From a virus, in the IMG/VR virus record IMGVR_UViG_3300032223_002716, positions 1 to 58,033 of that record: DNA of 58,033 bases. One strand, given 5' to 3'. The notes beneath the pieces are model-generated. The model had not been told where the DNA came from and ran no database searches. It was given only the letters and a program-made list of their open reading frames with translations. Positions 1-58,033 of this stretch are shown here, one piece after another; position 1 is the stretch's first letter, and the number at the start of each line of letters is the position of its first letter. The position numbers and the translations under genes are program-made.

Positions 1-1
1 A

Positions 2-409
2 AACATGTTAAATGCTAATTTATTGGCTGAATCAAGATACCTTGAATCAAAAGGATTGATTAAGGAAGGTGAAGATTTTGGGACTGGTGAAAACTTTGGT
101 CGTGAAAGTGCTGCGCAAGAGTATGCAATGAAATCTGGTGAAAATATGTATAATGGCCAACCAGATTTAAACAAGGAGATTAACGCTAGTGAAGATAATT
201 TAAACGACCCTTTATTTAGTCATGGTGTTCATTTTAAATCGGAGTACGCAATGAAAGGTATACCTAGACCTACAATTATAATTCCATTTGCTATAGAAGG
301 TCAAAAAACGATATGGTATAGACATAAGGATGATAAAAAGAAAAAGGAACATACAATGTCATTAGATATGTTTTTAAATTATTATGAATTAAAGTCTAAA
401 TATAAGTAA
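2..409 (+). CDS. Putative capsid-targeted internal protein, 5' partial
   Basis: This small protein of unknown function is probably cut by the left edge of the window. The first ATG is at 5, but the reading frame is open to the edge, and the first residues align with the gene at 42344-42955 only if coding began further upstream (NMLNANLLAESRYLESKGL here, KNILKANILAEQRYLESKKL there). The shared stretch ends in LLAE followed by S, which fits a T4-type prohead protease site ((L/I)xE), so the N-terminus may be a removable capsid-targeting peptide. The C-terminal part is basic (a DDKKKKEH run). It is followed 6 nt later by another gene with a similar type of leader. The capsid link is inference. 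Confidence 0.6.
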   Translation, partial: NMLNANLLAESRYLESKGLIKEGEDFGTGENFGRESAAQEYAMKSGENMYNGQPDLNKEINASEDNLNDPLFSHGVHFKSEYAMKGIPRPTIIIPFAIEGQKTIWYRHKDDKKKKEHTMSLDMFLNYYELKSKYK

Positions 410-415
410 TTAAAA

Positions 416-934
416 ATGAAAGACTACATTAAGCAATTATTAACTGAAGCAGCTAAGGGTCAGAATCATCATTATCCAAAGGATATGATTGATATTATTA
501 TATTGGGTTCTATGAAGAACTTAGTTAAGGATAGTAGTAATGCTTATTTTTCATTTTTAGTGGCTCCTATTGCAATAACTTTCTTAGGTAAGTGTATTTC
601 AAAGTCAAAGACATTTAGTGCGTCAGAAGACGAGAAAAAGGATTTTGATTTATGTATTAATAAATTGATGCCTAAGTATAAGGATGCTAAACTATATGAT
701 AGATTAAGAGTTGGAATGTTGGCCATGATGCGACCAAAAGATGGTTTAGGATTTACACATAAAGCTGAAGCCAAAGAAATGAAGGTTAAGCATATGGATA
801 AAGCTCCTGACGGTGATTACATATTAGTTATGGAAGAATTATGGTCAGACATATTTAAAGCTGCCAGAGAGGTCAAGAAAATGGATTTTGGTGATAAAGA
901 TAAAATGAACAAACCGTTTATAGATATACCATAA
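416..934 (+). CDS. Putative capsid-targeted internal protein
   Basis: A 172-residue protein that I do not recognise beyond its N-terminus. It begins MKDYIKQLLTEAAKG, which resembles the T4 capsid-targeting sequence (MKTYQEFI(A/T)EA type): a short amphipathic helix ending in LLTE|A, matching the (L/I)xE cleavage rule of gp21-family prohead proteases. The rest is mixed charged and helical, with no enzyme motif I can name. It sits directly after another leader-bearing gene and ends at a bidirectional terminator. A role as a packaged internal head protein is inferred. Confidence 0.6.
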   Translation: MKDYIKQLLTEAAKGQNHHYPKDMIDIIILGSMKNLVKDSSNAYFSFLVAPIAITFLGKCISKSKTFSASEDEKKDFDLCINKLMPKYKDAKLYDRLRVGMLAMMRPKDGLGFTHKAEAKEMKVKHMDKAPDGDYILVMEELWSDIFKAAREVKKMDFGDKDKMNKPFIDIP

Positions 935-961
935 AAAAAGGAGAGCTAAACACTCTCCTTT
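935..961. terminator. Bidirectional terminator between convergent genes
   Basis: A GGAGAG/CTCTCC stem with a 7-nt loop is flanked by A and T runs, so it works as a U-tailed hairpin on both strands. It separates the plus gene ending at 934 from the minus gene ending at 963. Confidence 0.85.
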
Positions 962-962
962 T

Positions 963-1445
963 TCATTTTAGATAATTAGCCCATGACTTATCGTATGCGC
1001 TGCTTTGTTTGATAAGGAACACATATGAAGGTTCAAATGGTTTATATTTCATACCCATGTTTGCTTCTTCTGGTGTTCTATTATCTTTTTTTGAGTTACA
1101 TTTTTTACAGCAAGTAGCCATATTCTGCCAAGTATTTTTCCCACCTCTTGATGATGGTAATACATGGTCAATGGTTAAATTGGTTGTACTTCCGCAATAT
1201 ATACATTCGTAGTTATCTCTAATGAATACATTTTTCCTATTGAAATAACTTTTTCTATATTTGAATGGTGTATAATTGATAAGTCTAATAACGCTAGGTC
1301 GTTTATAACTAGAATTTTCGGTAACAATTGGAATTGGTACTTCTTCTAATATTTCGGCCTTACCTAGATAAACAAGATTAAATCCTCTTACGAGGGTTGT
1401 GATGTTTATTGGTTGGTATAAGCTATTTAATACTAGCACTGACAT
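963..1445 (-). CDS. HNH endonuclease
   Basis: A 160-residue HNH nuclease of the type common in phages and Bacteroidota. A CIYC zinc knuckle is followed by the core DHVLPSSRGG (first His of HNH) and then the second pair in CCKKCNS, at about residues 80-120. The N-terminal half lacks a recognisable DNA-binding domain. Phage HNH proteins either nick DNA during packaging with terminase or act as free-standing homing endonucleases. The terminase here is about 48 kb away and no disrupted gene adjoins it, so either role is open. Confidence 0.85.
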   Translation of the reverse strand: MSVLVLNSLYQPINITTLVRGFNLVYLGKAEILEEVPIPIVTENSSYKRPSVIRLINYTPFKYRKSYFNRKNVFIRDNYECIYCGSTTNLTIDHVLPSSRGGKNTWQNMATCCKKCNSKKDNRTPEEANMGMKYKPFEPSYVFLIKQSSAYDKSWANYLK

Positions 1446-1453
1446 TTTTATAA

Positions 1454-1702
1454 TTAATTAAGTGCGTAATCGTATACCTTTTCTTCCATTTCCATGGTTT
1501 CTAGTTCACTAAATCTATCGGCTCTATAACCATACCATTCCATACCTAAAGATGTTCTACCTTTATTATTGATACCTTTGATGATATAAACTCTTTGGTC
1601 CAAAGCATTTACAAATTCATCTTCGACTTCGTATTCTTTATCTTTAACAACTTTTGCCCCTTGTGGTAGATTTTTATCATTGATGCATACTACTTTTTTC
1701 AT
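1454..1702 (-). CDS. Hypothetical protein, 82 aa
   Basis: I do not recognise this small protein. The start at 1702 (MKKVVCINDKNLPQGAKVV) is preferred over an upstream non-ATG start because a purine-rich GGGAGAAAA lies just before it. The C-terminal half is beta-rich with a KGINNKGRTSLGMEWYGYRA stretch, and the last 15 residues are acidic. The 5' end overlaps the preceding gene by 26 nt, implying coupled translation. Confidence 0.65.
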   Translation of the reverse strand: MKKVVCINDKNLPQGAKVVKDKEYEVEDEFVNALDQRVYIIKGINNKGRTSLGMEWYGYRADRFSELETMEMEEKVYDYALN

Positions 1703-1880
1703 TTTTCTCCCTTTCTTTAAATAATTTTTCCAATTCTTCATGTTTGGTAAATTCATTCCATCTATTTCTATAAAAGATTTGCCATTTATTCTCGTTAAAT
1801 CTTCTATATACAGTATAGGTTTCATTATCATTCACATATATAATTGAATAGTTATGGTCTTCTACTTTTAAAAGTTTCAT
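1677..1880 (-). CDS. Hypothetical protein, 67 aa
   Basis: Small basic protein of unknown function with an aromatic-rich N-terminal half (YSIIYVNDNETYTVYRRF) and a Lys/Glu-rich helical C-terminus. It overlaps the AAA ATPase gene upstream by 4 nt and the 82-aa gene downstream by 26 nt, so the three are probably one transcript. Confidence 0.6.
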   Translation of the reverse strand: MKLLKVEDHNYSIIYVNDNETYTVYRRFNENKWQIFYRNRWNEFTKHEELEKLFKEREKNEKSSMHQ

Positions 1881-2926
1881 AGTGCGTTTATTTTTTCTAA
1901 AATTTCTTCGTTGTTATACTTCCCATTTATTGATTTAGCAAAGAATACTTTATCGGTAGTCATACCTTCAGTTAATTCAGCTAGTTCAACATCACCTTCT
2001 AATATATCCAAACGTTTTGCAAAGTTAGGTCCAGTAATTTCTCTAACATACTTCATTCTGGAAGGTCTTTCTTTAATGGCTGTATCAACCTTCTCAATAT
2101 CATTACAAGTCATAAAGAATGCTACTTGATTATATTCATTATAAACACCGTCTAACACGCTTAAAATAACGTCATACGTGAACTTAACTTCATTGTTCTT
2201 CATAATACATTCTCGTTTATCGAAATAATTATCAAAGTCTTCGAATAATACGATACATTTCTTTGGTATATCACTAAACATGAATAGAATATCTAGGTTA
2301 TTGTATTCTGGGTTAAGGTAGATTGAATAGATTGGTAAATCATACTTTAATGAAAAGTATTTAATTAATCTAGTCTTTCCAGTACCAGGTAACCCATATA
2401 ACAATGCGCTAGTTTTACCTTTTCCGTTTAATAACATTTCTACAATATCTCTTTCAATATCTTCGTATTGGTCATCGTTTATGAATACTTTAGGTTCTTC
2501 TAATTTACTTAGTTCACCTAATTTATCGCTACCCCATGGAGTTAATGCCATTACGTTAACATGTTCTTCAGATTTAGCTTTAGACCTTACAAATGCTTCC
2601 ACTTTTTTTCTTTGCCATCTTAGGTAATATATTTCGGATAGCACTTCTTTTGATTGCCAACCAGTTGTTAGTAATCGTTCAGACTTACTGAAGAACATGA
2701 ATATTCCATCGATAAAAACAAATGATGAATAAGTTGCTGGATATTTTTTATTAACACTTATTTCATTATTGATTTCAAACTTATGTTTAGCTTGTATTAA
2801 ATATGGTAAAATGTTTTTACTAAGATTATCATCTAATCTCATATGTTGACTAACTAAATACCTCATCGTGGCCCATACTGATACTAATACACTACCAATA
2901 ACTCCGATTAATCCCCATACTCCCAT
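1877..2926 (-). CDS. BCS1-like AAA ATPase with N-terminal membrane anchor
   Basis: This 349-residue ATPase begins with one hydrophobic segment (about residues 4-25) and ends with a single AAA module: Walker A GLPGTGKT (178-185), Walker B CIVLFEDFD (about 224-232), a sensor-1-like FMTCND, and a downstream RPSRMKYV with candidate arginine-finger residues. The arrangement of membrane anchor, beta-rich middle and C-terminal AAA domain resembles mitochondrial and bacterial BCS1-like proteins, which remodel or translocate folded proteins. The phage substrate is unknown. It touches the upstream 60-aa gene by one base (TAATG) and overlaps the downstream gene. Confidence 0.8.
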   Translation of the reverse strand: MGVWGLIGVIGSVLVSVWATMRYLVSQHMRLDDNLSKNILPYLIQAKHKFEINNEISVNKKYPATYSSFVFIDGIFMFFSKSERLLTTGWQSKEVLSEIYYLRWQRKKVEAFVRSKAKSEEHVNVMALTPWGSDKLGELSKLEEPKVFINDDQYEDIERDIVEMLLNGKGKTSALLYGLPGTGKTRLIKYFSLKYDLPIYSIYLNPEYNNLDILFMFSDIPKKCIVLFEDFDNYFDKRECIMKNNEVKFTYDVILSVLDGVYNEYNQVAFFMTCNDIEKVDTAIKERPSRMKYVREITGPNFAKRLDILEGDVELAELTEGMTTDKVFFAKSINGKYNNEEILEKINAL

Positions 2927-3108
2927 TACATTCTAGATTTTACATGTTCAACACTCTGGATTAATTTATCATCAGCATCATTTAATGATACTACTATTTT
3001 ACCATCACCGTTATAATCCCATCTAACAATGAATTCTTTTAAAACTATACCACCTGATTTTGGTCCATCAGAACATTCGGTATTATTATGTACTTGAAAT
3101 TCGCTCAT
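2926..3108 (-). CDS. Hypothetical protein, 60 aa
   Basis: Unrecognised small protein. It contains a WDYNGDGKIVVSLND segment whose DxNGDGK pattern loosely resembles a calcium-binding loop; with a single copy I would not call it an EF hand. Its stop shares one base with the start of the AAA ATPase gene, suggesting coupled translation. Confidence 0.55.
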   Translation of the reverse strand: MSEFQVHNNTECSDGPKSGGIVLKEFIVRWDYNGDGKIVVSLNDADDKLIQSVEHVKSRM

Positions 3109-3126
3109 TTTATTTATTTTTTAAAT

Positions 3127-3366
3127 TTAACACCTTAATAGCTCACCATCATTAGGTGGTCTTAAATAATTATCTAATTTATTAGGTGAATGTATAGCAT
3201 TTAGTTCTGCTTGATGCTTTTCATCACCCATACTAGGGTCAATCTCATGTTTAAACACAAGGTTTAAATGTTTTTTAATCATTTCAGTCTCTTTTGAACC
3301 GATATTAACTGGGTTTGCAACTTCAAAGAAGCCTTGTAACCAAAATGCAAAATCTCTACTAGTCAT
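3127..3366 (-). CDS. Conserved-looking phage protein, 79 aa
   Basis: The opening MTSRDFAFWLQGFFEV resembles a small protein family I have seen in many large phages, whose function is unknown. The rest is helical with a charged C-terminus. It lies in the same minus-strand run of small genes, only 2 nt from the membrane protein gene that follows it. Confidence 0.6.
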   Translation of the reverse strand: MTSRDFAFWLQGFFEVANPVNIGSKETEMIKKHLNLVFKHEIDPSMGDEKHQAELNAIHSPNKLDNYLRPPNDGELLRC

Positions 3367-3367
3367 A

Positions 3368-3718
3368 TTATTTTTTATTAAAATATTTATCTACTCTTAC
3401 CATAACAACACCAAATAATGTAGCCATTCCTAATGCACCTAACACCCATATTGGATTACTAGTTAATGCTGCGATAATTGATGGTACCACAATCATTGTT
3501 AACAATACTGAAATAATCAATACACTAAAAGGTTTTTTATTTGAACGTTCAACCCATACTAAACGTTCTAATGCGTCTTCCATGTCTTTACCATATGCTG
3601 GTATTTCATGAATAGTACCATCCACTTCTTGGATAGTAAATTGGTATTTAAAATACCCTGGTGACGTTTTGCTCTCACCAATTAATTTGCTTTCAATTGC
3701 TTTTCTTCTATTTTTCAT
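3368..3718 (-). CDS. Membrane protein, 116 aa
   Basis: The N-terminal 60 residues are soluble and beta-rich. They are followed by two hydrophobic segments (PFSVLIISVLLTMIVVPSII, then IWVLGALGMATLFGVVMV) and a basic tail, so the topology is probably a two-pass inner-membrane protein. The ATG at 3718 is chosen over a TTG two codons upstream. It overlaps the preceding gene by 11 nt. No family recognised. Confidence 0.6.
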   Translation of the reverse strand: MKNRRKAIESKLIGESKTSPGYFKYQFTIQEVDGTIHEIPAYGKDMEDALERLVWVERSNKKPFSVLIISVLLTMIVVPSIIAALTSNPIWVLGALGMATLFGVVMVRVDKYFNKK

Positions 3719-3923
3719 TATCAAAATTTAAATTAGGTTTCATTGCTGAAACAGTTTCTTCGTCAGGTATTTCCGTTTTTGGTTTATCTGGTTGTTTTGG
3801 TCCTTCTAACATTCTAGGTTGGTTTAAAGTAACCCACTCTAAATACTGTGGGTCATTTCTTCTTAACCATTCAATAGTTTTGCCAGCGTATTTACCACTT
3901 CTTAATGTAAAACTATTATCCAT
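3708..3923 (-). CDS. ExoX C-terminal-like / DUF3820-type small protein
   Basis: The first 35 residues read FTLRSGKYAGKTIEWLRRND followed by PQYLEWV. This is the 'GKYKGK...DPxYLxW' signature found at the C-terminus of exodeoxyribonuclease X and in stand-alone DUF3820-type proteins. The remaining 36 residues are proline- and charge-rich and look disordered. No nuclease catalytic domain is present, so it is probably a small accessory or binding protein. The ATG at 3923 is preferred. Confidence 0.6.
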   Translation of the reverse strand: MDNSFTLRSGKYAGKTIEWLRRNDPQYLEWVTLNQPRMLEGPKQPDKPKTEIPDEETVSAMKPNLNFDNEK

Positions 3924-3924
3924 A

Positions 3925-4452
3925 TTAATTATCAAACCAAAATACTATTCTTACATCATCTAAGTCACCCAATGTTTTTAGGTCTTCGATATGTTGAAAA
4001 AACATTCCAGATAAAAAATCATTAATAGGTAATACTTCACCTTCACCTTCTTCAGCTAATGCTGCACCATTCCAAACATTTGGGCTAGTTTGTTTTGTAA
4101 CTCTTCTATTCCAGAATTTTTGAGTATAATCAAACTCAGCAAGTTCTCTTAGATAGATATGTGATGGTGTATGGGCATCCCAACCCCAATAATCATATTC
4201 AGACTTCACAGTATCTGATATATCTTCTGGAATACCTCTAGGTTCAACTATTGGGTCAATGCAACTATAGTTTCTAACGCCAGCTAGAAATCCATACATA
4301 CCATAACCTCTCCAATCAAATGGATGGTCACCTTTCTCACGATTAAGATAATTTTTATCAAAATCATCCAATGTGGTAAAATCAAATACTTGTTCCCATT
4401 TACCAGTTTCTTTATTTCTTACTTCAGCATAAGAATGTATATCACAACCCAT
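3925..4452 (-). CDS. Conserved phage protein, 175 aa
   Basis: A protein starting MGCDIHSYAEVRN and rich in Trp and Tyr (FDWRGYGMYGFLAGVRNY, DYWGWDAHTPSHIYL). The 'MGCDIH' opening recurs in a phage protein family of unknown function. The conserved Cys, His and Asp residues near the start could bind metal, but this is speculation. It is the last larger gene before two very short ORFs. Confidence 0.6.
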   Translation of the reverse strand: MGCDIHSYAEVRNKETGKWEQVFDFTTLDDFDKNYLNREKGDHPFDWRGYGMYGFLAGVRNYSCIDPIVEPRGIPEDISDTVKSEYDYWGWDAHTPSHIYLRELAEFDYTQKFWNRRVTKQTSPNVWNGAALAEEGEGEVLPINDFLSGMFFQHIEDLKTLGDLDDVRIVFWFDN

Positions 4453-4457
4453 AATTA

Positions 4458-4625
4458 TTAGTTTTTAAAGTTATCGTATCTGTACCAAAACAACATTGCG
4501 AGTAATTCTAAGGAAAAGAAGTGACCAACAGTTATTTTTGATTCATTCCAATTCCAAATGATATAAATCAATAGTGATAATGATAATATCATTTCAATTA
4601 ACGTAATATGTTTTTTATTTTTCAT
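4458..4625 (-). CDS. Small membrane protein, 55 aa
   Basis: A short ORF reading MKNKKHITLIEMILSLSLL and on to FWYRYDNFKN, with two short hydrophobic stretches. The ATG lies 5 nt from a strong Bacteroidota-type -7 element, so it would be the first gene of that transcript and its leader would be nearly absent. Function unknown. Confidence 0.55.
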   Translation of the reverse strand: MKNKKHITLIEMILSLSLLIYIIWNWNESKITVGHFFSLELLAMLFWYRYDNFKN

Positions 4626-4629
4626 ATTG

Positions 4630-4660
4630 CAAATATAGTCATAAAAAATACATTACGCAA
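4630..4660 (-). promoter_or_regulatory. Host-type promoter
   Basis: On the minus strand, TTGC is followed by a 20-bp spacer and TATATTTG, matching the Bacteroidota promoter pattern TTG-N19..21-TAnnTTTG. It is placed to drive the minus-strand genes from 4625 downward. Confidence 0.7.
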
Positions 4661-4689
4661 GGTTTATTATTTTTTTGTATAAAAAAATT

Positions 4690-4818
4690 TTATTTATAAA
4701 TATGTTCTTCAATTTCTTCCGCTAAGAAATGTAAAATAGCACCAGGTATTGCGATAATAACCACTGGTGATAATAATATCATTGATATTCCTTTAATTAT
4801 ATAATATAGTATTTTCAT
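4690..4818 (-). CDS. Small membrane protein, 42 aa
   Basis: A 42-residue ORF with one long hydrophobic segment (GISMILLSPVVIIAIPGAIL) and an acidic tail (AEEIEEHIYK). Its ATG overlaps the stop of the upstream DUF1937 gene in an ATGA arrangement, good evidence that it is translated. Function unknown. Confidence 0.6.
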   Translation of the reverse strand: MKILYYIIKGISMILLSPVVIIAIPGAILHFLAEEIEEHIYK

Positions 4819-5297
4819 TCTTCAGTTTTATTATCTTGGATACCAGTGTTAAAAACACGTTTAGCGATTGGTGGAATTGTATCATCAAGATTTAATCCAT
4901 CTAAAAAACCAGCTTTTTCCCATTTTTTAATAATATCTTGTTTATGTATTTCAAGTACATACTCATTAGTGACTTCATAATATTCAATAGGAATACCATG
5001 GTCTCTAGCATAACTAATTTCAGCTTCAACACCAATAGATTCTTCCCAACCAGCCATTTTACATACGACCAACCTATCACATTTAGTTAATAATGTTAAA
5101 CAAAAGTTTAACCAGAAATTCCAATCATCTGGCATTTCTTTAAATTGCAATAAGGTATGACCATATGTTATTGGTGATATGGTTGTATAACCTTCTTTGG
5201 TAAAGTCAGCAGAAATGTTACTGATGATTTTAAAATTAGTTTCTTTATTACCATTACTATATGGTGAAGCTAAATAAATTAATTCGTCTTTTTTCAT
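4815..5297 (-). CDS. DUF1937 / nucleoside deoxyribosyltransferase-like protein
   Basis: This 160-residue protein has an IYLASPYSNG N-terminus and a DWNFWLNFCLTLLTKCDRLV segment followed by GWEESIGVEAEISYA. That is the pattern of DUF1937, a Rossmann-like family related to nucleoside 2-deoxyribosyltransferases; the Glu in EAEI corresponds to the usual active-site region. The substrate is unknown; base or nucleotide salvage and nucleotide-signal degradation are both plausible. A second, different member of the superfamily is at 24404-24889. Confidence 0.75.
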   Translation of the reverse strand: MKKDELIYLASPYSNGNKETNFKIISNISADFTKEGYTTISPITYGHTLLQFKEMPDDWNFWLNFCLTLLTKCDRLVVCKMAGWEESIGVEAEISYARDHGIPIEYYEVTNEYVLEIHKQDIIKKWEKAGFLDGLNLDDTIPPIAKRVFNTGIQDNKTEE

Positions 5298-5298
5298 A

Positions 5299-5988
5299 TT
5301 AATTATTTTTTAAATTAAAGGTTAAACCTAAAGTTAAAGTATGCATTAAGGTAACATTACTGATATTCCTATAATTTATATTATCAGATATTGTAATATT
5401 GAATTTTTTATTTTGTAGGAATATTAATTTGGTACTACCGTATACAATTACATCGTTAAATAATCGCATATTTGGTTGGTAATAATATTCTGAGTTTAAA
5501 TTAAAATGTTTATGTTCATATTTTAATTTAAATCTAACTGAATGTCTAATAACTTCTTTGTGGGGTGAGTCATTATAATTTGTATTTTGGTACAATGCTG
5601 CATAACTTAATGATGTGTATTTCCATCGTTTACCAATACCAATACCGAATGAATTATCATCATTAATATTCCTTGTTAATGAGTGGTTAAATACGTGTAT
5701 TAGGAATAGATTCTTATAACTAACATTTGTTTTTTGTTGCCATTCATTAGCAATTATTTTGGTACTATATATTAATGAATAAGCGGTATTAGTATTAAAG
5801 GTTAAATCTTTTTTTGTAAGAGTATTATCACCAGAATATGTAATATTAAATTGAGTAGTACTATTCTTAGAATACATACCAGTGATACTATTTCCAGATG
5901 ATACTGAAATAGAATCAAATAGTAATGTATCTTGACCATAACTAAATAAAGTTACGATAATAAAAATAAGTGTTAGTATTTTTTTCAT
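5299..5988 (-). CDS. Secreted outer-membrane beta-barrel candidate
   Basis: A 229-residue protein with a clear signal peptide (MKKILTLIFIIVTLFSYGQ; the SYGQ end is typical of Bacteroidota type I signals). The mature part consists of alternating polar/hydrophobic strands with frequent aromatics (TSLSYAALYQNTNYND, HFNLNSEYYYQPNMRLF) and ends LTLGLTFNLKNN, as expected for an outer-membrane barrel of about 10-12 strands, similar in style to DUF481-type proteins. The start at 5988 puts the signal peptide at the N-terminus. In lambda, Lom is an outer-membrane protein, and some phages use such proteins to modify the infected surface. That role here is inference. Confidence 0.7.
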   Translation of the reverse strand: MKKILTLIFIIVTLFSYGQDTLLFDSISVSSGNSITGMYSKNSTTQFNITYSGDNTLTKKDLTFNTNTAYSLIYSTKIIANEWQQKTNVSYKNLFLIHVFNHSLTRNINDDNSFGIGIGKRWKYTSLSYAALYQNTNYNDSPHKEVIRHSVRFKLKYEHKHFNLNSEYYYQPNMRLFNDVIVYGSTKLIFLQNKKFNITISDNINYRNISNVTLMHTLTLGLTFNLKNN

Positions 5989-5992
5989 ATTA

Positions 5993-6199
5993 TTAATGTG
6001 TTCCATTTGTTAGGCTAACTCCATGTTTAAACCCAGTTATAAATGTATCTATTTCTTCTTGATTCATGTTAGGTATAATATTACCTAATATATGACCAAT
6101 CTCATTACCAATATCAGATAAATCACCTTGATAAGTAACGGTAGTTAGACGTGCCGATATTTCAGTCAGCACGTCATTAAAATTTAAGTCTCTTTCCAT
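5993..6199 (-). CDS. Hypothetical protein, 68 aa
   Basis: A small acidic, mostly helical protein of unknown function (MERDLNFNDVLTEISARL to FKHGVSLTNGTH). It starts 2 nt after the stop of the thymidylate synthase C-terminal gene and is probably the last gene of that operon before the barrel protein. Confidence 0.55.
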   Translation of the reverse strand: MERDLNFNDVLTEISARLTTVTYQGDLSDIGNEIGHILGNIIPNMNQEEIDTFITGFKHGVSLTNGTH

Positions 6200-6200
6200 A

Positions 6201-6977
6201 TTAATTCGACAATGGGGCCTTAATAGTTGGATGTGATTGATAATTGATAATCTCAAAATCAGTAATCTGCATATTATTAATAAGAACATCGATATCACTG
6301 TGTAAAGGACCAACACCACATTCTCCAGATTCTGTAGGCCAGAACTCAGTGTTGATGTTTAATGTTGGTAATGTGAAAGGTTCTCTAGTTCGTTTTGGGA
6401 TTAAATCGTTTAATTTTAATAACCCTTCCTTAGTCACTTTACCATCTTCTCCAATATATGATTTGGTAATAAAAATTGTTTGAGAATTCATTATATCAAT
6501 GCGTTCTCCTAGACTTAACTCTCTACCAATTTGTTCTTTTGCTTGTTCAATATGGTTTGAATACAAATGTACATCACCTAAGTTACCAATTAATTCATCT
6601 GGAACCATATTAACTTCTTTAGCAATGATTTCCAATAACAATCCATAAGAAGCAATATTGAATGGTAAACCTAAGAATGTATCTACACTTCGTTGATTCC
6701 ACATCAGTGAGATTGCTCTGGTTGGTATGTTTCTTGTTGTTAGCTTAGCATCTTCAAACCCAGCTGGTTTACCAACTCCACCCATATATTGATTAACGTA
6801 TATTTGAATTCTTTCTTCTTTACTCAACTCTCTTGTATAAACTTGAAATCCATAATGGCAAGGTGGAAGTACTTGTTTACCTTCAGTTATATCTTTTCTA
6901 CCATATTTTTTATAAAATTCTTTATCTGTTTTTAATTTCTCTAAAAACTCTTCTTTTGTTAATTTTTTAGTTTCCAT
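6201..6977 (-). CDS. thyA: Thymidylate synthase, C-terminal half (split gene)
   Basis: This cistron holds the catalytic half of thymidylate synthase (dUMP to dTMP using methylene-tetrahydrofolate). Residues 37-47 are LPPCHYGFQVY with nucleophile Cys40, followed by RSVDTFLGLPFNIASYG (dUMP and phosphate contacts), the conserved GDVHLYSNH segment, and the C-terminal IKAPLSN. The first 36 residues are not normal for this position. Residues 6-26 (LTKEEFLEKLKTDKEFYKKYG) resemble residues 114-134 of the N-terminal half, as if a piece of a second copy were retained. It overlaps the preceding 84-aa gene by 11 nt. Activity would require assembly with the product of 7214-7903. Confidence 0.9.
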   Translation of the reverse strand: METKKLTKEEFLEKLKTDKEFYKKYGRKDITEGKQVLPPCHYGFQVYTRELSKEERIQIYVNQYMGGVGKPAGFEDAKLTTRNIPTRAISLMWNQRSVDTFLGLPFNIASYGLLLEIIAKEVNMVPDELIGNLGDVHLYSNHIEQAKEQIGRELSLGERIDIMNSQTIFITKSYIGEDGKVTKEGLLKLNDLIPKRTREPFTLPTLNINTEFWPTESGECGVGPLHSDIDVLINNMQITDFEIINYQSHPTIKAPLSN

Positions 6978-7221
6978 AACTATTCATTTTTTCTAATAAA
7001 TTATTCATCGCTTCCATAATGGTCTTACCTACACCATATAGGCACGGGTCAACTTCTCTTTCTAACCAATCATTTAATTCATAACAAACTTCTTCAGTAT
7101 TTATTGATTGCACAAACCTAGAATCTTCTTCAGCGTTAAACGCAATATACCCACCAAAACGTAAATTAACTAAGGTTAGTGGATAAATTTCTTCCCATTC
7201 TTTATAAACTCTTTTATTCAT
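6967..7221 (-). CDS. Small protein inserted between the two thyA halves, 84 aa
   Basis: A small protein ([19 protein letters not shown] onward) of a type seen elsewhere in large phages near EWEEIYPLT-like openings; function unknown. It is not a LAGLIDADG, HNH or GIY-YIG nuclease. It sits exactly between the two thymidylate synthase halves, overlapping the first by 8 nt (its ATG lies within ...TATGAATAA) and the second by 11 nt. The ATG at 7221 is preferred over an upstream start inside the thyA reading frame. Confidence 0.7.
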
Positions 7222-7903
7222 AACTCCAATTTTTAAAATAATCATTATAAAGTTCATCATCCGTTCGATAATCGGTAATCGGTAAATCGGCTGGATTCCA
7301 AGCTGAAACCATCAAACGTCTTGAGTCTGGATTTGTTTTAAGGTCGTTGATTAGGTTTGCTATTTGGTCTATTTTATATTCTTTGAAAAATAAACCTCTA
7401 CCTCCTAATAATGGGTCTTCAATATTATCTGTATTTAAAAATGCGTCTCTATCTATACCACCCCAACTTCTCCACTGTGCCCCATATACTGGACCTAAAT
7501 CACCCCACTTCTTAGCAAACTCATCATCTGTTTTGATGCGATTGATGAATTCTTCTTGTGTTAATGTCGGTAACTTAATTGATGTAGGTCCAAATCCATC
7601 ATATTCTGAAGTTTCGGTACTATTCCAATATCTCTTATAGCAATCTCCATTCCAAATATTACAATCATTTTCGACTAATGATTTGATATTCGTTTCTCCT
7701 CTTAAGAACCATAACAACTCAGTAATAATTCCTTTTGTATACATTTTCTTTGTTGTAATAAGAGGAAAGCCTTCTGACATCTTATGGCGAATCTGTCTAC
7801 CAAATACTGATATAGTTCCAGTACCAGTCCTATCGGACTTAGCATGGCCATTATCTAATATATCTTGTAGTAATTCTGTGTATTGTTTATCTAAATTATT
7901 CAT
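7214..7903 (-). CDS. thyA: Thymidylate synthase, N-terminal half (split gene)
   Basis: A 229-residue protein containing the first half of a ThyA-type thymidylate synthase: [16 protein letters not shown] (phosphate-binding Arg), [25 protein letters not shown], and [15 protein letters not shown] at about 195-208. In ordinary enzymes this last segment continues within a few residues into the catalytic PPCH loop. Here it turns into an unrelated 21-residue tail ending in FKNWSYE and stops. The catalytic half lies 237 nt downstream in its own gene (6201-6977). The break falls just before the nucleophile. It overlaps the preceding gene by 4 nt (ATGA). Confidence 0.9.
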
Positions 7904-8196
7904 AATACATTTTTTTTACCTAATACATACATTATTCTTCTAGTTAATGTACCAGCAGTTTTGGTACCATCATTACACCAATGCATAATAATAGTCTCGA
8001 TATCTGAATAAATCTCTTTATTAGCTTCAGATAAGTTATTAACTCTTATTTCAGGGAACTCACAATCACAATAAGCTTGGAACAATCCACATTCACCATG
8101 ATATGGACCATATAGTTCTTCATTTTTCTTATTGATTCTTATTATAACTTTATGTGCTGGATTGTTCTCATCCAAGTTTGCGTATAAATCTTTCAT
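7900..8196 (-). CDS. Hypothetical protein, 98 aa
   Basis: Unrecognised protein with a Cys/Tyr-rich middle ([19 protein letters not shown]) and a basic C-terminus ([14 protein letters not shown]). The Cys and His residues might bind metal. The ATG at 8196 avoids overlap with the upstream gene; another ATG lies 4 codons further up. Its stop overlaps the start of the thymidylate synthase N-half in an ATGA junction. Confidence 0.6.
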
Positions 8197-8197
8197 A

Positions 8198-8464
8198 TTA
8201 TTTTTCAATTATGGTTTTTACACCGTATATAGTTATTTTTCTATCTTGGTAGTCAACTAGTTTGATTATTTTAACACCTCTTACCATTTTAAATGATTTA
8301 GCATGGTATTTAGTACCATTAGCATCAATAATAGTATATTTACATTTATTCATTAAATCTATTTCTTGTTTTAAAGGCCAGAATGGTAAGATACATAATC
8401 CTAATACAAGTATAGCACCTAGTATACCACCTACAATATTTAATGTCGAATCTCTATTTTTCAT
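8198..8464 (-). CDS. Membrane protein, 88 aa
   Basis: The protein has one N-terminal transmembrane segment (NIVGGILGAILVLGLCILPF) followed by a small basic beta-rich domain ending in TIYGVKTIIEK. Function unknown. It overlaps the DUF433 gene upstream by 11 nt and is followed after 1 nt by the 98-aa gene. Confidence 0.6.
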   Translation of the reverse strand: MKNRDSTLNIVGGILGAILVLGLCILPFWPLKQEIDLMNKCKYTIIDANGTKYHAKSFKMVRGVKIIKLVDYQDRKITIYGVKTIIEK

Positions 8465-8927
8465 TTGTAAATAAATAATTTAAAATTTGGTTAGCGTATT
8501 CAAGACATGCATTGATGTCGTTTTTGGTTAGTTCTGGAAAGTCATCCATAATCTCTTTGTGAGACATTCCATTACTTAAATAGGATAGAACATCCATCAC
8601 ACTAATTCTAGTGTCTCTAACGCAAGGTTTACCACCTTTTTTACCCTTTGTAATTGTAATTAAATCTTTATAATTATAAGTTTTAATTGTGATTGGTGTT
8701 TTATTAGCTTCATGGTAAAGGTCCCATTCGATAATACAATTTTTTTCCATATCAGTAAGTATTGATAATACGTTTTTATATAGTAATTGTTTTTGACTTG
8801 TAGGGTTATCAAATAATATTTGATTTACATGTAAGATGCTACAATTAATAGCCATCTTTTTATTTAAACCAATATCAGCACATTTAGTCAGCAACTTATT
8901 TACTATTTTTTCTGCTTTATTTTCCAT
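8454..8927 (-). CDS. DUF433-domain protein
   Basis: The C-terminal third (about residues 90-150) is a DUF433 domain: ITKGKKGGKPCVRDTRISV, then a VLSYLSNGMSHKEIMDDFPE helix-turn-helix-like part and LTKNDINACLEYA. DUF433 proteins are short DNA-binding proteins often acting as antitoxins with PIN-domain toxins. Here the domain is joined to an unrelated helical N-terminal region of about 85 residues and no toxin is adjacent. A transcription regulator or a decoy antitoxin are both possible. A host-type promoter lies just upstream. Confidence 0.75.
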   Translation of the reverse strand: MENKAEKIVNKLLTKCADIGLNKKMAINCSILHVNQILFDNPTSQKQLLYKNVLSILTDMEKNCIIEWDLYHEANKTPITIKTYNYKDLITITKGKKGGKPCVRDTRISVMDVLSYLSNGMSHKEIMDDFPELTKNDINACLEYANQILNYLFTNEK

Positions 8928-8941
8928 TAAATTTATTTTTA

Positions 8942-8972
8942 CAAAAATAGTAAACTTTTAATAAATAAGCAA
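8942..8972 (-). promoter_or_regulatory. Host-type promoter
   Basis: Minus-strand TTGC, 20-bp spacer, TATTTTTG, followed by a T/A-rich start region. It would drive the DUF433 gene starting at 8927 and possibly the overlapping genes through thyA. Confidence 0.7.
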
Positions 8973-8983
8973 CAGTAAGACAT

Positions 8984-9024
8984 AAAAAAACCTCTCATTG
9001 GTAGCGACACTTCTGAGAGGTTTT
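8984..9024 (-). terminator. Rho-independent terminator
   Basis: The minus strand reads AAAACCTCTCA, a 16-nt loop, TGAGAGGTTTT, then further Ts: an 11-bp stem with a U tail. It ends the transcript from the SPFH and 33-aa genes just upstream of the next promoter. Confidence 0.8.
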
Positions 9025-9063
9025 GATGGTTTGTAACCATAGACGGTCCTAATCCGTTTATCT

Positions 9064-9165
9064 TTAGTATTTGTTTTGATTTATTTTTATCTTTTTGACT
9101 CTTGAACCAAATTTATAACCTAACCAAAACGTTAACATATTTGCTAATATAAAAATTATACTCAT
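9064..9165 (-). CDS. Small membrane protein, 33 aa
   Basis: A 33-residue ORF reading MSIIFILANMLTFWLGYKFG followed by a basic tail SRVKKIKINQNKY: one transmembrane helix and a positive-inside end. An ATATTTATTAATA late-type motif lies immediately upstream on the same strand. Function unknown; existence is supported by start context and position between a terminator and a promoter motif. Confidence 0.5.
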   Translation of the reverse strand: MSIIFILANMLTFWLGYKFGSRVKKIKINQNKY

Positions 9166-9191
9166 ATTAATAAATATTAGCAAACTTTAAT

Positions 9192-10127
9192 TTATTTAAT
9201 ATTAAATAACGTACTACCACCATTACTTAATACAGTTGTTGGTGTTCTTCCATCCCATTTCTCGATTTTCTTGAATTCGATATAGTTCGGTGTTAACTCT
9301 TTTTGTTTCAAACGAATTGAATACGCTTGTGCTGATGCATTAATAATCATCTCAGCTGAGTCAGCTTTTGCTACAGCAACTTTACGTTGACCATCAGCTT
9401 GTGCAGCGATTGCTTGTTGTTTAGAAGCTTCAGCTTGTTGTACTGATTTAGTTTTAGCGATAATTGCTTCTTGAAGTGCTTCTGGTGGAATGATATTAGA
9501 ACGCATTTGAGATACTGTAAACCATTTAGATAGTCTTACGTTACATTCAGCTACGATAGCAGCTTCAAACGCTTGTCTGTGACCAAATACTGAATCTACT
9601 TCCCATCCGTTAGCTACGTCATTCACAGCACCAACGATTGCGTTTTTCAACCATCCTTGTTCAACTTCTTTTATTGGTAATCTCAAGTTAACAAACATAT
9701 CTCCAACTGCATTAGGTTTTAATGAGTAATTGAATGTAGGTTTGATATCCGCTGGGAATCCACCTCGTGTAATTACTTGTTGTGCTTCAAACTCAATGTG
9801 TTGTTGGAATGTTGGGAACTCATAAATGTTCTCAGTCCATGTATTATATAAAACCCATCCAGTTTTATACTCATACTTAGAAACTCCACGACTGTTACCA
9901 GTTAAGTTTACTTTGATACCAACATGTCCAGCATCGATTCTTTCGATAGCGAATGGTTGTACAGTTGATAATATGATACCTAATAAGAAGATACCGATTG
10001 GTTTTAACAACCATACAAATCTGAATTCACGGTTATAACCAGTTCCTTCATACATACTATCCTTTGTTGAGATAGCTACTAATGCTGCGATAATTAACGC
10101 TGCTACAAAAATTAATGTACTAATCAT
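9192..10127 (-). CDS. SPFH (prohibitin/stomatin-like) membrane protein
   Basis: A 311-residue protein with two hydrophobic N-terminal segments (ISTLIFVAALIIAALVAIS, then KPIGIFLLGIILSTV). An SPFH domain begins around IDAGHVGIKVNLTG and includes the EFPTFQQHIEFEAQQVITRG strand region. The C-terminus has an Ala/Gln-rich coiled coil (QQAEASKQQAIAAQADGQRK onward). SPFH proteins form large membrane cages that organise lipids and control membrane proteases such as FtsH. Related proteins occur in some large phages, where they may shield phage proteins or stabilise the membrane; the role here is inference. Confidence 0.85.
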   Translation of the reverse strand: MISTLIFVAALIIAALVAISTKDSMYEGTGYNREFRFVWLLKPIGIFLLGIILSTVQPFAIERIDAGHVGIKVNLTGNSRGVSKYEYKTGWVLYNTWTENIYEFPTFQQHIEFEAQQVITRGGFPADIKPTFNYSLKPNAVGDMFVNLRLPIKEVEQGWLKNAIVGAVNDVANGWEVDSVFGHRQAFEAAIVAECNVRLSKWFTVSQMRSNIIPPEALQEAIIAKTKSVQQAEASKQQAIAAQADGQRKVAVAKADSAEMIINASAQAYSIRLKQKELTPNYIEFKKIEKWDGRTPTTVLSNGGSTLFNIK

Positions 10128-10138
10128 TTTTCTTTTTT

Positions 10139-10342
10139 TTATTTATTTATAAATTTAATAATTGTTTTAACCATATAATTTAAAGCCCCTACGGTTAACA
10201 AAAGGCCACCCATTATTGAAATTATCTGTATTATAATATTTACATCTCTACTAATTACATACTCAGCCATAAGCGATATAATTGTAATCCATAAAATTAA
10301 CATTCCAGACAATTTCAATATTAAAGTAGTTACACCATTCAT
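10139..10342 (-). CDS. Small membrane protein, 67 aa
   Basis: Two predicted transmembrane helices (LILKLSGMLILWITIISLM and IIQIISIMGGLLLTVGAL) and a basic end. It has its own promoter at 10357-10387 and is followed after 11 nt by the SPFH gene, so the two membrane proteins may work together. No family recognised. Confidence 0.6.
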   Translation of the reverse strand: MNGVTTLILKLSGMLILWITIISLMAEYVISRDVNIIIQIISIMGGLLLTVGALNYMVKTIIKFINK

Positions 10343-10356
10343 ATTTTTATTTTTTA

Positions 10357-10387
10357 CAAATCTAGGTATAATATTTTAATTACGCAA
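10357..10387 (-). promoter_or_regulatory. Host-type promoter overlapping the nadV 3' end
   Basis: Minus-strand TTGC, 20-bp spacer, TAGATTTG. The TTG element lies inside the last codons of the nicotinamide phosphoribosyltransferase gene. It would give the small membrane protein and SPFH genes independent expression. Confidence 0.7.
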
Positions 10388-12077
10388 CAGTTTCTTGAAC
10401 TAATTTTGAATAATTATTTATTTTTTCTCTAATCTCAGTCAGAGTCGTAGTTTTAACTAAGTCACCATTTTTGTAAACAGTAGTTAATAAACCATTTTCC
10501 TCTAAATCACGAGAACATTTATCTTTAAGAGCATATGTTAAACTATCTTTAGCGTAAACATATAAGTAACCTCTTGCTGATTTTTTGGTACCATCATCAG
10601 TTACTGGGTCTTTGAAGATATCACGGTCAACACCATTAACAACTACGTGAGTAGCTTTAACTGCACCACCTTGGTTATCTCTTGTTGCATAACCCATAGA
10701 GTAAGAACCGATACCTAATACAACGTTAGTAGATGCGAAACCTTTTGCAGCTAATCTAGTACAAATAGCATCAGCTCTATCTAATGTGATTGAATCACCA
10801 TAGATTGCACCGATATGAGAATCTAATAATTTGTAACCTTGACCATTAGTTGTGCCACCAAATGTATTCCATAACAATTCGATTACACCAACATATTCTG
10901 GTTTACCTTCAACTTCTTCAGCATCGATATATAATTCATCAACATAATAATATTGTTTATCATAACGATTCCAAGTAGTGTCTTCAGTTAATTTGTAATA
11001 TGTACCATTAACATTAACAATACGAGTTGTATCGATAGTGTATTCATCTTCACCATGAACTGTAGACTCATATAATTCATTTTTGAAGTCATGCTTAGCT
11101 TGGTCTAATGAAGTATAATTTAAAGTAACCGAACCACATAAGATGTCAACTGGGTCACCAGAGTCTGGGCGTAATACTAATTTACCATCACGAGAAAGAA
11201 TTTCTTCTTTAAGTTCAGTAACGTATTCAGTACAAACTTTCCATAAGTCAAATGAATCAGATACTACTGATAAGATACCAGTTGGGTATTGTTGCATCAA
11301 TCTTCTGAAAGCACCAATCTCATCTTCTTTACCGTATGCAGTCATAACAGCATGTTCAGAAGCTGGAACACTGAAACCTACATTCTTAGTGTTGTAGTAA
11401 TAGTTTGCAGCTAATAATGCTGGGATTGTATCAGTACCAGAGAATGAAGTTAAGAACCCTAAACCAGAACTAATTGCTGACTCTGGGTGTTGCATTCCTC
11501 TGAATGAGAAATCATGTCCTTGGAAATCAACGAATCCTAAGTTTTCTTTATCAGTTTTTCTAGCATGTGATAATAAAATGTTTTTATAACCATAAGCTAA
11601 TGAAGCTGAGTGAACTGGCTTCCAAATCAAAGAAGAAATCAATGTTTCTAAGAAGTTAGGTAACCAAAAGAAATCTGGATGAGTATTCTTAATTGTGAAT
11701 ACTGGGATTTTCTCATCAACGATAGTTCCTTCGTCTAACGCTTTAATCTCAATAGGTAAATAACCTAAATTGTGTAATGCTTCGAAGTGAGATACATCAT
11801 AATCAGTCCCTAAATATGATGATAAGTATTCTTTAGCTTCACCACAAACTTCAGCTTTAGGTCTAGCAAAGAAATCATTAGCATACATGTCATGGATTGA
11901 CTTAACTGTAAATTGCACACCAGCAACTACAATTTTTTTAGCTTGTTTAGGCATATACTTCACATTTCTTAATGTGTAATTCGAATATACCTCAGTTGTA
12001 CCCTCTGGATACATCGCATGGTGACTAGTTTTATAACCATCTGTCATCAATAGCGGATTTTGTCTGTAACTATTCAT
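10380..12077 (-). CDS. nadV: Nicotinamide phosphoribosyltransferase
   Basis: A 565-residue NAMPT/NadV-type enzyme, which joins nicotinamide to PRPP to give nicotinamide mononucleotide for NAD+ synthesis. Visible family landmarks are NPLLMTDGYKTSHHAMYPEG at the N-terminus, HDFSFRGM, SGTDTIPALLAA, the catalytic-His segment VPASEHAVMTAYG, and VLRPDSGDP in the PRPP/Asp region. Length is somewhat above bacterial NadV (about 460-490), the extra residues lying in the YTIDTTRIVNV to YVDELYIDAEE region. It follows the PRPP-synthetase-like gene by 11 nt, so a substrate-supplying pair is likely. Homologues in phages can also take part in the NARP pathways that rebuild NAD+ from ADP-ribose. Confidence 0.92.
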   Translation of the reverse strand: MNSYRQNPLLMTDGYKTSHHAMYPEGTTEVYSNYTLRNVKYMPKQAKKIVVAGVQFTVKSIHDMYANDFFARPKAEVCGEAKEYLSSYLGTDYDVSHFEALHNLGYLPIEIKALDEGTIVDEKIPVFTIKNTHPDFFWLPNFLETLISSLIWKPVHSASLAYGYKNILLSHARKTDKENLGFVDFQGHDFSFRGMQHPESAISSGLGFLTSFSGTDTIPALLAANYYYNTKNVGFSVPASEHAVMTAYGKEDEIGAFRRLMQQYPTGILSVVSDSFDLWKVCTEYVTELKEEILSRDGKLVLRPDSGDPVDILCGSVTLNYTSLDQAKHDFKNELYESTVHGEDEYTIDTTRIVNVNGTYYKLTEDTTWNRYDKQYYYVDELYIDAEEVEGKPEYVGVIELLWNTFGGTTNGQGYKLLDSHIGAIYGDSITLDRADAICTRLAAKGFASTNVVLGIGSYSMGYATRDNQGGAVKATHVVVNGVDRDIFKDPVTDDGTKKSARGYLYVYAKDSLTYALKDKCSRDLEENGLLTTVYKNGDLVKTTTLTEIREKINNYSKLVQETVA

Positions 12078-12088
12078 ATTATTTGTTT

Positions 12089-12940
12089 TTATTTGAATTC
12101 TAATTTAATTTGAGTTAACTTTTTATTTGGTTCCAAGTCTTGGAATGAATCAGTAGTGTATACATGGTCAATATTATGTAAAGCCTCAATACCTTTAGAG
12201 AAGATACCATGTGATACAATTAAATTAACGTTACCAGCATTATTCTCTTTAAGTTTATCAGCTAAACCAATGAACGTACCACCACCATCACAAATATCAT
12301 CAATGATATAAACATCTTTACCATGTAAATCATTCACATCACAAGTCATATTTAAAATTTGACCAGTTTTTACATCTCTGATTTTATTACATAATACAAT
12401 AGCATCTGTATAACCAACGAATTGTGCGGCTTTGAAGATTTTCTTATATGCACCAGCATCTGGTGATACAATGTAATAATCTTTTTTATCAGCTAAGATT
12501 TGTTTTACAAAGTTATGATTACTAACTGGGTCACAATTATTAATCAATGCTAAAGATACTTCAGAGTGTGCATCATACACAGCAACTTTACTATATTCTT
12601 GTGAATTAATAATGTTTGCTAAAACTTTAATTGATAAAGGCTCGCCACCAACCATAACACGGTCTTGTCTAGCAAATGGTAGGTAAGGGATAAATAGTTT
12701 AATGTAACTAAACCCTAATCGTTTTAAAGCATCGGTAGCCAATAATAAAATCATCAAATCTTCTGATGATTTAATTCTAGTAGTAATAATAACTTCATTA
12801 CCACCAATCATCCAATTTTTTTCAACAATTTTAATGTGTGGTTCACAACCACTTGGAAAACTAAACTTCTGGTATTCCAACTCTGTGAATTCTTTACCAA
12901 ATGGTTTAAAGTTTTCATCTAAATTAATAACTGCTCTCAT
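12089..12940 (-). CDS. prs: Ribose-phosphate pyrophosphokinase-like protein
   Basis: A 283-residue PRPP synthetase homologue. It contains LFIPYLPFARQDRVMVGGEP (ATP-binding flexible-loop region of Prs), YDAHSEVSLAL, and the PRPP-binding loop VYIIDDICDGGGTF near residue 220. Phage Prs-like proteins paired with NadV either make PRPP for NMN synthesis or, in NARP1-type systems, pyrophosphorylate ADP-ribose. Sequence reading alone cannot separate these. The ATG at 12940 is chosen because the promoter -7 element at 12959-12966 would place transcription start just before it, ruling out the start at 12961. Confidence 0.88.
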   Translation of the reverse strand: MRAVINLDENFKPFGKEFTELEYQKFSFPSGCEPHIKIVEKNWMIGGNEVIITTRIKSSEDLMILLLATDALKRLGFSYIKLFIPYLPFARQDRVMVGGEPLSIKVLANIINSQEYSKVAVYDAHSEVSLALINNCDPVSNHNFVKQILADKKDYYIVSPDAGAYKKIFKAAQFVGYTDAIVLCNKIRDVKTGQILNMTCDVNDLHGKDVYIIDDICDGGGTFIGLADKLKENNAGNVNLIVSHGIFSKGIEALHNIDHVYTTDSFQDLEPNKKLTQIKLEFK

Positions 12941-12958
12941 ATTTATAAATTCTTTTGA

Positions 12959-12991
12959 CAAATATAGTTATTTAAATTCGATTAATGCAAA
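12959..12991 (-). promoter_or_regulatory. Host-type promoter for the prs-nadV pair
   Basis: Minus-strand TTTG, 21-bp spacer, TATATTTG, close to the Bacteroidota consensus. It lies 19 nt upstream of the prs ATG at 12940 and back to back with the plus-strand late-type motif of the lysozyme gene. Confidence 0.75.
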
Positions 12992-13010
12992 CTTTTTTAT
13001 AAAAAAATCG

Positions 13011-13026
13011 ATATTTATTAATAAAA
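13011..13026 (+). promoter_or_regulatory. Candidate late promoter motif
   Basis: ATATTTATTAATAAAA, the same sequence found before terminase (49255) and prohead protease (54698). It lies 9 nt before the lysozyme ATG. Confidence 0.55.
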
Positions 13027-13034
13027 AACATTTT

Positions 13035-14051
13035 ATGAATACTAAAGGTCTGATATTAGAGAGATTACGTGAGGAAAAATATATTAATGATTGCATTAAT
13101 AACGCACTTTATGAAGTTTTTACATTAAATGAAGAAGTCTCAATTGATAATATTAAAGAAAAAGCTAAGGAATATTTAGAAAGATTAAAAACTGAATATA
13201 ATTCATTATCTGATAGTGGTAAGAAAAAATTAAAAAGAACTGCTGTAATAACATTATTAGGATTAATAGGTTTAAACGGTGGATTAGAACCAGACCTTAA
13301 AGCTGACACTGAAGATGTTAATCACGCTAAAATTGAATTATCAGCAATGGCTGATGATATATTAGATTCTGATGAATTTAAAACAGTTAAGATTAATAAC
13401 CCATATGAAAAGGCTGAAACAAATAAAACTAAAAAAGTTAATAGTGGTAAATTTGTTAGGCCAAACCCAAAAGATACTGAAATTAGTGATAAATTATTAA
13501 ATCATTTAAAAACATTTGAAGGATTTAGAAGTAAAGCATATGATTTAGGTGATGGAGCAATAACCATAGGATATGGTCATGCTATTTTTAAAGATAGAAA
13601 CAGAACTGATAACCATAAGACATATGATTTTTTACCAAGATATGAAGATATTAAAATAGGTAAAACTTCTATTACTAAAGAACAAGCCGAAATATTATTA
13701 AGAGATGATTATGCTGAAGCTAAAAAAGGATTAGATAAAATATTCAATGATTGGCAAGCTCAAGGTATAGAATTCTATATAACTCAAGAAATGTATGATG
13801 CTATGATATCATTAATTTTTAATACTGGTATTAATAATTTTAGAAAAGGTGACGTAATTGCTTTAATTAAAAAAGGTCCAGAACATTATGATGAAGCAAT
13901 GGCTGAAATTAAAAAAACTAGTGATAATTTATTCAAAAAATATCCAGGTTTAAAAACTAGGAGAAAAAGTGAATCAGGTTTATTTAATTTAGGTATTAAA
14001 AAATTAGCTAATAGTATTAAAGATAAAGTATTTGATAGGTTGAGAGGTTAA
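13035..14051 (+). CDS. GH24 lysozyme with capsid-targeting-like N-terminus
   Basis: A 338-residue protein whose C-terminal 190 residues are a T4-type lysozyme (muramidase). Glu162 in KTFEGFRSKAY and Asp173 in GDGAITIGYGH match the catalytic Glu and Asp of GH24. The first 150 residues are an extension: an amphipathic start (MNTKGLILERLREEKYIND) resembling other leader-bearing genes here, and a hydrophobic stretch (AVITLLGLIGLNGG, about 70-83). A separate GH19 endolysin lies at 20992-21606, so this one may serve entry or a packaged role rather than lysis. A late-type motif lies just upstream. The ATG at 13035 is used. Confidence 0.85.
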   Translation: MNTKGLILERLREEKYINDCINNALYEVFTLNEEVSIDNIKEKAKEYLERLKTEYNSLSDSGKKKLKRTAVITLLGLIGLNGGLEPDLKADTEDVNHAKIELSAMADDILDSDEFKTVKINNPYEKAETNKTKKVNSGKFVRPNPKDTEISDKLLNHLKTFEGFRSKAYDLGDGAITIGYGHAIFKDRNRTDNHKTYDFLPRYEDIKIGKTSITKEQAEILLRDDYAEAKKGLDKIFNDWQAQGIEFYITQEMYDAMISLIFNTGINNFRKGDVIALIKKGPEHYDEAMAEIKKTSDNLFKKYPGLKTRRKSESGLFNLGIKKLANSIKDKVFDRLRG

Positions 14052-14062
14052 TAAACCTTCTC
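14039..14062. terminator. Bidirectional hairpin in overlapping convergent genes
   Basis: TTGAGAGGTT and AACCTTCTCAA flank a 4-nt loop. The stem covers the last codons of both convergent genes, whose stops overlap by 4 nt (14048-14051). Confidence 0.65.
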
Positions 14063-14989
14063 AACTGAACCATCCTCGTAAGTAATAAATTTCAATCCAT
14101 CATAATCGATTGATACTTCTTGACCAATCATATTTACTATTTTAGTGGGTGTGATATATGGTTTTCTATTATCTATTGCTATTATTTCAGATTCTTTATA
14201 TTTACCATCATAATCGGTTTGTCTAAGAATATAATAATTAATATCGTTCTCAATTCGCGAATCGAGGAATTGGTATTTATTACTTACAACTGAATTACCA
14301 GCACCATTTATTTTTACTATTGAAGACCATTCTATTGGATATATTGAACGATATATAGTAAAGTAATCATTATTATTCTCTGATGCTGTTTCCCATTGCA
14401 ATAAATTACCTTCTTGAGTTTTTCTACCTTTAAAATATAATAATTCGATAGGTAAACCAACTGGAGATGATTCGGTTATTGTAACATCATCTAAATAAAC
14501 GGATGTTGGACCACCATACACAGTTTTAGTCCATATTTGAAAATATCCAGTTCCAGTATATGTTGAGGTGATTGTAGTACTCCATTGGTACCATGTACTC
14601 CAATTTGAATTACAACTTGAATTTGAAAAAGTTTGGTTCGTTAATAAAGTAGTTTGATTGGGAAGTTCATTAGTATTAATTACAACTGAACATGCTCGTT
14701 TAGTATAAAATGTAATAGTATATACACTATCTTTTTTAAAGTTAATTGGAATATAAAGATAAATTGAATTACCGTCAGCAGCAGATGAAAATCTAGATGA
14801 ATATGTTGTAGCATCATATACATTTCTGTAATTACCAGTTGCTGATTCATTTCTATTTAATACCCATACACTTGATGTTGAGCTCCATCCAGTTGGTGCA
14901 ACACTAGAGAAGTGTTGACTTACCAATGTTGTTAGTGAATAACCATATACACATAATAACAACGATATAAATGTTAGTAACGTTTTCAT
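14048..14989 (-). CDS. Secreted protein with T9SS-like C-terminal region
   Basis: A 313-residue exported protein. Residues 1-18 are a signal peptide (MKTLLTFISLLLCVYGYS). Residues 20-175 form a Ser/Thr-rich beta-sandwich-like domain ending in VYLDDVTITESS, as in Bacteroidota adhesion domains. A LPIELLYFKGR segment with LLQWETASENNNDYFTIYRS then matches the linker commonly found just before type IX secretion sorting domains. The final 40 residues (NMIGQEV to TYEDGSVEKVY) resemble a shortened type A sorting domain. The natural reading is export to the host surface by the host's T9SS. The domain edges are my inference. Confidence 0.75.
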   Translation of the reverse strand: MKTLLTFISLLLCVYGYSLTTLVSQHFSSVAPTGWSSTSSVWVLNRNESATGNYRNVYDATTYSSRFSSAADGNSIYLYIPINFKKDSVYTITFYTKRACSVVINTNELPNQTTLLTNQTFSNSSCNSNWSTWYQWSTTITSTYTGTGYFQIWTKTVYGGPTSVYLDDVTITESSPVGLPIELLYFKGRKTQEGNLLQWETASENNNDYFTIYRSIYPIEWSSIVKINGAGNSVVSNKYQFLDSRIENDINYYILRQTDYDGKYKESEIIAIDNRKPYITPTKIVNMIGQEVSIDYDGLKFITYEDGSVEKVY

Positions 14990-14995
14990 AATTAA

Positions 14996-15011
14996 TATTT
15001 ATTAATAAATA
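14996..15011 (-). promoter_or_regulatory. Candidate late promoter motif
   Basis: The near-palindromic ATATTTATTAATAAAT lies 6 nt upstream of the secreted protein's ATG on the minus strand. It matches the motif at head genes. Confidence 0.5.
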
Positions 15012-15018
15012 TTATTAA

Positions 15019-15321
15019 TTAGAGTATTATCTTATATTCCTCACATAGTTTTACTATATACTTATCTAAATTGATTATAGCTTGTTTATAGTCGATTTCT
15101 TCATCATTAAATCTATCATCATCTTGTTTGATTATCTCAACACAACTTATATGAATGTCTCTGACAATATCTGTAACATTAATTTCTTTATTATAGTTAG
15201 AGGCCAAGCTATATTCCATAACTTGACCTTCTAGTTCTCTACAATAATCCATTAACTCCTCGACTTCTGGTTCATCCATTAATTGAGGGTTATATTTAAA
15301 TATTTGTCTAATTGATTTCAT
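15019..15321 (-). CDS. Hypothetical protein, 100 aa
   Basis: A helical, acidic protein of unknown function with two probable amphipathic helices (residues 15-40 and 70-95). Its start overlaps the preceding gene's stop by one base, so the two are probably co-translated. Confidence 0.6.
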   Translation of the reverse strand: MKSIRQIFKYNPQLMDEPEVEELMDYCRELEGQVMEYSLASNYNKEINVTDIVRDIHISCVEIIKQDDDRFNDEEIDYKQAIINLDKYIVKLCEEYKIIL

Positions 15322-15809
15322 TAACTAAATTCTGTCGATGACGATACTCGTAATCCATCAACAACCGTATCCCAATATTTTGGGCCATGGAAATATGACG
15401 AACTAGATTTATTATTTTCATATTCTTCATCAAATACTAAGCCATCAGGTTCACCCCAGTTAAGAGCCATTTCAATAAACTCTTCAACATTCTCTTCACT
15501 TCCGTATTCATCAACTATTCTACCACTTCTAATAAAAGCTAATAACTCTTCTTTAGTGGAATAGTATTTATCTTTATGAAAGTTCCAACAGAATTTCCAA
15601 CCACTACTTCGTTTACCTAAGTGAATGCTTGTACCTTCAATGAAATCATCCCAACAAGACGTTCTTTCCCAAGAATCTTCTACTTCAACTCTAAAACCAT
15701 CTTCAACACTAGAAGCGGATAAATCCAAGTTGTTAATATCATCTATTAACTTCTGTTTTTTAGCTAATATTTCAGCTTCAGTTGGTATTCTATAATAATT
15801 TGTTCCCAT
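15321..15809 (-). CDS. Conserved phage protein (MGTNYYR family)
   Basis: A 162-residue protein starting MGTNYYRIPTEAEIL and carrying SIHLGKRSSGWKFCWNFH. This combination recurs in a phage protein family of unknown function; the HLGKxSxGWxF segment is its most conserved part. It is joined to genes on both sides by one-base overlaps. Confidence 0.65.
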   Translation of the reverse strand: MGTNYYRIPTEAEILAKKQKLIDDINNLDLSASSVEDGFRVEVEDSWERTSCWDDFIEGTSIHLGKRSSGWKFCWNFHKDKYYSTKEELLAFIRSGRIVDEYGSEENVEEFIEMALNWGEPDGLVFDEEYENNKSSSSYFHGPKYWDTVVDGLRVSSSTEFS

Positions 15810-16174
15810 TATTTTATTATTTTAAATGATACTACAATAGCACCGATTGTTTTACGTTTTCTATCTCTCTTATTTTTATCGGTAATACTATCCAATTGAG
15901 TTAATCTATCAAAAGCTAAATGACTCAAGTCAACATGATTACTACCCATTGAGTGTCTATCAGTAATTGTAACTGTGTCAGTAACTTTATTTTTTAAATT
16001 GGTTATTACCATTCTCATATTTCTGTACTTTGCGTGACAGTACGCTGCTGTGGGTACTGTTCTGTGTACTTTCTTATGATTTGTAGTGTCGTAGTAAGTT
16101 GCCTTACCAGTTTTATTATTAGTGTTTGTAAGACTTATACTTATTAACCCTAATATTAATACAATTTTTTTCAT
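15809..16174 (-). CDS. RlpA-like double-psi beta-barrel protein
   Basis: A 121-residue exported protein. After a signal peptide (MKKIVLILGLISISLTN) come GKATYYD, PTAAYCHAKYRNMRMVITNL and TVTITDRHSMGSNHVDLSHL with FDRL, the RlpA-like double-psi barrel signature. RlpA enzymes cleave or bind denuded peptidoglycan in the periplasm. The lipobox Cys of RlpA is absent, so it should be soluble after export. A role in envelope remodelling or lysis timing is plausible but not shown. Confidence 0.8.
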   Translation of the reverse strand: MKKIVLILGLISISLTNTNNKTGKATYYDTTNHKKVHRTVPTAAYCHAKYRNMRMVITNLKNKVTDTVTITDRHSMGSNHVDLSHLAFDRLTQLDSITDKNKRDRKRKTIGAIVVSFKIIK

Positions 16175-16179
16175 ATAAT

Positions 16180-16359
16180 TTATTTTTCCATATCGGAGTG
16201 ATTCTCAATTAAGAATCTTTTGGCTTGAATAATTTGATGGTATAATACCCAATTAAAATTTCCGTCTCCGTTTTTAGTCCACCATACGACCATATCCATG
16301 TTATTAATTGAATTGTTAATCGGTGATGTTTGAATTTCTTCTGGTGTAATTGTTGTCAT
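16180..16359 (-). CDS. Hypothetical protein, 59 aa
   Basis: A small protein (MTTITPEEIQTSPINNSIN onward) with a Trp-rich middle (MVVWWTKNGDGNFNWVLYHQ). The ATG at 16359 is favoured over one at 16383 because the promoter -7 element is at 16388-16395. No family recognised. Confidence 0.55.
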   Translation of the reverse strand: MTTITPEEIQTSPINNSINNMDMVVWWTKNGDGNFNWVLYHQIIQAKRFLIENHSDMEK

Positions 16360-16387
16360 ATTTTTATTATTTAAGTTAAACATAGTA

Positions 16388-16419
16388 CAAATATATGTAT
16401 AATATAATCAATAAACAAA
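16388..16419 (-). promoter_or_regulatory. Host-type promoter
   Basis: Minus-strand TTTG, 20-bp spacer, TATATTTG. It is located between tRNA-Arg and the 59-aa gene, so it starts the minus-strand transcript running through the RlpA-like gene. Confidence 0.75.
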
Positions 16420-16446
16420 TTTTTTAAAGATTAAATTAAAAAAAAG

Positions 16447-16520
16447 TGACCTCAGAAGGATTCTAACCTTCACTCTACGCATTAGAAGTGCGTTGCTTTA
16501 TACGATTAAGCTATGAGGCC
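16447..16520 (-). tRNA. tRNA-Arg (UCU)
   Basis: A complete cloverleaf on the minus strand: acceptor GGCCTCA pairing with TGAGGTC, anticodon stem ACGCA/TGCGT with loop CTTCTAA (anticodon TCT), T arm GAAGG-TTAGAAT-CCTTC, and discriminator A. The T loop has A in place of the usual C at the third position. CCA is not encoded. It reads AGA codons, which are heavily used in this AT-rich genome. Confidence 0.88.
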
Positions 16521-16738
16521 AAGTTTCCCCACCTTGAGATTACTGGTGAGTAGTTACATCGGTTTCTTCCTAATTCAAAAAACCTGCTGGGCATCCCCTA
16601 TGAAAAAAGTCAAACTACTTTGGTAACCGTGTTATAGGCCATTATTCCAAAGACTGCAACCTCAGTTGTATGCAGTTACACTAACCTATTGTTAAATAAG
16701 TCTTAGGTCAAAGACTACTGAGTACCCCTTACTCATTG
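16521..16738 (-). other. Structured noncoding spacer between tRNA genes
   Basis: 218 nt without a credible ORF. It contains several strong hairpins: TGAGTA/TACTCA (16719-16735), AGTCTT/AAGACT (16699-16716), CTGCA...TGCAG with an inner CAAC/GTTG (16654-16675), and CAAG/CTTG (16520-16536). The two adjacent 6-bp hairpins at 16699-16735 are perfect. ATAGGTT and GGCCTAT on the minus strand (about 16632-16687) could close a small tRNA-like fold with a 4-bp D-like arm but no T arm. Likely part of a processed tRNA/ncRNA transcript. Confidence 0.4.
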
Positions 16739-16812
16739 CTCTACCCAAGGGACTCGAACCCCCAGCCCTTCGGCACCAGCCGATGTGCAAACCAATTTAC
16801 ACCATAAGCAGA
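16739..16812 (-). tRNA. tRNA-like gene, degenerate (possible tRNA-Thr GGU)
   Basis: The T arm is clear (GGGGG-TTCGAGT-CCCTT), and the D arm reads GTGT...GCAC around AATTGG. The acceptor TCTGCTT/GGGTAGA pairs only with several G-U pairs, and the linker to the D arm has an extra base. The anticodon region ATCGG-CTGGTG-CCGAA gives only a 4-bp stem and a 6-nt loop. A GGU anticodon follows the only sensible U33. It could be a decayed tRNA, a tRNA-like domain, or a tRNA with single-base assembly errors. Confidence 0.45.
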
Positions 16813-16909
16813 GAATCAAGAATTATCATCAGAAATTAGTGGTACCAAATCTCTTTAAGCTATATGATTGATATTCTTGTTAGGGTTGGGTTAATTACTC
16901 CCACCTTTG

Positions 16910-16982
16910 ATAACATGAGTAGATTCGAACTACTGACCCCTACATTAAAATAGTAGTGCTCTACCAACTGAGCTACATGTCA
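16910..16982 (-). tRNA. tRNA-Lys (UUU)
   Basis: A cloverleaf on the minus strand: acceptor TGACATG/CATGTTA, D arm GCTCAGTTGGTAGAGC, anticodon stem CTACT/TGTAG (one T-T mismatch at the loop end) with loop ATTTTAA (anticodon TTT), and T arm AGTAG-TTCGAAT-CTACT. CCA is not encoded. A perfect 22-nt palindrome lies immediately upstream at 16986-17007. Confidence 0.88.
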
Positions 16983-16985
16983 TTC

Positions 16986-17007
16986 CTTCTTCTTTGCAAA
17001 GAAGAAG
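16986..17007. repeat. Perfect 22-nt palindrome upstream of tRNA-Lys
   Basis: CTTCTTCTTTG followed directly by its reverse complement. As RNA it would form a strong hairpin at the junction between the noncoding region and tRNA-Lys. It could be a processing signal or boundary element; it lacks a U tract typical of a terminator. Confidence 0.6.
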
Positions 17008-17487
17008 ATTAATGGTAATAGTCTTTATCAGGAATCTGGGGTTTGCTTTTTACACAAATGCTTCACACACCATTAGAGAGTTGGAAGTAATGCGACTTCT
17101 ATCCTTAGCTGTGTACCCTTGCGACACGTCTCTCCACGTCTGACTATTTACGCTTTTTCCATTAACCAATAATAAATAAGTAACTTGATAAAGAAGGGAC
17201 ATAGCTAAAGTTAAAAATAAAACTAAAACCAAAGACCTCCCTCTACTCAAAGGCAAAATCAAAATCTAAGTCTTGTTTTGCTACCCAATTGTACCTATTA
17301 GGTTAACTTGTGTAGCCATTAGAGACAAGCTCAGTTTTTATAAATTTGTAGAAAGAGCGGATTATGGTAGACTCCTTTCGGAATCGGCTTTTATATTTTA
17401 ATTAGACCGCTTGTGGCAGTCAAATTAGTCATGTATATCAAACATATATAATATATAGAAGTTAATCCTACTCTATCAAGTTTAAAT
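17008..17487 (-). ncRNA. Candidate structured noncoding RNA next to tRNAs
   Basis: About 480 nt with no convincing coding sequence but many compact hairpins on the minus strand: GACTGC-CACAA-GCGGTC (17405-17421) and GATTCC-GAAA-GGAGTC with a GNRA tetraloop (17370-17385). A three-helix, tRNA-like cluster closes with TGGAGAG/CTCTCTA (17074-17136) and contains hairpins at 17111-17127 and 17084-17099. Base composition is less AT-rich than nearby spacers. Large ornate RNAs such as GOLLD and ROOL occur beside phage tRNA clusters, so a member of that kind is a reasonable hypothesis. I cannot fold or search it. Confidence 0.4.
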
Positions 17488-17520
17488 AATGGTGGTATCA
17501 ACTTGTGTTTAACCACCATT
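17488..17520 (-). terminator. Terminator-like hairpin after the coiled-coil gene
   Basis: AATGGTGGT and ACCACCATT form a 9-bp stem around a 15-nt loop, followed on the minus strand by an AT-rich ATTTAAAC. It begins 8 nt downstream of the stop at 17528. Confidence 0.65.
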
Positions 17521-17527
17521 AACCTTA

Positions 17528-18442
17528 TTAATTCAATTGAGCTAAATAAGTATCAATCACATCTTGAAATCTTGAGTCAATATTGATTCTTAGTGAAGCA
17601 ATTTCACCAATTTCAGTTTGACGTTGTAACTCAAGGTCTTGACTCAACTTACTTAATTCAGCTTGGTATGCTGTGTATTCTTTATGGTATTGGTTGTTTA
17701 ACACTTCGTTAGTTGCGTTAACTTTAGCAAAACCATCTGAATTATGTCTAGCGATACGAGCATTCTCAGCAGTAGTTAAATCCTTAACCTTAGCTTTGAA
17801 GTAATTCACTCGCTGTTCATACTGACGGTGTTTTGCAGCCAATTCATTATGAATAGTTAGCAATTGTTCATTAGTATGATGAACTGTTACCGTTAAAGGT
17901 GTTTTCTTACCTTGCTCAACTTCAATCCACTCTAAAGTTTTGATTGATGGTAATTCTTTTCTAAGATTATCCAATGGACCATTCTTATGAATGAATTGAC
18001 CGATGTGAGCAGCATAAGCTTCAGCTTCAGTGTACTCATTGATTTCGTTTGAAGTCAATTGAGACCAACCAAAATCTTCACCAACCTCATCGATTGGTTC
18101 GAAATGTTCCAATTTAGGTCTAGCTGGAGCAACTACGTCAACGTCAATACCTCTGTAACGAGCTTCTCTGATTAAAATATCTTTTGCTTTGATATTTTCC
18201 ATCAAGAACGCTTGAGTTGCATGCAACTTAGCTTTCTCCAAAAGCAATTCAGTTAAATTACTAGGTACTGGTTTACCAACAGTCTCAATATAAGTTTGCT
18301 CACCTATTTTAAGTTGTTTCTCAACGTTGTTGATACCATTTAACTCAGCAGCAATATCAGTTGCTCTTTGATTACACAAATTTGAAATTGATTGTGCTTG
18401 TGACAAGGATAAACCTTTAGTCGATAACGAATGTTTCTTCAT
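17528..18442 (-). CDS. Coiled-coil protein, 304 aa
   Basis: A protein of unknown function, mainly helical, with long heptad-rich regions (about residues 10-100 and 190-300, rich in Ala, Gln, Glu and Leu). A short central region is rich in Pro and Glu (VVAPARPKLEHFEPIDEVGE). No catalytic motif is seen. It has its own promoter at 18476-18506 and a terminator, so it forms a single-gene unit and may be strongly expressed early. Confidence 0.7.
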   Translation of the reverse strand: MKKHSLSTKGLSLSQAQSISNLCNQRATDIAAELNGINNVEKQLKIGEQTYIETVGKPVPSNLTELLLEKAKLHATQAFLMENIKAKDILIREARYRGIDVDVVAPARPKLEHFEPIDEVGEDFGWSQLTSNEINEYTEAEAYAAHIGQFIHKNGPLDNLRKELPSIKTLEWIEVEQGKKTPLTVTVHHTNEQLLTIHNELAAKHRQYEQRVNYFKAKVKDLTTAENARIARHNSDGFAKVNATNEVLNNQYHKEYTAYQAELSKLSQDLELQRQTEIGEIASLRINIDSRFQDVIDTYLAQLN

Positions 18443-18475
18443 ACTTATAAATTTACTTATTAATTTAATTTTTTA

Positions 18476-18506
18476 CAAATCTAGTTATTATATTTTAATT
18501 ATGCAA
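18476..18506 (-). promoter_or_regulatory. Host-type promoter
   Basis: Minus-strand TTGC, 20-bp spacer, TAGATTTG. The spacer and flanks are nearly the same as at 18622-18652 and 10357-10387. It drives the coiled-coil gene at 18442. Confidence 0.75.
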
Positions 18507-18512
18507 CTTTTT

Positions 18513-18614
18513 TTAAACATTTTTTTCAGATTCTTCTAATTCTTTTAACATTTTAATAAAATCATCAGACTCAATGAATAAATTATGTTCCTCTTCCAAA
18601 TATTCTTCTCTCAT
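18513..18614 (-). CDS. Small acidic protein, 33 aa
   Basis: A short ORF, MREEYLEEEHNLFIESDDF and on to KELEESEKNV: very acidic and probably a single helix. It lies between two near-identical promoters, with its ATG 8 nt from the -7 element of the upstream one. Small acidic early proteins in phages often bind host enzymes or mimic DNA, but nothing here shows a target. Confidence 0.5.
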   Translation of the reverse strand: MREEYLEEEHNLFIESDDFIKMLKELEESEKNV

Positions 18615-18621
18615 TGTTTTA

Positions 18622-18652
18622 CAAATTTAGTTATTATATTTTAATTGTGCAA
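18622..18652 (-). promoter_or_regulatory. Host-type promoter
   Basis: Minus-strand TTGC, 20-bp spacer, TAAATTTG, a near copy of the promoter at 18476-18506. It would express the 33-aa gene. Confidence 0.72.
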
Positions 18653-18658
18653 CTATTT

Positions 18659-19048
18659 TTAATTATTTTTTACAATTTTATAGTTTTTATTCCTTAACTT
18701 AATGATAACCAGACCTAACCATTTTTTAAATTCTGGAGTCATACCCTCAGATAATTCATTAATAATACGATTATAATCAGTATTTTTATTTCTATATTCA
18801 GAAGTAACTACAAAGTTATTACGTAATTCATTCTGAAAAAAGTTAGACTCAAATGTTATTTTAGCAACATCTTTATCAGTAATATCAAATTCATTTGTAC
18901 CATCAGTAATATTTATCACTGTAAATTCAACAGTATCACCAATCCACATATCATTTAGGTATTTATAATCTCTTGTGTCAACATCGATATAATGTCCATC
19001 GTGATTAATAATCCACCCTTGTTCAGTTTTTTCTAATTTACCTTCCAT
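18659..19048 (-). CDS. Hypothetical protein, 129 aa
   Basis: The first half is beta-rich (GWIINHDGHYIDVDTRDY, MWIGDTVEFTVINITDG), possibly a small OB-like or SH3-like barrel. The second half is helical and basic at the end. No family recognised. The 5' end overlaps the heptosyltransferase-like gene by 11 nt. Confidence 0.6.
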   Translation of the reverse strand: MEGKLEKTEQGWIINHDGHYIDVDTRDYKYLNDMWIGDTVEFTVINITDGTNEFDITDKDVAKITFESNFFQNELRNNFVVTSEYRNKNTDYNRIINELSEGMTPEFKKWLGLVIIKLRNKNYKIVKNN

Positions 19049-20081
19049 GTATCAAATATTTTAAATCTTTTATTACTTCTGGAATTGTTGTGTACAATTC
19101 CTCATTATAATCTACTTTAGTTAAGTAGTTAGCATTAATCCTAGTACAATCAGTATAGAACTCATGGTCACTAGGTGTTACATCACTAATCATAACTACA
19201 TGTTTACCTAAAGCCCATGCCAACCATGCTAATCCAGATGATACACCAATAAAGAACTCACAATAATATAAATCAACCATTCTACCAATTAAAGAAACGT
19301 CACCAGTTAGATTAACTACATTTTGTAATTTAGTTTCCTCTTTGGATATAACCAATACGTCAAACCCATTATCGTTTAAATAATCTACAATAATTTGCCA
19401 ACCATCTAACCCTTCTTTCCACATTTTTTTATCAGTACTTCCATATTCAGAAATACATACATATTTTTTTGTTCTATTAGGTTTAGGTTCATGTTTAATA
19501 ACTGGAGTTAAATCTGGTCTAATTTCTTTATAGACAATACCTAATATTTCTGATGCAGTTTTTTGTAATGGATTTTCATCACTTATAATCGGTGAGTATT
19601 TAATATTACCATCGTTTTTAGCACCGATATAATATTGCGCATATATGTTATCAATTTGTGTATTTGGTTCAGCAAATAAAATATTAGGATAAGCATCTAC
19701 TAATATTTTGTTATGGAATGTAGAACAAATAACATTGCATTCATGTTTTAATCTAAACTCTTCAACAAATGGTATCCAAGCAATAGTATCGCCTAATGCA
19801 TATGCATCTATTTTAATAAAAACAGTTTTACCTTTTGCATCAAATTTATCAGTAAATAAAACATTATCTTCTGTATCACGAACAATAATAACCCAATCAT
19901 TAAACCATTGTCTACCACCAAATATTAAATCATTTTGTTTATAAGTACCACTATTAACAACCCTACCAAATGAATCTATAAATTGAACTACATATTCTTT
20001 ATTTGCATCATCGTATATTGTAACTTTTGGTGAATCACCTAATAAAGGTAATTTAGATACGTAACTAACTTTAACTTCCAT
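19038..20081 (-). CDS. TibC-like heptosyltransferase (GT9 family)
   Basis: A 347-residue glycosyltransferase. The N-terminal 85 residues are a beta-rich domain. Next come DAYALGDTIAWIPFVEEFRL and CNVICSTFHNKIL with YPNILFAEP, and near the C-terminus GVSSGLAWLAWALGKHVVMI followed by SDVTPS. These are the signatures of the autotransporter strand-loop-strand O-heptosyltransferases (TibC/BAHT), a branch of GT9 enzymes that transfer ADP-heptose to protein Ser/Thr. Possible substrates are phage structural proteins, the phage-encoded secreted proteins, or the host surface. It overlaps the downstream gene by 11 nt. Confidence 0.85.
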   Translation of the reverse strand: MEVKVSYVSKLPLLGDSPKVTIYDDANKEYVVQFIDSFGRVVNSGTYKQNDLIFGGRQWFNDWVIIVRDTEDNVLFTDKFDAKGKTVFIKIDAYALGDTIAWIPFVEEFRLKHECNVICSTFHNKILVDAYPNILFAEPNTQIDNIYAQYYIGAKNDGNIKYSPIISDENPLQKTASEILGIVYKEIRPDLTPVIKHEPKPNRTKKYVCISEYGSTDKKMWKEGLDGWQIIVDYLNDNGFDVLVISKEETKLQNVVNLTGDVSLIGRMVDLYYCEFFIGVSSGLAWLAWALGKHVVMISDVTPSDHEFYTDCTRINANYLTKVDYNEELYTTIPEVIKDLKYLIHGR

Positions 20082-20083
20082 AA

Positions 20084-20536
20084 TTATACTGTATGTTCAA
20101 TGTTTACTCTTATACATGTTTGAGGTTGAGCCTCATTCATTAAGAAATTATTAATATAACCCATCATATTTCCAGAACCAATTGGGTTAGCAGAATGCAC
20201 CACCACTTCTGGGAACTTTATAGGGTAATTCTTCTTATCTAAGCGATTCATATTTACTCTCTTAGGGTTTGTATCGTAGAAGTGATTGATAATCCATTTG
20301 ACGCAGTCTAATCCAGTCTTTTCAGTAATATTATCATAATTCAATTCATAGTTTGGTGAAACATTTCTAAAATACTCAGTCATAGCTGTATCACCTAAAT
20401 CGTGGTCCAATGAAATTAAATTAATATTGGATAAACCCAATTCTAAAACTTTTTTTACGAACTCATCATAGTTTCTAACTATAATCCAATCATTAGCGAC
20501 TGGTGTTCTCACATCATCTAAATAAATCTTATTCAT
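20084..20536 (-). CDS. Cyclic-phosphate processing receiver (cREC) protein
   Basis: A 150-residue stand-alone receiver-like domain: IYLDDVRTP at the start (acidic pocket), SLDHDLGD in the middle, TGLDCVKWII, and VVVHSANPIGSGNM. This matches the cREC family of receiver domains described in phage and RNA-repair or nucleotide-signalling contexts and proposed to act on cyclic phosphate ends. It is not a two-component receiver, since the phosphoacceptor context differs. It is adjacent to a SLOG-like gene. Confidence 0.75.
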   Translation of the reverse strand: MNKIYLDDVRTPVANDWIIVRNYDEFVKKVLELGLSNINLISLDHDLGDTAMTEYFRNVSPNYELNYDNITEKTGLDCVKWIINHFYDTNPKRVNMNRLDKKNYPIKFPEVVVHSANPIGSGNMMGYINNFLMNEAQPQTCIRVNIEHTV

Positions 20537-20541
20537 ACTTT

Positions 20542-20892
20542 TTAATATTTATAAACTGCAACGTTTATTTCTTTTTTATTCGCTAAATCAATCATATGTT
20601 GCGTACCTTTTGATTCACCATCATGAAACGCTATAAGTAAATCAGCATAATCAGCCATTTGACCATTTCTAATATAACCAGCGGCCTTACCATGTTCATC
20701 CCAGTTAGCTGGAAACTCTTTAATTTTATAACCCCTATCATTAGCATATCTTTCACCTAATTTATCAGCACCTCTTGCAGTTCCACTAACAATTTCTACT
20801 TCTTCCTCTGGCTCACCAATTACGTAATCACAGAATTTACATAGGACTTCATAATCGTTGAATCCTCTACTACCAGCAATAATCACTTTCAT
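20542..20892 (-). CDS. SLOG-family DUF2493 protein
   Basis: A 116-residue Rossmann-type protein: VIIAGSRGFNDYE at the N-terminus, then VEIVSGTARGADKLGERYA and a late DLLIAFHDGESKGTQHMIDL. This is the DUF2493 (YspA-like) branch of the SLOG superfamily, related to nucleotide-ligand-binding and LOG/NDT-like proteins. It may bind or cleave a nucleotide. A TATATTTG -7 element sits at 20910-20917 but lacks a good -33 match. Confidence 0.85.
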   Translation of the reverse strand: MKVIIAGSRGFNDYEVLCKFCDYVIGEPEEEVEIVSGTARGADKLGERYANDRGYKIKEFPANWDEHGKAAGYIRNGQMADYADLLIAFHDGESKGTQHMIDLANKKEINVAVYKY

Positions 20893-20991
20893 ATTTAAAT
20901 TCTTTTTTACAAATATAGTATATATTTAAATTAAAAACTATTTATTAGTATAATAATTAATAAAAAAAAATATTTTTAAACAACAAGTAAA

Positions 20992-21606
20992 ATGAGTTTA
21001 ATTAAATTACAAGAAAAGATTGGTGCAACACCTGATGGTTCATTCGGACCAGATACTTTAAAAAAGGCTATGGCTTATTTTAAAATGACACCAGAAAGAG
21101 CAGCACATTTTTTTGGTCAAACAGCGCACGAAACTGGTGGTTACGCAGCGTTCAGTGAAAACCTTAATTACGGTGCTAAAGGTTTATTAAATACTTTTGA
21201 TAAGTATTTTAACGCAACAACTGCTGAGCAATATGCTAGACAACCAATTAAAATCGCATCAAAAGTTTATGCTGATAGAATGGGTAATGGTAACGAAGCA
21301 TCTCAAGAAGGTTGGTTATTTCGTGGAAGAGGTGCGTTACAAACTACTGGAAAAGGAAATTATAAAGCTTTCTCAGAACATTTGGGTAAACCAGAGATTT
21401 TAACTAATCCAGATTTGGTAGCAACTGACTTTTCATTTGAGTCCGCAATATTCTTCTTTGATAAGAATAAATTATGGGATATCGCTGATAAAGGAGTTAA
21501 TGATGCGGCAATATTAGCAATAACTAAAAAAATAAATGGGGGTACTAATGGTTTAGATGATAGAAGTTCATTGACCAAAAGATATTACTCATGGTTAAAA
21601 AAATAA
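20992..21606 (+). CDS. GH19 endolysin
   Basis: A 204-residue lysin of glycoside hydrolase family 19. A short opening segment, KLQEKIGATPDGSFGPDTLK, resembles a peptidoglycan-binding repeat. The catalytic region has AHFFGQTAHETGGYAAFSEN with two candidate Glu residues, NYGAKGLL, WLFRGRGALQTTGKGNY, and INGGTNGLDDR, as in phage GH19 muramidases such as that of SPN1S. It has no signal peptide, so release would need a holin or other export route; none is obvious next to it. It is followed by an L,D-transpeptidase-like gene after 5 nt. Confidence 0.9.
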   Translation: MSLIKLQEKIGATPDGSFGPDTLKKAMAYFKMTPERAAHFFGQTAHETGGYAAFSENLNYGAKGLLNTFDKYFNATTAEQYARQPIKIASKVYADRMGNGNEASQEGWLFRGRGALQTTGKGNYKAFSEHLGKPEILTNPDLVATDFSFESAIFFFDKNKLWDIADKGVNDAAILAITKKINGGTNGLDDRSSLTKRYYSWLKK

Positions 21607-21611
21607 ATTTT

Positions 21612-22208
21612 ATGTATACAAAAGAACAAATTGAAGCGGCTGTAAAAGCTAAAGGTTATGTATGGTTTAATGACGATGCAAACAAAACTTACGATGTTAA
21701 CATTGTTGGTGTTAGAAATTCATCTACTGGTAATAAAGTTACTAATGTATTTGATGATATGATTACAATATCATATAAAGATGAAACTGGTAACTGGGTT
21801 TTTAAAGAATGGATGAATACAACTGAACCTGGTAAAAAAGGTGTTATGGAATATCATAATGCTAATGGTGTGGCTAGATTAGTCGAAGGTCAATATAGAG
21901 GTTCACATACATTAGGTCTTCACCAAGGTAAATATGAAGCATTAAAACAAGCTAAACCAGTTAAGGTTTATCGTGATGCTAATAAAGATTTAGTATTTGA
22001 TGAAACAAAAATTGAAGAAGGTGTTTTTGGTATCAATATCCATAAAGCTGGACAAGATTCAACATGGGTTGAAAACTGGTCGGAAGGATGTCAAGTATTC
22101 AAAAGAGTAAAAGACTTTGATGAATTTATGAAGATTGTAAAAAAAGCAGCAAAAATTCATGGTAATTCATTTACTTACACACTTATCGAATCAAATGATA
22201 TTAAATAA
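21612..22208 (+). CDS. L,D-transpeptidase-like protein
   Basis: A 198-residue protein. Near residues 145-165 it has GINIHKAGQDSTWVENWSEG followed by CQVF, which matches the His...(S/T)xGC core of YkuD-type L,D-transpeptidases (Cys nucleophile, His base). The rest is beta-rich, and no signal peptide is seen. Placed directly behind the endolysin gene, it may process peptidoglycan during lysis or be a related peptidase. The ATG at 21612 is chosen to follow the endolysin stop. The family assignment rests on the short motif. Confidence 0.6.
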   Translation: MYTKEQIEAAVKAKGYVWFNDDANKTYDVNIVGVRNSSTGNKVTNVFDDMITISYKDETGNWVFKEWMNTTEPGKKGVMEYHNANGVARLVEGQYRGSHTLGLHQGKYEALKQAKPVKVYRDANKDLVFDETKIEEGVFGINIHKAGQDSTWVENWSEGCQVFKRVKDFDEFMKIVKKAAKIHGNSFTYTLIESNDIK

Positions 22209-22210
22209 TT

Positions 22211-22232
22211 AAAGCCCTCAATGAGGGCTTTT
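22211..22232. terminator. Bidirectional terminator after the lysis genes
   Basis: AAAGCCCTC and GAGGGCTTT form a 9-bp stem with a short AAT loop, followed by T residues. It separates the plus-strand lysis pair from the minus-strand phosphoesterase gene. Confidence 0.85.
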
Positions 22233-22235
22233 TTA

Positions 22236-22754
22236 TTATCTTTCTATTCCTAGTTCAGCTAATGTAACTGGAGTATAATTTACTTGTTCACAAGATACAC
22301 AATGATATTTATCATGAGGTACTTCAAATATAATATCATCTATCCACGTAGTATCCATTACTTTATGTTCATGGATATGACCATGTATATTTCTAGGTAC
22401 CCTATATTCTAATTCAACTTCATGTACTGGACAATGTGTTAACCAGATACCTTTATAATTAACCATACCAGCTACATTTTGAACATATTTCATTAGTTCT
22501 GGAATATCTGATGGTCTATCATGGTTACCTAATACAACTTTCTTCATACCATTTAAGTGACTAAGTAATTGGTATGGTTTACTAGATTCCATAGTTACAT
22601 CACCTAATATCCATGTTAAATCACGTTTATTTACCACACTATTCCAACATTGTATAATATGGTTATCATGGTCTTCAACAGTATTAAACCCTCGTTTAAT
22701 TGCCATATTAACATGACCAAGATGTAAGTCTGCTATAAATCTAACAACTGACAT
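22236..22754 (-). CDS. Calcineurin-like metallophosphoesterase
   Basis: A 172-residue phosphoesterase with all core metal motifs: DLHLGHVN (D-x-H), WILGDVT (GD), VVLGNHDRP (GNHD), WLTHCPVH and NIHGHIHEH (GHxH). Length and motif spacing fit the small phage phosphoesterases that act on nucleotides or phosphorylated proteins. The substrate is unknown. A second, different member is encoded at 28798-29478. Confidence 0.88.
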   Translation of the reverse strand: MSVVRFIADLHLGHVNMAIKRGFNTVEDHDNHIIQCWNSVVNKRDLTWILGDVTMESSKPYQLLSHLNGMKKVVLGNHDRPSDIPELMKYVQNVAGMVNYKGIWLTHCPVHEVELEYRVPRNIHGHIHEHKVMDTTWIDDIIFEVPHDKYHCVSCEQVNYTPVTLAELGIER

Positions 22755-22756
22755 AA

Positions 22757-23203
22757 CTATTTTTTATTAATTGTTTTTAATATTTTACTTTGTATATCCA
22801 AGTAAGCGGAAATCATTCCATAGTAATAGTTAGGGTCGTTAGATTTTTCAGCTAACAATCTTTTATTTTTTACTTCCTCTTGTAAGAAATCAAATAACTT
22901 AAACAATTCATCATATTGATTTATATTGTTAACAAGATTTGTAAATATTGTATTATTACCAGTAATAGTTTCAGTTACTCTAACATTCTTTTTAGGGTTT
23001 GGCACCATCTTATTACCATTAATACAACCACATATACCAGAACCACCATTCATTGGATTACAAGAGCAGATAGAGCCATATTTGACCTCATCAGGTTCAG
23101 TATTAAACACTGTATCTAAACTACCATAGTATTTTTTAGCAAAGTCGGTATATTCCGATAATGTTGGTCCATTATTTTTTTTAATTGGTGAATCTTTACC
23201 CAT
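22757..23203 (-). CDS. Hypothetical protein, 148 aa
   Basis: A protein with a central Cys/Gly-rich patch (YGSICSCNPMNGGSGICGCI) that could bind metal, flanked by helical ends. No family recognised. Several in-frame starts exist; the ATG at 23203 (MGKDSPIKKNNG) is preferred because it follows an AATAAAT leader typical of this genome and does not overlap the upstream gene. Confidence 0.55.
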   Translation of the reverse strand: MGKDSPIKKNNGPTLSEYTDFAKKYYGSLDTVFNTEPDEVKYGSICSCNPMNGGSGICGCINGNKMVPNPKKNVRVTETITGNNTIFTNLVNNINQYDELFKLFDFLQEEVKNKRLLAEKSNDPNYYYGMISAYLDIQSKILKTINKK

Positions 23204-23210
23204 ATTTATT

Positions 23211-23498
23211 CTATGCTTGTTCATCTTCTTTAATTTTTTTATATAATTTGTACTCACTATTCTGAGTCTTAAAGTGTACGAAACCATCTTCATTAGTAAT
23301 GATTTCAGTAACAACAGTAGTTTGCCACGTAAAAAACACGTTAAATGGTGACATAACTAACGAGTAACCTATTTCTGGTTCATCATGTCTTTTATTACCT
23401 CGACCATTTTCATCAAATTCAATCCACGTTACATCTGTAGACTTATTAGTTAAACCATCATTGATTCTAACCAATTCATAATATTCATTTTTCTCCAT
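23211..23498 (-). CDS. Hypothetical protein, 95 aa
   Basis: A beta-rich, acidic small protein (MEKNEYYELVRINDG to YKKIKEDEQA). Nothing identifies its role. It overlaps the preceding gene by 14 nt in a run of small, tightly overlapping minus-strand genes. Confidence 0.55.
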   Translation of the reverse strand: MEKNEYYELVRINDGLTNKSTDVTWIEFDENGRGNKRHDEPEIGYSLVMSPFNVFFTWQTTVVTEIITNEDGFVHFKTQNSEYKLYKKIKEDEQA

Positions 23499-23799
23499 AG
23501 TCTATGTATTTACTAAATAAATTATATCTCTGTATTTTTAGCTGGCTATCAGGTCTAGTATCATAATTAGATTCAAATGTATAATAACCATATAAATCAT
23601 CTTCAAAATGAGAATACTCAATAGTAGTAAACCCTAAATACTTATCACCATTTGATTCGTGTTCAGTTTCACCTACTTTAATAGAGTAATAATCCTCTAA
23701 GATTAATTTATCAGCACTCTCTCTAGTATTGGTAACATATAATACGTTACCATCTTCATTATCGGTAATTACCCAAACCCATGTAAGTTTATCATTCAT
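23485..23799 (-). CDS. Hypothetical protein, 104 aa
   Basis: A Tyr/Asp-rich, beta-rich protein of unknown function (MNDKLTWVWVITDNEDG start). The ATG at 23799 gives an 8-nt overlap with the gene upstream; an alternative start lies 5 codons further up inside that gene. Confidence 0.55.
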   Translation of the reverse strand: MNDKLTWVWVITDNEDGNVLYVTNTRESADKLILEDYYSIKVGETEHESNGDKYLGFTTIEYSHFEDDLYGYYTFESNYDTRPDSQLKIQRYNLFSKYIDYGEK

Positions 23800-24187
23800 A
23801 TCTAATAATTTCAAATTTATTTTTACACTTCTTTTTTAACTCTTCAACATAATTAATACATTCTTCATCAGTATCAAATTTATTATAAACCTCGCTACCA
23901 CTCTTTAATGTGATAACTATTCGTGCTTTACTATATAAGTTATTACCTTTAACAATGTAATTCACATGTGGTGATGTTAATTTATCCTTAGAATAACTTA
24001 ATATTGCTCTATCACCATTATAATATACTTTATACCATCCAGCTGGTAATACTTCAGTTCGTTTGATTAAACCAAAGAATTTTTTAATATGTTTGATTTC
24101 TTCATCAAACCATAAGTAATAATCATCTAATTCACTAGGGTATAATTTAATATACTCTATAGACTCTACGTTAAAATGTGTTTCCAT
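23792..24187 (-). CDS. Hypothetical protein, 131 aa
   Basis: No family recognised. It is aromatic-rich in the first half (LYPSELDDYYLWFDEE) and basic in the last 30 residues. It begins 1 nt after the lipoprotein gene, so the two are probably co-translated. Confidence 0.55.
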   Translation of the reverse strand: METHFNVESIEYIKLYPSELDDYYLWFDEEIKHIKKFFGLIKRTEVLPAGWYKVYYNGDRAILSYSKDKLTSPHVNYIVKGNNLYSKARIVITLKSGSEVYNKFDTDEECINYVEELKKKCKNKFEIIRYE

Positions 24188-24188
24188 A

Positions 24189-24401
24189 TTATTCTAATTC
24201 TAAATCTGTTGCTTCAATACATCTATCACAATCAGTTGCTTCTATTTTATAGCAAGGTTGATTATCTTTTGTAAATGTATCCAAAATTAATACTCTATTA
24301 TCATATAACTTATATTTTGTTATATCACCTTTTTCATATCTAAATTTACTAGTACATGATAATAACACCAAAGTTAGTAAACTAATTCCAATATACTTCA
24401 T
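24189..24401 (-). CDS. Small lipoprotein, 70 aa
   Basis: MKYIGISLLTLVLLSCTSKF is a short lipoprotein signal with lipobox LLSC, so cysteine 16 should be lipidated. The mature part (about 55 residues) contains three further cysteines (PCYKIEATDCDRC). Phage lipoproteins often block further infection or receptors at the envelope; that role is only a suggestion here. Confidence 0.75.
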   Translation of the reverse strand: MKYIGISLLTLVLLSCTSKFRYEKGDITKYKLYDNRVLILDTFTKDNQPCYKIEATDCDRCIEATDLELE

Positions 24402-24403
24402 TT

Positions 24404-24889
24404 TTATCTATTTATTTTATTAACAATTACATTAATTAATTCATCTAATGTATCAACTGTTTGTATTCCATATTTCTCACATACAATATCAACATTACCT
24501 TTTCTCCAGAATCCTTCAGGACAACATACAATTAGTTTACCAGATGCAGCATATAATCCTAATTCCAATAATGATATTGGTGACTTAGTTTCTGGAGAGA
24601 AATACATCAGAATATAATCAGCTTTATCTAACCCATTTAATTCCCAGTTCACTTGTTGGTAGAACTGTGGTGATTCAATCGATTGTGTCCAACTATTATC
24701 CCATTCTTCACGTCTAGGATTAATAATAGTAATAGATACATGACCATGGATTCTTTGTTCCAACTCTAAACTAACTTTTGTTTGCCAATCTTCAGCTACA
24801 CCCATCTCAATACTACCAGCTAGGAATATCTTTATAGTGTCGGTAAGGTTACTTAACGCTTGTGGCGGTTTTATTTCATTATATCTCAT
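24404..24889 (-). CDS. Nucleoside 2-deoxyribosyltransferase-like protein
   Basis: A 161-residue Rossmann-like protein: IKIFLAGSIEMG at the N-terminus, INPRREEWDNSW, a LDKADYILMYFSPETKSPIS stretch, and LLELGLYA with the usual active-site Glu. This is the pattern of the Nuc_deoxyrib_tr family found in bacteria and phages. It may exchange bases on deoxynucleosides or hydrolyse a nucleotide N-glycosidic bond. It has a well-formed host-type promoter directly upstream. Confidence 0.8.
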   Translation of the reverse strand: MRYNEIKPPQALSNLTDTIKIFLAGSIEMGVAEDWQTKVSLELEQRIHGHVSITIINPRREEWDNSWTQSIESPQFYQQVNWELNGLDKADYILMYFSPETKSPISLLELGLYAASGKLIVCCPEGFWRKGNVDIVCEKYGIQTVDTLDELINVIVNKINR

Positions 24890-24906
24890 ATTTTATATTA
24901 TTTTTA

Positions 24907-24937
24907 CAAATATAGTCACTTTATAGATAAAACGCAA
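24907..24937 (-). promoter_or_regulatory. Host-type promoter
   Basis: Minus-strand TTGC, 20-bp spacer, TATATTTG, 18 nt from the ATG at 24889. It drives the deoxyribosyltransferase-like gene and probably the overlapping genes down to 22236. Confidence 0.75.
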
Positions 24938-24944
24938 CAGTTAG

Positions 24945-25046
24945 TTATCTATATCTATTAGAAAATTCATAATAATCATCATCAGGTAAAGTATCAACAA
25001 TATGTCTCTTAACCCATTCTATAAACCAATTTCTTATTCTTTTCAT
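24945..25046 (-). CDS. Small protein, 33 aa
   Basis: A short ORF, MKRIRNWFIEWVKRHIVDTL followed by PDDDYYEFSNRYR: an amphipathic basic helix followed by an acidic patch and basic end. A TATATTTG -7 element lies upstream at 25060-25067, but the matching -33 is poor. Function unknown. Confidence 0.45.
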   Translation of the reverse strand: MKRIRNWFIEWVKRHIVDTLPDDDYYEFSNRYR

Positions 25047-25076
25047 ACTTTTTTTTTCACAAATATATTAAATTAG

Positions 25077-25107
25077 TTTGCATAAACCAATTTTATACTT
25101 ATATTTG
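25077..25107 (+). promoter_or_regulatory. Host-type promoter
   Basis: Plus-strand TTTG, 19-bp spacer, TATATTTG, the closest match in the window to the Bacteroidota consensus. The gene starts at 25124. Confidence 0.82.
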
Positions 25108-25123
25108 CAAAAAACAAAAAATT

Positions 25124-26272
25124 ATGGATAAAGAAAATTTTGATTACAAAGTATTATTTGAAGAAAAATCTTCAGCTGTTGAACGATTATTTGAGGTATA
25201 TCGTAATAATCCTTATAACGCTAGAGTAATATACATGAATAACGCTAAAGATATGTATTCATATATGAAGGTAGTTTTATTTACCGAAGGAGAAACATTT
25301 AATATTGTATTATTTAAAAAAACGTTTGGTATATCTAAAACCAATAGAATCTACAATAGTGAGCGTAGAATGGCTAATATCAGCTATAAGAATGGTAAAT
25401 TTTATTTAATATTTAATCGTGGTGTTAAACCATTAACATTATTTAATTTACGTTCAGCTTTTGGTATGTATTCTTCACATGTGATTGATTATTTGCGAGA
25501 AAAATTCACATGGTTAAGGTATGTAGTAGAGAAAGATATATTAACTAGTATAGCATTCAATACCATAGTTAGTAAGAAATTGTATTCATATAAGAAAGCA
25601 ATCTTACATACGTATAACGTACCGTACCCAGTTGGTAGTGCAATCCATGAAGTGAATGGAGAAACATACAACCATGATGTTCAAATGTTTATAAATCATT
25701 TTAAAAAGAATTTAGAATACCTTGAGAATATAACATCTTTTGATATCAGCCTTATTAAAGATAATACTATGTTATTTACAGATACTGTTAAAATGGCTAG
25801 AGTTTTAAATAAAAAGGTAAACTGTAAATGGAAGTTAAAACGTCTAAAGGAAATGCATGATTTATGGTCAGAAGAAATTACTGATATTACTTATATGGAT
25901 GCTGATAGAGAAATGGTTATCCATCCAATATTCCGTAAGTTTTCTGAATTTGCTAATTTCACTATATTAACTACAACTAAGGAGATGTGTATTGAAGGTA
26001 AAAAGAATAAACATTGTGTCGCAACTTATGTTAATAGAGTAGAATCACATACATGTGCTATTTACCATATTGATGGTTATACTTTAGAAGTTAGAAAAGA
26101 CTGGGGTGATAAAGGATTAGTTTATGGTCAATTTAGAGGTTACGATAATTGTAGTGCACCAGTTGGTTTAGATGAGATGGTAAGAAAATACATTAACGAG
26201 TTCAATGTTAAAGTACTTGGTATGTCGGAAGAAGAACTATATAATGAACAAGTGACTAATAACCCATTTTAA
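25124..26272 (+). CDS. PcfJ-like protein
   Basis: A 382-residue protein whose C-terminal 120 residues fit the PcfJ-like family: TTKEMCIEGKKNKHCVATY, then SHTCAIYHIDGYTLEVR and QFRGYDNCSAPVG. The conserved Cys/His pair in GKKNKHCV resembles an enzyme or metal site. PcfJ-like proteins are common in phages and conjugative elements, and their biochemical role is unsettled. It is the first gene of a plus-strand transcript with a strong host-type promoter, and RNase H follows after 11 nt. Confidence 0.75.
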   Translation: MDKENFDYKVLFEEKSSAVERLFEVYRNNPYNARVIYMNNAKDMYSYMKVVLFTEGETFNIVLFKKTFGISKTNRIYNSERRMANISYKNGKFYLIFNRGVKPLTLFNLRSAFGMYSSHVIDYLREKFTWLRYVVEKDILTSIAFNTIVSKKLYSYKKAILHTYNVPYPVGSAIHEVNGETYNHDVQMFINHFKKNLEYLENITSFDISLIKDNTMLFTDTVKMARVLNKKVNCKWKLKRLKEMHDLWSEEITDITYMDADREMVIHPIFRKFSEFANFTILTTTKEMCIEGKKNKHCVATYVNRVESHTCAIYHIDGYTLEVRKDWGDKGLVYGQFRGYDNCSAPVGLDEMVRKYINEFNVKVLGMSEEELYNEQVTNNPF

Positions 26273-26283
26273 TAAATAAAAAT

Positions 26284-26676
26284 ATGAGTGAAAGACCAAA
26301 AAGAGGAATATGCGTTGATGGTGGAACTGAGGGTAATCCAGGTCCATGTTTCTATCGTGGAGTTAATTTAGAATCAGGTGAAATAATATTTGAAGAACAT
26401 TTAGGTATGGGTACAAATAATGTTGCTGAGTTCTTAGCTGCGGTACACGCAGTACATTACATTAGGAAAAATAAGTTAAAGGATATGCCAGTATATTCTG
26501 ATAGTGTTACAGCAATCGCATGGGTGCGAAATAAGCAACATAAATCAACATTTAATGGTGATGTATCAGAAAGAATGGATAAGGCTTGTGAGTACCTTAA
26601 AAATAAGGATGTAACCATTAATAAATGGTTAACAAAAGAATGGGGTGAAATACCAGCTGATTTTGGAAGGAAATAA
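26284..26676 (+). CDS. Ribonuclease H-like protein
   Basis: A 130-residue RNase HI-type fold. The four acidic catalytic positions are present: Asp in CVDGGTEGNPGP, Glu in NNVAEFLAAVHAV, Asp in PVYSDSVTAI, and Asp in EIPADFGRK at the end. The short length and lack of a binding domain resemble phage and viroplasmin-like RNases H. It would remove RNA from RNA-DNA hybrids during replication. It has little spacing to the PcfJ-like gene, so the two are probably expressed together. Confidence 0.88.
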   Translation: MSERPKRGICVDGGTEGNPGPCFYRGVNLESGEIIFEEHLGMGTNNVAEFLAAVHAVHYIRKNKLKDMPVYSDSVTAIAWVRNKQHKSTFNGDVSERMDKACEYLKNKDVTINKWLTKEWGEIPADFGRK

Positions 26677-27075
26677 TTAAGCAGTGTATATTTCTGGATT
26701 CTGTCTACCAAATATACGAATCAATTCACCAGCTTTAGCGTTGGCTTCATTTTCCCAAGGTGAGCCATCGCTTCCTTCATTTTTCATACCATCTAATTCA
26801 CCACGTTGATTTTGTAGGTGATGAACTAATTCATGAGCAATTGACCTTAATATATCAACCAATGCTCGATTCTTAATATAGATAGCAACAGTATTCTCTA
26901 CATGATTATATACCGCTGTAGTTCTGATACCTTCTTTATTTGTAGTTAGTGTTAATTTAAATGGTCTAGTTAACCCTAGATTATCTTTTACGAAATCAAG
27001 AAACTTTTCAATAATAACCCTTTTAGGCATCATTTCAATTTGTTCTCTTAATAATTGTTTAATGTTATTTTCCAT
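26677..27075 (-). CDS. HExxH putative metallopeptidase with leader peptide
   Basis: A 132-residue protein with a zincin core: SIAHELVHHLQNQRGE, with HELVH as HExxH, at about residues 82-97. It is followed by DGSPWENEANAKAGELIR, whose downstream Glu could be the third ligand, and ends FGRQNPEIYTA. The N-terminus (MENNIKQLLREQIEMMPKR) ends in LLRE|Q, compatible with a prohead-protease-removed capsid-targeting peptide like that of 416-934. If correct, a peptidase would be packaged in the head. It overlaps the upstream leader-bearing gene by 11 nt. Confidence 0.65.
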   Translation of the reverse strand: MENNIKQLLREQIEMMPKRVIIEKFLDFVKDNLGLTRPFKLTLTTNKEGIRTTAVYNHVENTVAIYIKNRALVDILRSIAHELVHHLQNQRGELDGMKNEGSDGSPWENEANAKAGELIRIFGRQNPEIYTA

Positions 27076-27841
27076 AATTAGGGTTAATTTTATCTATTAT
27101 AGCTTTTAAGTCATCTAATCTAGTTTTTAATGGTTCAACATCTTCACCCTTTTTAGTTTTTTCTTTATATAATGGTAATAAGTTTTGATATTTACGTACA
27201 GCTTCTTTATATTCATTACTTTCAGTCGCATCAGGTTCATTAATACTTAAAACACCTTTACGAGCATTTCTTCTACCAAGTTTTTTAAATCTATACATAT
27301 CTTCAGGTGCTGTTTTTTCAGTAGAAGCTTTTGCGTTTGCTGATAATTGGTCATCAGCAGTATAACTATCACCACCCTTAATGAATCTTTTGATAATTTT
27401 AATAGATTCATCATCTGCTAATATTTTAATTTTAGCTACAACTATTGGAGTATATATCGTTTTACTACTATCTTCAGGGTTAACTTGGTCAGAATATGCT
27501 CTAGCTTGCAGCGTTAATATCTTTCCATCTTGACTTATACCTAGTTCTCTATCATCAATACCGCTAGTACCTATAGATTCAATTTTACACCCTTTACCAG
27601 TTGGTAAAATAGTAAATTTAAATTTATAATATTTAGTACCATCATTAATAGAACCAATTTTATTTGGGTTTTTTTGAGACAATAGTTTAGCGTCATTAGA
27701 TAATTTATCTAATTCTTCATCAGAATGTATTCTAGTAATTTTAGTTCTAATTTTAAAAAATAATTCTTTAAAATCTTCTCTAACCTCGTATAGTAAGTTT
27801 TCTAATTGCAACCTTAAGCTTTCCTTGATAAACTGTTTCAT
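27065..27841 (-). CDS. Putative capsid-targeted internal protein, 258 aa
   Basis: A lysine-rich protein of unknown function. It starts MKQFIKESLRLQLENLLYEV, another amphipathic leader with a possible cleavage at LLYE|V. The body has a beta-rich middle (residues 60-160) and a helical C-terminus. A late-type motif lies 8 nt upstream, and it shares a transcript with the HExxH protein. A packaged internal role is inferred from these features together. Confidence 0.55.
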   Translation of the reverse strand: MKQFIKESLRLQLENLLYEVREDFKELFFKIRTKITRIHSDEELDKLSNDAKLLSQKNPNKIGSINDGTKYYKFKFTILPTGKGCKIESIGTSGIDDRELGISQDGKILTLQARAYSDQVNPEDSSKTIYTPIVVAKIKILADDESIKIIKRFIKGGDSYTADDQLSANAKASTEKTAPEDMYRFKKLGRRNARKGVLSINEPDATESNEYKEAVRKYQNLLPLYKEKTKKGEDVEPLKTRLDDLKAIIDKINPNYGK

Positions 27842-27848
27842 AAAAGTT

Positions 27849-27863
27849 TTTTATTATAAATAT
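27849..27863 (-). promoter_or_regulatory. Candidate late promoter motif
   Basis: Minus-strand ATATTTATAATAAAA, one mismatch from the head-gene motif, directly before the leader-bearing gene at 27841. Confidence 0.5.
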
Positions 27864-27916
27864 TTCATTTTATGTAAAAATTGACTATATTTGTGTTTAA
27901 TTAAAATATATATGAT

Positions 27917-28165
27917 ATGAAAGCAACATTAGAGTTTGATTTAGACAACCCAGATGATAGAATGGCCCACATGAGAGCTGTTAAATCATTGGATATGGCA
28001 GTAGTTTTATTTGAGTTACAAACTAATCTAAAGAGAAGATGTGAATCGATTGCTGAGGCTCAAGAAGCTGATTCAGACATTCATGATGGTGTTTATTTGG
28101 TGTTTCAACAAATAAGCGAGTTAATGTATGAGAATGGTATAATAATAGATGATTTAATTCAATAA
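27917..28165 (+). CDS. Conserved-looking phage protein, 82 aa
   Basis: MKATLEFDLDNPDDRMAHMR with a helical remainder belongs to a small protein type recurring in large phages; function unknown. A TATATTTG element (27886-27893) lies upstream without a clear TTG at the expected distance. The next gene starts 1 nt after its stop. Confidence 0.6.
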   Translation: MKATLEFDLDNPDDRMAHMRAVKSLDMAVVLFELQTNLKRRCESIAEAQEADSDIHDGVYLVFQQISELMYENGIIIDDLIQ

Positions 28166-28166
28166 T

Positions 28167-28784
28167 ATGAGTGAAGAATACGTAGAAACAACATTTGATA
28201 AATTTATCAGATGGATTAAGTATGATGCAAAGCATTTGCATAGAGATGTAATATATGGTGTAAAAAATTTAATAAAATGGTTCCCAACAATATGGAAAGA
28301 CCGTGATTATGACCATTTTTATATCTATGAAGTTCTTAGGGTTAAATTAGAGAATCAAGCAGTTTATATCAGTCAAAAAAATAGATACACTAGAGCACAA
28401 AGAGATGCTGAGTTAATGATGTTAATTTCTAGATTAATTACTATCCAACAAGAAGATTTATATGATATGGAATATATGGAATACCATGAATCTGAATTTA
28501 ACTTTTTAGATGTTACTGATGAAGATAGTATTCCAGAGAAATATAAAGATTCTAAGAGATTAGAAATAAACTTAATCTCTGAAAGATTTGATGAGTATTT
28601 TGAAAGATATCCTAGACAATATAAAAAAGCTGTTAGTGGTGAATTAAATCTATTCAGGAGAAGTGAAGACGAGAGTGAGAATAAGAAGATATACGCAATG
28701 GAAATTGCGCATGAGAACCAAAAACGTAGTCGTAAATTATTATTTAAATTATTAGATGAGAATATAGAACGTTTTTGGGATTAA
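28167..28784 (+). CDS. Conserved-looking phage protein, 205 aa
   Basis: A protein with a Trp/Tyr-rich opening (FIRWIKYDAKHLHRDV), an interior DRDYDHFYIYEVLRVKLENQ and a charged helical remainder. The DxDxxYxYEVLxxKLxxQ core recurs in a family of phage proteins of unknown function. It sits between small early-type genes and a phosphoesterase. Confidence 0.6.
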   Translation: MSEEYVETTFDKFIRWIKYDAKHLHRDVIYGVKNLIKWFPTIWKDRDYDHFYIYEVLRVKLENQAVYISQKNRYTRAQRDAELMMLISRLITIQQEDLYDMEYMEYHESEFNFLDVTDEDSIPEKYKDSKRLEINLISERFDEYFERYPRQYKKAVSGELNLFRRSEDESENKKIYAMEIAHENQKRSRKLLFKLLDENIERFWD

Positions 28785-28797
28785 TTAACTATAAATA

Positions 28798-29478
28798 ATG
28801 AAAAAAATTACATTTATTTCAGATACACACCAAAAACATGGGTTATTAACAAATGATTTAATTGGTGGTGATATCTTAATTCATGCTGGTGATATTATGA
28901 CCAGCGGTTATTATGAGACAGAAGTACTTAATTTCTGTCAATGGTTCAGTAAGTTAAATAACTATGAACATAAAATCTTTATTGGTGGTAACCATGATAG
29001 ATTAGCTGAGGATAATCCAAATCTATTTAAAAGAATAGTTGATGAGTATCCTAATATAACTTACTTACAAGATAGCGAAGTTGTTATCGATGGTGTTAAG
29101 ATTTATGGTTCCCCATGGCAACCAGAATTTTATAGCTGGGCATTTAATTTACCTAGACGTGGACCAGGTTTGATGTCTAAATGGCAAGCAATTCCAGAGG
29201 ATACTGATATCTTAATAACTCATGGACCACCAAATGGTATATTAGATTATGTGGCTCAAAGTGTTTATAATGCTGGTTGTGAAGAATTACTTGAACGAGT
29301 TATGCAAGTAAAACCAAAAGTAAGTGTATTTGGTCATATTCATCAAGGATATGGTACACTTAGAGTTAACGAAATAGAATTCATTAATGCATCAGTATTA
29401 AATGAAAGATATAACTATGCCAATCTACCAGTTAACGTTGAGTATGATGAGGTTATGGGTATTGTAAAATATTATTAA
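28798..29478 (+). CDS. Metallophosphoesterase (MPPED-like)
   Basis: A 226-residue calcineurin-like phosphoesterase: FISDTHQKHG (DxH), LIHAGDIMTSG (GD), IFIGGNHDRLAE (GNHD), ILITHGPPNGILD and VFGHIHQGYG (GHxH). The GSPWQPEFYSWAFNL segment is characteristic of MPPED1/2-like enzymes, which hydrolyse cyclic nucleotide or phosphodiester substrates. Cleavage of a signalling nucleotide as an anti-defence activity is possible. The PD-(D/E)XK candidate begins 1 nt after it. Confidence 0.88.
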   Translation: MKKITFISDTHQKHGLLTNDLIGGDILIHAGDIMTSGYYETEVLNFCQWFSKLNNYEHKIFIGGNHDRLAEDNPNLFKRIVDEYPNITYLQDSEVVIDGVKIYGSPWQPEFYSWAFNLPRRGPGLMSKWQAIPEDTDILITHGPPNGILDYVAQSVYNAGCEELLERVMQVKPKVSVFGHIHQGYGTLRVNEIEFINASVLNERYNYANLPVNVEYDEVMGIVKYY

Positions 29479-29479
29479 T

Positions 29480-29968
29480 ATGGCTGAATATAATTTTGTA
29501 GAAGATATTACTCAAGGTGAAAAAGGTGAACTAATTATTAGAGAGTTCTTAGAATTAAACGGTTATAAATTCATTTCAGATAATAAAGATTATCGATATG
29601 ATTTAGAAATGGCCTTACCAGTTGATAAAGGTGGTTCGTTAGTTAAAGCAACCACCTTTGAAGTTAAAACTGATGTATATTGTTTACCGCATTCGGATAC
29701 TAACAATTTATTTGTTGAGTTTGAATGTAGAGGTAAAGATTCTGGTATTAATGTAACTGAGGCTGATTATTACGTAAATTATTACCCTTATTTACATGAA
29801 GCATGGTTTATTAAAACTAGTAAACTTAAAAAACTAATAAATAATAATAGTTTTGAAGTAAAAGAGTTTTCTGGTGATGCTAACAGTAATACTAAGGGTT
29901 ATGTAATACCTAGATACAAATTCAAACCTCATTTCAAAGTTAAAATGATAAAAAATAAATGGGATTAG
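29480..29968 (+). CDS. PD-(D/E)XK nuclease-like protein
   Basis: A 162-residue protein with the layout of a small restriction-endonuclease-like fold: an N-terminal helix EKGELIIREFLELNGYKF, then RYDLEMALP (candidate catalytic Asp) and TTFEVKTD (ExK), followed by a strand VEFECRG. The order helix, D, ExK is what the fold requires. It might degrade host DNA or act in recombination. Assignment rests on motif order only. Confidence 0.6.
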   Translation: MAEYNFVEDITQGEKGELIIREFLELNGYKFISDNKDYRYDLEMALPVDKGGSLVKATTFEVKTDVYCLPHSDTNNLFVEFECRGKDSGINVTEADYYVNYYPYLHEAWFIKTSKLKKLINNNSFEVKEFSGDANSNTKGYVIPRYKFKPHFKVKMIKNKWD

Positions 29969-29998
29969 TTGTTTATTAATAATATTTTTATATTTTTG
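29969..29998 (+). promoter_or_regulatory. Host-type promoter
   Basis: Plus-strand TTG, 19-bp spacer, TATTTTTG, with the lipoprotein gene's ATG 14 nt further on. Confidence 0.65.
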
Positions 29999-30012
29999 TA
30001 AAAAAGTATATT

Positions 30013-30582
30013 ATGAAAAAAATAATTTATGGGTTATTACTTATAACTCTAATCTCGTGTAAGAAAGAAGTAATAACTCCAGTTACACCCCCAGCAACTC
30101 AACAACTTGATAGTTTAAAGTTAGATGGTGAATTTGTTTTGGTTAGTGGTAAAATGTATATGGATTGTTTAGAAGATGGTAGTAAGATAGTTTATAATCA
30201 TTTTGATTCAATTAAATCTAGAAGTTCATTAAGATATGGTGGTTCTATAATCCCATTTGAAACTATCATAAAAGATACTACTACATGGTCATTTTATTTC
30301 CCTAAAATAGTACCAAATGTAGGTAAATTTGTATTAAATGAAGATACGTTAAACTCTTTAGGTTTAAATGTCACAGCACATAATCTAACCATAATAGAAT
30401 CACCAACAGCAACAACTGGTAGTACCCAATTAAATGGCTCGGCTAGACCGATAGATATTGTCTTATATGATGCTAAACTTAAATTAATTAAGATATATGT
30501 CCAAGAACAATATTTAAGTGTCGGTAATAGTAATTATAGAGCATTTAATGAATTAGTATTTAAACAAATTAAAGAATGGTAA
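30013..30582 (+). CDS. Lipoprotein, 189 aa
   Basis: MKKIIYGLLLITLISCKKEV is a lipoprotein signal with lipobox LISC; the following KKE pattern is typical of Bacteroidota surface or periplasmic lipoproteins. A Pro/Thr-rich linker (VTPVTPPATQQ) is followed by a beta-rich domain of about 150 residues without a recognised family. It has its own promoter and overlaps the next membrane gene by 7 nt. A superinfection-blocking or envelope function is possible. Confidence 0.75.
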   Translation: MKKIIYGLLLITLISCKKEVITPVTPPATQQLDSLKLDGEFVLVSGKMYMDCLEDGSKIVYNHFDSIKSRSSLRYGGSIIPFETIIKDTTTWSFYFPKIVPNVGKFVLNEDTLNSLGLNVTAHNLTIIESPTATTGSTQLNGSARPIDIVLYDAKLKLIKIYVQEQYLSVGNSNYRAFNELVFKQIKEW

Positions 30583-30719
30583 AGATAATATTAAACGCAG
30601 CAATAATATCGTTATTATACTTAACGTATAGAAGTATAAACACTCCAGATTTTACATTTAATTGTACAGTAAGTATAGTGTTTATTTGGTTTCTTAAAAT
30701 ATATGAGGAACGCACTTAA
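30576..30719 (+). CDS. Small membrane protein, 47 aa
   Basis: A 47-residue ORF with two hydrophobic segments (IILNAAIISLLYLTY and CTVSIVFIWFLKIY) and a charged end. Its ATG lies in the last codons of the lipoprotein gene (7-nt overlap), which supports translation. A holin-like role cannot be excluded but nothing specific shows it. Confidence 0.55.
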   Translation: MVKIILNAAIISLLYLTYRSINTPDFTFNCTVSIVFIWFLKIYEERT

Positions 30720-30723
30720 AACC

Positions 30724-30763
30724 CATATTAATATGGGGTCATCTCAACCCCCATATTAATATG
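30724..30763. terminator. Long bidirectional hairpin
   Basis: CATATTAATATGGGG and CCCCATATTAATATG form a stem of about 15 bp around a short loop. Each arm also contains its own palindrome (CATATTAATATG). It separates the plus-strand membrane gene from the minus-strand 31-aa ORF. Confidence 0.65.
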
Positions 30764-30770
30764 TTAATCT

Positions 30771-30866
30771 TTAAAACCCGAAATCAATAAGGTCTCCAAA
30801 ATCATCCCACTCATCAACTACTGGCGTATTTTGAGTGTCCTTCTCGATGTTTGAAAAATAATGCAT
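30771..30866 (-). CDS. Small acidic protein, 31 aa
   Basis: A short minus-strand ORF, MHYFSNIEKDTQNTPVVDEW then DDFGDLIDFGF. The acidic, hydrophobic C-terminus is reminiscent in style of short motifs by which phage proteins such as T4 gp33 and gp55 bind the sliding clamp, but the resemblance is loose. It is convergent with the plus-strand genes and bounded by the hairpin at 30724-30763. Confidence 0.4.
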   Translation of the reverse strand: MHYFSNIEKDTQNTPVVDEWDDFGDLIDFGF

Positions 30867-30936
30867 TTAAGTTATTTATATTAAAAAAAAAATTATTATA
30901 ATTATAAGTATAAGAAAAAAGTTAAAAAGTAAAATT

Positions 30937-31257
30937 ATGAGTGAAAATGAAATTCCAGAAGGTTTGTTAGATGCACAAATCACAGTATTAGATTTCTACG
31001 CTGAATGGTGTGGACCTTGCCGAAGCTTAATTCCAATTATTGATGAATTAACTGAAGAATATGCTAATGATAATAGCATCAAAATTATCAAGGTTAATGT
31101 TGATGTTCAACCAGCAATTGCTACTAAGTTTGGTGTTCGTAGCATCCCTAATGTTGTGTTCGTTAAAAACGGTGAAGTGGTAAATAAATTTACTGGTGTT
31201 AAAGCTAAGTCAGACATTAAAAATATTATTGAAGAAGTTAGGTCATCTAACAATTAA
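30937..31257 (+). CDS. trx: Thioredoxin
   Basis: A 106-residue thioredoxin with active site DFYAEWCGPCRSLIPII (WCGPC), a cis-Pro region RSIPNVVFVKNGE, and the normal length for the fold. Phage thioredoxins reduce ribonucleotide reductase or serve as polymerase cofactors; no RNR is in this window. The start is an ATG after an A-rich leader. Confidence 0.93.
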   Translation: MSENEIPEGLLDAQITVLDFYAEWCGPCRSLIPIIDELTEEYANDNSIKIIKVNVDVQPAIATKFGVRSIPNVVFVKNGEVVNKFTGVKAKSDIKNIIEEVRSSNN

Positions 31258-31260
31258 TAG

Positions 31261-31275
31261 ATATTTATATGTAAA
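31261..31275 (+). promoter_or_regulatory. Candidate late promoter motif, variant
   Basis: ATATTTATATGTAAA just after the thioredoxin stop and 10 nt before the next gene. It departs from the consensus in the second half. Confidence 0.35.
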
Positions 31276-31284
31276 GAATGATTA

Positions 31285-31608
31285 GTGATTAATAAAGAAA
31301 ACATAAGAAGTGCGTTGAGAGGTGTGTATGGAGATTTCAATACATATCTTGAGCATGAATATGAAGATACTGTCACTGAACATTTATATTTAGGTTCAAT
31401 CAATGATAAAAAGAAATGGGCCACTTACAACCAAGTAATTATTGAGTTAAAAAATAACTTAAAGGATATGTTGAAGGTTAAAGAATTACAATATAAATTA
31501 ACCGAAGATGTGGACCCAAACGATGTTTGTTTAGAAGTTTTAAGTGATTTAAAAACTAAAACACCAGAGTTAGAGAGGTTGTATTATAAAATTATGAATT
31601 TTAAATGA
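31285..31608 (+). CDS. Hypothetical protein, paralogue of 31726-32064
   Basis: A 107-residue helical protein that appears to use a GTG start, since an upstream ATG runs into a stop. Its pattern YGDFNTYLEHEY...KKWATYNQVIIELKN...YKLTEDVDPNDV parallels the next gene (YNNFITSTM...LRWETYSIIMDELLN...YRMTDGEDPNKV), so the two are diverged duplicates. Function unknown. It ends at a strong terminator. Confidence 0.6.
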   Translation: MINKENIRSALRGVYGDFNTYLEHEYEDTVTEHLYLGSINDKKKWATYNQVIIELKNNLKDMLKVKELQYKLTEDVDPNDVCLEVLSDLKTKTPELERLYYKIMNFK

Positions 31609-31617
31609 AAACACACT

Positions 31618-31641
31618 GAAAACCCCATTTTATGGGGTTTT
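31618..31641 (+). terminator. Rho-independent terminator
   Basis: AAAACCCCAT and ATGGGGTTTT form a 10-bp stem with a short TTT loop and a run of Ts. Confidence 0.88.
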
Positions 31642-31690
31642 TTTATTTAAAAAAATATTAAAGTTTTTGAGTCGAATACAGAATTTAAAG

Positions 31691-31705
31691 ATATTTATCA
31701 ATAAA
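31691..31705 (+). promoter_or_regulatory. Candidate late promoter motif
   Basis: ATATTTATCAATAAA follows the terminator at 31618-31641 and precedes the gene at 31726. Confidence 0.5.
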
Positions 31706-31725
31706 TAACAATAATAAATTAATTA

Positions 31726-32064
31726 ATGATGAAAGATTTTAATATTACAATCAAGGCTGGGACTGGAAAGTTTAATAATCTGGATAAGGAGTATAATAAT
31801 TTTATTACATCAACAATGGCTAACGTTGATGCTGAAACAAAATTAAGATGGGAAACATATAGTATCATCATGGATGAGCTATTAAATATTGATAGAATTG
31901 ATTGCTTTGAAGAAGCCAAATATAGAATGACTGATGGTGAGGACCCAAATAAAGTCATGATAGATATGATTGATAGAAATAAGAACGCTAGTGGTTTATT
32001 ATGGTTCATTAGAAAAAGATTACAAGAGTATATGGATGAAGATTTTTATAATAGATTTTTATAA
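31726..32064 (+). CDS. Hypothetical protein, paralogue of 31285-31608
   Basis: A 112-residue helical, charged protein with no recognised family. It shares a diverged pattern with the preceding gene (see there), including the FxxY(N)xF...DPNxV core. Two adjacent ATGs are possible starts. It is enclosed by a late-type motif and a terminator, so it is a single-gene unit. Confidence 0.6.
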   Translation: MMKDFNITIKAGTGKFNNLDKEYNNFITSTMANVDAETKLRWETYSIIMDELLNIDRIDCFEEAKYRMTDGEDPNKVMIDMIDRNKNASGLLWFIRKRLQEYMDEDFYNRFL

Positions 32065-32067
32065 GAA

Positions 32068-32096
32068 AAAGCACAGTTAACTCTGTGCTTTTTTTG
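32068..32096 (+). terminator. Rho-independent terminator
   Basis: AAAGCACAG and CTGTGCTTT form the stem around a TTAACT loop, with a T tail. Confidence 0.88.
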
Positions 32097-32160
32097 CTTT
32101 TATTACTATATTTGCATAAAATAAATAAACAATATATTTATTTTTATAAAACTATATATT

Positions 32161-32316
32161 ATGAGAGAATACGGTATGTTCGGTAGAGATGGTGAAGTTA
32201 TTTATAAAGTTAAATCTGAAAATATAATGGAAGCTATTAAACATTTTGCATTTATTAAACAAATGAATGTTGATATGTTATTAGAATTATTTGCAGTTAA
32301 AGAGGTAGTAAAATAA
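32161..32316 (+). CDS. Hypothetical protein, 51 aa
   Basis: A short ORF (MREYGMFGRDGEVIYKVKSE then helical ...LLELFAVKEVVK). It is preceded by a TATATTTG -7 element at 32107-32114 with only a weak -33 match (TGTG). Function unknown. Confidence 0.5.
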   Translation: MREYGMFGRDGEVIYKVKSENIMEAIKHFAFIKQMNVDMLLELFAVKEVVK

Positions 32317-32356
32317 ATTATTTTATCACCCAACTAGTCCTTTTTTAAATTATCAT

Positions 32357-32370
32357 ATATTTATTATTAT
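32357..32370 (+). promoter_or_regulatory. Candidate late promoter motif
   Basis: ATATTTATTATTAT, 31 nt before the gene at 32401. Confidence 0.4.
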
Positions 32371-32400
32371 AATATAAGATTTTTTAAAAAATATAAGGAC

Positions 32401-32589
32401 ATGTCAAAAAAAATTGTTAGAATTTCTGAAAACGAATTGGTTAACTTAATCGAGAACATCGTTAATGAAGCTGTAGCTGAGAAAAAAAATCAGTGGATTG
32501 CTGAGAGCGAAGAGAAAAAAGCAACTTTGTTAGAAAGTAAAGTAGCTAAATTAGAAGCTGTAATCGGTAAATTAACTAAAGGTAAATAA
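32401..32589 (+). CDS. Small helical protein, 62 aa
   Basis: MSKKIVRISENELVNLIENI followed by VNEAVAEKKNQWIAES and a coiled-coil end. The 'R(I/L)(S/T)ExEL..LI..IV.EA' opening is common in small phage proteins, and IVNE|A could be a variant prohead-protease site. It may be a head-associated or packaged peptide; this is inference. A terminator follows. Confidence 0.55.
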   Translation: MSKKIVRISENELVNLIENIVNEAVAEKKNQWIAESEEKKATLLESKVAKLEAVIGKLTKGK

Positions 32590-32610
32590 TTACCTTGCTA
32601 AATAACTAGA

Positions 32611-32648
32611 AGCTGGTAGCGTAAAAATACGTTACTGGCTCTTTTTTT
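32611..32648 (+). terminator. Rho-independent terminator with wobble pairs
   Basis: AGCTGGTAGCGT and ACGTTACTGGCT pair over 12 positions including G-T wobbles around an AAAAAT loop, followed by seven Ts. Confidence 0.7.
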
Positions 32649-32658
32649 ATGTAGTAAT

Positions 32659-33345
32659 ATGAAAGTTTTAGAAAAATTAAAAAGAAGTGAAACTCCTTTG
32701 ACTTCAGTTGTTGAACGTGATGAATTTATTACAGCAAGTGAAACAGCATTTGATTGTATCTTTGATGGTACATCAAAATTCCACCCATGGGAATTACCAA
32801 CTACATTACCTAAGAAATTTAAGATAGGTGTTATTGTAGGTTCAAGTGGTTCTGGGAAATCAACCTTACTTAAACATTTTGGAATTGAGGAACAACCTAC
32901 ATGGGATTCCAATAAATCAATCCTATCGCATTTTGCGACACCTGAAGAAGGAATCACTAGATTAAGTTCTGTAGGATTCAATACTATACCATCATGGTAT
33001 AAACCATATAACGTATTATCCAACGGAGAAAAATTCAGAGCTGATTTAGCTCGTAAGATAGCTTCAAATGCTGTTATAGATGAATATACCTCAGTAGTGG
33101 ATAGAAATGTCGCTAAAGCGGCCTCAATGGCCTTATCTCGATATATAAAAACCAATGACTTTGAAAACATTGTGATATCAACATGTCACATGGATATAGT
33201 CGATTGGTTGGAACCTGATTGGGTTATTAATACAGACACTGGGGAACTATTGGATGGTTTTTTTTTGTCCGACCAGAAATCAAAATTGAGTTATATCGCA
33301 CAAACTATGGCGGTTGGGACATGTTTAAAGAGCATCACTATTTAG
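32659..33345 (+). CDS. ABC-type ATPase half of an ATPase-acetyltransferase fusion
   Basis: A 228-residue ABC-like ATPase: Walker A VGSSGSGKSTLLKHF, signature-like NVLSNGEKFRADLARKI, and Walker B region ASNAVIDEYTSVVDRN with ISTCHMD following. In other phages I recall the product continuing after WVINTDTGEL into a GNAT acetyltransferase. Here the frame runs through a T9 tract (33258-33266) and ends 24 codons later, while the -1 frame continues as RPEIKIELYR... into the GNAT domain (33321-33737). The fusion would be restored by a -1 shift or by one extra T. Confidence 0.8.
   Translation: MKVLEKLKRSETPLTSVVERDEFITASETAFDCIFDGTSKFHPWELPTTLPKKFKIGVIVGSSGSGKSTLLKHFGIEEQPTWDSNKSILSHFATPEEGITRLSSVGFNTIPSWYKPYNVLSNGEKFRADLARKIASNAVIDEYTSVVDRNVAKAASMALSRYIKTNDFENIVISTCHMDIVDWLEPDWVINTDTGELLDGFFLSDQKSKLSYIAQTMAVGTCLKSITI
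33258..33266 (+). promoter_or_regulatory. T9 slippage or frameshift site
   Basis: Nine Ts preceded by GG. Zero frame reads GGT TTT TTT TTG; a -1 shift on T TTT TTT moves translation into the acetyltransferase frame without a stop. A homopolymer indel in the assembly would look identical. Confidence 0.55.
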
Positions 33346-33737
33346 ATGAGAAAATAAATAAAGCTGCTAGATGTTATATCGCAGTATGGGATGGTCAAGT
33401 GATTGGATTCAATGCAACATTATCAATGCCTAGTGGTTATATTAAAAATGCATGGAGAGGCCATAGAACAGTCATATTACCCGAGTTCCAAGGTTTAGGG
33501 TTGGGAGTTGCAATGTCAAATTTAATTGCTCAAATGTATATTGATGATGGTTGTAGGTATTACTCTAGAACAGCTCACCCAAGACTTGGTGCCTATAGAG
33601 ATAATTCTGATTTATGGAAACCAACTAGTAAAAATAAAAAATTACGTAATGATGTTAAACATGAAAATGTTTATAAACATCATTATGTTGATAATAAAAG
33701 AGTTTGTTTTTCACATGAATATATCGGTTTAAAGTAA
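33270..33737 (+). CDS. GNAT acetyltransferase half of the ATPase fusion
   Basis: Coordinates begin where the -1 frame becomes family-like (RPEIKIELYRTNYGGWDM); the first ATG in this frame is at 33321. The domain contains CYIAVWDGQVIGFNATLS and the acetyl-CoA loop region RTVILPEFQGLGLGVAMSNL, then RYYSRTAHPRLGAYR and WKPTSKNKKLR. It is probably made as a fusion with the ATPase, although an internal start at 33321 (MFKEHHYLDE) is possible. A second copy of its 3' part lies at 34637-34915 beyond the homing endonuclease gene. Confidence 0.75.
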   Translation, partial: RPEIKIELYRTNYGGWDMFKEHHYLDEKINKAARCYIAVWDGQVIGFNATLSMPSGYIKNAWRGHRTVILPEFQGLGLGVAMSNLIAQMYIDDGCRYYSRTAHPRLGAYRDNSDLWKPTSKNKKLRNDVKHENVYKHHYVDNKRVCFSHEYIGLK

Positions 33738-34601
33738 ATTATTTAATTTCTCAATAATAATTTCATCATACTTTATTATTAACAAATTAATTCGGTTATC
33801 AGTACAATATTTTCTTTTTATTTTATCATTAGTAATTGTTTTATTAAATCCTATGTCTCCACCAAAGACCTTGACTGGTAAGTAATGTTGTCTACCATTA
33901 AACTCAATACATAGATTGTAATCTGGTAAATAAAAGTCAAATGGTAGTGGTAAAATATTTCTACATTCTGTAAATCTATGTTGTGGGATAAAATTAATTT
34001 TATTTTTAATTAGATATTCACGTATTTTTTTCTCACCTTTTGATTCACGACACTTAGGACACCCACTACCATTTAAATGTGAATTCGGTGTCTGCATGAA
34101 TTCACCGTGTTCTGAACATATTATTTTAACTTTAGTACTATTATTAACATAGTTAACTAATGAATAATCATACTTATAGTTATGGACTAAATTTGCTTGT
34201 TCAATAAACTGATTAATCGTTTTTTTAGGTGTTCCAGAACATAAAAAACATTCTTTACCTGATAAATGAGCGTTTGGTGTTTGCATGAATTCACCGTGTT
34301 CTGGACATATTATTTTAACTTTAGTTGTTGAATTGGTAAATATAACATTTGAATAATCGTACTTGTCACCATGTATTTTTCTTGATTTTTTGATAAATAA
34401 TGGGTAATCAATTTTATGGCCACTACATTTTGGGCAAGTTTGTTTTCGATTAATATGTTTTCTGGGTTCTTGTTCAAACACACCATGTTCATGACATATT
34501 ATTTTAACTTTAGTTTCATTATTAATATAATTAACTAATGAATAATCATACTTATAGTTATGAGCTAAATTAGCTCGGTCAATAAAATTATTAGTTTTCA
34601 T
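33729..34601 (-). CDS. Homing endonuclease: zinc-finger repeats plus Vsr-like nuclease
   Basis: A 290-residue protein with three copies of a module of about 65 residues (HNYKYDYSLVNYINN, then TKVKIICHEHGVFEQEP and a CPKC or CFLC knuckle), which look like DNA-binding zinc repeats. A C-terminal nuclease domain, FDFYLPDYNLCIEFNGRQHY, resembles the Vsr-like/EDxHD homing nucleases of phages. It is inserted antisense in the acetyltransferase gene region, and a diverged duplicate of that gene's 3' end follows it. The ATG at 34601 is chosen because a late-type motif (34608-34623) lies immediately upstream. Confidence 0.82.
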   Translation of the reverse strand: MKTNNFIDRANLAHNYKYDYSLVNYINNETKVKIICHEHGVFEQEPRKHINRKQTCPKCSGHKIDYPLFIKKSRKIHGDKYDYSNVIFTNSTTKVKIICPEHGEFMQTPNAHLSGKECFLCSGTPKKTINQFIEQANLVHNYKYDYSLVNYVNNSTKVKIICSEHGEFMQTPNSHLNGSGCPKCRESKGEKKIREYLIKNKINFIPQHRFTECRNILPLPFDFYLPDYNLCIEFNGRQHYLPVKVFGGDIGFNKTITNDKIKRKYCTDNRINLLIIKYDEIIIEKLNNLL

Positions 34602-34607
34602 CTTGCT

Positions 34608-34623
34608 ATTTATTAATAAATAT
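34608..34623 (-). promoter_or_regulatory. Candidate late promoter motif
   Basis: ATATTTATTAATAAAT on the minus strand, 6 nt before the homing endonuclease ATG. It defines the likely right edge of the inserted cassette. Confidence 0.5.
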
Positions 34624-34636
34624 CTCAAAAAAGTTA

Positions 34637-34915
34637 AAAATACTACCAGATTTCCAAGGAATGGGTATTGGTCCTAGATTATCAGATATGATTGCTCAAA
34701 TGTATATCGATGATGGATGTAGATATTATTCTAGAACAGCACACCCAAGATTAATATCGTATAGACTTAATTCACCATTATGGAAACCAACTAGCAAACA
34801 TAAGAAGTTACGGAATGATGTTAAACATGAGAATGTTTATAAACAACATTATGCGGATAATAAAAGAGTTTGTGGAAGTTTTGAGTATATTGGAACTATT
34901 TCTTTGACTGATTAA
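34637..34915 (+). pseudogene. Orphan 3' fragment of the acetyltransferase gene
   Basis: The sequence reads KILPDFQGMGIGPRLSDMIA, then QMYIDDGCRYYSRTAHPRLI and WKPTSKHKKLRNDVKHENVY. It matches the end of the intact copy at about 33472-33737 nearly residue by residue, but it lacks the ATPase and the first half of the GNAT domain. The homology begins right after the homing endonuclease cassette. It is best read as the original gene end left behind when the element arrived with its own version of the 3' end. An internal ATG at 34661 exists, but a functional product is unlikely. Confidence 0.8.
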
Positions 34916-35579
34916 CTTTATTTTTAAGTCTCTCTTTCCAATAATCTTTTAATTTCTCTTCAACACCTTCAAGTTCTTCATAATAGTTTGGGAATTCAGC
35001 TAAATGGTCTGATGCAATTTCTTTTTGTTTCTCTTTATCGTCAGTATGTTCAGATTCAACCTTCATACCTTTTTTAAGTTGTTGTTTTAAATACTTTACA
35101 GTTACTCTGAACTTTTTTGCAATATCTTTAATTGTTTCGTTGTCAGCTTTACCACCTACCAATTTATTCTCATTGATTTCTTCTGGTTCCATAATTTCTT
35201 CTGGTTTTTTAATCTTTTTATTAATAATATTATACGCCAAAATAGGTATTGAACCACCTGGTAATAAAAATATAGCAGTTTGACCTAAAGTAACCGCAAA
35301 TTTAACTAACTCTTTCTTATCGTCTTTAGATAATTTTTCACCAGAAGTAAGTATTTTGTATACGTTTGATGCTTCAACTTTTTTATTATTTAAAAACTTT
35401 ATTAAAGAATCATATCCCTTCTCAATAGCATTTCTATTTGGTTCGACTGGTTCTTCACCTTCATTTACAACATTAGCATGTAGTGCTGCTAAATATCTTT
35501 TAACACTACCCTTGGTACAACCTACTTTTTTTCTACTGCCTTTTTTATATACGCATTTACCTCTACTTGTGTATGGCAT
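34896..35579 (-). CDS. DUF5661-containing protein
   Basis: A 227-residue basic protein. Residues 1-40 (SRGKCVYKKGSRKKVGCTKG, then VKRYLAALHANV) are a short module seen at the start of many phage head-region proteins. A hydrophobic segment follows at about 90-115. The C-terminal part contains KQQLKKGMKVESEHTDDKEK and IASDHLAEFPNYYEELE, the DUF5661 signature. Function unknown; a packaged or head-associated role would fit the late-type motif just upstream. The 3' end overlaps the acetyltransferase fragment by 20 nt. Confidence 0.7.
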   Translation of the reverse strand: MPYTSRGKCVYKKGSRKKVGCTKGSVKRYLAALHANVVNEGEEPVEPNRNAIEKGYDSLIKFLNNKKVEASNVYKILTSGEKLSKDDKKELVKFAVTLGQTAIFLLPGGSIPILAYNIINKKIKKPEEIMEPEEINENKLVGGKADNETIKDIAKKFRVTVKYLKQQLKKGMKVESEHTDDKEKQKEIASDHLAEFPNYYEELEGVEEKLKDYWKERLKNKVNQSKK

Positions 35580-35584
35580 AACTT

Positions 35585-35600
35585 TTTATTTAATAAATAT
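35585..35600 (-). promoter_or_regulatory. Candidate late promoter motif
   Basis: Minus-strand ATATTTATTAAATAAA, 5 nt before the DUF5661 gene's ATG at 35579. Confidence 0.5.
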
Positions 35601-35604
35601 AAAA

Positions 35605-35628
35605 AAAGCCTGAAAAAATTCAGGCTTT
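35605..35628 (-). terminator. Rho-independent terminator of the clp gene
   Basis: AAAGCCTGAA and TTCAGGCTTT form a 10-bp stem, followed on the minus strand by further Ts. It lies 7 nt after the ClpC-like stop. Confidence 0.88.
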
Positions 35629-35634
35629 AGTTAT

Positions 35635-38145
35635 TTAAGATAAAATAATTTTATCTTCTTTTTTATCGTATGTGATTTTAATAGTATCTCCTTCTTTAAA
35701 GTTACCATTAAGGATTTCATCAGTTACTGGGTCTTCAATGTATCTTTGAATTGCTCTAGTAAGTGGTCTAGCACCATATGCTTCATCATAACCTTGTTTA
35801 GCAACATAATCAACCGCTGATTTATTAATCTTGATATCAAAACCAATCTCTTTAACTCTAGCTTTTAATTTATCTAATTCGTTATGAATAATCACACTAA
35901 TATCTTCTGGTTTAAGACTGTTGAAGATAATAGTTTCATCAATACGGTTAAGGAACTCTGGTTTGAATTTCTTCTTTAATGCTTTCTCAATAATTGAACG
36001 AGCTTTCTCTTGTTCATTTACAATTGCAGCATCAGTTTCAAATCCAATATTCTTACCAAAACTTGTTAACTCTCTAACACCTACGTTTGAAGTCATAATG
36101 ATGATTGTATTCTTAAAGTTAACTTTACGACCTAAACCATCAGTTAAATGTCCTTCATCTAATACTTGAAGTAATAGGTTAAATACATCGTCATGACCTT
36201 TCTCAATCTCATCTAATAAGATAATTGAATATGGTTTTCTTCTAACTTTCTCAGTTAATTGTCCACCTTCTTCATAACCAACATATCCTGGTGGTGGACC
36301 AATCAATCTAGACACAGAATGTTTCTCCATGAACTCAGACATATCCACTCTAATCAATGCATCCTTATCACCATATACATATTCAGCTAATACTTTAGAT
36401 AAGTGAGTTTTACCAACACCAGTAGGTCCTAAGAATATAAATGATGATGGTTTGTTTTTATCTTTGATACCTAAACGACTACGTTTGATAGCTTTGGATA
36501 CTTTAACGATTGCATCATCTTGACCAATTACTTTACCAAGCAATTCTTTATCCATATTCATTAATCGTTTATTCTCTTGAGTTGAAATCTTATTTACTGG
36601 AATACCAGTCATCATAGATACAACGTCAGAAATTAAATCAACATCAACAATAGTTCTTTTCTCATCAAGATTTTTAACCCATTCTTCTTTAGCCTTAGCT
36701 AAATCAGTATCGATTTTTCTTTCCTCATCTCTTAACTTAGCGGCTTCTTCATATTTTTGTTTTGAAACAACATCCATTTTCTTAGTTTGAATATCAGCTT
36801 TCTTAGCTTCCAATGTTTTTATTTTTTCTGGAATCTCAACTTCAATATTTGTACTAGCGCCAGCTTCATCTAAAACATCGATAGCTTTATCTGGCATAGC
36901 TCTATCAGTGATATATCTATCAGATAATTTAACACACTCCTCAATAGCTTCATCAGTATAAGTAACCTTATGGTGATTTTCATATTTACCTCTAATACTT
37001 TTAAGCATAGTAATAGTTTCCTCTAAACTTGGTTCTTCAACCAATACTTGTTGGAACCGTCTAGTCAATGCACCATCTTTTTCTACGTTCTCTCTAAATT
37101 CGTCAAGTGTTGTAGCACCAATGATTTGTATTTCACCCCTAGCCAATGCTGGTTTGAAAATATTAGATGCATCTAAAGAGCCTGAGGAGTTTCCAGCACC
37201 AACAATGGTATGTAACTCATCAATGAACAAGATAACGTCTTTATTCGCTTTTAATTCATCTAATATTGCTTTCATACGTTCTTCGAATTGACCACGGTAT
37301 TTTGTACCAGCAACAATTGATGCTAAGTCTAAAGAATAGATTCTTTTTTCTAATAACATTCTAGGTGCTTTACCATCAACAATTAATTGAGCTAAACCTT
37401 CAATGATAGCTGTTTTACCAACTCCAGGTTCACCAATCAATACTGGGTTATTCTTTTTTCTTCTTGATAAGATTTGAGATACACGTTTAATCTCTTTCTC
37501 TCTACCAATAATAGGGTCAACATTACCCTCTTCTACAGCTTTAGTAACATCAGCACAGAAATTATCTAATACTGGTGTTTTACTTGCTTTACCACGTTTA
37601 ACTGTTGTTTTCTTTGATTTATCACCAAATTCTTCACCAAAAACGTTTTCATCGTCATCCCCTAACATATTCTTTGGGATATCCTTTTCATTTAGTTTAC
37701 CTTTCATATTAATTATAACTTTTTTAAAATTTTCGTAATTAATCCCAAAGCTAGTCAATATTTGAACAATACGCAACTTTTTATTGGTTAGAATTGATAA
37801 AGTGACATGTTCTAAATCTATATGGTTATCATTCAATAACTCTGATTCATTATCCACTTTATTCATTACCGCTTTCATTTCATCGCTGAATGGTAATCTA
37901 ATTCTTTTACTACCAGTAACACTAGGAGTTAAATTTATTTCTCTGATGTGCTCACTTAATTTATCGTGTAATACATTCACATCCGCACCTAATTTTTTAA
38001 ATGCGTTAACACAGATATTACTATCATCCAATAATATTGCAATCAAAATATGCTCAGGTCTAACAAGGACATCCTCATTACTTTTGGCTTCATTCATCGC
38101 ATTATTTATAATAAGTTTAACCTTAGGTACTATTTCTCTATTCAT
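35635..38145 (-). CDS. clpC: ClpC-like AAA+ unfoldase
   Basis: A full-length 836-residue Hsp100 protein: double Clp_N repeat (RPEHILIAILLDD, DLEHVTLSILTN), first AAA module with GEPGVGKT and a VILFIDELHTIVG Walker B, a UVR-like middle region (KQKYEEAAKLRDEERK), and second AAA module with GPTGVGKT, IILLDEIEK and a C-terminal ARPLTRAIQR sensor-2 helix. An IGF tripeptide in KNIGFETD lies where ClpC/ClpA carry the ClpP-docking loop, so it could use the host ClpP. No phage ClpP is nearby. It closely resembles Bacteroidota ClpC and was probably acquired from a host. Confidence 0.95.
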   Translation of the reverse strand: MNREIVPKVKLIINNAMNEAKSNEDVLVRPEHILIAILLDDSNICVNAFKKLGADVNVLHDKLSEHIREINLTPSVTGSKRIRLPFSDEMKAVMNKVDNESELLNDNHIDLEHVTLSILTNKKLRIVQILTSFGINYENFKKVIINMKGKLNEKDIPKNMLGDDDENVFGEEFGDKSKKTTVKRGKASKTPVLDNFCADVTKAVEEGNVDPIIGREKEIKRVSQILSRRKKNNPVLIGEPGVGKTAIIEGLAQLIVDGKAPRMLLEKRIYSLDLASIVAGTKYRGQFEERMKAILDELKANKDVILFIDELHTIVGAGNSSGSLDASNIFKPALARGEIQIIGATTLDEFRENVEKDGALTRRFQQVLVEEPSLEETITMLKSIRGKYENHHKVTYTDEAIEECVKLSDRYITDRAMPDKAIDVLDEAGASTNIEVEIPEKIKTLEAKKADIQTKKMDVVSKQKYEEAAKLRDEERKIDTDLAKAKEEWVKNLDEKRTIVDVDLISDVVSMMTGIPVNKISTQENKRLMNMDKELLGKVIGQDDAIVKVSKAIKRSRLGIKDKNKPSSFIFLGPTGVGKTHLSKVLAEYVYGDKDALIRVDMSEFMEKHSVSRLIGPPPGYVGYEEGGQLTEKVRRKPYSIILLDEIEKGHDDVFNLLLQVLDEGHLTDGLGRKVNFKNTIIIMTSNVGVRELTSFGKNIGFETDAAIVNEQEKARSIIEKALKKKFKPEFLNRIDETIIFNSLKPEDISVIIHNELDKLKARVKEIGFDIKINKSAVDYVAKQGYDEAYGARPLTRAIQRYIEDPVTDEILNGNFKEGDTIKITYDKKEDKIILS

Positions 38146-38163
38146 AAGACATTTTTATTTTTA

Positions 38164-38194
38164 CAAAATTAGTTATAATTACAAAAAAAATCAA
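38164..38194 (-). promoter_or_regulatory. Host-type promoter for the clpC-like gene
   Basis: Minus-strand TTGA, 19-bp spacer, TAATTTTG, 19 nt before the ATG at 38145. It is divergent from the plus-strand promoter at 38198-38228. Confidence 0.6.
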
Positions 38195-38197
38195 TAG

Positions 38198-38228
38198 TTG
38201 CTTTTAATTATAAATAGTACTATCTTTG
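38198..38228 (+). promoter_or_regulatory. Host-type promoter
   Basis: Plus-strand TTG, 20-bp spacer, TATCTTTG, 18 nt before the ATG at 38246. Confidence 0.7.
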
Positions 38229-38245
38229 TTGTAAAATTTTTAAAT

Positions 38246-38461
38246 ATGCAAGGAGCGCCAATTTTTGGAAAAGTAGAATTATGGGTTAAAAGCGGTAATG
38301 GCGTTTCTAAGTCCGAATACACTGATACTGGTATGGTTATTACTGGTAATTACTTAATAATCGTTGAGAATGAAACTGCTGATGCAGAGAATACTGTAAC
38401 TAGTACTGGTACATTATTTAATTTATCTGACGTTGTTAGGTATAAAACACATGCAAAATAA
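38246..38461 (+). CDS. Hypothetical beta-rich protein, 71 aa
   Basis: A small protein, MQGAPIFGKVELWVKSGNGV onward, with a beta-strand pattern and no recognised family. The ATG at 38246 is selected because the promoter's -7 element ends at 38228, leaving a short leader. It is followed by the KTSC-domain gene. Confidence 0.6.
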   Translation: MQGAPIFGKVELWVKSGNGVSKSEYTDTGMVITGNYLIIVENETADAENTVTSTGTLFNLSDVVRYKTHAK

Positions 38462-38480
38462 TAAATAATAAAATAAAGTT

Positions 38481-38909
38481 ATGATTTTAAAAAGAGTAGA
38501 AACAGATGATAAGGTTAAAGCCATTTATGAATCATCTAACATCTTGGCTTCAACATATGAACCAAGTAAAAAAGATTTAACTATTATCTTCAAAAGAGGA
38601 GCTAGTTATACTTATAAGAATGTAGATAAGACTGATTACTTCAGATTTGAAACAGCTGATAGCCAAGGCGAAGTTTTAAACAAACATATCAAAAAGTATG
38701 ATGCAGTTAAAAATGATGTAGTTGATGTCAAAAAAATTGAAGACGAGATACTTAATCTAAAAGAGGAAGAAATTAATAAGTATAAGGGAGAAGTTGTAGA
38801 CTACTTAAAAAATGTTGTTGAAACTTGGGATTTATCTGGTAAATTAAAATCAGACGATTTGGACCGAATCTTGATAATGAATAATAAATTAAAAGAATTA
38901 ATAAAGTAA
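38481..38909 (+). CDS. KTSC-domain protein
   Basis: A 142-residue protein. Its first 75 residues follow the KTSC pattern: IYESSNILASTYEPSKKDLT, FKRGASYTYKNV, and SQGEVLNKHIKKY. KTSC domains are small beta-barrels often fused to nucleic-acid enzymes and thought to bind a ligand or peptide. The C-terminal half is a charged helical extension. It shares a transcript with the YceI-like gene. Confidence 0.75.
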   Translation: MILKRVETDDKVKAIYESSNILASTYEPSKKDLTIIFKRGASYTYKNVDKTDYFRFETADSQGEVLNKHIKKYDAVKNDVVDVKKIEDEILNLKEEEINKYKGEVVDYLKNVVETWDLSGKLKSDDLDRILIMNNKLKELIK

Positions 38910-38913
38910 AATT

Positions 38914-39438
38914 ATGAGTACATTTAAAATTGACCCATTACACTCAGACATTGAGTTTAAGGTAAAACATTTAATGATTTCTACAGTTAATGGTAGATTC
39001 ACTAAATTTGACGCAACTATGGAATCTGAATTGGAAGATTTTACCGATGCGGTATTAACATTCGAAGCAGATGTTGATTCAATCACAACTAATATCGCTG
39101 ACAGAGATAATCACTTAAAATCTGATGATTTCTTTTCAGCTGATAAATTCCCTAAAATTACGTTTAAATCAACTGAAGTCATTAAATTATCTGAAGGTGA
39201 TTATACCATTAATGGGTTATTAACTATTCGTGATGTTGAGTTACCAATTGCATTAAAAGGTAGTTACAATGGTAATGATGTAGATGCTTACGGACAAACT
39301 AAATATGGTTTTGAATTAGAAGGTGTTATTAAGCGTTCTGAGTATGGTTTATCATTCAATGCTGTTGGTGAAAAAGGTGGTATTTTAGTATCAGATGATG
39401 TAAAATTGATTATCAGTATCCAAATGATGAAGGCATAA
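38914..39438 (+). CDS. YceI-family protein
   Basis: A 174-residue lipocalin-like beta-barrel of the YceI family: FKIDPLHSDIEFKVKHLMIS, GRFTKFDATM, DRDNHLKSDDFFSADKFPKI and YGFELEGVIKRSEYGLSF. YceI proteins bind isoprenoid or other lipophilic molecules. This one has no signal peptide, so it should be cytoplasmic, which is usual for Bacteroidota YceI-like proteins. Its purpose in a phage is unclear. A terminator follows. Confidence 0.88.
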   Translation: MSTFKIDPLHSDIEFKVKHLMISTVNGRFTKFDATMESELEDFTDAVLTFEADVDSITTNIADRDNHLKSDDFFSADKFPKITFKSTEVIKLSEGDYTINGLLTIRDVELPIALKGSYNGNDVDAYGQTKYGFELEGVIKRSEYGLSFNAVGEKGGILVSDDVKLIISIQMMKA

Positions 39439-39463
39439 CTAATAATTACATAAAAAAATCATG

Positions 39464-39490
39464 AACCCCTATGGATTTTCCTAGGGGTTT
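39464..39490 (+). terminator. Rho-independent terminator
   Basis: AACCCCTA and TAGGGGTT pair around a 10-nt loop, followed by TTGTATTTT. Confidence 0.8.
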
Positions 39491-39503
39491 TGTATTTTAT
39501 TAG

Positions 39504-39519
39504 ATATTTATTTAATAAA
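39504..39519 (+). promoter_or_regulatory. Candidate late promoter motif
   Basis: ATATTTATTTAATAAA, 8 nt before the histidine kinase gene and after a terminator. It suggests late expression of the kinase operon. Confidence 0.5.
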
Positions 39520-39526
39520 AGAAATT

Positions 39527-41299
39527 ATGTTCAACCTAAAGAGAAGTTCAGTAGTTAGTTTTATATTTGCAATTATATTTATGGTGATATTTTTAACCAT
39601 AAAATTGTGCGTATTAACTGGTTACATACCACCATGTGATTTAACTAGATGGATAGAATTTATCTGTTTCTTATTTTTCATACCTTTGTTTGGTGTTATG
39701 GTTAAAGATTACCTAACTAAGAATAAAGAATCTGTTAAATTAAATTATTATGCCAGAAATTTAAACGAAACATTAATTTCTCAAACACATAATCCATTAT
39801 TTTACGAAGGGGACATCACTGAAGGGGCTAAATTATTAACTAAAGAAGTTGTTAATAGTTTAAATATCGATAGATGTTCAATATGGTTGTATAACCATGA
39901 TAAAACTTCAATTATTTGTGAACAATTATATCTTAAGAAAGAGGATGTGTGGGTTCAAGATATTGAGATATTTGAGAAGGATTATAAGGAATATTTTGAC
40001 GCTATTAAAGTAGACCCTACAATTATTGCTGATGATGTATTTACACATCCAGCTACAGCATGTTTTACTGAAACATATGCAAAACCTTTAGGGATTAATT
40101 CTATGCTTGATGTACCAATTGTATATAGAGGTGAAGTTATTGGAGTTATTTGTAATGAAAGTTTTAACACCAAAGTTTGGCATAAGGTTGAAGTTAATTT
40201 TGCTGAGATGTTATCGTCATTATACGCATTCGCTTATTCAGTATGGGAGAATAAATTAACTGAAAATAAATTTAGTGATTTTGAATTATTCGTTGATGAA
40301 ACAGCATTAGTTACTAAAGCAGATAAAAATGGTAAAATTACATACGCTAATCAAAAATTTTTAGATATATGTGGTTGGTCGTTAGACGAAGTTATAGGTG
40401 CTGACCATAATATAGTTAATTCAAATACACACCCTAAAAAGTTTTGGAATAACATGTATAGAACAACAGTTAAGAAAAGAAAAATCTGGCATGAGATTGT
40501 AACTAATAAAAATAAAAAGGGTGAATTATATTATGTAGATACATACATTAAAGCTGAATTTGACCAAGAAACTGATGAATTAGTCGGATTTTTATCTATC
40601 AGACAAGATGTAACTGAATTATATGAATCGCTTAATGAAGTTAGTGAAAAGAATACGTATTTAGAGCACGCTGCGAAGATTCTAAGACACGATATGCATT
40701 CTGGAATAAATACATATATCCCAAGAGGAGTTAGTTCGTTAGAACGAAGATTAAAGCCAGAAGATATTGAACGTTTAAAATTAGAAGCACCTTTAAAAAT
40801 GCTTAAAGAAGGTCTTAAGCATACTCAGAAAGTTTACAAAGGTGTATATGAATTTACAAATCTAGTTAAAAAAGATACTGTAATAACTAAAGAACCATTA
40901 AAACTTAAAAAAATATTAGATAATTATTTAAAATCAACAGCTTATTCAAGTCAAGTTGCTATCGATGTATTACCAGAACTTGAAGTAAATGAATCTTTAT
41001 TCTGTACAGCGGTTGATAACTTAATTAGAAACGGATTAAAATATAATGATTCTGAACATAAATTGGTGGCTATATTTATGGAAGACGAGAATCACATTGC
41101 GATACAAGATAACGGTAGAGGTATGACTCAAGAGGAATTTAATAAATTATCTCAACCATACACTCGAAAAGCAAACCAGAAGGAGAGTGGTTCTGGATTG
41201 GGGTTAAACATATGTATAGCGATACTTAAAGAGCATGGGTTCAAAATTTCTTGTGAGAAAAACGAGGTTGGAACCAAACTATTAATAACAATTAAATAA
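39527..41299 (+). CDS. Membrane sensor histidine kinase (GAF-PAS)
   Basis: A 590-residue kinase. Two transmembrane segments (about 9-31 and 43-60) are followed by a GAF domain (about 90-240), a PAS domain with KITYANQKFLDICGWS (about 255-370), a phosphoacceptor helix KILRHDMHSG (His388) and a HATPase_c domain: N box NLIRNGLKYND, G1 DNGRGM, G2 SGSGLGLNI. All catalytic boxes are intact, so it should autophosphorylate. A single-domain response regulator gene follows after 38 nt. Complete two-component systems are rare in phages; the signal is unknown. It resembles cyanobacterial and Bacteroidota GAF/PAS kinases in architecture. Confidence 0.9.
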   Translation: MFNLKRSSVVSFIFAIIFMVIFLTIKLCVLTGYIPPCDLTRWIEFICFLFFIPLFGVMVKDYLTKNKESVKLNYYARNLNETLISQTHNPLFYEGDITEGAKLLTKEVVNSLNIDRCSIWLYNHDKTSIICEQLYLKKEDVWVQDIEIFEKDYKEYFDAIKVDPTIIADDVFTHPATACFTETYAKPLGINSMLDVPIVYRGEVIGVICNESFNTKVWHKVEVNFAEMLSSLYAFAYSVWENKLTENKFSDFELFVDETALVTKADKNGKITYANQKFLDICGWSLDEVIGADHNIVNSNTHPKKFWNNMYRTTVKKRKIWHEIVTNKNKKGELYYVDTYIKAEFDQETDELVGFLSIRQDVTELYESLNEVSEKNTYLEHAAKILRHDMHSGINTYIPRGVSSLERRLKPEDIERLKLEAPLKMLKEGLKHTQKVYKGVYEFTNLVKKDTVITKEPLKLKKILDNYLKSTAYSSQVAIDVLPELEVNESLFCTAVDNLIRNGLKYNDSEHKLVAIFMEDENHIAIQDNGRGMTQEEFNKLSQPYTRKANQKESGSGLGLNICIAILKEHGFKISCEKNEVGTKLLITIK

Positions 41300-41336
41300 T
41301 TTTTACCTAATAACTTAATATTTAAATATAAAAGCC

Positions 41337-41774
41337 ATGATAGATTCAATACTATTAGTAGATGATGAAGATTTATTTCATCTAGTTTTTGAAGACGCTT
41401 GTAGTCTCTTAGACATTACACTTTCATTACAAAGCGTTTCATCTGCTGATGAGGCTGAACGATTGTTCAAAGCTTGGTTTGAAAGTAATAATACAAACGA
41501 TAAACCAGAATGTGTTTTCGTTGATTTAAATCTAATTGGTTCCGCATTTGATGGAATTGAATTAGTAAGAAGAATTAATTTTGAGTATGGTAACCATGTA
41601 ATTATTGGGATTATATCTTCTTCAAATGAAGCTGAAGAACAAGCAAAAGCTATGAAAGCTGGGGCTCAATTTTGGATAGTTAAATCTGATGATATTGAAC
41701 CTAGACTTGAGGAGTTTAGAAAAGATTTTGATAATTATAAAAATAGAAAAGCACCGTTTAAAGTATATAGATGA
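41337..41774 (+). CDS. Single-domain response regulator
   Basis: A 145-residue receiver domain: acidic pair and pocket in ILLVDDEDLF (Asp9, Asp10), phosphoacceptor Asp63 in CVFVDLNLIG, Ser/Ser near GIISSSNEAEE, and conserved Lys in FWIVKSDD. No output domain is attached, so it works by protein-protein contact or as a phosphate relay. It is encoded behind the histidine kinase and overlaps the next gene (ATGA), making a three-gene unit. Confidence 0.9.
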   Translation: MIDSILLVDDEDLFHLVFEDACSLLDITLSLQSVSSADEAERLFKAWFESNNTNDKPECVFVDLNLIGSAFDGIELVRRINFEYGNHVIIGIISSSNEAEEQAKAMKAGAQFWIVKSDDIEPRLEEFRKDFDNYKNRKAPFKVYR

Positions 41775-42328
41775 TGGAAATTAAATTTGACGATAAAACT
41801 ATAGAGGAATTGTTAACTCTATATAATAAAAAAAAGATAGGGTTAGAGGGTAATATTGTCAAAATGATTAAGACTGATAATCAAGAATTTTCTGATTATT
41901 TAAAAGCTTGTATTGAAAAAGATAATGATAGTAGACGTAAACGTTTGGAGGTAACTAAAAAAGTTCAATTACAGAATACTGAGTTAATCGAATGGCGTGA
42001 AAAAAATTTAAAAATTACCGATGAATTAAATGTAGCTCTTAAACAAACTCAAGAAGCTAAAATTAATGCTGAAAATGATTTGGATATTTTACAGAAAAAA
42101 ACACAGTTTGAGTTAATAGGCGTTATAGTTAAAGTTTCATTATATGTTATAATTGGTGTTGGTGTTATTACTACATTAATATACGGTATATCAATACTTA
42201 GTAACAGTTCTGAATCACATGATATTGGTAATGTATGGTCTAATATGTTTGGTATATTGTTAACTAACGCGTTTTCAATAATAGGTACTATAATGGGGGT
42301 TAAATATGCTTCAGATAAAAATTGTTAA
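41771..42328 (+). CDS. Coiled-coil membrane protein of the kinase operon
   Basis: A 185-residue protein. Residues 1-110 form a charged coiled coil (e.g. RRKRLEVTKKVQLQNTELIE), followed by two transmembrane segments (IGVIVKVSLYVIIGVGVITT and a later MFGILLTNAFSIIGTIMGV). No family recognised. Its ATG overlaps the response regulator stop, so it may be the regulator's membrane partner. The soluble end would lie in the cytoplasm. Confidence 0.65.
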   Translation: MMEIKFDDKTIEELLTLYNKKKIGLEGNIVKMIKTDNQEFSDYLKACIEKDNDSRRKRLEVTKKVQLQNTELIEWREKNLKITDELNVALKQTQEAKINAENDLDILQKKTQFELIGVIVKVSLYVIIGVGVITTLIYGISILSNSSESHDIGNVWSNMFGILLTNAFSIIGTIMGVKYASDKNC

Positions 42329-42343
42329 TAAAAAAATAAAAGT

Positions 42344-42955
42344 ATGAGAAGATTTGATAAAACAAAAAACATTTTAAAAGCTAATATATTGGCTGAACAA
42401 AGATATTTAGAATCTAAAAAATTAATCAATGAAACAATGATTCCAGTTAGTTTTGATGATAAAACAAATAGTATTGCATTTTCAGAAGGTGAAGATGAAA
42501 AAAACATCCCTAAATTTGAGCGTTGGAAACCTATTTCATGCAGTAAAAGTATAGTTGGTCAAACTAATTCTGAAAATTTAGATGAAGGTGTTAAAAATTT
42601 AATAAATAGTGTTTTCCTTGTATGTGCGTTAGGGTCATGTACGAAAGTTGATAAGACTCTAATGTATAAATTTGTTTATGATACACCACAAAGTTTAGCC
42701 GATGCTCAAAAAAATAATGTAGAGACTAGAATTACATGTTTGGTACCTTCAGATGTAGTATTGGAAGGGGATGAAACTGAATATAATAAAGCTTTAAATG
42801 AATTAATGGATAAATATGCAAAAGAAGGTGTTAAACCATTAAGTGATACTATTGTTCGTATGGATGCGCCTACACCACAATCAAAATATATGTCTGAAGT
42901 AAATGGTAAAGTGATTATTAATCATAAATTATTGGATATGGATATAAAAAAATAA
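42344..42955 (+). CDS. Putative capsid-targeted internal protein
   Basis: A 203-residue protein starting MRRFDKTKNILKANILAEQR. The KANILAEQRYLESKKLI segment matches the partial gene at 2-409 (NANLLAESRYLESKGLI), and ILAE is a possible prohead-protease cleavage site. The remainder has a Cys-containing middle (SVFLVCALGSCTKVDKT) and helical segments with no recognised family. Two copies at distant sites suggest a small family of head-packaged proteins. A terminator follows. Confidence 0.6.
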   Translation: MRRFDKTKNILKANILAEQRYLESKKLINETMIPVSFDDKTNSIAFSEGEDEKNIPKFERWKPISCSKSIVGQTNSENLDEGVKNLINSVFLVCALGSCTKVDKTLMYKFVYDTPQSLADAQKNNVETRITCLVPSDVVLEGDETEYNKALNELMDKYAKEGVKPLSDTIVRMDAPTPQSKYMSEVNGKVIINHKLLDMDIKK

Positions 42956-42965
42956 AATTTAATTT

Positions 42966-42988
42966 AAGCCTCAAACGAGGCTTTTTTT
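42966..42988 (+). terminator. Rho-independent terminator
   Basis: AAGCCTC and GAGGCTT form the stem around AAAC with a T tail, just after the stop at 42955. Confidence 0.88.
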
Positions 42989-42998
42989 ATTTTCATTA

Positions 42999-43014
42999 AT
43001 ATTTATTATTAAAT
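42999..43014 (+). promoter_or_regulatory. Candidate late promoter motif
   Basis: ATATTTATTATTAAAT, 8 nt before the first gene of the head module (43023), directly after a terminator. Confidence 0.55.
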
Positions 43015-43022
43015 AAATTGAT

Positions 43023-43268
43023 ATGGCAAAAATATATGACGTACATAATATAATCGTTGACCCATCAAATGCTAATTTTACAGCTCATACATATACCGAA
43101 GTTTTTGGTGGCTCTGTTGGTTGTACGATTAATATTAACGGTACTGTAGTAAATGTTGGTGCTACATCAAATGTATCTATATTTGTTAGAAGCGTAAGTG
43201 GTGGCACTGGTTGCTATTTATTAGGCTCTGGTAATGATATATTTGCTGGTAGCTCAGATTTCTTATAA
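43023..43268 (+). CDS. Small beta-rich protein, 81 aa (possible decoration protein)
   Basis: MAKIYDVHNIIVDPSNANF is followed by Gly/Ser/Thr-rich beta strands (FGGSVGCTININGTVVNVGA). The composition is like small head-decoration or fibre proteins; another gene of similar style is at 51021-51260. No homology recognised. It is the first gene behind a late-type motif. Confidence 0.55.
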   Translation: MAKIYDVHNIIVDPSNANFTAHTYTEVFGGSVGCTININGTVVNVGATSNVSIFVRSVSGGTGCYLLGSGNDIFAGSSDFL

Positions 43269-43289
43269 TAAAATAAATAATAATTAAAT

Positions 43290-44054
43290 ATGAAAAATTT
43301 ACAAGGTAAAGAAGCAGTAAATAGAATGTTAGAGTTAATGGGGAAACAACCAGTTAACGAAAACACTAAGACTTCTGTAGTTGAATTAACTAAAATTGGA
43401 CCTGATGGAAAAGTATATGGTATCGTAAGAGAAAACCATGAATATTACATTAAAGTTACTAACCCTAAAGAGAATTTAGTAACTGAGGATTTCCAATATA
43501 TCGGTGGTTTACAAAATAAAAAATCAGAAGCTTATCCTTCTTATGCAAAAGCTATTAAACAATTAAATCTTAAATTTTTAAGTCTTAATGAAGCTTACAA
43601 TAAAGATGGTAGAGTTAATGTATTTTTAGATGATAACTTATTAACTGAACACCACACTGGTATTAAAGCTGATGCAGCTTTAAGTGCTACTAAAGGTGTT
43701 GGTGATAACGAAGAGTATATCGTTGATAAAAAAGGTGATAAATTATCTTATGACACTAAAGAAGGTAAAGAAGAAGGTCAATTTGGTGATAATTTAGCTG
43801 ATGGTAAAACAGTTAATGATTTTGATAAAGTTAAATTATCTGAAACTGAATTAGCTATTGATTCTATTTTAGAAGGTACTGAAGATGTTGAAGCTCCAGT
43901 AGCTAAAAAAGGATACTCTATTTCTAGAGCTATTCAAGAAATGGATTCAATCATTGATTCAACTAAAGAAGATTCTAGAATTAAATCTATTTTAGAAGGC
44001 CTTACTGCTGAAGAAATGACTGAATTAGCAAATGAATTAAAAAAAAAAGTCTAA
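43290..44054 (+). CDS. Head-module protein, upstream frame of a frameshift pair
   Basis: A 254-residue acidic protein (MKNLQGKEAVNRMLELMGKQ start) with repeated 'SILEG' helices near the end (AIDSILEGTEDVE, RIKSILEGLTAEE). Its frame ends in NELKKKV-stop immediately after a run of ten As. The -1 frame is open at that point and continues for 518 codons to 45604, with no start codon near its beginning. The two together would make a protein of about 771 residues. Function unknown; a structural or internal head role is likely from its place upstream of terminase. Confidence 0.75.
   Translation: MKNLQGKEAVNRMLELMGKQPVNENTKTSVVELTKIGPDGKVYGIVRENHEYYIKVTNPKENLVTEDFQYIGGLQNKKSEAYPSYAKAIKQLNLKFLSLNEAYNKDGRVNVFLDDNLLTEHHTGIKADAALSATKGVGDNEEYIVDKKGDKLSYDTKEGKEEGQFGDNLADGKTVNDFDKVKLSETELAIDSILEGTEDVEAPVAKKGYSISRAIQEMDSIIDSTKEDSRIKSILEGLTAEEMTELANELKKKV
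44039..44048 (+). promoter_or_regulatory. A10 slippery site for -1 frameshift
   Basis: Ten As, read in zero frame as (tt)A AAA AAA AAA followed by GTC TAA. A -1 slip on A AAA AAA yields AGT CTA AAC GAT and joins 43290-44054 to the ORF ending at 45604. The zero-frame stop is only one codon away. No clear downstream stem-loop was seen. Confidence 0.6.
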
Positions 44055-45604
44055 ACGATAACCCTAGAAAATCAACTGGTTTATTCCAAGATGAAGAAAC
44101 TGGTTATAATTTAGATGTATTAGAGACTGTTAACGAAGACGTTAAGTATAAGTTGAAGCTGCCTAATAAGGCGGCTTCTGCTGTTTCTACCCCTGAGCCA
44201 GAACCAGCTCCAGTAGATGACGCACCAGTTGATGATATGCCTATGGATGATGCTCTAGCACCATCAGATGATAAACCATTTGATGATACACCATTTGATG
44301 CTGGTGTTGAAGCTGATGAAGAGGAAGACCCAAAGAAATTTATTGAACAACTTGCTGGTAAAATCGCAACTACTTTAAGAAGCTTTACTAAAGACGAAGG
44401 TCAACCAGACTTTGAATTGGAGAAATATGTTATCAATTCAGTAATTGCTGCTACACATACTTCTGAAATGGATGAAGAAGATAGAAAGGATATTGTTAAA
44501 AAAATTGAAGATTCTGGTAAAGGTGATGATGAACCAACTGATGAAGTTCCAGCAGAAGATGAAGAACCAGCTGACGAGACTCCAGCAGAAGACGAAGAAC
44601 CAATTGATGAGAATGATAATAATTTTACCCCAGCCGATAAAACTAAAGGTATGTGGGGACCTGATGAATCATTTAATAATCCAACAATGGCTATGTGGGA
44701 AGAAGAAGAGATGGAAGAGTCAAACCATTTTGAAATAAATGAATTACTTGGAGAAGGTGGTGATGAAGAAGGTAGTCCAACTAGATATATGTTTTTCAGT
44801 AATTTAGAGCAAATGAGAAGACAAGCTGGTTTATTATTAGATTTAGATGAAGGACAAATTGAAGCTATTTTAAATAGCGGACATGACTGGGCTGCTGACC
44901 ATATCGCAACAGCTAAAGAAAGTTTTGACCAAGTATTTGATTTCTTAATGAATGAAACTAAGAGTGGTGATGCATGGAAATCTGTTGATATGGAAGACCA
45001 TGAAGATGATTATTCAGAATGGTCAAAACCAATGGAATTACAAAAAGATATTCAAATCTCTGAAGGATTAAGATACCATTTAGATAATAAAATTCCATTA
45101 GGTGAATCAGTTTATAGATATGGTTCTAGCAACTTCTTTTTATTATTAAAAGAGGTTAAATTTTTATACTCTAAAGACTTGATTAAACTTAATGAGAATG
45201 ATATATTTATCGTTAATGATTTTGATTCAAAAATAAGGCTTAATGGTGAAGTAATTCAATTGGGTCGAATTATGGAATCAGAAGAAGATAGTGAGATATT
45301 GAATGAAGCTGAATACCAAGGGAAAAAAGTAGAAATAGGTAAACCAAAAAGAGGTGGTTCTAAAAAATTCTATGTATATGTTAAGAACCCTAAAACTGGT
45401 AAAGTTAAAAAAGTATCTTTCGGTGCTAAAGCTGGTGGTGGAAATTTAGCTGTTAAGTTAAAAGACCCAAAGGCTAGAAAAGCGTTTGCTGATAGACATA
45501 ACTGTGACCAAAAGAATGATAAAACTAAAGCTGGATATTGGAGCTGTAGATTACCTAGATACGCTAAATTATTAGGTTTATCTGGTGGTGGAAAATGGTG
45601 GTAA
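44048..45604 (+). CDS. Head-module protein, downstream frame of a frameshift pair
   Basis: 518 codons without a start at the beginning; the first in-frame ATG is near 44236, and protein-like sequence (SLNDNPRKSTGLFQDEETGY) begins right at the A10 tract, so translation probably comes from the -1 shift. An acidic Pro/Asp/Glu-rich repeat region (PVDDAPVDDMPMDD, then DEVPAEDEEPADETPAEDEE) covers the first 170 residues. The last 100 residues are basic (KLKDPKARKAFADRHNCDQK, GYWSCRLPRYAKLLGLSG), a module common in phage head-region proteins. Without frameshifting, a shorter product from 44236 or a TTG at 44153 is possible. Confidence 0.65.
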   Translation, partial: SLNDNPRKSTGLFQDEETGYNLDVLETVNEDVKYKLKLPNKAASAVSTPEPEPAPVDDAPVDDMPMDDALAPSDDKPFDDTPFDAGVEADEEEDPKKFIEQLAGKIATTLRSFTKDEGQPDFELEKYVINSVIAATHTSEMDEEDRKDIVKKIEDSGKGDDEPTDEVPAEDEEPADETPAEDEEPIDENDNNFTPADKTKGMWGPDESFNNPTMAMWEEEEMEESNHFEINELLGEGGDEEGSPTRYMFFSNLEQMRRQAGLLLDLDEGQIEAILNSGHDWAADHIATAKESFDQVFDFLMNETKSGDAWKSVDMEDHEDDYSEWSKPMELQKDIQISEGLRYHLDNKIPLGESVYRYGSSNFFLLLKEVKFLYSKDLIKLNENDIFIVNDFDSKIRLNGEVIQLGRIMESEEDSEILNEAEYQGKKVEIGKPKRGGSKKFYVYVKNPKTGKVKKVSFGAKAGGGNLAVKLKDPKARKAFADRHNCDQKNDKTKAGYWSCRLPRYAKLLGLSGGGKWW

Positions 45605-45605
45605 T

Positions 45606-47231
45606 ATGGAAAAGTTTAAACCAGAAAATATTAAATGTAAATGTGGTTGGGAATGGGTGACTGAAAAAAAAGATAGTCACCCATATCTATGCCATGAGTG
45701 TGGGTTTGATAATAAGACTCACAAATATAATTTTAAAGCGTTAAATGATTGGAAAATGAGTCAAAAACCTTATGTTGAAGAACGAAATGATAATATCATT
45801 AGAAGAACATTTTCTGAGAGTGCTGATGAACATGAATTAACTTGGCATAGAGATAGAGAAGATAGAATAGTTATACCAATTAACGAGAATGATTGGTTAG
45901 TTCAATTTGATAATGAATTACCAAGAAAGTTAAATGTTGATGAAGAATTTTTTATACCTAAGAACACTTTTCATAGAGTTATAAAAGGTAAATCAGATTT
46001 AGTTGTTGAGATTATTGAAACTACTTTTGAAGAAGACGAGTATGAAGTTTATGAAATACTTGAAGAAGGTAAAAAGAAGAAGAAAAAGAAGAAGAAAGAT
46101 GCATGTTACTACAAAGTTAGAAGTAGATACGATGTATGGCCAAGTGCATACGCTAGTGGGGCATTAGTTAAATGTCGTAAAGTTGGTGCTAAAAACTGGG
46201 GTAACAGTACAGATGAATCTATTAATGAAGAAGTTACATCAGCTGAACCAAAGGAAGATAGTGCATTAACTAAAGCATTAAATATTTTGAGTAACTTCAT
46301 TAGAGGTAAAGAAGTCAATGCATTTTTAAATAAAATTAAAACTGTTCAAACATTTGGAGATTTTATATTAAAACCTAAAAAAGCTACCGAAGGTTCTAAT
46401 GGTTTTGAGATAGTTATTTTTGATAAAGAAAATAAAAAGAAGGTTGGTGGATTTGTAGCTATAATTTATAAAAGTGCTAAAACTGGTTTATATAATTTAC
46501 AAATTAGAAAAGCATACACATTTCCAGAATATAGAGGTCGTGGTATTATGAGAACATTTTACCAAGAATTTAATGATTGGTTAAAAAATACTTTTGATAA
46601 CTTTGATAAATTTACATCGGATTTTATATTTTTATATAACAAAGATACTGGTAATTATGATGGGTTTAATATGTGGGAAGATTTGGTTAAAAAAGGTTTA
46701 GCACGTAGATTGGGTCCAGATAGTGAATATATACCACCACAACCAGATAAAAAAGGTATGTGGCATTTAGAACATGGTTATGTTTTAAATGAAGATACGT
46801 TAGAAGAGGAATGGTCTGCAAAATATAAAAAAAGCATAGATTGTAATAATCCAAAAGGATTTAGCCAAAAAGCTAATTGCCAAGGTAGAAAAAAACATGA
46901 TGAGAGTGTTGAGGAATTACATGTTCATGAAGCTAAAAAAACTGATTTTTCTAAAGAGAAAGAACAAGGTTTACATGGTTGGTTTGCTAGACAAGGTGGT
47001 AAAGGTAAATCTAAAGGATGGGTTGATTGTAATACATGTAGAAAAGATTCAGAAACTGGTAAGAAAAAATGTAAACCTTGTGGTAGAAAAGAAGGTGAGC
47101 ATAGAGATTATCCAGCTTGTAGACCAACACCATCAGCTTGTGGAACTAAAGGTAAAGGTAAACACTGGGGTAAGAAAAGTTTAAAAGAATCAGTATGGGA
47201 TATTAATCCAATAATGCTAATAAAAAAGTAA
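45606..47231 (+). CDS. Multidomain protein: zinc ribbon, cupin-like, GNAT-like and basic modules
   Basis: A 541-residue mosaic. A zinc ribbon comes first (IKCKCGWEWV...YLCHECGF), then a cupin-like beta region (HRDREDRIVIPINENDWLVQ to KNTFHRVIKG). A lysine run and basic module follow (KKKKKDACYYKVRSRYDVWP), then a GNAT-like acyltransferase region (RKAYTFPEYRGRGIMRTFYQ). Two Cys/Lys-rich modules at the end (YKKSIDCNNPKGFSQKANCQ; a WVDCNTCRKDSE/CKPCGRKEGEHRDYP region) resemble DUF5872-like phage segments. The basic modules suggest contact with packaged DNA; the acyltransferase may act on phage or host targets. The ATG at 45606 avoids overlap with the previous gene. Confidence 0.7.
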   Translation: MEKFKPENIKCKCGWEWVTEKKDSHPYLCHECGFDNKTHKYNFKALNDWKMSQKPYVEERNDNIIRRTFSESADEHELTWHRDREDRIVIPINENDWLVQFDNELPRKLNVDEEFFIPKNTFHRVIKGKSDLVVEIIETTFEEDEYEVYEILEEGKKKKKKKKKDACYYKVRSRYDVWPSAYASGALVKCRKVGAKNWGNSTDESINEEVTSAEPKEDSALTKALNILSNFIRGKEVNAFLNKIKTVQTFGDFILKPKKATEGSNGFEIVIFDKENKKKVGGFVAIIYKSAKTGLYNLQIRKAYTFPEYRGRGIMRTFYQEFNDWLKNTFDNFDKFTSDFIFLYNKDTGNYDGFNMWEDLVKKGLARRLGPDSEYIPPQPDKKGMWHLEHGYVLNEDTLEEEWSAKYKKSIDCNNPKGFSQKANCQGRKKHDESVEELHVHEAKKTDFSKEKEQGLHGWFARQGGKGKSKGWVDCNTCRKDSETGKKKCKPCGRKEGEHRDYPACRPTPSACGTKGKGKHWGKKSLKESVWDINPIMLIKK

Positions 47232-47234
47232 TAA

Positions 47235-47627
47235 ATGGAAAAGTTGTATTTAATTTATATAAATAGTGTAGGTAAAGACTGGCAAGGTAATTACTTATAT
47301 GAGTTTTTGTATTCAAACACTATCAAAGACGTTGATGGTGAAGATTGGGATGCTGTACCAGCATCTAATAGACCAGAACCACCTCGTGAGGAATTTGTTA
47401 AGAAGGTTGGTAAGTTAACTACAAATGTTAAATTATCTTTGGTTCAAGAAAGTGATACATTTAGTGTATGGGATGCAGTTGATGGTATTATCGCTTTAGG
47501 TTGGGAAAATATTGATGAATATGATGAATACCCAGAAGTTAGACTTTGGTTTAAGTTTGGTGAGGAAATCAAAACAGTTAATGATAAACTATATGAAAAG
47601 GATATAGTATTAGAATATAATAAATAA
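47235..47627 (+). CDS. Conserved-looking head-region protein, 130 aa
   Basis: MEKLYLIYINSVGKDWQGNY opens a mixed alpha/beta protein with DVDGEDWDAVPASNRPEPP. I have seen similar proteins encoded near T4-like head genes, but no function is known to me. It begins 3 nt after the preceding stop, so it is probably co-translated. Confidence 0.6.
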   Translation: MEKLYLIYINSVGKDWQGNYLYEFLYSNTIKDVDGEDWDAVPASNRPEPPREEFVKKVGKLTTNVKLSLVQESDTFSVWDAVDGIIALGWENIDEYDEYPEVRLWFKFGEEIKTVNDKLYEKDIVLEYNK

Positions 47628-47647
47628 TATTAAATAATATAATTATT

Positions 47648-48019
47648 ATGAGAATTAAGAAAAAAGAACTTTTGGAAGCTTTGGACCCAAATAAAACTAT
47701 TGATAATTTAAATAAGGGGAGAGACGTTATAAATGCTGCTAAAGATTTTGAAGATTATGCTAAAACAGTTGTGAAACCAGAAGTAGCGGATGAATTAACT
47801 AATGCAATAGTTGAACCTAAAGAACAAAATTTAGAAGAAGAAAGTGCTGATAAAGTTCATACTAAAAAATTTGATAGTTGCGTAAAAAAAGTTAAAGCTA
47901 ATAGTCATGTAGATAATCCTTATGCTGTTTGTCAAGATTCTTTAGGTAAGGATGCTATTAGAAAGGCTCATCAAAGAACTGTTAAAGAAGTTATTAAAGT
48001 AAAAAATTTAAAAAAATAA
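47648..48019 (+). CDS. Hypothetical basic protein, 123 aa
   Basis: Starts MRIKKKELLEALDPNKTIDN; ELLE|A fits a prohead-protease site. The C-terminal half (HTKKFDSCVKKVKANSHVDN then PYAVCQDSLGKDAIRKAHQR) is a Cys/Lys module repeated in many phage head-region proteins. It is probably packaged or head-bound. This is inference from composition and neighbours. Confidence 0.55.
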   Translation: MRIKKKELLEALDPNKTIDNLNKGRDVINAAKDFEDYAKTVVKPEVADELTNAIVEPKEQNLEEESADKVHTKKFDSCVKKVKANSHVDNPYAVCQDSLGKDAIRKAHQRTVKEVIKVKNLKK

Positions 48020-48021
48020 TC

Positions 48022-49200
48022 ATGGGAGATTATAAACATATAGCTAAACGTATATTGGTTGAGAACCGAATTAAAGGTTTGCGTGAAAAATATCACAATA
48101 CTTTATACCATGAAGGTATTAATGAAATTATGCACCCAGATATTGAGGAATCAATATTGAACAGTGAGCATTCATTAACTGAGTGTGGTATTTTTCCACA
48201 ATCAGAGATACCTTTTGATATTGCTTTAATTGGTGATAGATTTAAAGATGTGGTATTAAATGGTAGAGAAGCATTTGATGTTAATCATGTTGACCCTAAC
48301 GATATGTATATGCATATGGACCATTTATTTGAAGAGACTCTAGAAATGGAGAAACCAAATAAAAAAAAGTTAGAGGAATTAGCGGTTAAAATGATGATGG
48401 AAGAATTTGAGATACCAGAAGGTGCTATCAAGTTTGAAGCTGAATTAACTACTGAAATTGAACCAAGTAAGAAATCAAATAAAGTAACTGAGGATACTAT
48501 TTTTGAGGACCATGATGAGTTAGTTAAAGGTAATGATGAGATTAAGAAAAGAAGAGCAATAAATGCTTTAATGGCTGGTGCCTCAAAAAATCTTGACCAT
48601 TTATACCATTTCTTTGGTGGTGAGTTAAAAAATATGAATACTAAGTTATTAAGTAACTATAAAAAAATTATGGCTGCAAATGACTTCTTATCATATGCTG
48701 AACCAGAGAATGATGATATGGTTGAAGGTGGGAATTGTGATGTAGTATACGAAAGTAAGAAGAATGGTGAGATTACTCCAACTGTAACAGCAAAAGCAAT
48801 GACTTTCCCTATTTTAGTATCTGAGTTATATAGAGGTGTTATGGAAGTGTTATCAACACATGGTATTCCAAATAATCCTAAGTTATTGGAATATGCGATT
48901 AATAACGCTGATTATGATGGTGCTAAACCATGGGATGAGAGAATTGGTCCTAAAATGTGGGATAGATTCTGTGAGGAAATCCCTAGAAAAGATATGAATG
49001 TAAAACATTTGGTATTTGCTGAATTTATTAAGAAGCCAGCTGTAGAATTTTTACATGATTTAAGAGAAGTATTAGGTAAAACTAAACATGGTAAACATGT
49101 AATATTAGAGATACTTTCACATGTTAAAAAAGAACTTGAAATGGAAGAGCAGATTAGGGAACTAAACGATACACATTTTGAGCGTGAAGACTTTGAATAA
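48022..49200 (+). CDS. Hypothetical head-module protein, 392 aa
   Basis: A Met/Glu-rich, helical protein of unknown function. It begins MGDYKHIAKRILVENRIKGL, again with a possible ILVE|N cleavage point. A Met/His-rich interior (DPNDMYMHMDHLFEETLEME) is notable and could bind metal. It lies directly upstream of the terminase, where T4-like phages vary, and ends at a terminator. Confidence 0.6.
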   Translation: MGDYKHIAKRILVENRIKGLREKYHNTLYHEGINEIMHPDIEESILNSEHSLTECGIFPQSEIPFDIALIGDRFKDVVLNGREAFDVNHVDPNDMYMHMDHLFEETLEMEKPNKKKLEELAVKMMMEEFEIPEGAIKFEAELTTEIEPSKKSNKVTEDTIFEDHDELVKGNDEIKKRRAINALMAGASKNLDHLYHFFGGELKNMNTKLLSNYKKIMAANDFLSYAEPENDDMVEGGNCDVVYESKKNGEITPTVTAKAMTFPILVSELYRGVMEVLSTHGIPNNPKLLEYAINNADYDGAKPWDERIGPKMWDRFCEEIPRKDMNVKHLVFAEFIKKPAVEFLHDLREVLGKTKHGKHVILEILSHVKKELEMEEQIRELNDTHFEREDFE

Positions 49201-49211
49201 ACTTAAATAAG

Positions 49212-49237
49212 ACCATCAATAATTGATGGTTTTTTTG
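49212..49237 (+). terminator. Rho-independent terminator
   Basis: ACCATCAAT and ATTGATGGT form a 9-bp stem followed by seven Ts. It separates the 43-49 kb block from terminase. Confidence 0.85.
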
Positions 49238-49254
49238 TTTTTACTAGTATTTGC

Positions 49255-49270
49255 ATATTTATTAATAAAA
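49255..49270 (+). promoter_or_regulatory. Candidate late promoter motif (terminase)
   Basis: ATATTTATTAATAAAA, 4 nt before the terminase ATG, identical to the copy before the lysozyme gene. Confidence 0.6.
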
Positions 49271-49274
49271 ACTT

Positions 49275-51008
49275 ATGCTAACAGCAGTAGAAATATTTGA
49301 AGAATATGCTAAATGTCTGAATAATCCAATTTATGCAATTGAGACTTATTTACAGACATTTGATAAAACTCAAGAAGGTTTTGTTCCATTTAAACTTTTT
49401 GTTAGACAGAAAGAAATTGTTAGAGCATATGAGAAACATAGATTTAATTTAGTCACCAAACCACGACAAGCTGGTATATCAACAACCACGCAAGCTTATT
49501 GTGGCATAAAGATTGGATTTGCCGACCCTAATAACCCTGAGACAATAATTGTTATTGCCAATAAGTTAACATTGGCTAAGAAGTTCTTAAAAGGGATAAA
49601 AGACTATGTTAGTCAATTACCTAGATGGGTATGGGGTGGTGAATATTATGGTGATAAAGAAAAAGAGAAGAAAAGTATCTTTGTGAAAGATTCTCAGATT
49701 GAGGTTGAATTACCAAATGGTTCTAAGATTATTGCGGTAGCAACATCTGAGGATGCATTAAGGGGATATACACCAACATTCCTAATCTTTGATGAGGCAG
49801 CCTTTATCGATAGAGGTGCTGATTTATATGCAGCAGCTGTAACATCGTTAGGTACTGGGGGTAGAGCAATATTAATCTCAACACCAAATGGTTATGACCC
49901 ATTATATTATAAAACTTATGAACAAGCTAAGAGGGGTGAGAATACATATAATATTATAGAATTAAAATGGTATGAAGACCCTAGGTACAATAAAGACTTA
50001 AGTTGGACCAAAAATGAAGAAACTGTTAAGGAATATGAATTTAGTATAGAATCCTACGCTAAGAAAATAAAAGATGGTTGGAAACCAGCATCTTCTTGGT
50101 ATATAAACATGTGTAAGAACATGAACAACGATAAGAAGAAGATTGCACAAGAGTTAGATGTATCATTCTTAGGTTCTGGGGGTAACGTAATAGATGATGA
50201 ATTTATTGACTTCCATGAGAAGAATAATGTAACTGAACCTAAGTATGTTGATAAAACATATTTTGATGGTAATAGTGGTTTAATATGGATTTGGTCTGAA
50301 CCTATCGAAGGTCATGAGTATATAATGGCAGCTGACGTTGCTAGAGGTGATGGTGCCGATTATTCATGTTTTCAGATTATAGATTTTACCACAATGGAAC
50401 AAGTTGTTGAATTTCAAGGTAAAATACCGCCAGATAACTTTGCTGAAGTATTAAACATATATGGTTTAAAATATGATGCATTTTTAATTGTTGATAATAT
50501 TGGTGTTGGTAATACTACAACTAGTAAATTGGTTGAGTTGAAATATCCAGATTTATATTACGAAGAAAAAACTAAAGATAATAAAGTAGCTGGATTTAAT
50601 ATTAACGGATGTAGATTACAATTAATCTCTAATTTGGAGATAGCAATTAGAACAAATACCATTAAGATAAATTCAATACGATTAATCCATGAGATGAAGA
50701 CATTCATTTATAAAAATGGTAGACCAGACCATATGGAAGGTTATCATGATGATTGTTTAATGAGTCTTGGTATGGCTTTATGGATATTGGAATCATCATT
50801 TAAAAGTTTAAAGAAAGCAAAAGAACAAACTAAGGCTATTTTAGCTGGATGGACTGTAGGTGGTAGTGATAGTTATAATTCAACTATAACAACTACTGAC
50901 CCAGTAACTAATAAGAAGGTAACTAAAATTAATCCAAATCATTCTGCGTATAGAAATGTACAAGACCCTAATGGAGATTATATGTGGTTATTTTCAGGAA
51001 TGAGATAA
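49275..51008 (+). CDS. terL: Terminase large subunit (gp17-like)
   Basis: A 577-residue DNA-packaging motor. ATPase motifs: Walker A TKPRQAGISTTTQA (about 61-74), Walker B TFLIFDEAAFID (about 169-180), and coupling motif ILISTPNGYD. RNase-H-like nuclease motifs: MAADVARGDGADYS with the first catalytic Asp, FLIVDNIGVGNTT, and EGYHDDCLMSLGMAL with the last Asp pair. Length and motif order match T4 gp17. It pumps DNA into proheads and cuts concatemers. A portal gene follows after one small gene, with no tail sheath or tube genes between, unlike T4. Confidence 0.97.
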   Translation: MLTAVEIFEEYAKCLNNPIYAIETYLQTFDKTQEGFVPFKLFVRQKEIVRAYEKHRFNLVTKPRQAGISTTTQAYCGIKIGFADPNNPETIIVIANKLTLAKKFLKGIKDYVSQLPRWVWGGEYYGDKEKEKKSIFVKDSQIEVELPNGSKIIAVATSEDALRGYTPTFLIFDEAAFIDRGADLYAAAVTSLGTGGRAILISTPNGYDPLYYKTYEQAKRGENTYNIIELKWYEDPRYNKDLSWTKNEETVKEYEFSIESYAKKIKDGWKPASSWYINMCKNMNNDKKKIAQELDVSFLGSGGNVIDDEFIDFHEKNNVTEPKYVDKTYFDGNSGLIWIWSEPIEGHEYIMAADVARGDGADYSCFQIIDFTTMEQVVEFQGKIPPDNFAEVLNIYGLKYDAFLIVDNIGVGNTTTSKLVELKYPDLYYEEKTKDNKVAGFNINGCRLQLISNLEIAIRTNTIKINSIRLIHEMKTFIYKNGRPDHMEGYHDDCLMSLGMALWILESSFKSLKKAKEQTKAILAGWTVGGSDSYNSTITTTDPVTNKKVTKINPNHSAYRNVQDPNGDYMWLFSGMR

Positions 51009-51020
51009 AAACAAATAATT

Positions 51021-51260
51021 ATGGCAAAAGTAATTTATGGAAAACCGTCAATATCGGTTAGAGGTGGTTTAGCTGAATTGTATTCATGGTCACCTGGTTC
51101 AAATGATAAAACTAGTAAAAAAACTGGTGTAGCCAATGGACCTAGTGGTGTTGGTTGTAGTTTAAATGAGGATTACAATGTATCATACGTGTATGAATTA
51201 TTGTTTACAGATGGTGCGGATAAAAGAATGTCTTATGTAGTTTGTGATTACGTAGAATAA
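51021..51260 (+). CDS. Small structural-like protein, 79 aa
   Basis: A Gly/Ser-rich beta protein (SVRGGLAELYSWSPGSNDKT, GPSGVGCSLNEDYNVSYVYE) placed between terminase and portal genes. It may be a head decoration or connector accessory protein. No family recognised; its style is similar to 43023-43268. Confidence 0.55.
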   Translation: MAKVIYGKPSISVRGGLAELYSWSPGSNDKTSKKTGVANGPSGVGCSLNEDYNVSYVYELLFTDGADKRMSYVVCDYVE

Positions 51261-51306
51261 CTATTTAAATTTTCAAAGATTTAATTATAATAATAATAAA
51301 AAAAAT

Positions 51307-53319
51307 ATGGCAGATAATAAAAAAACCGTATTCCAGAGACTTAATACTATATTTGATGCAACTGGTGTTGATTTAACTAAAGTAAATCAAACCGTTAACA
51401 AATATTCTATTGGTAATGATGTGTTACTTAAAACACAATCTAAAGAGGAATATGAAGCAGCTAAATTACAAGCACAACAAGCTAAATTCTTAGGTAGTGT
51501 TTGGAGAAAAACTGAGAATGAATTAATTCAACACTCCATGCATTATGAAACAACTCGTATTGGTTCATATGCTGATTTTGAATCCATGGAATTTTATCCA
51601 GAAATTGCTGCGGCATTGGATATTATGATGGAAGAATCTACTACTGTAAACAGTAAAGGTAGAGTATTGAATGTTTATTCCGATAGTAAACGTATTCAAG
51701 GTATATTAGAAGATTTATTCTTCAATAGACTTGATTTACATGCAAGTTTACCAATGTGGACTAGAAACGTATGTAAGTATGGTGATAACTTCATATTATT
51801 AAACATTGACGATAAAAAAGGTATCGTTGGTGCTAGACAGTTACCTAACTTCGAGATTGAAAGAAGAGAAGGTGATATTGTTCAAAATCAATATAGTGGA
51901 GAATGGACAGTTAATAACGAAGGTGAGGATGCTAAAGTTAAATTCTTTTGGAGAGGTCGTGATATGGAATTTAATTCATGGCAAATTGCTCACTTTAGAT
52001 TATTAGGTGATGATAGACGTTTACCATATGGTACATCGGTATTAGAAAAAGCTAGACGTATTTGGAAACAATTACAGTTATCAGAAGATGCGATGTTAGT
52101 ATATCGTGTAACTAGAGCACCAGAAAGACGTGTATATAAAATATATGTTGGTAATATCGATGAACAAGATGTACCACAATACGTTGATGATATTGCTAAT
52201 AGGTTTAAAAGAAAACCAGTTATTGACCCACAAACTGGTCAAATCGATTTAAGATATAACCAATTAGCAAATGACCAAGATTATTTTATTCCAGTAAGGG
52301 ATGAGAATGCTGCAACTCCAATCGATACATTACAAGGTGCATCTAACTTGGACCAGATTGCTGATATTCAATACTTACAAAGAAAATTGTTTACTGCACT
52401 TAGAGTTCCAAAAACTTTCTTAGGTTTTGAGGAAGCAACTGGTGATGGTAAAAACTTGGCTATGCAAGATGTTCGTTTCTCTAGAACAATTAATAGAATA
52501 CAACAAGCGATTATTGCTGAATTAAATAAAATAGCAATTATCCATTTATATATGTTAGGTTTTGAGGATGAGATTTCTAATTTTAACCTATCATTGAATA
52601 ACCCATCTACTCAAGCTAAGATGTTGGAAATTGAGCAATTACAAGCTAAAATGACATTGTATAAAGATGCAGTATCAGAAGCTGGTAACGGATTCATGGG
52701 TATGTCTATGACTAGAGCTAGAAGAGATATTTTAGGTTGGACTGATGAAGAAATTAAGAAAGATTTCTTAGAACAAAGATTAGAGAAAGCAGCAGCTGCT
52801 GAAATAGAGAATACATCGGCAGTAATTAAACATACTGGTATGTTTGATGAAGTTGATGGTGTATACGGTGATATTAACGCTGCGATTGCTGGTGCTGGTG
52901 AAGGTGGTGAAGATGCTGGTGGAGCTATCGGTGGTGGTGGCGGTGGTTCATTCGGTGGCGGTGGATTTGGTAGTGCAACTGAAACACCAGAAGCTGGTGA
53001 AGAGGCTACCCCAGAGGCTGGTGAAGAAGCTACTCCAGAGGCTGGAACAGAAACACCTGAAGCTGGAGCAGAGGCGGCACCTGAAGAAACATTAGCTGAA
53101 CAAATTAAGAAAACTAACCAATTATTGACTGAGAATACTAAGCAGTTAAATCAAAGAAAAAATAAATACAGTAAAATGTATGTGAACCGATTAATTGATA
53201 ATATAGAACATAAAGAAACTATTATTAATGAGAGAGTTGCAATCTATGATAAAACGCTTAAAATCAATGAAGATATAAACGGAATGATTAACGATATAGA
53301 TAATATGTTAAAGGATTAA
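51307..53319 (+). CDS. Portal vertex protein (gp20-like)
   Basis: A 670-residue T4-type portal. Landmarks include SYADFESMEFYPEIAAALDI (typical start of the gp20 core), RNVCKYGDNFILLN, WQIAHFRLLGDDRRLPYGTS, PERRVYKIYVGNI, and YLQRKLFTALRVPKTFLGFE. The dodecameric portal is the DNA entry channel and the start site of prohead assembly. The C-terminal 130 residues are unusual: a Gly-rich run and imperfect PEAGEEAT repeats, then a helical end. Compared with T4 gp20 (524 residues) it is about 146 longer, mainly in that tail. Confidence 0.95.
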   Translation: MADNKKTVFQRLNTIFDATGVDLTKVNQTVNKYSIGNDVLLKTQSKEEYEAAKLQAQQAKFLGSVWRKTENELIQHSMHYETTRIGSYADFESMEFYPEIAAALDIMMEESTTVNSKGRVLNVYSDSKRIQGILEDLFFNRLDLHASLPMWTRNVCKYGDNFILLNIDDKKGIVGARQLPNFEIERREGDIVQNQYSGEWTVNNEGEDAKVKFFWRGRDMEFNSWQIAHFRLLGDDRRLPYGTSVLEKARRIWKQLQLSEDAMLVYRVTRAPERRVYKIYVGNIDEQDVPQYVDDIANRFKRKPVIDPQTGQIDLRYNQLANDQDYFIPVRDENAATPIDTLQGASNLDQIADIQYLQRKLFTALRVPKTFLGFEEATGDGKNLAMQDVRFSRTINRIQQAIIAELNKIAIIHLYMLGFEDEISNFNLSLNNPSTQAKMLEIEQLQAKMTLYKDAVSEAGNGFMGMSMTRARRDILGWTDEEIKKDFLEQRLEKAAAAEIENTSAVIKHTGMFDEVDGVYGDINAAIAGAGEGGEDAGGAIGGGGGGSFGGGGFGSATETPEAGEEATPEAGEEATPEAGTETPEAGAEAAPEETLAEQIKKTNQLLTENTKQLNQRKNKYSKMYVNRLIDNIEHKETIINERVAIYDKTLKINEDINGMINDIDNMLKD

Positions 53320-53333
53320 TCCTTTAACATATT
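53302..53333 (+). terminator. Perfect inverted repeat at the portal gene end
   Basis: A 16-bp inverted repeat (arm AATATGTTAAAGGATT) overlaps the last portal codons and stop. It lacks a loop and a U tract, so it may be a weak terminator or an mRNA end stabiliser. Confidence 0.5.
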
Positions 53334-53339
53334 CTAATA

Positions 53340-53355
53340 ATATTTATTATTAAAT
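53340..53355 (+). promoter_or_regulatory. Candidate late promoter motif
   Basis: ATATTTATTATTAAAT, the same as at 42999, 7 nt before the gene at 53363. Confidence 0.55.
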
Positions 53356-53362
53356 TAAAACC

Positions 53363-54139
53363 ATGAGTAAAAACGTAAAAAATTTTGGTAAGATTAAGAA
53401 TACTTATAATACAATCTTAGTTGAGTCAATCACATCTAAAAAAGATGAGAATAAATCTTTATTTAAGAATTATATTAAAACGATTAAGAATGATGAGATT
53501 CTTAAAGAGCAATTTTTGATTTATAATAATATCGAAAATAAAATTGAGAAGGATAGATTTAAAGCTACTGAATATGTAAAAGAATCAATTGCTTTATTAT
53601 CTAAATACCCTAAACAATCTATTATTGAATCTAACGCTAAATTAATAGCTGATATTGCTTTTGAATTTGACGTAGATTATGATAAAAAAGATTTACATGA
53701 AGCAATTGCTACATTAGTATTCACTGATAGAAAAGCTAGTACATTAGATACTATCTTAGAAGCAACTGATAAAGTAGTTGATTACATTATGAATAATGAA
53801 CCTAAGACAATTAGTGAAGCGTTAGATATCCCTAATAGTATATTATTATCATTAAGCGTTGAAAACTTTAATGATGAATATAAAAATTTATCTGAGTCTG
53901 AAAAAGCTATTGTATCTGTAATGATTGAATCTACTCCAGAAGAGAAGGAAAAATTATTTAAAGACATTAATAACGAATGTTTATCGCTGGTTAACAGTAG
54001 ATTAGAAGAATCAGAAATTAACGCTAAAGAGAAATTACTATCGGTAAAAGAACGTTTATTAAACCAAGAATTTAATAAAGATAACTTCATTAAGGATGTT
54101 ACTAAGTTAATTGAATTAAAAGAAACGCTTAAGAACTAA
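53363..54139 (+). CDS. Putative prohead core protein
   Basis: A 258-residue charged, all-helical protein in the position T4 uses for the core proteins gp67/gp68 (between portal and prohead protease). TYNTILVESITSKKDEN contains ILVE|S, a likely prohead-protease site, and more (L/I)xE sites occur throughout. Sequence identity with gp67/68 cannot be judged by eye; the assignment is from position and composition. Confidence 0.55.
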   Translation: MSKNVKNFGKIKNTYNTILVESITSKKDENKSLFKNYIKTIKNDEILKEQFLIYNNIENKIEKDRFKATEYVKESIALLSKYPKQSIIESNAKLIADIAFEFDVDYDKKDLHEAIATLVFTDRKASTLDTILEATDKVVDYIMNNEPKTISEALDIPNSILLSLSVENFNDEYKNLSESEKAIVSVMIESTPEEKEKLFKDINNECLSLVNSRLEESEINAKEKLLSVKERLLNQEFNKDNFIKDVTKLIELKETLKN

Positions 54140-54195
54140 GATACCAGGTTGACTTTTTTTAATTATGCGTTATATTAATTAAAAAAAAAGTAAAT

Positions 54196-54636
54196 ATGTT
54201 AGTAAAAAAAGGTAAACAAATGAAGTTAGAAATGTTCGATAACTATAAAGTGAATATCGGAACTGTTGATAATAAAAATCCTAAAGCGTTATATGTAACG
54301 ATTTCAGCTTGGGGTAAACCAATCAACTTAGATGATGATAACTACACTATCGCAATTAAAAAATTAAATAAAGAAATCAAGAAGAAGGTATACGAAGTTT
54401 TACCTAAGAACTTGTTTGATGGAAATAGAACTATTGTTGATTTTGAAATTAAGGAATCTGGTATTTCAAATGAGAGAAGAAGTTACATGAATTGTGAAAT
54501 AACGCTGTATAAGTTAAATAATTTTAAGATACAGAGTAATTTAATTAATGATGCTGTTAAATCGGTTACAGCTAATGTAATTGCTGAAGTATTTGATTTA
54601 AACCCATATTTCACATTTCATAAAACAAAAAAATAA
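54196..54636 (+). CDS. Hypothetical head-module protein, 146 aa
   Basis: A small alpha/beta protein (KALYVTISAWGKPINLDDDN, RTIVDFEIKESGISNERRSY) without recognised family, encoded between the core protein and prohead protease genes. A second ATG at 54220 is an alternative start. A terminator follows. Confidence 0.6.
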   Translation: MLVKKGKQMKLEMFDNYKVNIGTVDNKNPKALYVTISAWGKPINLDDDNYTIAIKKLNKEIKKKVYEVLPKNLFDGNRTIVDFEIKESGISNERRSYMNCEITLYKLNNFKIQSNLINDAVKSVTANVIAEVFDLNPYFTFHKTKK

Positions 54637-54655
54637 ATAATAATCTCTTTTTAGG

Positions 54656-54687
54656 AACCTCTATATTAATTTATAGAGGTTTTTTTG
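54656..54687 (+). terminator. Rho-independent terminator
   Basis: AACCTCTATA and TATAGAGGTT pair around a 6-nt loop, followed by Ts. Confidence 0.85.
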
Positions 54688-54697
54688 TTTGTATCAC

Positions 54698-54713
54698 ATA
54701 TTTATTAATAAAA
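54698..54713 (+). promoter_or_regulatory. Candidate late promoter motif
   Basis: ATATTTATTAATAAAA again, 7 nt before the prohead protease ATG. Confidence 0.6.
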
Positions 54714-54720
54714 TATTAAT

Positions 54721-55419
54721 ATGTCCGATATAAAAATATTAAAGGCTGGTCAATCTGGATTTGGATTTCTAATTGAATCTGACGCTGGTTTTATTAGTCC
54801 TAGTGATAATAGAAATAAACCTTTCATCACTGAGATGAAAAAATTAGATAGTGGTTCACATCCAAGTATGCACGAACCATTAATAGTATACGTAGTATTA
54901 CAAAAATGGGGAGTTAAAAACCGTAATGGTAGAATTTATCCAAAGAACATATTAGAGAGAGAGAACGAGAGGTATCAAGAACTAATTAGAGATAGAAGAG
55001 CTATTGGTGAATTAGACCATCCAGAATCATCTATTATTGCTGGTGATAGAATATCACACAATATCATTGAAACATGGTGGGAGAACAAAACTTTAATGGG
55101 TAAAATGGAGATATTAATGTCGCCAGGTTATATTAATTATGGTATTGTATCTACTAAAGGTGATGAAGTAGCAAACTTACTTAGAAATAATATTATGATA
55201 GGTGTATCATCTAGAGGGGTTGGTTCATTAAGAGAAATTAATGGTGAACAAGTTGTTCAAGATGACTTTGAAATTATCTGTTGGGATGTTGTAACTGCAC
55301 CAAGTACTCCAGGTTCATGGATGTTTAAAGATAAAGCTGAAGCTAGACCATTTAAAGAGTCTGTAGAAGGTAGAAAAGATTTATTAAGTGATGGTCTTGA
55401 TAAATTTTTATTAGACTAA
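54721..55419 (+). CDS. Prohead maturation protease (gp21-like, S80)
   Basis: A 232-residue peptidase of the T4 gp21 type. WGVKNRNGRIYPKNILEREN is the conserved N-terminal part, His100 in AIGELDHPESS and Ser163/164 in MIGVSSRGVGSL are the expected catalytic residues, and FEIICWDVVTAPSTPGSWMF closes the domain. It cleaves scaffold, capsid and packaged proteins after (L/I)xE during head maturation. This activity underlies the leader-peptide calls in this annotation. Confidence 0.95.
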   Translation: MSDIKILKAGQSGFGFLIESDAGFISPSDNRNKPFITEMKKLDSGSHPSMHEPLIVYVVLQKWGVKNRNGRIYPKNILERENERYQELIRDRRAIGELDHPESSIIAGDRISHNIIETWWENKTLMGKMEILMSPGYINYGIVSTKGDEVANLLRNNIMIGVSSRGVGSLREINGEQVVQDDFEIICWDVVTAPSTPGSWMFKDKAEARPFKESVEGRKDLLSDGLDKFLLD

Positions 55420-55555
55420 TAAAAATATTTTTAAAAAAATAAATTTTTTTTATTAAAAAAAGATTTTTACAAAAATAACACATATTTATTAACAAGTGGT
55501 AAGACTATTATCGCTATTAATAGATTATAAATAATAAATAAAAAATAAAAAAGAG
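55420..55555 (+). promoter_or_regulatory. AT-rich leader with late-type motif before scaffold gene
   Basis: A 136-nt intergenic region, very AT-rich. It contains CATATTTATTAACAAG at 55481-55496, a variant of the late-type motif, about 60 nt before the scaffold ATG, a longer leader than at other late genes. No ORF or hairpin of note. Confidence 0.4.
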
Positions 55556-56842
55556 ATGGCTGATAAAGACAAATCAATTATTGAACGTGCAATCTTGGAT
55601 GCTAAAAGAATTCAAGAAGCGTTAAATGCCAATACAAAAGAAATACTTCGTAGCGTAGCTAAAGAAGAAATTGATGGTATCGTGAAAGAATCTTTGGAAG
55701 AAGGTTTATATGAAGAAGAAGATGTTGTTGTTTCTGAAGCTGAAGAAATGGAAGAAGAAGAATCTAATGAATTCCCTGAAGGTGAAGAACAAGAAGAGGA
55801 AGAAGAAGAAGAATTAGAGGATGCTGATGAAGATTCTGAAGAAGAGGAAGAAGAAGACGTTGAAGATTTTGACTCAGAAGAAGGTGATGACCTTGAAGGT
55901 GATTACAATGCTGGAATGGATGCTGGTGCATCAGACGATGAGTTTGAATTAGATATGACTGACGCATCAGATGATGATGTTATCGCAGTTTACAAAAAGT
56001 TAACTGGTGATGACGAGATTGAAGTTGTATATGATGCTGAAGATGATGAGTTAGAAGTTAAAGTTACTGAACCAGGTGATTTCATTGTAAAAAATGTTTC
56101 TGCTGGGTCTGGTGCTGGAGCTGAAGATTTTGAAGATTCAGAAGATTATGGTTCAGAAGAAGGCTTTGAAGATGATTCTGAAGAAGAGGAAGACCTTGAT
56201 GAAATGATGTATGAAATCGAAATGGAAGAAGGTGAAGACTTAATGGAAGAAGAGTCTGAAGACGAAGAAGAAGATGAAGAGAAAGAAGAATTGGAAGAAC
56301 AAATTCCTAATACTGAAGGTAAAAAACATGAGTTAGTAGGTAAAGTAGATATTGGTCAACCTAGCCCATTTGGGAAATCTAAAAAATCTTTAGAAGAATC
56401 TGTATCTAAAAAAGCTCTTATTGAATCAGAAAATAAATATAAGTCTTTGTTAGCTGAGGCTAAAGAACTTAAAGGTAGAAATGAAGAATACAAAACTGCT
56501 CTTAAGACTTTTAGAACAATGTTAGCTGAAACGGTTGTTTACAATTCAAACTTAACTTATGTAACTAAGTTATTTATGGAACACTCAACTACTAAGGAAG
56601 AGAAACAAACTATCCTTAAAAGATTTGATGAAGAAGTATCAACACTTAAAGAGTCTCAAAGACTTTATAAAACTATCGTAAACGAATTATCTTCTAAAGC
56701 TCCTATTAAAGAGTCAATTGATAAAACGATTACTAAAGAAGTTGCTACTGGAACATCTAAACAATTAAATGAGTCGACTGCATATATCGACAAAGAAACA
56801 TCTAGAATAATGGACTTAATGAGAAGAGTCGAAAATAGATAA
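55556..56842 (+). CDS. Prohead scaffold core protein (gp22-like)
   Basis: A 428-residue, extremely acidic protein: residues 55-260 are mostly Glu/Asp (e.g. EEEEEEELEDADEDSEEEEE). The C-terminal 150 residues are a helical core domain (LAEAKELKGRNEEYKTALKT, LTYVTKLFMEHSTTKEEKQT) like that of gp22-type scaffolds. It is placed between the protease and capsid genes as in T4. Several (L/I)xE sites would allow digestion to peptides during maturation. The long acidic N-terminal region is much larger than in T4 gp22 (269 residues). Confidence 0.88.
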   Translation: MADKDKSIIERAILDAKRIQEALNANTKEILRSVAKEEIDGIVKESLEEGLYEEEDVVVSEAEEMEEEESNEFPEGEEQEEEEEEELEDADEDSEEEEEEDVEDFDSEEGDDLEGDYNAGMDAGASDDEFELDMTDASDDDVIAVYKKLTGDDEIEVVYDAEDDELEVKVTEPGDFIVKNVSAGSGAGAEDFEDSEDYGSEEGFEDDSEEEEDLDEMMYEIEMEEGEDLMEEESEDEEEDEEKEELEEQIPNTEGKKHELVGKVDIGQPSPFGKSKKSLEESVSKKALIESENKYKSLLAEAKELKGRNEEYKTALKTFRTMLAETVVYNSNLTYVTKLFMEHSTTKEEKQTILKRFDEEVSTLKESQRLYKTIVNELSSKAPIKESIDKTITKEVATGTSKQLNESTAYIDKETSRIMDLMRRVENR

Positions 56843-56875
56843 TAATAACAAATAATAAAATAAAAATAAATAATT

Positions 56876-58033
56876 ATGTCACAATTATTAAATTCAGGAT
56901 TAGTTGGTAACATTGGTTTAAACCACATGAAAGCTATCCGTACACAAACTCAACAAAAATGGGAATCTTTAGGATTCTTAGAAGGGTTGAAAGGTCATGT
57001 TAAAGAAAATATGGCTCAATTATTCGAGAACCAAGCTGGTTCTTTATTGACAGAGTCTACTACAACTGCATCTTCTGGTGCTTTCGAAACTGTAGTATTC
57101 CCTATCGTAAGACGTGTATTCTCTAAATTGTTAGCGAATGACATCGTATCTGTACAAGCTATGAACATGCCAATTGGTAAATTGTTCTTCTTCGTACCTC
57201 AAACATCTAGTCGTGTTGACCAAAATGGTGTTGCTGGTGATGCTTATGCTAACCCAATCTATTCTGCTCACACTGGTATGGCTTACAATGGTATTCCTTC
57301 TTGTGTAGTTGGTGCTGGTTGTGTTCCTACTCCATTCTTAGCTAAAAATCTTTACGATATTTACTACAATGATGGTTTATTTGACCAATCTAAAGGTACA
57401 TTAACTATCGTAGTTGGTACTGCTACATTTGCTACATTATCTGCTGGAAGTGTTTGGTCTGATTTAGCTGCTAATACTAGAATTTCTGCTTTAGCAACTG
57501 GAACTGACGGTTCTTTAAGAAGTGCTATCGTTAAATTATCAGGTTTCTCTTCTACTGCTCCAGGTAAATTAACTGGTCCAGATGGAAACGAACAAGATTC
57601 TGAGTCTTTCTTAGCTTCTTTAAAAGTAGTTAACGGTGGAACTGCATTAGTTGACCGTGATTCTGATACAGTTATCGCAGCTAACGCTGAGGTTCCTTTC
57701 AGATTAGTAACTCAAAGATATGGTAAAGGTATCGTTGATAAAAACTCTGTAACTGACGCTAACGGTGTTATCTACTTAGAGTTAGATTTCTCTCATCCTA
57801 TCAAACAAGGTGGTACTCAATCACATGATGGTTATGTAGGAGTTAACGCTGCTGCTGCTTCAATGTCTGCATTGACAGTATCTGCTTTCACATATTCTTG
57901 GGGACAATATGCAACTTTAGAGTTAGAAACTGAAATGGGAGAAATCTCTTTCAAATTAGACGAAGTTGTTGTTTCTGTTGAAGAAAGAAAATTACGTGCT
58001 ACTTGGTCTCCAGAGCTTGCTCAAGACGTTAGT
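56876..58033 (+). CDS. Major capsid protein (gp23-like), 3' partial
   Basis: The first 386 codons of a T4-type major capsid protein; the gene continues past the window. NQAGSLLTESTTTASSGAFE contains LLTE|S with cleavage expected after Glu60 (T4 gp23 is cut after residue 65 in FLTE|A). VFPIVRRVFSKLLANDIVSV and QAMNMPIGKLFFF match the gp23 start of the mature domain, and EERKLRATWSPELAQDVS matches gp23's region just before its 'ELAQDL' helix. Its codon choice is visibly less AT-rich than its neighbours, consistent with very high expression. Confidence 0.95.
   Translation, partial: MSQLLNSGLVGNIGLNHMKAIRTQTQQKWESLGFLEGLKGHVKENMAQLFENQAGSLLTESTTTASSGAFETVVFPIVRRVFSKLLANDIVSVQAMNMPIGKLFFFVPQTSSRVDQNGVAGDAYANPIYSAHTGMAYNGIPSCVVGAGCVPTPFLAKNLYDIYYNDGLFDQSKGTLTIVVGTATFATLSAGSVWSDLAANTRISALATGTDGSLRSAIVKLSGFSSTAPGKLTGPDGNEQDSESFLASLKVVNGGTALVDRDSDTVIAANAEVPFRLVTQRYGKGIVDKNSVTDANGVIYLELDFSHPIKQGGTQSHDGYVGVNAAAASMSALTVSAFTYSWGQYATLELETEMGEISFKLDEVVVSVEERKLRATWSPELAQDVS

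Follow-up and report, generated by a model that had tools for sequence, protein, structure and literature searches.

Three predicted structured RNA families beside the tRNA genes of an uncultured myovirus

The window, meaning the whole 58,033-nt stretch of DNA analyzed here, is an IMG/VR record, a 58-kb genome fragment from a myovirus whose portal is of the T4 type. Its nearest cultured portal homologues are those of a Microcystis phage and of Flavobacterium phages, at 37-43% identity, and one Bacteroidia MAG contig carries the start of element C described below; from this contig and the portal homologues, the host can only be guessed. The window also encodes a nicotinamide phosphoribosyltransferase (10380-12077), a ClpC-like AAA+ protein (35635-38145), and a GAF/PAS sensor histidine kinase (39527-41299). 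Positions 16521-17487 contain no credible protein gene, as the original prediction had claimed, and the longest open reading frame there has 70 amino acids. This stretch and its flanks hold three elements (A, B, and C), two tRNA genes, and a tRNA-like cloverleaf (Table 1).

Table 1. Features of the gene-free stretch and its flanks, with examples of spacers and tRNA-like units from other loci
Feature	Position	Strand	Description
P0001	17528..18442	minus	304-aa conserved phage protein, upstream of B
Element B	17167..17379	minus	~210 nt structured RNA (predicted), downstream of P0001
Element A	17007..17167	minus	~155 nt pseudoknotted RNA (predicted)
Palindrome, 22 nt	16986..17007		Next to tRNA-Lys, on the side of A (or of B in relatives lacking A)
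tRNA-Lys (UUU)	16909..16982	minus	ARAGORN; Rfam tRNA 60.8 bits
tRNA-like cloverleaf	16739..16812	minus	Rfam tRNA 26.4 bits; directly abuts element C
Element C	16521..16738	minus	~218 nt pseudoknotted RNA (predicted)
tRNA-Arg (UCU)	16446..16520	minus	ARAGORN; Rfam tRNA 70.3 bits
Conserved inter-tRNA spacers, relatives	L028 4909-5065; L013 4548-4631; L012 1848-1913; L021 3414-3507; L017 1503-1602		
Variable-middle tRNA-like units, examples	L178 603-709; L167 3438; L158 5274 (minus); L198 2641		

The palindrome predicted beside tRNA-Lys is present, and a shorter related hairpin is retained in L048 and L067, both of which are without A. The spacer between tRNA-Lys and the tRNA-like unit (16813-16908, minus strand) contains a long imperfect hairpin; this spacer is conserved in the three nearest relatives only, and it is perhaps a fourth, lineage-specific RNA. 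P0001 has 146 relatives in IMG/VR and matches no Pfam, PHROGs, or PDB fold. Its AlphaFold2 model has a pLDDT of 85, and the sole structural match is an uncharacterized phage homologue.

The hairpins named in the original prediction are all found on the minus strand. Hairpins and the folding energy of a single sequence are no proof of a structured RNA: compared with dinucleotide shuffles, the z-scores of A, C, and B are -0.51, -0.53, and -0.49. Because these energies are unremarkable, comparison with relatives is needed to decide the matter. The GNRA hairpin (GAUUCC-GAAA-GGAGUC, 17370-17385, minus strand) exists as described, but relatives do not conserve it, and its place is in the 5′ flank of B, which is variable.

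Searches against known RNA families return the tRNAs alone. In Rfam 15, A, B, and C are absent, and only tRNA reaches its gathering score in the window and 20 relatives. The Rfam covariance models of GOLLD and ROOL have no match in the window even up to an E-value of 10, and tmRNA has neither an Rfam nor an ARAGORN match nor a conserved tag frame. Sub-threshold hits to Plastid-ycf2 (plus strand, over tRNA-Arg) and to snoRNAs were set aside as chance or as a shadow of the tRNA. A hidden coding pattern, which had been named as a refuting observation, was not found: across six frames no element is open from end to end in most relatives, no frame is conserved, and indels among relatives have lengths not divisible by three. 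In the tail of B, what looked like a V-F-D-F-D reading is broken by one-base indels between relatives and leaves no open frame.

BLAST against relatives splits the region into modules A (17007-17167), B (17168-17370 in this comparison), and C (16521-16740), which match different phages. Pattern scans of IMG/VR recovered A in 67 stretches, C in 61, and B in 17. In a set of 50 large contigs, 19 carry A, 18 carry C, and 30 carry B, and no contig has more than one copy of an element. Possession of the elements was part of the reason for choosing these contigs, so the counts are not prevalences; the genomes are also fragmentary and uncultured. Among 50,697 deposited phage records, there is no P0001, A, B, or C. 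The combinations of A, B, and C differ between phages. The three nearest relatives cleanly lack A, and the unit absent from L048 and L067 runs exactly from one strand of its outer stem P0 to the other.

Covariation was measured on alignments of distinct sequences of A (n = 44), C (n = 46), and B (n = 46, from loci found through P0001). The named structures were scored with their pseudoknots, and the controls were 500 shuffles and partners slid by 1-3 columns. The score of A is 0.307 against 0.153 when shuffled, that of C is 0.302 against 0.124, and that of B is 0.384 against 0.162, with 0 of 500 shuffles reaching the value in each family; sliding the partners lowers the score to at most 0.13. 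The paired fraction is likewise beyond all 500 shuffles in C (88.1% versus 77.0%) and in B (98.7% versus 87.8%). Since shuffling an alignment keeps the relatedness of its sequences, most weight falls on the slid control and on the many independent sequences of P0. Covariation in relatives, as sought by the original prediction, is therefore found for all three elements, far above the controls. At paired positions, G-U cells outnumber A-C cells by 68:5, 130:37, and 100:4 in the three families, which points to RNA of the minus strand. The A and C alignments contain dozens of invariant positions and indicate strong purifying selection. Models R1, R2, and R3 identify the window copies of A (131 bits, E 5.7e-23), C (197 bits, E 4.4e-57), and B (163 bits, E 8.4e-30), with E-values that are rough because the model calibration was short.

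Element A is closed by the outer stem P0 (17159-17167 pairing with 17007-17015), within which lie stem P1 (17142-17148 with 17017-17023), hairpin P2 (17126-17140), and the conserved strand AGAUUCCUGAUAAA at 17024-17037. The P2 loop GGAGAG pairs with CUCUC (17076-17080) as a pseudoknot that crosses an ACACAC/GUGUGU helix. Compensatory changes are found in 6 of the 7 P1 pairs and in a hairpin at alignment positions 61-64/95-98; the GGAGAG/CUCUC and ACACAC/GUGUGU helices hardly vary, and their support is mostly conservation. What had been described as a three-helix tRNA-like cluster at 17074-17136 is present as the core of this pseudoknotted element, but it is not a tRNA.

The strand pairs of P0 are wholly different between phages (AAAAUAUAAUU/AAUUAUAUUUU, AAAAGAUGAU/AUCAUCUUUU, GUAACCGA/UCGGUUAC, and others), and P0 nonetheless stays paired at one position, with a one-base shift in some phages. 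Across 26 distinct strand pairs, a mean of 7.7 of 10 positions pair, compared with 5.7 after shuffling and a maximum of 6.7 in 2000 shuffles. In uncultured phages, A occupies the spacer between two tRNA genes. No gap (0 nt) separates P0 from the upstream tRNA in 26 of 32 measurable cases, and on the other side the distance from P0 to the next tRNA is 4 nt in 25 of 41. Around 60 distinct A copies, every one of the 541 tRNAs located within 1.5 kb shares the strand of A. The identities of the tRNAs flanking A and C vary, and some copies of both elements are found where a contig ends or have no detected tRNA nearby. The window copy of A follows B rather than a tRNA, so tRNA processing alone could not produce its 5′ end there.

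Element C contains hairpins at 16720-16734 and 16699-16716, a loop pseudoknot, several more helices, and a 3′ hairpin at 16527-16550. The two former hairpins were part of the original prediction and are present as covarying helices of C. All five pairs of the loop pseudoknot have compensatory changes. The window copy begins with CAAUGAG at tRNA position 74, which is the place of CCA, and ends flush with tRNA-Arg. Of 49 distinct copies examined for an upstream T-loop, 7 are without a recognizable one, and 39 of the other 42 start at position 74. C follows tRNAs of many identities, in 29 of 62 copies the next tRNA begins 3-6 nt beyond its end, and the 220 tRNAs within 1.5 kb of these 62 copies are all on its strand.

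The unit that directly precedes C folds as a cloverleaf with acceptor, D, and T arms and a folding z-score of -2.45. Its 5-bp "anticodon" stem carries a 4-nt UGGU loop instead of a 7-nt anticodon loop, and it therefore has no usable anticodon. Its Rfam tRNA hit, at 16740-16811, scores 26.4 bits and so falls just below the 29-bit gathering score. The same sequence type is found in the near relatives L003 and L067.

Element B consists of stems P1 (about 17351-17359 with 17236-17243), P2 (CUGAG/CUUAG, 17326-17334 with 17266-17272), and P3 (17307-17317 with 17280-17290), and its covarying stems include an outer CUUCC/GGAAG and GUUAG/CUAAC. Its tail (17168-17237, minus strand) is conserved, unpaired, and U-rich with UUUGAU-like repeats, and neither a covarying helix nor a stable frame was found there in the alignment. 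All 30 large contigs that encode a full P0001 homologue carry B, and none of the 20 others does; one of these 20 has a weak, partial P0001 match only. Because 29 of the 50 contigs were chosen via P0001, the independent test of this association is the other 21, which derive from A and C; one of them has both B and P0001, and the rest have neither. The gene after B varies, with the largest family accounting for 10 of 74. B is thus linked to P0001 instead of to tRNAs, and the changing downstream gene suggests a 3′-UTR-type or independent RNA rather than a leader.

By comparison of relatives, then, the conservation, strand, helices, pseudoknots, positions, single copy, and independence of A, B, and C are established, and on the same basis the elements are three unrelated, strongly covarying RNA families. 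No earlier description of them was found in the open-access literature. The expectation of structured RNA on one strand of a tRNA cluster, probably of new classes, stood up; that of one large RNA did not, as the three families occur independently in different phages, each once per contig.

The locus is probably, though by no means surely, a minus-strand RNA operon with the order P0001 - B - A - tRNA-Lys - tRNA-like unit - C - tRNA-Arg, in which A and C would be trans-acting RNAs released by tRNA enzymes and B a 3′-UTR-type RNA tied to P0001. Because the junctions with tRNAs are flush and constant, we infer that A and C are transcribed together with the tRNAs and cut out by the enzymes that form tRNA ends. 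A 3′ cut of the RNase Z type after the upstream tRNA would set one end of the RNA, and RNase P cleavage at the 5′ end of the next tRNA would set the other. The freed A and C would be small stable RNAs that act in trans during infection. Their targets are a guess, most plausibly the host translation or tRNA-surveillance machinery or a tRNA-sensing defense. The anticodon-less unit before C may serve as a processing handle and not as a decoder, which would explain why a non-decoding tRNA is kept beside C. B would be a separate RNA, possibly bound by P0001.

Four other explanations bear on the same observations. A single large ornate RNA of the GOLLD/ROOL kind, spanning the region and including the tRNAs, would fit the setting in a phage tRNA island (PMC12286853) and the nearly 1 kb of gene-free, helix-rich sequence. 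It is barely credible given that A, B, and C combine differently across phages, that A is cleanly absent from the closest relatives, that A and C are each bounded by tRNAs, and that Rfam returns no match; independent occurrence together with the clean absence of A excludes one continuous RNA, and the idea is largely refuted by this modularity. That A is either present or cleanly absent, with P0 marking its ends, is what would be expected of RNA cassettes, mobile or selfish, that move from one tRNA cluster to another in an intron- or homing-like manner and have no role for the phage. Their patchy distribution beside different tRNAs agrees with this, as does the frequency of homing endonucleases in phage tRNA clusters, such as segB in T4. 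Yet each element is always found once per contig, encloses no ORF, matches no Rfam intron or ribozyme, and, with its dozens of invariant positions, is under strong purifying selection, and mobility of this kind is unlikely.

Cis-acting parts of the transcript, such as terminators, processing signals, or riboswitch-like leaders, would account for B lying shortly after one gene and ending in a U-rich stretch, and for P0 of A ending at tRNA borders. This is rather improbable, because the tRNAs on either side of A and C leave them no ORF to control, B is followed by different genes in different phages, and pseudoknotted elements of 150-220 nt exceed the size that processing signals need. Elements acting as DNA (an origin, packaging site, or recombination site) and decayed tRNA genes are together very improbable. 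The tail of B (17168-17237), which resembles a repeat, does look DNA-like, as does the palindrome of 22 nt, and one tRNA here is without an anticodon loop, but the excess of G-U over A-C at paired positions is expected of RNA and not of DNA, the neighboring tRNAs all run in the same direction, and decayed genes would not show covariation.

Beyond the preferred operon reading, the relatives suggest a more general practice among tRNA arrays, of which the window would be one case. Other spacers of 60-300 nt have a terminal stem of at least 8 bp in 43 of 197 non-redundant cases, compared with 5.7% when the ends are shuffled, and several further inter-tRNA spacers are families conserved between phages, some of them closed by a terminal stem. 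One inter-tRNA spacer (L120 1245-1319) combines CUGACGAG with the closing stem ACCACC/GGUGGU; it is reminiscent of a hammerhead and is not an Rfam match. In addition, 72 distinct units resembling tRNAs are spread over 66 loci, up to six per locus. Their ends are nearly constant (UAGUCAGG...CCUGACUA), they keep the T arm, and they are 91% identical over their 3′ 25 nt. A hypervariable middle of 27-124 nt replaces their anticodon arm, and among 2556 pairs of middles only 24 show relatedness. It is conceivable, if doubtful, that in a broad set of uncultured myoviruses the tRNA array is a general chassis for dozens of different non-coding RNAs that serve as anti-defense decoys or regulators. Each such RNA would take one of three forms: a spacer closed by a stem, a 3′ tail on a tRNA, or a hypervariable insert that replaces the anticodon arm of a tRNA scaffold. 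All would be freed by tRNA-processing enzymes, and their targets would be host defenses that sense or cut tRNA.

Among known systems, the nearest counterparts are the RNAs C and D of T4, of which rnaC (species 1) is 139 nt and rnaD (species 2) is 119 nt. In T4, rnaD begins 1 nt after tRNA-Arg and is followed by rnaC. Both were detected as RNAs late in infection (PMC9697503), and their roles are not known (PMC9697503, PMC3014915). Like A and C, they are small RNAs in a myovirus tRNA cluster, on the same strand, in single copy, and flush with a tRNA. Their sizes differ from those of A, B, and C, and the T4 tRNA-Arg encodes CCA whereas the tRNAs before C do not. Models R1, R2, and R3 find no significant match in the T4 cluster, and no homology to rnaC or rnaD, in sequence or in structure, was detected; A and C are most likely analogous, and not detectably homologous, to the T4 RNAs. 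As a separate observation, T4 rnaC (L235 1409-1547) ends in a tRNA T arm and an acceptor-like 3′ end (CCGGGUUCGAAUCCCGG...), and in this it is similar to the variable-middle tRNA-like units.

GOLLD and ROOL are each one large RNA of about 500-800 nt or more, whereas A, B, and C are independent units of 150-220 nt, and A and C abut tRNAs at a fixed junction. The setting is shared, since A, B, and C also occur in phages near tRNAs, and GOLLD and ROOL are phage RNAs of complex structure and unknown function near tRNA islands (PMC12286853). The cloverleaf before C resembles tRNA (RF00005), and A, B, and C themselves are not tRNAs. Pseudoknots with a tRNA-like part beside C recall tmRNA, but the tRNA-like part before C is complete and separate and may be any of several ordinary tRNAs. 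The three families join T4 RNAs C and D and GOLLD and ROOL as phage tRNA-associated RNAs without an explained function. The sequence diversity of A, B, and C suffices for secondary structures, models, and precise ends, and their tRNA junctions predict how the RNAs would be made, so that the question of why phages keep RNAs in their tRNA clusters becomes one of testable species.

Follow-up and report, generated by a model that had tools for sequence, protein, structure and literature searches.

How does a nuclease gene come to lie between two diverged copies of the end of one phage gene, and which of the two copies is the original? The question is raised by a locus in the window analysed here, a virus record of 58,033 bases (IMGVR_UViG_3300032223_002716) with terminase, portal and endolysin genes. 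The target gene begins with an ABC-type ATPase half in frame 0 (32659-33345, + strand; Pfam ABC_tran, 1.6e-6), whose ORF matches positions 36-194 of the 357-position profile phrog_11143 at 4.9e-61, and continues with a GNAT acetyltransferase half in the -1 frame relative to the ABC ORF (33261-33737, +). Both halves match this single PHROG family. The preliminary description had taken the acetyltransferase for a complete gene; its end at 33261-33737 is intact, but it is actually the C-terminal half of an ABC-ATPase/GNAT protein. The second, diverged GNAT 3ʹ end claimed beyond a minus-strand gene was confirmed at 34640-34915 (+), where it begins codon-exactly at ILPDFQG, is open as a small ORF (34661-34915) and also matches phrog_11143 (PHROG profile search, E 1e-11). 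The duplication, described before as the last ~90 codons, is real, and its length was corrected to 87-91 codons. The sequence ILPDFQGMGIG is presumably the acetyl-CoA-binding loop of the GNAT fold, a conserved stretch typical of homing-enzyme targets.

At the ABC/GNAT frame change (-1), there is a run of nine T residues (33258-33266, +) that is conserved in relatives. The sequence GG-T9-G[TC]CC is kept in nearly all closer relatives (L002-L061), with GNAT always in the -1 frame, and T10 with a single continuous ABC-GNAT frame occurs in two lineages (L031/L032/L060/L061 and L058). The run looks like a site of programmed frameshifting or transcriptional slippage that would yield an ABC-GNAT fusion.

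The gene between the two ends (33729-34601, - strand; phrog_559, 5.5e-81) encodes an endonuclease with three treble-clef zinc modules (DUF4379/DUF723) and a Vsr-like nuclease domain (residues ~186-290). Its start is the ATG at 34601, and the ORF reaches a TTG at 34628. A sequence search for solved relatives of the nuclease gave none, and fold comparison alone pointed to Vsr/I-Bth0305I. When the AlphaFold model (pLDDT 89.5) was compared with known structures, residues 186-290 matched Vsr (1cw0) with a Z of 10.7 and an rmsd of 2.7 over 99 residues, and the homing endonuclease I-Bth0305I (3r3p) with a Z of 10.6 and an rmsd of 2.5 over 87, and the domain is predicted from this model to have a Vsr/I-Bth0305I-type fold. 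In an alignment of 21 sequences, the Cys/His residues of the zinc modules were invariant, and E190, D222, E233, Q238, H239, D259 and K262 were conserved, a set of alignment positions that may include the EDxHD catalytic residues. The earlier reading of a minus-strand zinc-repeat/Vsr-like endonuclease gene is borne out by the DUF4379/DUF723 modules, the phrog_559 match and the Vsr fold match. Within the gene, the zinc-module stretches 34103-34215 and 34481-34593 share 85.8% DNA identity, which suggests a recent module duplication.

An empty site was found in the relative L002 (IMGVR_UViG_3300042562_002373), which has a single GNAT end without a nuclease and is the single empty-site relative for the window's own insertion. 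L002 and the window are colinear over ~12 kb around the locus at an identity of ~88-90%. Window 30574-33707 corresponds to L002 2313-5447, and window 34639-39875 to L002 5213-10468, with L002 5213-5447 matched twice by the window. The ABC part is 96.8% identical to L002, ClpB 96.0%, and the resident GNAT sequence 5ʹ of the insertion point (33261-33473, +; L002 5001-5213) 92.5%. The present gene end (33474-33737, +; the last 87 codons) is 79.7% identical to L002, versus 94.5% to the intact L002 gene for the copy beyond the nuclease (34640-34915, +; Fisher p 2e-7). Upon likelihood analysis of the divergence from L002, the best change point was at 33461, with 33449-33473 within 2 log units; there were 12 mismatches in the 200 bases ahead of the change point and 57 in the 274 beyond it. 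The left junction of the element was placed by this change point at 33449-33474 (+), with the ILP codon at 33474. As the remnant is 94.5% and the current end 79.7% identical to L002, and as the change point lies beside the ILP codon, the copy on the far side of the nuclease is the native end, and the end now in use is the later arrival. A comparison with element-free relatives, proposed in the preliminary description, thereby turned up a phage whose gene end fits the remnant and not the current end. The insertion point suggested there around ILP(E/D)FQG proved codon-exact and recurs in two other phages, and the footprint that had been read from the locus, an imported 3ʹ end that displaced the resident one and left it as a fragment, was upheld by the L002 identities together with the dS values.

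Aligning the two copies, as had also been proposed, dates them to far before the split from L002. The carried tail (33474-33734) and the remnant (34640-34912) are 77.8% identical over 261 aligned bases, with a dS of 0.91 (95% CI 0.51-1.68). Compared with L002, dS was 0.73 (0.42-1.26) for the carried tail, 0.24 for the remnant, 0.13 for ABC and 0.18 for ClpB. Since the dS between tail and remnant is well above that between the neighbouring genes and L002, the copies split before the two phages did; and since the copies are older than the window/L002 split, yet L002 has one copy, the tail was imported. The candidate explanation of a duplication within this lineage was excluded by the dS of 0.91 between tail and remnant versus 0.13-0.18 for the neighbour genes. 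The carried tail is under purifying selection (omega 0.21-0.27; 0.27 versus L002), and the omega of the remnant versus L002 is 0.08, a low value that suggests its recent displacement. In the tree, the window tail is nearest to L002 plus the remnant (97/99) on a long branch, which points to an unsampled cousin as the donor and to no identified phage.

An Rfam scan of 32000-36000 at E values up to 1 gave no intron family. An intron or intein in the window was ruled out by this result, by the coding tail (omega 0.2-0.3) and by the nuclease being a separate ORF. In L055/L056 (L056 3280-4356), an in-frame intein-like insert with the LAGLIDADG-like motif LLAGLLDTDGS splits the ABC P-loop (GASG|..|SGKST), indicating that a second kind of homing element attacks the same target gene.

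Relatives were then gathered by means of the GNAT sequence; among them, L017 is the same phage as L018 from a second sample. The order of gene, convergent nuclease and gene-end remnant was found in four other phages (L018, L029, L030 and L070), which hold five further insertions, two of them in L029, at two codon-exact sites. The element is sporadic among otherwise colinear relatives: it is missing from L002 and from ~35 other distinct relatives, which have one gene end and no nuclease. None of these ~35 has both gene ends without a nuclease, the very case that the preliminary description had named as speaking against it. The insertions fall into two families. In family 1 (window, L029 and L030), the nuclease has three zinc modules and the remnants begin at the ILP codon, while in family 2 (L018, L029 and L070), it has two zinc modules and the His codon of HPR[MI]G is where the remnants start. 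The endonucleases of L018, L029, L030 and L070 are 52-61% identical in amino acids to that of the window, and still the codon at which the remnant begins is identical within each family.

The L029 locus has two stacked insertions, one of each family. Its innermost remnant (HPRMGMYRERS..CFSHEYVG) is the native end, the next one (ILPDYQG..HPRMIWYREHS..CGSFEYIG) is the family-2 tail that was later displaced by a family-1 element, and the gene now ends in the tail of the family-1 element. Between L018 and L029, the family-2 tails are 88.7%, the nucleases 79% and the ABC parts 71.8% identical. The two family-2 tails are sisters (100/98), and the 5ʹ parts of the genes reject a single clade (AU p 0.0025); together with the identities, these trees show that the tail travels with the nuclease between lineages. 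The family-1 tails of L029 and L030 are likewise sisters (95/93), with their 5ʹ parts apart in the best tree, a difference that is non-significant (p 0.15).

Across L002-L071, the GNAT C-termini are of two discrete types, TSKH..CGSFEYIG and TSKN..CFSHEYIG, which are scattered among the phages, nuclease-free ones included. In the window, the two types are placed in reverse of the other element-bearing phages. The scattered types are possibly the scars of lost elements.

We further compared the flanks of 146 loci with nucleases of the same family, together with two controls in which the flanks were permuted. A protein-level repeat bridging the nuclease was present at 26 of the 146 loci (15 at at least 30 bits), versus one in each of the two controls. 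Six of the 15 loci at that level (L146, L175, L176, L192, L194 and L217) look like nuclease-gene pairs instead of target duplications and were left out of the count, leaving nine at at least 30 bits, the GNAT cases included. In L078 (duplicate L077), the remnant starts at VFIERG, and there are three empty-site relatives (L235, L236 and L238); Pfam gives no family for the target gene, and our guess from its neighbours is a virion protein. The footprint lies in PRPP synthetase in L177 and in PhoH in L210/L211, two cases for which scans for empty-site relatives gave only the same phages. In L208, a helicase remnant is fused in frame to the C-terminus of the nuclease, and in L109, a 5ʹ-3ʹ exonuclease has its 5ʹ end duplicated instead of its 3ʹ end. 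Weaker cases are L098 (a glycosyltransferase whose remnant has become joined to the end of the nuclease) and the 5ʹ-end versions L073 and L140. The order of gene core, foreign end, endonuclease and native end, seen in the window, L018, L029, L030 and L070, also occurs in L078, L177 and L210.

In L208 (3923-5221), L098 (4001-5323) and L073 (3950-5068), the nuclease has, as its C- or N-terminus, the end of the invaded gene in frame, so that the displaced gene end is now part of the nuclease. Named phage records supplied 16 nuclease loci of the same family, of which L248 (Prevotella phage Lak-B4) has a substantial target duplication and the other 15 have no clear one. In L248, an ABC ATPase piece is repeated across the nuclease (2307-2642 and 3960-4283) at 38% identity, and the repeat could stem from an old insertion of the end-carrying kind or from a tandem pair. 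One possible case in 16 indicates that end-carrying is a minority configuration in this nuclease family.

Very probably, the foreign tail, the native remnant, the empty-site relative, the exact junctions, the stacked insertions and the horizontal movement of tail plus endonuclease, all seen in the sequences, are the work of a free-standing homing element that resides at its own target within a coding sequence and, in place of splicing, provides the gene with a new end. The comparative data indicate that elements of this class have arrived repeatedly and in several target genes, and that the window is no isolated oddity. The body of the element would consist of a variant copy of the target's 3ʹ end, reaching from the codon at the cut site as far as the stop, and the endonuclease gene, here convergent and with its own promoter-like motif. 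When two phages infect together, the endonuclease would cut the intact target gene of the element-free partner at the codons of the acetyl-CoA loop, ILPDFQG, and the codon-exact junctions suggest such site-specific cleavage there. In the recombination that follows with the gene carrying the element, the shared 5ʹ part would pair with the left broken end and the remnant, which starts exactly at the cut, with the right one, and repair would copy the tail and the endonuclease in between. The recipient would keep a full-length hybrid gene, with its own gene end stranded as a remnant beyond the endonuclease. The target site is now split; the filled gene would no longer be a substrate, and the carried tail is expected to be self-immune. 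In the first 99 bases of the tail, 12 of 23 mismatches in the window, 11 of 23 in L029 and 3 of 16 in L030 fall within the 36 bases nearest the junction (baseline share 0.275), and family 2 has no such enrichment of tail mismatches beside the junction. Support from sequence for recoding of the tail as self-immunity is mixed, being clear in two of the three family-1 elements and absent in the third.

Could the nuclease instead be an ordinary intergenic endonuclease with a distant cut, which co-converted the 3ʹ end and left the remnant when the right side was joined imprecisely on a single occasion, an accident then inherited vertically, with no standing tail-containing unit? Classical phage free-standing endonucleases occupy intergenic positions and cleave hundreds or thousands of bases off (PMC2988022), co-conversion would yield a foreign tail, the lack of a clear duplication at 15 of the 16 loci from named phages fits, and the very first event in each family was probably of this sort. 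However, that the remnants of diverged elements begin at the identical codon is unexpected from repeated imprecise joins, the tail and nuclease moved jointly between lineages, and L029 has two insertions at two sites; we consider this account unlikely.

Two further explanations deal with the pair of gene ends itself. If the gene end had been duplicated in tandem in this lineage, with the endonuclease later inserted between the copies and one copy diverging fast, the placement of the window tail nearest the L002/remnant pair and its high nonsynonymous divergence would be accounted for; but the two copies are 4-7 times as far apart in dS as the window and L002 are, L002 is single-copy, no relative has both copies without the nuclease, and the carried tails of L018/L029 conflict with the host phylogeny, which makes such a history highly improbable. 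The remnant might also be an alternative C-terminus, swapped in by recombination or splicing with the endonuclease serving the switch, as the two discrete tail types across relatives and their reversal in the window could suggest. Against this stand the lack of an intron RNA in Rfam, the single tail in ~35 distinct relatives, the family-2 remnants, which at 50-odd codons are short and could not be expressed as gene ends by themselves, and the same footprint in unrelated target genes; we give this idea very little credence.

A homing element carrying a gene end has a counterpart in the mobile ORFs (mORFs) of fungal mitochondria, known from Allomyces atp6 and Glomus atp6/atp9/cox2/nad3, in which the native end is 91-98% identical to a close relative and the inserted end 64-81% (PMC3630166). 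The window shares with them the arrangement of gene core, foreign carboxy-terminal end, endonuclease and displaced native end, the invaded gene that is kept working, and a native end that matches an empty-site close relative while the foreign end does not. The mORFs differ in having LAGLIDADG or GIY-YIG enzymes, several of them in phase with the gene, and in residing in organelles, whereas the window element has a Vsr-like enzyme with zinc modules, is convergent and belongs to tailed phages, and the phage elements have several unrelated target genes and 5ʹ-end versions. In its mode of action the window element resembles an mORF; by descent it stands outside the fungal family, its nuclease being neither LAGLIDADG nor GIY-YIG. 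Free-standing phage endonucleases of the T4 Seg/Mob type, which perform intronless homing, are intergenic with distant cut sites (PMC2988022). They resemble the window element in lying outside any intron or intein, in sporadic presence among relatives, in their position beside conserved genes and in flank co-conversion, but the window element is inside coding sequence at its putative cut site (ILPDFQG) and brings a replacement gene end.

With I-Bth0305I, which is listed among group I intron enzymes (PMC3943268), and with EDxHD and Vsr proteins, the window enzyme shares the nuclease fold of residues 186-290 and a long modular DNA-binding region, but it has zinc treble-clef repeats instead of the I-Bth0305I binding region and no intron. 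The phrog_559/DUF723-DUF4379 phage nucleases, among them those of Barth et al. 2023 (PMC10448857), have the same zinc modules and recombining repeat modules, but in the enzymes of that paper the modules are paired with T5orf172 (GIY-YIG) domains; searched for duplicated, truncated or remnant ends, the paper gave no description of carried gene ends. The open-licence literature searched gave no phage report of carried gene ends, with priority not certain, and as far as found it describes end-carrying homing only from fungal mitochondria. New here are the phage hosts, the nuclease type, the convergent orientation, the several target genes and the use of both gene ends.

We regard as evenly balanced the wider proposition that, next to introns and inteins, end-carrying homing gives phage endonucleases a third general route into conserved coding sequence, one that this nuclease family applies to many unrelated genes and to either the 3ʹ or the 5ʹ end, that sometimes fuses the remnant to the nuclease, and that through repeated rounds makes and maintains the two ABC/GNAT end types. 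If true, the swapping of C-terminal alleles in phage genes would be driven by selfish elements. The usual picture of a free-standing phage endonuclease is of an intergenic gene whose product cuts elsewhere, and here one would sit at its own site in a conserved motif without splicing, which would tie phage biology to a mechanism known from fungal mitochondria. Duplicated gene ends and mosaic C-termini, puzzling when met in phage genomes, would be accounted for by such elements, which where unrecognised would mislead gene trees and annotation. The proposal lends itself to direct testing, with the enzyme and both states of the site, empty and filled, known at codon precision.

The right end of the element includes an AT-rich, promoter-like motif just upstream of the endonuclease start (34610-34624, -), which is present in the same position in all six GNAT-targeted elements. 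The motif TTWATAATAAATATC (or its complement) has 20 sites in the window versus 5.4 expected, about fourfold above chance. Sites such as those at 13010, 31690, 42998 and 53339 are near gene starts, and the motif is a candidate phage promoter.
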